In this document: positions 1 through 20,856 of the stretch, in pieces
Layout of the letters: each line of letters begins with the position of its first letter
Position numbering within the stretch: the first letter of the stretch is position 1
IMG/VR virus record: IMGVR_UViG_3300008107_001304
Location: 1-20,856 of that record
Source of the DNA: a virus
Strand: one strand, 5' to 3'
DNA: 20,856 nt
The notes under the pieces: generated by a model
The model's input: the letters and a program-made list of their open reading frames with translations, nothing else
Databases searched by the model: none
What the model was told of the DNA's origin: nothing
Translations under genes and position numbers: made by a program

Positions 1-3000
1 GGTAATGATATTGTTTATAAAAAGTACGACATCTCACAACTAGTTGGTCAACAAGTTGTTGGATTAACATCTGGTGTTGTAGCAACAATATTGACAACGA
101 AAGAATCGACAGATACTTCTGTCGATACAATTTATGTAAATTATATCACAAGTGGAAATTCAAATACTGAACCAACTTTTAGACAAGGAGAAACTCTAGA
201 GGTAGTTGACGGTGTTAATACTCCACTTCTTGTTGTAGGTACAAATGGCAGTGTTCTTCCAACAAGTATTAGTGTAATAAATCCAGATACTGGAGACGTA
301 GCATCAGTAGAAAGTCCTGCTATGGGATTTGCATCTGCTGTTAAAGTAGAAGAGGGAATTTATTTTATTAATGGATACTTTGTTCGCAACGATGCAGAAC
401 TTTTAGTAATTGATGAATATTATGACAAACCTTCTGCTAAAATTGGATTTACTATATCAGAGACAATTGTAACTCCTGAGCAAGATAGCTCACTGTATGA
501 TAATGCAATTGGATCTTCAAACTATACTGCTCCAGGAGCACATAGATTAAAAATTGGAGTAAAGTTAACCGAGTTTGATCTTGGAGCAATTACTGACAAG
601 AATTTTATTCAACTTCTAACAGTTTCTAGAGGAGTTGTAAAATCAAAAGTAACTCAGACAGATTATAACTTACTAGAAGAAACACTTGCAAGAAGAACTT
701 TCGATGAAAGTGGCGACTACGTTGTAGACAATTTTGCAGTTGATGTTAGAGAATACGCACAGAAAGATGGCAATAAAGGCATCTTTTCCGCAGATGAGTT
801 TGGATTATATAATGGATTAACATCTGCAGAATCATCTAAAAAAATGATTGCCAGTGTTGGTTCTGGTAAAGCATATGTTAAGGGATATGAAATTGTCAAC
901 AAAGAAACAAAATATCTCCCGATCAACAAAGCAAGAGAAAGTCTCAGCAGTGATAATGTAACGCTAAAGACAAAAGGATTACCAACATTTAGTGTTACGA
1001 ATGTATATGGCAGTGTTCCCCTAAACAAAGAGGGTTCTGATCTCACTGCATATCCAGATGTATTTTTATATTCAACATTTAATGATGGATCTATTGGTCT
1101 TAATAATACAGAACTTCCAACCGATCACAGACAAACTTTAGATAGAAGAGGATTGATTTTTAATAGTAATGATGCTATTAAAACAATCACTATTCAAGTA
1201 ACAAATACTGTTACTACGATTGCATCTATTACTGATGGAACGTTTGAAGACAAGATTGGCACACTGTACTATGTAAAAACTAGAGGCAATACTAATGCTC
1301 CAACTGCCATCGGAAGCATTAAATCTTTGTCATATGCTGTAGTCAGTAAGCCACTTGTAAATCCAAATACAGCAGTTAAATTTATAGAACTAACTGTTTT
1401 AGGTCCAAAGGACGAGTTGGAGTTGCTATTACTTGAGTATGATAATGGAGACACTAGTTTTTTACGTAAATTATATCTAACTCAAGCATCAGCTCAACTT
1501 GGAGCAAATAATAGTGAATTTGGTTTCATCGTTGATTATAGACCAACTATAACACCAGTAATTGGAAAAGTAAAGCCAAGCAATTTCTATCTCCAAAGCA
1601 GAGGATCTGGTTTCAACTCAGATTCCGATATTGTACTTTCTAGAGGTCGTTTATCTGGTGGATCATCAGCCTACAATGGCGTCTTTGGATTGTCGTATTT
1701 TGATCCATCTTTCTTCACCAAGATCACTCTAGAATCGGTGCCAACAGGTGTTGGTGCCTTTGATACTGGTAAGTATGTATTTGGTCTAGAAAGCGGCGCC
1801 TACGGCGTTGTAGAGGGGTCTCCATCGGGAGTATACACAACCAATAATCTATTGTTTGTTAAAACCCTTTCGGGAAGATTTAAATCTGGAGAAACTATCA
1901 GAGATGAATCTGGAAGTACAGTAAAGATTGCAAAAGACAACACAATTTCACATTTTGTTGTGCAAAATAGAGGTCTTGGTTATGCAGATGGAGTGAGTAT
2001 TATAATTAATGGATTGGAATACGACTCATCAAAAGTAGAGTTATTCAAAACAAATTCTGGATCGATTTATAAAGCACTCATTAACAATCGTCGTGCTGTC
2101 AATATAGAATTCTCACAACCTCCAGCAGTAAGTGTAAAGAATCCATCAGACGCAACTCCACCAAGTTCTGGCGCAGTTGTTGTTCCTATTTTATTCAGAG
2201 ATACTGTAGTTACATACTCTCCACAAAATGTTAAATCTATTGGTTGTAGATATGGATCTGGAAATGCTAATGTGTTTAGTGCAGATGCTGTAGTAGATAG
2301 TAAAGTATATTCAGAGATAAAATCAGTAACAGACTTCACTTTCTTTGGCACTGCTGGATATGATTTCATTGAATCAACTAGCTTTAGTGCTGATGCTAGC
2401 ACTGCAGTTACACAAGGAGATGTTGTACAATTTTCTGATGTAAATAACAATTTGGTTCGTGCAGTTGTTCAATCTGCTACTGAACCATCTGGATCTGCGA
2501 AGACGAGAATTTATTTGGATACTGTACTTCCTGGAAATGTAACAAATACAAGCATTGTTCGTCTCAGACCAGTATTAAAAAATCCCAATTCTGGAACTCT
2601 CTTGTTCCCAACTGGAAGCAAGCAGGTTGGTAAAATATCTGCTGGTGGAGATGATACAAAAATCAAGTACTATTTCCGTAGAGATTTTGTTACTACTGCT
2701 TCTGCAAGTGGAGGAACAGTTACATTTGCTGCACAACTTCCATTTGGAACACAAAGATTTGCAGCATTCACCGAAGAAAATTATGTAATTACTGTATTAG
2801 ATAAGGGTGATGCTCCTGATATTGAAAATGGAGATATCATTTATATCAATTCGGATGCTGTAGAAATTTCATCCGCAACTGATACAGCTAGCGGTTTAAC
2901 ATCTGGCAGTATTAGTTTACAGTTACCTTCAACTTATTTTGGCACAATTCCATCGAATGGAACATTTCCAAAGTTGAAACTAACAGCAACTCTAGAAGTT

Positions 3001-6000
3001 AGTAACGCAAAACCAAGATTAAAGACAGCAATAAAGAATAAGAGAATTACTGTTAATTCATCTGGAGATAGAGTAGTTCCATTTAGAGGAAATGACTATG
3101 ATGTAGAGACTGTTGAAATTCTTTCATATTCCGATGCATATAAGTTAAGATATGTTTATGAAGGAACCAGCACAACACCTCCCGAAGTAGATACGGCTGG
3201 CAATCTAATCTCTGGAACTGATGTTACTTCAAGATTTACATTTGATAATGGACAGAGAGATACAATCTATGATGTATCACGAATTGTTTTAAAACCAGGA
3301 TTTGAACCAACAAGTGGTCAGTTATTGATTGCATTTGATTATTTCGAACATTCACAGGGAGATTTCTGCACAATTGATAGTTACTTACATGAAGCTGGTG
3401 TTGATGAATCTGAAATTCCCACATTCAATTCTTCGGTTCATGGCAATCTTGAACTCAAAAATGTTCTGGACTTTAGACCAAAGGTAGATAATCAAGCAAT
3501 TATTCCTGGATTCCAAGATACATCTTCTCTTGAAGTTACTACTGGTCAGTTCTCTGGTTCTGGATCTGTAATTGCGGCAACTCCTGCTGCAGATCTTGGA
3601 CTTGAGTACACATTCTCGTTCAGTCAAGTTCAGTATCTTGATAGGATTGATGGTATTTTCCTAAACAAAAAAGGTGAATTCTTCATTAAAGAAGGCAATT
3701 CATCTCTAAATCCATCCAAACCAGATAGCGTTGATGATGCGATTGCTCTTTTCTATGTTTACATTCCAGCTTATACAAAGACCAGCAATGATGTACGTTT
3801 AACTCCAGTTGATAATCGTAGATATACGATGAGAGATATTGGAAAACTTGAGAAGCGTATTGAAAGACTTGAGTACTATACAACTCTAAGCATCTTAGAG
3901 CAACAGGCATTAAATATGCAGATCAAGGATGAAATTGGACTTGATAGATTTAAGAGTGGATTTTTCGTAGATAACTTCGAATCACATAGAGTTGGCAATC
4001 TTTCATCTCTAGATTACAAGTGTGCTATTGATAGTCAACAGTCAGTATTGCGTCCACAATCAAAAGAAAACTCCGTATCCCTCAAAGAAGTCTACACAAG
4101 AGAAGATCAAAGAGCAGTTGCTGGTTATAAGAAGACTGGAAATATAATCACTCTTCCATACACAAATCTAGAATTACTTGGTAATTCTTTTGCATCCAAG
4201 ACCTTAAATCCAAATCCATTTGTTGTTATCCAATATGTTGGTGATGTTAATGTTTCACCAAATATCGATCAGTGGTATGATCAGAATATTGATCCAGTTG
4301 TTGTAGATACTAATACATCTCTGTTTAACATCTTCTTAGCGAAGAGTGATTCGAAAGAGAGTTTCTCAAGTCTCTATAATTCATTTGTTGTTAATTGGGT
4401 TGGTGCAGCAACAGCGTTTACAAGCATCAATTCACTTGGAGAAGTAAATACCCAGCAAGCAACATCAGCAGTGACATCTGCTTCTGTTTCTAGTTCTTCA
4501 AATATCAGTCCACAAAATAATGATATTGGTAAGGGAGTTCAAACAAAGTCTATCAACAATAAACTAGTATCAACTTCACTTTCATTCTTCACAAGAAGCA
4601 TTCCAGTAAAGTATGTCATTAGAAGACTGAAGCCAAATACAATTGTCAATGTTTTCCTTGAAGGAAGAAAGATTAATCGTTGGGTAAATCCAGATCTAAG
4701 ATTTACTGGCATTGCTGGCAATTCACTGTCATCATTTAATGGAACAGTAATCACCGATGAAAATGGAAATGCTAGTGGATTAATTCTAATTCCAGCAGGA
4801 GCTCCACCAAGGGAAAATGCTACTTGGTCTGGTGATGTCAATACTGTTGATTATGATACAAGTGGAGAAGAGATCCGTTTAACGACTGGCAATCTGACAT
4901 TTAGGTTTACATCTAGTGCTACAGATGCTCCAAAAGATACTGTTGATACATACGCAGAAGTTAAGTACTATGCTACTGGTATCTTACCAGAAAATCCAGT
5001 AAGTATCGTATCCACAAAACCAGCATACTTCAAGTCAAATGAAGGTGTGCAGATTATCAATAACAATACTGATAATCCACTCAGACCAAATCCACTCGCT
5101 CAAACATTCAAAGTTCAAAACTTTGATGGCGGACTATTTGTTACTGGAGTAGATCTATTCTTCTCAACTAAGAGTAATGATATTCCAGTAAAAGTCTATC
5201 TAACTGATGTTGTATCTGGAAAACCAGGAAAGAATGTAATTCCTGGAACTGAAAAAGTTTTAAATCCAAATACATTCCTGAAGTGTTATGCTAGTGGCAA
5301 TGTTATTGTTACAAAGGGAGAAAATGTAACTGGCACTAAGTCTGCTGCAAGTGGACCAATCTTGAAGATTATTGATAAGAATGGAGTAGAGGTTGTACCA
5401 TCTGCTTCTGGTAAATTCTCTCTCACTAATGAGCAAGTCTATACATTAGTACTCAGTAATCACAACGGAAGATCATTTGCTCAAAATGAGGATCTATCAA
5501 TTCCATCAGTAACTTTAGCAAATGCCAAGGATGGAACAGATTTGAAATTGACAATTGCAAAAGATAGTGGCAGATTATCAGATATTAGAATTAAGAATAC
5601 TGGTGCAAATTATGATAGTGCAATCTTAACGATTGAAAGTCCACAACTTCCTGGAGGGTCAGTTGCTACTGCTCGTATTGAAGTCTCTGGTGGAAAAATC
5701 TATAATGCAGAAATTTCACTGAGCGGATTTGGATATACTGAACCACCATCAGTTGTAGTTAAAGGAGTTGGAAATGGAGCTGGTGGTTGTGAAATTGAAA
5801 CCTTCATTGAGATCGATACTCCTGCTGTTCAAATGGGTATTGCTACTGATATAGTTGGAATAACAAATTCAACAATACCAACACATTTTGCTTTTGATTA
5901 TCCAGTTTATCTACAAAATGACACTGAATATGCTATGGCAGTCGAGACAGATTCCATAGATTATAAGATCTGGGCTTCTAGACTTGGAGAAGTTGATATT

Positions 6001-7866
6001 GCTACAAGCACCGTTATCACAACTCAACCATCTCTAGGATCTGTTTATAGATCACAAAATGTTGATGATTGGACTGAAGATATTTTTGAAGATCTCAAGT
6101 TCAAACTTTATAGAGCAGAGTTTGCTATCACAAGACCAGCAGAATTATTACTAACAAATGAAAATCTTGGTTATGAATTACTGAATGTAAATCCATTTGA
6201 AACAAATGCTGGATCTAGCACAAATGCAACCTCAAAGCTATTCAAGAACAATAACAATATTGTTAAAGTTAACCATAGAGATAATGGATTTGAGGATTCA
6301 GGAAAATCATATGTATTTTTCAGAAGTGCCGAGGAAGTCGCTGGTGTTACATCAAATATCTTGAACAATACGCTATTTAAGATCAGTAATTCTGGTATTG
6401 ATACTTACAATATCACATCTTCGTCGAAGGCAACTGGAAACTCATTCGGTGGTGGAGAATCAGTTTATGCCAGCTTCAACAGAAAATTTGAGATCTTATA
6501 CCCACAAATTCGCTATATCACCGTGACTGGAACAAAGATTGAATCTTCTGTTAAGACTACCAATATTATTCCAGTAGATTCCAAGACAACAAATTATGTT
6601 TCATATTCACAGACAGATGATTATGAAAAGACATTCTTGAATGAACCACATTATTTTGCTAATCAAAAAATGATGGCATCAAGGATTAATGAATCTCTCA
6701 ATAATCTCACAAGATCATTAACTTATAAGATTGCTTTGACATCGGAAAAATCTTATCTATCACCAGTCATAGATATTTCCACTGCCTCTATAAAGAGCAG
6801 CACAAATAGAATTGAAAATGCTAGTGGTCAAGAGGATAGATTTGGAAGAAGAGATCAACTAATTGAATTCTACCCAGTATATCAGTTCCAACTTGTTGAT
6901 AATGGATCGACGCAAATTCAATCTAATCAAACGATCCAAGGATATAACACCAAAGCTACTGGAACTATTGCTCGTGTCGTTGGAAATGTAGTTTATGTAA
7001 GAGTTAAAACAACTCAATTCTTTGAAAGAGGTGAAAGAGTTATTCTTGGAAATCAGCAAGGATTAACAGAAAATGTTGATGGAGTAATTCTACCAAAGGT
7101 CAAGATTAATAGCAACCCATCACAAGTATTTGTAAGTATAGCAGATGCTTCTACAATAGTTGCTCGCAATCCATCGTCTATCCTACAGACATATGATAAT
7201 ATCATTACTGGCAAGACTGTTATTTGGAATAATAAAACTCAGGAGTTAGTTGTCCGTACTGATATTCAACCAATTATTGATGATTTCAATTCCAGAATTA
7301 TTGATAACGCTGTATTCAATAGAAATGCAGTAGTGATCGATCAAATTGCCGACATCTTTAGAATTGGTGATTTTATTAAGTATCCAAATCAACCAGATGC
7401 AGAAGCATCATATTGGGAGATTGGTAAGGTTTCTTATAGAAATGGTATTGATTTTGTTTCTGATGATACATCGAAGAATAGTTCTTCTGTTGCAAAATAT
7501 GTAACAAAAGAGGTTTCTATCAATAGTCCAGCTACTTCAATTGATGTTCGCCTAACCGCAAATGTCAAGGATGTTCAAAGTGTTCAAGTTCTTTACCGTT
7601 ACAAGAAAGCATCCAGTCAAGAAAACTTTGAAGATATTGATTGGATCTACTTTAATCAGGATGGACAACCAGATACACTAGAGATTGCTACTAGCGAAAA
7701 TACCATTTCTTCAACTACAGAGAAGCAATCTTCTTATCAGGAGTTTAAGTATAGTGTTTCCAATCTTCCAGAATTTTCGTCGTTTGCTGTAAAGATTGTC
7801 ATGAAGTCAGTTGATCCAGCATACGTTCCCAAAATTCAAGATATTCGTGCAGTAGCATCCTTCTGA
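1..7866 (+). CDS. Giant DUF4815-type virion structural protein, 5' end outside window
   Basis: The frame is open from base 1, and the first in-frame start-like codon (TTG at 91) lies in unbroken coding sequence, so the true start is to the left. At least 2621 codons are present. Residues about 100-320 (counted from base 1) carry the pattern I associate with DUF4815: a 'GIYFINGYFV' strand, 'DNAIGSSNYTAPGAHRLKI', and 'ETLARRTFDESGDYVV'. Near residues 1081-1160 is 'DNGQRDTIYDVSRI' followed by 'FDYFEHSQGDF' and 'NVLDFRPK'. Residues about 1273-1310 form a short coiled coil, 'MRDIGKLEKRIERLEYYTTL'. Residues from about 1694 hold 'PLAQTFKV...VTGVDLFF', and about 1962-2044 hold 'PVYLQNDTEYAM' and 'SQNVDDWTED'. 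The C-terminus 'VDPAYVPKIQDIRAVASF' is typical of cyanomyovirus homologs as I remember them. No signal peptide or membrane segment is visible. The likely role is a baseplate-associated or fiber-like virion protein; its exact position in the particle is inference. The reading frame is intact over 7.9 kb. Confidence 0.9.
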   Translation, partial: GNDIVYKKYDISQLVGQQVVGLTSGVVATILTTKESTDTSVDTIYVNYITSGNSNTEPTFRQGETLEVVDGVNTPLLVVGTNGSVLPTSISVINPDTGDVASVESPAMGFASAVKVEEGIYFINGYFVRNDAELLVIDEYYDKPSAKIGFTISETIVTPEQDSSLYDNAIGSSNYTAPGAHRLKIGVKLTEFDLGAITDKNFIQLLTVSRGVVKSKVTQTDYNLLEETLARRTFDESGDYVVDNFAVDVREYAQKDGNKGIFSADEFGLYNGLTSAESSKKMIASVGSGKAYVKGYEIVNKETKYLPINKARESLSSDNVTLKTKGLPTFSVTNVYGSVPLNKEGSDLTAYPDVFLYSTFNDGSIGLNNTELPTDHRQTLDRRGLIFNSNDAIKTITIQVTNTVTTIASITDGTFEDKIGTLYYVKTRGNTNAPTAIGSIKSLSYAVVSKPLVNPNTAVKFIELTVLGPKDELELLLLEYDNGDTSFLRKLYLTQASAQLGANNSEFGFIVDYRPTITPVIGKVKPSNFYLQSRGSGFNSDSDIVLSRGRLSGGSSAYNGVFGLSYFDPSFFTKITLESVPTGVGAFDTGKYVFGLESGAYGVVEGSPSGVYTTNNLLFVKTLSGRFKSGETIRDESGSTVKIAKDNTISHFVVQNRGLGYADGVSIIINGLEYDSSKVELFKTNSGSIYKALINNRRAVNIEFSQPPAVSVKNPSDATPPSSGAVVVPILFRDTVVTYSPQNVKSIGCRYGSGNANVFSADAVVDSKVYSEIKSVTDFTFFGTAGYDFIESTSFSADASTAVTQGDVVQFSDVNNNLVRAVVQSATEPSGSAKTRIYLDTVLPGNVTNTSIVRLRPVLKNPNSGTLLFPTGSKQVGKISAGGDDTKIKYYFRRDFVTTASASGGTVTFAAQLPFGTQRFAAFTEENYVITVLDKGDAPDIENGDIIYINSDAVEISSATDTASGLTSGSISLQLPSTYFGTIPSNGTFPKLKLTATLEVSNAKPRLKTAIKNKRITVNSSGDRVVPFRGNDYDVETVEILSYSDAYKLRYVYEGTSTTPPEVDTAGNLISGTDVTSRFTFDNGQRDTIYDVSRIVLKPGFEPTSGQLLIAFDYFEHSQGDFCTIDSYLHEAGVDESEIPTFNSSVHGNLELKNVLDFRPKVDNQAIIPGFQDTSSLEVTTGQFSGSGSVIAATPAADLGLEYTFSFSQVQYLDRIDGIFLNKKGEFFIKEGNSSLNPSKPDSVDDAIALFYVYIPAYTKTSNDVRLTPVDNRRYTMRDIGKLEKRIERLEYYTTLSILEQQALNMQIKDEIGLDRFKSGFFVDNFESHRVGNLSSLDYKCAIDSQQSVLRPQSKENSVSLKEVYTREDQRAVAGYKKTGNIITLPYTNLELLGNSFASKTLNPNPFVVIQYVGDVNVSPNIDQWYDQNIDPVVVDTNTSLFNIFLAKSDSKESFSSLYNSFVVNWVGAATAFTSINSLGEVNTQQATSAVTSASVSSSSNISPQNNDIGKGVQTKSINNKLVSTSLSFFTRSIPVKYVIRRLKPNTIVNVFLEGRKINRWVNPDLRFTGIAGNSLSSFNGTVITDENGNASGLILIPAGAPPRENATWSGDVNTVDYDTSGEEIRLTTGNLTFRFTSSATDAPKDTVDTYAEVKYYATGILPENPVSIVSTKPAYFKSNEGVQIINNNTDNPLRPNPLAQTFKVQNFDGGLFVTGVDLFFSTKSNDIPVKVYLTDVVSGKPGKNVIPGTEKVLNPNTFLKCYASGNVIVTKGENVTGTKSAASGPILKIIDKNGVEVVPSASGKFSLTNEQVYTLVLSNHNGRSFAQNEDLSIPSVTLANAKDGTDLKLTIAKDSGRLSDIRIKNTGANYDSAILTIESPQLPGGSVATARIEVSGGKIYNAEISLSGFGYTEPPSVVVKGVGNGAGGCEIETFIEIDTPAVQMGIATDIVGITNSTIPTHFAFDYPVYLQNDTEYAMAVETDSIDYKIWASRLGEVDIATSTVITTQPSLGSVYRSQNVDDWTEDIFEDLKFKLYRAEFAITRPAELLLTNENLGYELLNVNPFETNAGSSTNATSKLFKNNNNIVKVNHRDNGFEDSGKSYVFFRSAEEVAGVTSNILNNTLFKISNSGIDTYNITSSSKATGNSFGGGESVYASFNRKFEILYPQIRYITVTGTKIESSVKTTNIIPVDSKTTNYVSYSQTDDYEKTFLNEPHYFANQKMMASRINESLNNLTRSLTYKIALTSEKSYLSPVIDISTASIKSSTNRIENASGQEDRFGRRDQLIEFYPVYQFQLVDNGSTQIQSNQTIQGYNTKATGTIARVVGNVVYVRVKTTQFFERGERVILGNQQGLTENVDGVILPKVKINSNPSQVFVSIADASTIVARNPSSILQTYDNIITGKTVIWNNKTQELVVRTDIQPIIDDFNSRIIDNAVFNRNAVVIDQIADIFRIGDFIKYPNQPDAEASYWEIGKVSYRNGIDFVSDDTSKNSSSVAKYVTKEVSINSPATSIDVRLTANVKDVQSVQVLYRYKKASSQENFEDIDWIYFNQDGQPDTLEIATSENTISSTTEKQSSYQEFKYSVSNLPEFSSFAVKIVMKSVDPAYVPKIQDIRAVASF

Positions 7867-7875
7867 TTTCCGCAT

Positions 7876-8082
7876 ATGGATTATATCAAAGTTAGTGGGC
7901 ATGATGGTCTCGTGAGGGATGAAAACACAGGCGCCATCTTGAATTTGGACGATTCTGCGATAGAAGCAAGGCGTAAATCAAAACACCTTGGTTCCGCATT
8001 AGAAGACATAAATATGTTGAAGAATGAAATCTCTGAAATCAAGTCCCTACTGCAAGAGTTAATAAAACATGGCAATACTTAG
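7876..8082 (+). CDS. Small conserved phage protein with C-terminal coiled coil
   Basis: This 68-residue protein starts with ATG nine bases after the DUF4815 stop. I see no clear Shine-Dalgarno, so translation is probably coupled to the upstream gene. The N-terminal half has '[16 protein letters not shown]', a motif I recall from small proteins at this place in T4-like cyanophages and relatives. The C-terminal half is a regular coiled coil: I45, L48, I52, I55, L59 and L62 fall in alternating 3-4 spacing, with charged residues between. The last 14 bases overlap the start of the next gene, again suggesting coupling. The size and the coiled coil suggest a structural adaptor or an oligomerisation partner or chaperone for the neighbouring fibers. 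That role is inference; no enzymatic motif is seen. Confidence 0.85.
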
Positions 8083-8530
8083 AAACGTTGCTAGAACAGA
8101 TACCTTTGAGCAACAAAGGGTAAAAATTAATGAAATTGCTTCTGACCTGTTTACGGTTCAGACAAGCGTTGGTGCTGGCGCATTTAGTATGAGTGATGGC
8201 ACTGTTCAAGCGCCAGCGTTATTCTTTACCAATGCTAATGATGTAGGTATTTTCAGAGGTGGTCCAAAATCATTATATATTGCTGCAGAAGGAAAATCTG
8301 TAGCTTCTTTTGATAAGTCATATCTCACATCTTTGCAGAATTTTAGAACTTTGGTTTCTGCAATTCCAACTGGAGATGGTGGAATTACACTAAGTAACGG
8401 AGGTTCATTATATTACGGAGGAACTTTTTCCAGTGTTCCATTAACAGGTGGATCTGGAAATGGAGCAAAAGCTACGCTGGTGGAGATATTGGTCAAAATC
8501 AAACACAAATTTTCACTAATGTTTCACTAA
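8069..8530 (+). CDS. N-terminal piece of the split fiber-like structural protein
   Basis: The ATG at 8069 lies inside the end of the 68-residue gene, with a weak AGAG about 12 bases upstream. The N-terminus '[20 protein letters not shown]' followed by 'NEIASDLF' is a start I recognise from conserved cyanomyovirus structural proteins. Next comes '[20 protein letters not shown]' and the beginning of the glycine-rich repeat region ('[18 protein letters not shown]'). After residue ~135 ('GAKAT') the frame turns into lysine-rich, unrelated-looking sequence and stops at 8528-8530. The last ~19 residues are therefore probably not the native sequence. The N-terminal part is likely the attachment domain of the fiber. 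Confidence 0.7.
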
Positions 8531-8550
8531 CTGGTGGTTTTGGAAATGGA

Positions 8551-9240
8551 ATGAGAGCCGACATTACTGTTGGTGTTGCTGGTCCTGTTACTGCTGTTAC
8601 TGGAGTTAGTATAATCAATCAGGGTTCTGGTTATCAAACTGGAGATGTTCTGAGTGCTGTACCAAACACAATTGGTGGTGTTACTGGATTTCAATATGTA
8701 ATTAATGGTGTTGGTAACGTATCTGCTATTAGTGTTTTGAATGGTGGCAATAACTTATATACAGTAGGAAATACTCTATCCGTAAATAATTCTAGTTTAG
8801 GTGGTAGTGGTTCTGGATTTGTATTTACTATTACTGGCGTAGGTCAAGTAACAAATGCAGTAATTTCGGATGGTGGGGATGGTTACTTAACGAATGATGT
8901 TCTATCAGTAAATAATACCGAATTTGCGGCTACTGATACTTATTATGTTAAGATGTATCTAACTCAATTATTGACATTTAGTGGTACATTACCAACAACA
9001 AATTTTGATGTTGGACAGACATTAACATACAACGGTTTATCAAAAACAATTGTAAAGAAATACACGTCTGGAAGTAATATAGAAGCAGTAATTATTCAGG
9101 TAGATGCCAATAATTTAGATTATAGTCCAGGTCTTAGTGCAACATGTAATGGTTCAACTGCCGCTGTAGCTTCAATACAGACTGCTTTAAATTATTATTT
9201 TACTGAGCCGAATACACCCATTAAGGTTCAGTACGACTAG
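8551..9240 (+). CDS. Middle piece of the split fiber-like protein, glycine-rich beta repeats
   Basis: This is frame 1. Protein-like sequence already begins near 8473 ('[20 protein letters not shown]'), well before the first ATG at 8551, and that ATG has no convincing ribosome binding site. This is therefore better read as an internal segment than as a gene of its own. It holds repeated '[11 protein letters not shown]', '[15 protein letters not shown]' and '[14 protein letters not shown]' units, each about 35-45 residues, a pattern common in phage fiber shafts. The frame ends at TAG 9238-9240, just where frame 2 resumes with the 'TTRDGWH' sequence. Confidence 0.55.
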
Positions 9241-9568
9241 AGACGGATGGCATACTGTTATTAGCGGAGAAGGAGCACAACGAGTTTTTGGTGAAGAATA
9301 TAACGGTCCAGAAGTAAATTATGAGTATGGTGCAAATATTATTTCAATCGTTCCAAGTGATGACACCCCAACAACATTATATTATTATTGCGGAAACGGT
9401 AATGATTTAGCACACCTAGATGAAGGTGGTTATAATAATAGAGAGGCAGTTATCACTATTAGTGGCAGTGATCCAGTAAGTGGTAGTGGTCTACAGATTA
9501 CTGTTGGAACAATCAATACTGCCAGTAATATTGTATTAAACAGAGATGGTTCTGCTACTTTAGGGAGT

Positions 9569-11947
9569 TTGACCTCAGGACCTGGAACTTTTACTGGTGC
9601 GGTGTCAGCAGCATCTCTATCTACAGCAGGTAATTTTTCAGTAAATAATACAAAATTTACTATTGCTTCATCAACTGGTGATACTTATATTGATGGTGGA
9701 TTGACAGTAAATGGAGAATTGGCATTCCTTGGTGATGCTTCTTTAGGATCTACTCTATATGTTGATTCTGTAAATAATAAAGTATCCATCAATAGAGATC
9801 CAGCAGTAACTGCTCTAACATATGATTTGGAGATTGTTGGTAGTTTATATAATGATGGCGACGTTGTTTTAGCAGAGACTGCACTATCGTCAGCAATTAT
9901 TGGAGATGTCGCAAATATTTCTGGTACTCCAAAACTTGGAGTTGATGGAAGCATTTATTCCGATGGTTCTTTCCTAGGAAATCCAACAGGAAACATTAAA
10001 GCTCCTGCATATAGTTTTGATTCGAATACTAGATATGGATTATCATTCAATCCAACAAATTCCACATTATCCATCGCTACTGGTAGCGGAGAAACGGTAA
10101 GGTATGGAGACTTATTAACATCTTTCTATAGAAATATTGATTTTGTAAATACAACTATTACATCAACAACTCTTGTTAATGGTGCTGGATATACAAATGG
10201 TTCTTATTCTGGATTGCAACCAACTGGTGGAACAGGTACTGGATTAACTGTAAATGCTATTGTTGCTTTTAGAGTTAATATACCAACTGCTGGTGCTGGT
10301 TATACACCTGGAACATATGATAATGTGCCACTAACTGGTGGTGATGGAACTGGAGCACAAGCTACTATTGTGATTGGACCTTCTGGTGGAGTAACCGAAG
10401 TTATTGTCACAAATGCTGGTAATGGATTATATGCTGTAGGTAACTCATTAGCGTTTGCATATACTTCTCTCACTACAATTGTTGGTGGATCACCTGTAAC
10501 ATCAACTGTTCCAACAACCGTTGCTTCTCTATCGGTTTCTGTTTTGGGAGCAGTAACTAAGGTAACAATCACTGACAGTGGTGATGGATATGTTACTGGA
10601 GATGAATTGACTGTTACTCCACCAGGAACACCAACAATAGTATCAAAAATAACTATTGGAACTACAACTAATTCTATAACTGCTGGTGTTAATAAATCTA
10701 CTGGAACAATTACAGCTCAATCTATCAATACTCTAGGTTCTGGTATTCTCGTAGATAACAACCTATCTATCGATGGCGTTACAATATCTTCTACACAGAA
10801 TGAAGATATTGTCATTGCTCCTGGTGCTTCATCTAAGATCCTTTCCGTTTCTGGAACTGGTGGTGTAAAACTCCCAGTTGGAAACTCTACTAATAGACCT
10901 TCTGCTTCTACTGCTGGTATTGTTAGATATAACAATCAAACATCACAGTACGAGGGTTCGAATGGTGTAAACTTCATCTCTCTAGGTGGAGTAAGAGACG
11001 TTGATGGAAATACGTATATTATCGCTGAAGAGACTGTAGGTGCTAATGACAATATCTTATACTTCTTTAACGATAATTATAACTCAGCAAGATTAAACAG
11101 AACAGAGTTAGAACTAACAACTGCCAACAAAATTTCTTCTAAAGATACGGATGGCAAGTTTGCATGGAAGGCAAATACAGCATATCTTCTAAATGCATAT
11201 GTTTATTATGGCGATAACATTTATAAGGTAACCACTGCTGGTATAACTTCAACACAAGCACCAACACACACATCTGGATCAGTTACCGATGGAACTGCAG
11301 TTCTTGAATATTACAGCGATGCATATGCAAATCTTGAGATAAGAGCAGATGAAGTAAAGATTGGAATTAGATTAAACGTAAATGACAAACTTGCTTTATA
11401 TTCATATAACACAAGTAATCTAATTTTTGAAAATCAAGTTGATAATTTCCAGTTTGCGTTTGGAAATATTATTGGAGTACCAGATACTTTCCTAACATTA
11501 GATACTGCTGGCACTCTAAAGATCAACAGAAATTATGATACATCTGGTCCAACAGATAATCAAATTATTTTAGACAAAACACTCAAGTATATTGAATTGG
11601 ATGATGTTATTTTATCAACTGCAGATTCAACTTTAGTAAAAGGAATTACTAACACAGGTGCTGCAATTGTTTATAACTCAACCACGCATAAAGGAGCTAA
11701 AGTTGTTGCAGTTGCTGATAATATCACAACTGGTGATAGACATATTGTTGAATACAATGTCATTCACAAAAACTCAAATATATATGTTAATGAATATGGC
11801 AATTTAGATACTGGAACAGAGCAGTTCTCAGCAGCATTTGATTTTGATGGATCTGGTAATGTTAGAGTAACTTATACAGTATCTGACGCCGTTGCCTCTG
11901 GTAACAATATTGTGATCACTACTACCAAAACTCAAATCAAGAAGTAA
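9569..11947 (+). CDS. C-terminal piece of the split fiber-like structural protein
   Basis: Frame 2 is open from 9191, and its sequence looks native from about 9230 on ('[20 protein letters not shown]', '[15 protein letters not shown]'). The TTG at 9569 is only the first start-like codon and lies inside coding sequence. Features in order: a strand-rich shaft; beta repeats at 10174-10630 ('[11 protein letters not shown]', '[20 protein letters not shown]', '[12 protein letters not shown]'); and a conserved block with '[13 protein letters not shown]' and '[20 protein letters not shown]'. A W-x-A-N-T-x-Y module follows at 11165-11316. The C-terminus, '[19 protein letters not shown]' ending in 'TKTQIKK', matches what I recall for cyanomyovirus structural proteins. 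The likely role is a fiber or baseplate-appendage protein. Confidence 0.75.
11165..11316 (+). repeat. W-x-A-N-T-x-Y module, copy 1 (in the split fiber-like protein)
   Basis: The module starts '[20 protein letters not shown]' and continues '[17 protein letters not shown]' and 'DGTAVLEYY', about 50 residues. Related copies occur in the giant fiber at 13094-13251 and 14039-14191. It is a small beta module widespread in phage fibers, possibly glycan-binding (inference). Confidence 0.7.
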
Positions 11948-11953
11948 TAAAAG

Positions 11954-12460
11954 ATGGCAACTACTATCAAGACTTTTAACTCAGAAGGTGGGTTTGGTGT
12001 AAATCAAGTCACACTTGTTACCAATAAATTAGATCTCCAAAATGTCAACACTTTCAGTTTAAAAAATTCAAACTATGCAGATGCTACTAGAACTGATTAC
12101 ATCCTTCGTGGATTGAATACAGCAGTTCTAACTTTAGATGGGACTTTTCCTATCATATTAGGATCAAACACTATCAATTTTATTACTGGATATATTGTTG
12201 CTGTAAATCCCACTGGATCAGGGCACTATTCTGTAAAGTTAGAATCGGCAGTAACTTGTGATACAAATGGTGACGTTCAAGTTCTATCAGAACTATTCAC
12301 TACTATTAAAGACAGTATCCCTAGTTTGGAAACATGGACTGTTTCCAGTTACGATGCTGGATCACCAAATCAATTTAGTTATACCACATCAAGAGGTGGT
12401 ACAACTGACACTATTAAATGGATTGCTAATACTCAAGTTGTGTCAGTTTCCTGGTCCTGA
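11954..12460 (+). CDS. Conserved 168-residue phage structural protein
   Basis: The gene starts with ATG six bases after the previous stop. The purine-rich sequence just upstream (GAAG) may be a weak ribosome binding site. The protein begins 'MATTIKTFNSEGGFGVNQ' and contains 'FSLKNSNYADATRTDYILRG' and 'SGHYSVKLESAVTCDTNGDV', then 'DSIPSLETWTV' and 'GTTDTIKWIANTQVVSVSW'. I recognise this as a small beta-rich conserved protein found beside fiber genes in T4-like marine phages, usually listed as hypothetical or structural. It has no signal peptide or membrane segment. Being between two large fiber genes, it may be a fiber connector or head-to-shaft adaptor; that is inference. Confidence 0.8.
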   Translation: MATTIKTFNSEGGFGVNQVTLVTNKLDLQNVNTFSLKNSNYADATRTDYILRGLNTAVLTLDGTFPIILGSNTINFITGYIVAVNPTGSGHYSVKLESAVTCDTNGDVQVLSELFTTIKDSIPSLETWTVSSYDAGSPNQFSYTTSRGGTTDTIKWIANTQVVSVSWS

Positions 12461-12461
12461 T

Positions 12462-12469
12462 ACTAAATA
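12462..12469 (+). promoter_or_regulatory. Putative T4-type late promoter (ACTAAATA)
   Basis: The largest gap in the window (48 bases) contains ACTAAATA, which matches the T4 late -10 element TATAAATA at 6 of 8 positions. It lies two bases after the stop of the 168-residue gene and 40 bases before the ATG of the giant fiber, a typical spacing for a late-gene leader. I recall cyanomyoviruses using a TAAATA-type late motif read with the phage late sigma factor gp55. Other TAAATA strings in the window lie inside coding sequence. Confidence 0.5.
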
Positions 12470-12491
12470 AAATAGAAGAAAAAGAACTCCT

Positions 12492-12496
12492 AGAGG
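12492..12496 (+). promoter_or_regulatory. Weak candidate ribosome binding site for the giant fiber gene
   Basis: AGAGG lies 12 bases before the ATG at 12509, which is a longer spacing than usual. No better purine block is nearer the start. The start itself is supported by the conserved-looking N-terminus 'MSLEFNADKQIIKSTNPRI'. Confidence 0.35.
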
Positions 12497-12508
12497 CACT
12501 GCGATAAA

Positions 12509-15500
12509 ATGAGTTTAGAATTTAATGCTGATAAGCAGATAATCAAATCAACAAATCCTCGTATTATTGGTAGTGGAGACTTTACTATTAGATCAGGCAG
12601 TGGTTCTGATGAAAAGGAAGTCTTTAGGGTTCAACTAGATAATACCACAAAACTTCCCCGTATTGGTGTCAATAGAACTGGGGAAAAAATTGAGAAAATT
12701 TTAATCAATCAGGGTTTTAATGGAAGTGGATATACCACACAACCATCTGTATTAATTGATCCACCAAGTCTTCCTGGTGGTATTCAGGCACAAGCTTCTG
12801 CTATTATTTCAGCTGGATCGGTAGTTGCTATTATTGTTGATAACGTTGGTTCTGGTTATACTTCTGCTCCTTCCGTAACTATTACTGGAGGTAATGGTAA
12901 TGGAGCAGCTGCTACAGCGTATCTTGATACTGTAGATTATGAACTAGATGTTAATGGTGCTATTCGTACATCTACTTCTATTATTTCTGATACTGCAAGA
13001 ATTTTAAACCTTGATATCGATAACTTTGTAACCGCTGATGCTAAGTTTCGTGCTCCTTCATTAAAGACTTACGCAAATAATACTGGCACTTTATGGGCCT
13101 CATCAACATCCGTAAGTATCAATTCAACTTTATATTTTGGTAATAACATTTACCAAGCATTAAATACTGGTCTGAGTGGAAGTGTGCCACCAACTCATTC
13201 AGATGGCATAGTTTCAAATGGTACAGTAAGTCTCAAGCATATTGGTTATAGAGTATCAAGTCCTCTACTTAAAGGATATAATGAGGATATGAGTTATCCT
13301 CGTTCAATTACTCCACCTTTTGGAGATGATTCCGATAAAATCGCTACCACAGAATACGTTTTAAACCTTGCTACAAATGACGTTGGTGGTCGTGTTTATG
13401 TTTCTGCTGAGATTGGTAACGATTCAAATAATGGCAGATCTGCTGCTGCTCCTGTAAGAACAATCAAGAGAGCATGTCAGATTGCTTCCCAGACAAAAGG
13501 AATTAAAGAAACGGTTGTTGTTTCTGGTGGTGAATATGTAGAAGATAACCCAATTTCCATTCCAGCAGATTGTTCAGTTGTTGGTGACTCACTTCGTATT
13601 GTTATTGTTCGTCCGAACAATCCGAACAAACACATGTTCAAGTTTGCGGACAAGAACTATATTTCTGGTTTGACATTTAGAGATAAGATTGATAGTAATG
13701 GAGATCCTATTGCTACTTGGAAATATGCTTGTGTATTTGACGACAAGCAAAGAATTTATTATGATCCAGCGTCTGGTGGAGATTTCAAGAGAAGTTTTCC
13801 AATCGGACATCAGATTTTTGGACCAGCAAAAATTAGAGTTACTTTCCAAACAAACACAGGTGGTACAGCAATTGCTGAAAACGAATATGTAACTGGTGTT
13901 AACACTGGAGCAGTTGGTTTAGTTACGGCAAGAACATTTACATCTGGAACTGTAAGTGGAACTGTTGATGTTAGAGTTCTAAGTGGTTCTTTCCAAACTG
14001 GTGAAACATTTACATATCCTGGTGATGGTGCAAGATCTTGGCAAGCAAATACTGTTTATACTTTAAACACTATTATCTACAATGCCAATAATGTTTATTC
14101 AGTAACTACTGCAGGTACTTCTGGTTCAACTTCACCAACTCATACAACTGGAGCAGAGGCTAACGGAACTGCTACTTTAACTTGGATCCGCAACGTATAT
14201 AACTTAATTGCTGTTCAAGTTGAATCAATTAGAGCGGAAGGTGAAGTTGTAGATCATATTACAGATTTAACTACCACACTACCAATTACAAGAGTAGATG
14301 GATCACTACAAGCAGATCCAGCAACTGGTGGTATTGTTTTATATACCAATCCATTAGTTGGAAGAAACAATTTTCATAACTTTAAAGAAAATCAAGAAAT
14401 TGAAATTTCTGGGTTACCAACATCTACCCCAGATCTTTCATCTCTAAATGGTAAGCAAAGAGTTTTCAAAATTATTCGTGATGCGGATGGAAGATCCAGA
14501 CGTATTGTTCTATACAAACAACTAGCAGCATTTACAGATGTCAACTATATTCCAGTAAATGCCAGTGTAAAATCAGCAAATAACTATATTACACTATCGC
14601 TACTAAACTCTCCAAACAAGTTTCCACTGCCAAACTTTGTTTTAAGACGTTATCAGGATGCTTGTAATCTAATCAGAAATAATATTGACTTCATTAAAGA
14701 TGAAGCATATTTACAAATACAAGATGAGTTTAGCCCCAACTTCTCAATCACTTCAATTCAAACAACATCTGGTACTGGTGGTGATGCTGGATATGTAATT
14801 TTTAGAGTTACAACAACTGGCAATCATGGTTTCTATCTTAATGATACGGTTTCCATTTTCAAAAATGGTTTAAACAATAATATTAACGGAACATTTACTG
14901 TAACTAATAGAGTAAGTGCAACAGCATTTGAAGTAAAATGGTTGGGTGTTATTGGAACACTTGGTTTAACTTCAGGAACAATTTACACCACATCATCAAC
15001 TCCAGCTCTATCTGCGAGTGCTTACGTTCAAAGATCATTTAGTGTACCAAACGAAGCAAAGTGCCGTAGAGATATTGGACACGTGGTAAATGCCATCATC
15101 ATGGATCTTGAGTATGGTGGAAACTATAATGTTATTGAAGCTGCTAAAACTTATGTAACTGGTACTCAGATTGGATACGTTAGCAACGAAATTGCCGAAA
15201 CAGTTAGATCAGTTGAGATTGTACGCCAACTTTGTATTCTTGCGATGCGTCGTTGGAGAACTGGAAATGGACAAATAGCAGATCCTCTGTACACTCCAGT
15301 TTACTCTAATGTAGCACGTTATTTTGATACATCAGTAGTACAGGATACATCAAGTCCAGCATGTAATGATGTTGCTTCTGCAATCACAACGCTTGCTTAC
15401 GTTTATACAGATACATTATCAAATAATGCAACTGGAACTCAATTAGATGCAGGATATTTAATTTCCAGAAACGCAGACTTTATTGCTTCAGAAGCACTTG

Positions 15501-18500
15501 GATATGCCAAGGCACTTTATCCTGCGCTTGGATTAACTACAGATCAAGAAAGAAAGTGCAAGAGAGATATTAGATATGTTCTTGCTGGATTAAGAAGAGA
15601 CCTTATCTTAGGTGGCAATGCTGGTATTGTAACCGCTGCAGAATCATATTTTACTGGAACAGAACTTACTGGCATTCCTTCTGCTGAGTTAACAGCAACT
15701 CGTTACGCATTCACTAAAGTCAAAGAGCTAGCACAACTAGCGATGCGTAATTGGAAAACGGGTGCTAATGGAACTGGAGCAACATACACACCAACTTACG
15801 AAACATCAATTTCATTATTTACAGATGCAACAATTCTGGTAGATCCAGCAACTTCAAAGTGTGCTGGTATTCTCAGCGCAATTGATACTGAGATGACACT
15901 ATTGGATGGTATCCTTGCTGGAACTACAGTTGCAGGAACTACCACAAAAACATATGGCACCCTATATTCCCCAACGATTACATATCCAGATGGTGCTTTA
16001 TATGATGCTGACAATAAGTATATTACTCCACGAGGAGTATGGGATGATCTGCCAGCAATTGAAGCATCGCCATATATTCAAAACGCTTCAGTTATCTCAT
16101 TCTTAGGTGGTGGTGGTTGTGAAATTGATGGAGATAAGGTAACTCAACCAAACTCACCATTTGCAGGATTAGAACTTAATGGTGCAGCATCTTATCCAAA
16201 CCAGGGCAAATCCATGGTTGCTGCTCAGTTCACCATTGTTTCGTTTGGTGGAACAGGATACAGAGTAGTCAACGATGGTTACTGCCAGTTGGTTTCCGTA
16301 TTCGTTCTATTCTGTGCTGATGGTGTTTATGCTGATAGTGGCGGTTATGCTTCGGTTACCAACGCTGCTACCAACTTCGGTATCTATGCTCTAAGAGCTC
16401 GTGGATATAGAAAAGATCCATACACATTTGATATTGGAACCATTACTAATATCACCACATCTGTTACAGGAAAAACAGAAATTACTGTTAGTGGATTAGG
16501 TAGAAGACCATTTGAACATTACGTTGTTAAGGTTGATGGTTATACTAACACAAACACTAACATTGAATACTTTGTCGAATCTGTAAGAAACGTAACTGTT
16601 GGTCCTCCTTTCACAGCAACAATTGTTCTAAATGAAGGAACAGATTTCACGAAGATATCTACAGGAACTCCAGTAGGCAATTCGAATGGAGAGTTTGTTG
16701 GTAAGACAATTAAACTACACAGACCTTCGATTGTTAACTCATCTGGTCACACTTGGGAATTTGCTGGATCTGGCACAAACTACAATGCTCTACCAGAAAA
16801 CGGTGGTATTAAGATTGAAGCATACGAACAGGTTTCGGAAAACTATGGTCGTGTTTATACCTCTGGTACTGATGAACTTGGAGACTTCAAAGTAGGTTAC
16901 TTTGCTCGTATTGAAAACAGAACTGGTGCTATTACCTTCACAGGTACTGTTACCATCTCGGAAGTTGAATTCCTAAAACTAAAAGGTGGTGACGTTGTTG
17001 TTACTGGTTTCGATGCTTCTAATACTCTTGGTGGTGCTTTTGCTACTGACTCCAAACTACCCACGCAGAAGGCAGTTAAGGATTATATCTCGAATAATCT
17101 TGGACCATACATCAACAAGCCATATTCCACTAATGCCGTCCCTAGGGCGCTTGTAGAACTCACAGACAGCGGTAAGATCTCTATTGACCAGATCCCTGCA
17201 CTAAGACCTTTCAACGTCTTCACAGTGGCAAATCAGGCGGCTCGTCTTGCGTTAGAGGGAGCACTTGCTGGTGACATTGCTATTCAATCCGATACAACTA
17301 CATCATATATTCTCAATAATGACCTAACCAGTTTGTATCTTGGTTTCCCAGTAGATACTGCTTTAGTATTCAATACTGGAAATATCTTTACTGGTTCTGG
17401 ATCAGGTGGTCAAATTCAAGCAACAGAATACAGACAAGGTGTTGTCTGGAAGATTAACATTACCAATCCTGGTTCTGGTTATACTGTTGCACCAAATATT
17501 GTTATCTCTGGTGGCAATCCTCAAGGTGGTGCAGTATCAGCAACTGCTACTTGTACGATTGCTAACGGTCAAGTTGTTTCTGTAACAATCACGGAAAACA
17601 ATGGTTATATTGGTGGTACAGGATACACAACACAACCATCAGTTATCTTCACTGGTCCTGGTGGTGCTGGTATTACTGCTACTGCTTCTGCTCTGATTGA
17701 AAATAGATTGTATGGTGATATCGTCAACAACATCAAGATTGTTGACACAGATACAGTTACTTCAAATAATACTCCAACTGGAACTGTTGTTGATATCTCA
17801 AGAGTTGTCAATACTTCATCGAAGATAAATGGCAACTGGGTATCTCTATCATCCAACCAAATCTCAGCCGATGCGATTACTTCTGGTGTTATTGCTACGA
17901 CCCGTCTGGCACAAAACTCATCAGAAGCAAACTCATTTACTTTCCTTAGAGGCGACCAAGCTTATGCACCAGTCCTCCAATCACTAAAAGGAACTGAAAC
18001 AAGATACTTTGCCAAGTTGAATAATGCTGTTTCCTCTGGATCAAGCACATTCGTATTCACAACAAACGCAAATGTTCTCAAGGGTCATGGAATTGTCAGT
18101 GACGTTACTGGCATCCCATCAGGAACATTAGTTAATTCTGTTGTAACTGCTGCTGGATTTACCACGGTTCAATTGAATAACCCAGTAACAGCAAACATTT
18201 CTGCTGCTACAATTATCCAGTTTACACGTCCAGCATCACCACTAATTATCGATGCTGCTTATACAGTAGGAAACTTTGTTGATAGTGTTGTTATTGCTAA
18301 TGGTGGCAGTGGATTTACAAATGGTTCTTACTTCGACGTTTCATTGTCGGGCGGAACTGGAACTGGTCTGAAAGCTAACATCATTGTTTCTGGTAATGCA
18401 GTAACTACAATTACCGTAACGAATGGTGGTGTCAATTACAATGCTGACTTTAGTGTTACTTCAGCACCATCTATTATTGGTTCTGGATCTGGTCTAGTTC

Positions 18501-19951
18501 TTCTAGCAAAAACAGCTACGACTAATAAGAATTATGCTAATGCTGCAGTTGATATCAGGAGAGTTGATGATCTAACTATCTCTGCTGACCCATATGGAAC
18601 AGCAGGTATTTGCCGTTTCCAAAAGTCACAGTTTACTCTAGGTGCTGCTGGCAACGGATCAGTAACACTCAAGACTGGTGCTGATAGTGGATTGGATGCT
18701 GACTTGCTTGATGGCGCACAAGGCGCTTATTACTTGAATGCTAGCAATCTAAATGCTGGTACTCTGTCAGTTGATCGTCTTGCTGGAACATATAACATCT
18801 CCATCTCGGGTCAGTCTGGTAACACACTACGTCTGATTACCTCTACAAATAACCCAACATCTTCACCTTCCCCAAGCGCATTTGCTGAGGGTATTATTGC
18901 TGATACTAGAAACAATACTTCAGATAGTTTGGAAGATGGTGGAACCAGACACCTCGTTCTCACACTAAGGAATGGATCGTCTGGTTTCGATGCTACTTTT
19001 GGTGGCGTAAGGCAACTTGCCTTCACTGACAACAACAATATGTGGCTTCGTGGTTCTGGAACTGGAGTTACCACATTTGGTTCCTGGGCTAAAGTCTGGA
19101 CCGATCTAAATGATGGTTCTGGAACTGGTTTGGACGCTGACAAACTTGATGGTCGCCAAGGAGCATTCTACCAAAATGCTTATAATATAAACGCTGGCAC
19201 TATTAGTGATAATCGCTTACCATCATACGCTACTCAAAAGAGTTTCAATAATAGCGTAAAAGTTCTAACAACGACCAATAATCCTTATTATGACATTTAC
19301 GTTACTGGTTTTGTATTGACAGCATCTCCATTCCTTGCTGGTCAGAACGTAAACCTATATGATGTCAACTCACAAGGAACTGGAACAATCCTCATCACCA
19401 ATGTAATTACATATAATGATGCTGATGATATGATGGATTATAGCATCATTACTGGTGTTCTAACTACTGGTACATTTAATGGTGCTCAGACAATTGGTAC
19501 TGCATCAAACAGAGTTGCTTTCCAAGACTATAGCCTAAACTCAAGTGGAACCTTTGAAACGGCATCACTTGTCAGCAGTACTGGAACTGCTCTACTAAAA
19601 CTTGGTAGGAAGGATGGCACTGCATCATCCCCTGCTATCTACTTCAGCAGCAGCTCTTCAGCAGCATCCAACTATAACGTTGCTCTTGTTGCTTCTGGTG
19701 GTAGCAATACTGATGGAAGTGGTAACCTCAACATTGTTGCTGGTAATGCAAGTGCAGTAACGATCAACAACAACGCTATCTGGAACGCTGGTAACCTAAC
19801 TCCAGCAACCAACAACGTTGCGAATACCGTTGTTCTCCGTGATGCTTCTGGTAACTTCGCTGCTGGCACAATCACCGCTAGCGTTACTGGTGCTGCTTCT
19901 CTCAACGTATTGAAAGCAGGCGATACGATGACGCCTTTAACAGTGGTCTAG
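12509..19951 (+). CDS. Giant modular tail fiber protein, main body (2480 residues)
   Basis: Modules in order: N-terminal attachment region (residues 1-60); GSGYT-type beta repeats (about 66-140); two W-x-x-N/S-T modules (about 196-248 and 511-561); a pectin-lyase-like beta-helix start ('GGRVYVSAEIGNDSNNGRS', about 293-395); two tandem helical repeats (about 717-1140); a second conserved beta-helix block (about 1172-1310, 'SMVAAQFTIVSFGGTGYRVV'); 'TDELGDFKVGYFARI' and 'SKLPTQKAVKDYISNN' (about 1455-1531); 'DSGKISIDQIPALRPFNVF' (about 1553-1571); more GSGYT repeats (about 1654-1733 and 1930-1990); and two 'LDADxLDGxQG' repeats. A pyocin-knob-like 'MWLRGSGTGVTTFGSWAKVW' sits between the LDG repeats, and the final linker is 'LNVLKAGDTMT'. 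The combination is that of a cyanomyovirus long fiber contacting the host surface. It is expected late in infection, from the promoter motif 40 bases upstream. Confidence 0.88.
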   Translation: MSLEFNADKQIIKSTNPRIIGSGDFTIRSGSGSDEKEVFRVQLDNTTKLPRIGVNRTGEKIEKILINQGFNGSGYTTQPSVLIDPPSLPGGIQAQASAIISAGSVVAIIVDNVGSGYTSAPSVTITGGNGNGAAATAYLDTVDYELDVNGAIRTSTSIISDTARILNLDIDNFVTADAKFRAPSLKTYANNTGTLWASSTSVSINSTLYFGNNIYQALNTGLSGSVPPTHSDGIVSNGTVSLKHIGYRVSSPLLKGYNEDMSYPRSITPPFGDDSDKIATTEYVLNLATNDVGGRVYVSAEIGNDSNNGRSAAAPVRTIKRACQIASQTKGIKETVVVSGGEYVEDNPISIPADCSVVGDSLRIVIVRPNNPNKHMFKFADKNYISGLTFRDKIDSNGDPIATWKYACVFDDKQRIYYDPASGGDFKRSFPIGHQIFGPAKIRVTFQTNTGGTAIAENEYVTGVNTGAVGLVTARTFTSGTVSGTVDVRVLSGSFQTGETFTYPGDGARSWQANTVYTLNTIIYNANNVYSVTTAGTSGSTSPTHTTGAEANGTATLTWIRNVYNLIAVQVESIRAEGEVVDHITDLTTTLPITRVDGSLQADPATGGIVLYTNPLVGRNNFHNFKENQEIEISGLPTSTPDLSSLNGKQRVFKIIRDADGRSRRIVLYKQLAAFTDVNYIPVNASVKSANNYITLSLLNSPNKFPLPNFVLRRYQDACNLIRNNIDFIKDEAYLQIQDEFSPNFSITSIQTTSGTGGDAGYVIFRVTTTGNHGFYLNDTVSIFKNGLNNNINGTFTVTNRVSATAFEVKWLGVIGTLGLTSGTIYTTSSTPALSASAYVQRSFSVPNEAKCRRDIGHVVNAIIMDLEYGGNYNVIEAAKTYVTGTQIGYVSNEIAETVRSVEIVRQLCILAMRRWRTGNGQIADPLYTPVYSNVARYFDTSVVQDTSSPACNDVASAITTLAYVYTDTLSNNATGTQLDAGYLISRNADFIASEALGYAKALYPALGLTTDQERKCKRDIRYVLAGLRRDLILGGNAGIVTAAESYFTGTELTGIPSAELTATRYAFTKVKELAQLAMRNWKTGANGTGATYTPTYETSISLFTDATILVDPATSKCAGILSAIDTEMTLLDGILAGTTVAGTTTKTYGTLYSPTITYPDGALYDADNKYITPRGVWDDLPAIEASPYIQNASVISFLGGGGCEIDGDKVTQPNSPFAGLELNGAASYPNQGKSMVAAQFTIVSFGGTGYRVVNDGYCQLVSVFVLFCADGVYADSGGYASVTNAATNFGIYALRARGYRKDPYTFDIGTITNITTSVTGKTEITVSGLGRRPFEHYVVKVDGYTNTNTNIEYFVESVRNVTVGPPFTATIVLNEGTDFTKISTGTPVGNSNGEFVGKTIKLHRPSIVNSSGHTWEFAGSGTNYNALPENGGIKIEAYEQVSENYGRVYTSGTDELGDFKVGYFARIENRTGAITFTGTVTISEVEFLKLKGGDVVVTGFDASNTLGGAFATDSKLPTQKAVKDYISNNLGPYINKPYSTNAVPRALVELTDSGKISIDQIPALRPFNVFTVANQAARLALEGALAGDIAIQSDTTTSYILNNDLTSLYLGFPVDTALVFNTGNIFTGSGSGGQIQATEYRQGVVWKINITNPGSGYTVAPNIVISGGNPQGGAVSATATCTIANGQVVSVTITENNGYIGGTGYTTQPSVIFTGPGGAGITATASALIENRLYGDIVNNIKIVDTDTVTSNNTPTGTVVDISRVVNTSSKINGNWVSLSSNQISADAITSGVIATTRLAQNSSEANSFTFLRGDQAYAPVLQSLKGTETRYFAKLNNAVSSGSSTFVFTTNANVLKGHGIVSDVTGIPSGTLVNSVVTAAGFTTVQLNNPVTANISAATIIQFTRPASPLIIDAAYTVGNFVDSVVIANGGSGFTNGSYFDVSLSGGTGTGLKANIIVSGNAVTTITVTNGGVNYNADFSVTSAPSIIGSGSGLVLLAKTATTNKNYANAAVDIRRVDDLTISADPYGTAGICRFQKSQFTLGAAGNGSVTLKTGADSGLDADLLDGAQGAYYLNASNLNAGTLSVDRLAGTYNISISGQSGNTLRLITSTNNPTSSPSPSAFAEGIIADTRNNTSDSLEDGGTRHLVLTLRNGSSGFDATFGGVRQLAFTDNNNMWLRGSGTGVTTFGSWAKVWTDLNDGSGTGLDADKLDGRQGAFYQNAYNINAGTISDNRLPSYATQKSFNNSVKVLTTTNNPYYDIYVTGFVLTASPFLAGQNVNLYDVNSQGTGTILITNVITYNDADDMMDYSIITGVLTTGTFNGAQTIGTASNRVAFQDYSLNSSGTFETASLVSSTGTALLKLGRKDGTASSPAIYFSSSSSAASNYNVALVASGGSNTDGSGNLNIVAGNASAVTINNNAIWNAGNLTPATNNVANTVVLRDASGNFAAGTITASVTGAASLNVLKAGDTMTPLTVV
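13094..13251 (+). repeat. W-x-x-x-T module, copy 2 (giant fiber)
   Basis: The copy reads 'WASSTSVSINSTLYFGNNIY', then 'TGLSGSVPPTHSDG' and 'NGTVSLKHIGY'. It is the most diverged of the three copies but keeps W, NNIY, PTH and NGT in register. Confidence 0.6.
14039..14191 (+). repeat. W-x-A-N-T-x-Y module, copy 3 (giant fiber)
   Basis: The copy reads 'WQANTVYTLNTIIYNANNVY', then 'VTTAGTSGSTSPTHTTG' and 'NGTATLTWI'. It is closer to copy 1, in the other gene, than to copy 2 in the same protein. Confidence 0.7.
14657..15925 (+). repeat. Two tandem helical repeats in the giant fiber
   Basis: Repeat A (about 14657-15437) and repeat B (about 15458-15925) share the order 'LIRNNIDFIKDEA' / 'LISRNADFIASEA', 'KCRRDIGHVV' / 'KCKRDIRYVL', 'LEYGGNYNVIEAAKTYVTGT' / 'LILGGNAGIVTAAESYFTGT', 'LAMRRWRTG' / 'LAMRNWKTG', and 'ACNDVASAI' / 'KCAGILSAI'. 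Repeat A has an extra beta-rich stretch of about 100 residues (about 14743-15037) between its first two elements. Confidence 0.8.
17461..17710 (+). repeat. GSGYT-type beta repeats in the giant fiber
   Basis: Two adjacent units read 'NPGSGYTVAPNIVISGGNPQ' and 'GGTGYTTQPSVIFTGPGGAG', each followed by an alanine/threonine-rich strand. Similar units occur at 12703-12930, at 18290-18490, in the split gene at 8386-8930 and 10174-10630, and once or twice in the DUF4815 protein near 5590-5790. Confidence 0.7.
18692..18781 (+). repeat. LDADxLDGxQG fiber repeat, copy 1
   Basis: This is a 30-codon unit beginning 'LDADLLDGAQGAYY' and ending 'NAGTLSVDRL'. Copy 2 is the same length and matches at 21 of 30 residues. 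This motif is common near the distal end of T4-like marine phage fibers. Confidence 0.8.
19130..19219 (+). repeat. LDADxLDGxQG fiber repeat, copy 2
   Basis: This is a 30-codon unit beginning 'LDADKLDGRQGAFY' and ending 'NAGTISDNRL'. It follows copy 1 after a spacer of about 350 bases that holds the pyocin-knob-like 'GSWAKVW' segment. Confidence 0.8.
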
Positions 19952-20130
19952 GCATTAGCGAGACTGGCGGAAATGGAGCAAGATTAACAATTACTTCATC
20001 TTCTGCTGGATCTATTCTAAATGTTGTTGATAACTCAGCACTTATTTTCCAAACAGATAGTGGTGTAGAGCAAGGTAGATTTAGAAATAATGCTGCTGGA
20101 GGCGGATTATTAGTCAATACTGCTCTTCGT

Positions 20131-20757
20131 TTGGTAAATGGTAATATTACACAGGCACAAACTGGAACAACTGCTATTGATAATAGCTTTACTTCAGGTA
20201 GTAATCCACAAGCATGGAGAATGATTATTCCAGATAATGCCAATACTTCTGGTTTTGGAGTTGGAGCAAATAATCTTGGAATTTATTATAATGGATTATC
20301 GGATTACCACGCTAAGTTTGTAACTGGAGCAAATAATGTATTTTTCCCTGGAAGAGTTTGGGTTGGTAATAGCAATCAAGCAGCTACAACCAGTTATCAA
20401 CTTCAAGTAACTGGTTCTTTTGCCGCTACATCTAAGTCATTCCGTATTCCTCACCCAACCAAAGAGAACCATGACCTCGTTTATGGTTCGTTGGAAGGAC
20501 CAGAGCACGGCGTATATGTTCGTGGTAAGTCATCTGGTGTCGTTGAGTTACCTGATTACTGGGGTGCTCTTGTTGATGAAAACACCATCACCGTTCAACT
20601 CACCCCAATCGGCAATCATATGTCATGGGTTGAGAAGATTGAAGATAACAAGATCCTTATTGGTGGAGGTGAAGCATTCTACTTCGTTCAGGCGATGCGT
20701 AAGGATATTGAGAAGTTAGAGGTTGAAGTTGAGTTACCTGTCGAGGAGGAAGAGTGA
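20131..20757 (+). CDS. C-terminal tip of the giant tail fiber, out of frame with the body
   Basis: Native-looking sequence starts near 19937, and TTG 20131 is merely the first start-like codon. The first half (to about 20420) is a variable, AT-rich tip region ('NNAAGGGLLVNTALRL', 'NLGIYYNGLSDYHAKFV'). The second half is a conserved fiber C-terminus: 'SKSFRIPHPTKENHDLVYG', 'SLEGPEHGVYVRGK', 'LPDYWGALVDENTITVQLTP', and a final Glu-rich 'ELPVEEEE'. I recall this C-terminal domain on many marine phage fibers, where it probably caps or trimerises the tip. It lacks the catalytic features of S74 chaperone domains, as far as I can see. If translated at all here, it would need a frameshift or internal start. 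Confidence 0.7.
   Translation: MVNGNITQAQTGTTAIDNSFTSGSNPQAWRMIIPDNANTSGFGVGANNLGIYYNGLSDYHAKFVTGANNVFFPGRVWVGNSNQAATTSYQLQVTGSFAATSKSFRIPHPTKENHDLVYGSLEGPEHGVYVRGKSSGVVELPDYWGALVDENTITVQLTPIGNHMSWVEKIEDNKILIGGGEAFYFVQAMRKDIEKLEVEVELPVEEEE
20744..20749 (+). promoter_or_regulatory. Strong Shine-Dalgarno (AGGAGG) of the LamG-like gene
   Basis: AGGAGG ends seven bases before the ATG at 20757. It is the best ribosome binding site in the window and is embedded in the Glu codons (GAG GAG GAA GAG) that end the fiber gene. The same bases code the acidic C-terminus and drive initiation of the next gene. Confidence 0.8.
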
Positions 20758-20856
20758 TGGGTATTGGATATAACACTTTCTCTTTTTCTAATGGATTAAT
20801 ATTTTGTTATGATGCCAGAAATACTAAATCGTATTCTGGTTCTGGAACTACTTTTA
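20757..20856 (+). CDS. Start of a LamG/concanavalin-like phage fiber protein, 3' end outside window
   Basis: The ATG overlaps the fiber stop (TGATG) and has an ideal Shine-Dalgarno seven bases upstream. The 33 visible residues include 'NGLIFCYDARNTKSYSGS' then 'GTTF'. This matches the 'GLVxxLDAxNxKSYxGSGTTW' opening I recall from LamG/concanavalin A-like domains of phage fibers, normally followed by 'xDLSGNGNNG'. Such domains fold as beta-sandwiches that often bind sugars, so it may be an extra receptor-binding or fiber-decorating protein. Only the opening motif is seen, so the family call rests on little sequence. Confidence 0.7.
   Translation, partial: MGIGYNTFSFSNGLIFCYDARNTKSYSGSGTTF

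Follow-up and report, generated by a model that had tools for sequence, protein, structure and literature searches.

The long tail fibers of PHROG 5342 in T4-like cyanophages, which include those of S-MbCM7 (ACG-2014h), ACG-2014j and S-RSM4, have a long body that ends in LNVLKAGDTMTG and is followed by a variable C-terminal part. In the isolates S-MbCM7 and ACG-2014j, which are the two records that we opened and the ones to which the assignment to Kyanoviridae refers, a single CDS runs through this linker. The arrangement resembles the domain shuffling of receptor-binding proteins, in which a near-identical N-terminal part is joined to exchanged C-terminal modules (PMC10684548). A third kind of precedent concerns broken genes: many apparent pseudogenes in assemblies have been ascribed to assembly error, and near-identical genomes can then differ in which genes are broken (PMC11017572).

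The locus that we describe here is like each of these in part. The window (the whole stretch that we analyzed, 20,856 bases of an IMG/VR virus record) is a 20.9-kb fragment of a T4-like cyanophage and codes for long structural proteins. In the phage collection, its relatives are without exception cyanophages, whether of Synechococcus, Prochlorococcus, or another kind. Unlike in the two isolates, the fiber gene of the window is broken at the linker. Unlike in the shuffled receptor-binding proteins, its variable part is enclosed on both sides, by the linker and by a C-terminal domain of about 106 residues that hardly varies. And while the spurious pseudogenes were described in microbial genome assemblies, ours is a phage contig, which we judged from the contig sequence.

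A fiber gene broken at its linker

Both halves of the fiber body match the PHROG 5342 profile with E = 0 (the best stretches are profile positions 1-512 and 1943-2928 of 3319). The body reads ...LNVLKAGDTMTPLTVV-stop at its C-terminus, with the stop codon at 19949-19951, and the tip, which reads FNSGLGISETGG... from 19936, is open in the -1 frame relative to the body through 20757. The first ATG, GTG or TTG listed in the tip frame is at 20131. The single open frame through the linker to the C-terminus that characterizes PHROG 5342 is absent from the window. A sequence-only reading of this DNA had reported a frame break at the AGDTMT linker and had counted it as the third in the contig. Both statements hold: two earlier breaks, in the region 8069-11947, leave the other fiber gene as three ORFs.

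Features of the two fiber genes in the window
Feature	Position	Strand	Basis
First frame break (D1), 157 nt of the sister contig absent	8475..8476	+	Sister alignment; missing segment conserved in 5 relatives
Second frame break (D2), 92 nt of the sister contig absent	9213..9214	+	Sister alignment; missing segment conserved in 5 relatives
Tail fiber body ORF	12509..19951	+	ORF list; PHROG 5342 "tail fiber protein"; truncated past AGDTMT, stop 19949-19951
Conserved linker stretch encoding GAASLNVLKAGDTMT (first two bases of the last codon included)	19889..19932	+	Per-20-nt comparison; conservation profile of 59 loci; mismatch search of 8 records
Junction at which 16 nt of the sister contig are absent, frameshift	19932..19933	+	Sister alignment; linker in open frame in 80/80 relatives
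Out-of-frame rest of the fiber gene	19936..20757	+	Translation; relatives; PHROG 28536/17490 matched by C-terminal part
Variable tip	19936 to about 20393	+	Translation and relatives
Conserved C-terminal domain	about 20394-20757	+	Relatives; PHROG 28536/17490 (unknown function)

Three deletions relative to a sister contig

We compared the window to a sister contig, IMGVR_UViG_3300044675_004081 (43,604 nt), which ends at window position 20240. The sister is colinear with window positions 1-20240 (20,240 nt) at 99.4-99.9% identity, with 52 SNPs. There are exactly three gaps between the two, and each of them consists of bases that are absent from the window. None of the gap sizes (157, 92, and 16 nt) is divisible by three, so each shifts the frame. 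These three gaps explain all three frame breaks, and the corresponding frames are open in the sister: its first fiber has 1377 codons, and its second fiber has 2587 codons up to the contig end, of which 112 run from GDTMTG onward. Over these 20.2 kb there are no one-base or in-frame indels between the two contigs, and the lack of one-base indels rules out uncorrected homopolymer errors from long reads.

The SNPs are clustered, with 9 in 380 nt (9815-10192) and about 22 in 2.6 kb (17098-19717). Long identical stretches separate these clusters, which is a pattern as left by recombination between close strains. D1 and D2 both fall within one SNP-free stretch, more than 1,800 nt long, of the alignment with the sister.

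Body and tip form one open frame in the sister, and all aligned bases from 19934 to 20240 are identical, so on this comparison the frame break at the linker is more than chance ORF noise. By the same alignment, the break is a 16-nt deletion specific to the window contig, and apart from this deletion the fiber gene is to all appearances normal and continuous. The sequence-only reading was right that a small deletion broke the gene, but it had expected a loss of 7 or 10 bases between TTTAAC-like repeats. There is no repeat at the ends of the 16-nt gap and no microhomology. As all three junctions in the window are blunt and lack microhomology, we rejected deletion between short repeats.

Two lines of evidence indicate that it is the window that lost sequence: five relatives carry the segments that the window lacks at D1 and D2, and at the linker the two isolates and all of the other relatives are unbroken. 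Specifically, at the 80 linker loci that were found with the body as the query, GDTM[TS]G is followed by the same frame in every case (80/80), which ends at a natural stop in 74 and at the contig end in 6. Conversely, an exact search for the three window junctions in 2.9 million viral contigs, from which entries of the same genome as the window, or of a very close one, may be excluded, gave 0 matches.

These comparisons bear on whether the ribosome could join body and tip by a programmed -1 frameshift or a translational bypass. The two frames do overlap by about 70 nt (19882-19951), and a -1 slip within this overlap would join them. Nevertheless, no X_XXY_YYZ heptamer is present in the body frame across 19882-19951, such a shift is unneeded in the sister and in the relatives (0/80 homologs are broken), and the other two breaks of the contig are likewise plain deletions. 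We give programmed shifting practically no weight. A break shared by many homologs at a conserved slippery site, which the sequence-only reading had set against its own explanation, is not what these loci show.

The linker as a boundary between body and tip

Where relatives have different tips, their similarity stops at 19932 in a comparison per 20 nt, and the 16-nt gap falls exactly where this shared linker stretch ends. The loci L020 and L021 have 98% amino acid identity over the last 120 residues of the body and 99% over the C-terminal 106 residues, but only 29% in the tip. L018 and L084 show the reverse pattern: their body DNA is mostly alike at about 6 of 20 positions, which is barely above chance, while the linker is alike at 19-20 of 20 positions and the start of the tip at 16-18 of 20. 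In both pairs, body and tip have differing histories with a sharp boundary between them, as expected for a modular fiber.

The most conserved block across 59 dereplicated loci is formed by the GDTMTG codons (mean identity of 0.90 over the first 12 nt); 36 nt past the start of the linker, identity is down to about 0.42. Third codon positions in the linker are also elevated (0.72 versus 0.50 in the body). Allowing up to 3 mismatches, we found the linker stretch as a single copy in 6 of 8 records and did not find it in the other two. We therefore rejected the idea that the linker is a within-genome repeat, as the window has a single copy and no record has more. This implies that tip exchange would run between genomes and not within one.

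Judging from these alignments, the AGDTMTG linker is a real boundary for tip exchange, as the sequence-only reading had proposed when it suggested comparing relatives for alternative tips after the same linker. Modularity of tip and body at such a linker is of an already known kind; our literature search for the GDTMTG motif itself found no paper.

The tip is bounded by conserved sequence on its other side as well: among the relatives compared (L002-L016), identity is 87-99% over the last 106 residues of the fiber and mostly about 30-55% in the tips. The tip did not match any family in Pfam. Its only matches in a phmmer search of the PDB were SAKe proteins, which are designed (best E = 9.4e-7); we discounted them as uninformative.

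We also noticed that in 4 of the 80 relatives (L018, L022, L054, and L065) the contig ends within 340 nt past the match to the body, compared to an expectation of 1.25. On the other side, 2 contigs end, and the excess is statistically weak. Perhaps alternative tips break assemblies at this point.

An imprecise exchange could in principle account for the break, if the crossover at the linker that brought the tip also lost 16 nt. Tip exchange at the linker does occur between relatives, but the sister combines an intact linker with the same body and with a tip whose first 307 nt are identical, which implies that the tip was joined before the 16 nt were lost. We consider a faulty acquisition very improbable. 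Only slightly better, and still improbable, is the broader proposal that the linker is physically a deletion-prone hotspot for recombination, so that exchange yields fiber-broken genomes at an appreciable frequency and one of them was caught here.

Origin of the deletions

We propose that the break is an artefact of assembly or of the sequencing library, and that the 16-nt deletion is confined to the window contig (probability of roughly two in three). In this case the deletion would have arisen in library preparation or in metagenome assembly and not in the living phage. As expected for an artefact, the break is absent from a near-identical and independent sequence, since the sister is intact. 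The true variation between the two contigs appears to be strongly constrained, as 45 of the differing codons are synonymous and 4 change the amino acid, with no one-base or in-frame indel. In contrast, all three deletions ignore the frame, and this contrast, seen in the alignment, favours a technical origin.

The second-ranked explanation is that the deletions are real and that the window represents a recent dead or minor variant, in which illegitimate deletion inactivated both fiber genes of the molecule that was sequenced, possibly by slipped replication or by imprecise recombination at the tip-exchange linker. The ends are clean and blunt and the flanks match; the linker is a genuine exchange boundary; and about 0.5% of random placements of three deletions touch the linker, although the overlap was spotted after the fact. 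On the other hand, three frame-breaking losses in two fiber genes would presumably kill the phage or harm it severely, yet the genome would have to have been abundant enough for a 20-kb assembly. Three independent knock-outs in one abundant genome would be hard to square with a propagating phage. The predominance of synonymous SNPs also implies that selection was still acting on both genes a very short time ago, and none of the three junctions recurs in other contigs. Overall, we view real deletions as rather unlikely.

The location of the break, which the sequence-only reading had thought not to be random, can be read in two ways. The small chance of touching the linker agrees with that view. 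However, D1 and D2 are not at any GDTMTG linker, and two more deletions of the same sort away from any linker make the deletions look like a property of the contig, which means that the overlap of one of them with the linker may have no biological cause. Because alternative tips diverge exactly at the end of the linker, an assembler would probably meet a branch point there. The weak point of a technical origin is that repeat collapse does not usually leave blunt junctions that lack overlap. Also, a de Bruijn assembler normally requires at least one read that spans a junction. Nevertheless, an assembly or library artefact is the most likely origin of the deletion, with a recent dead or minor variant next.

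Most likely, the frame break thus does not belong to the phage itself, and the fragmented fiber genes in the window contig should be annotated neither as separate genes nor as frameshifted or phase-variable fibers. As a by-product, the comparison describes the tip cassette of these cyanophages as a variable module with the conserved GDTMTG linker on one side and, on the other, a C-terminal domain that is nearly invariant.
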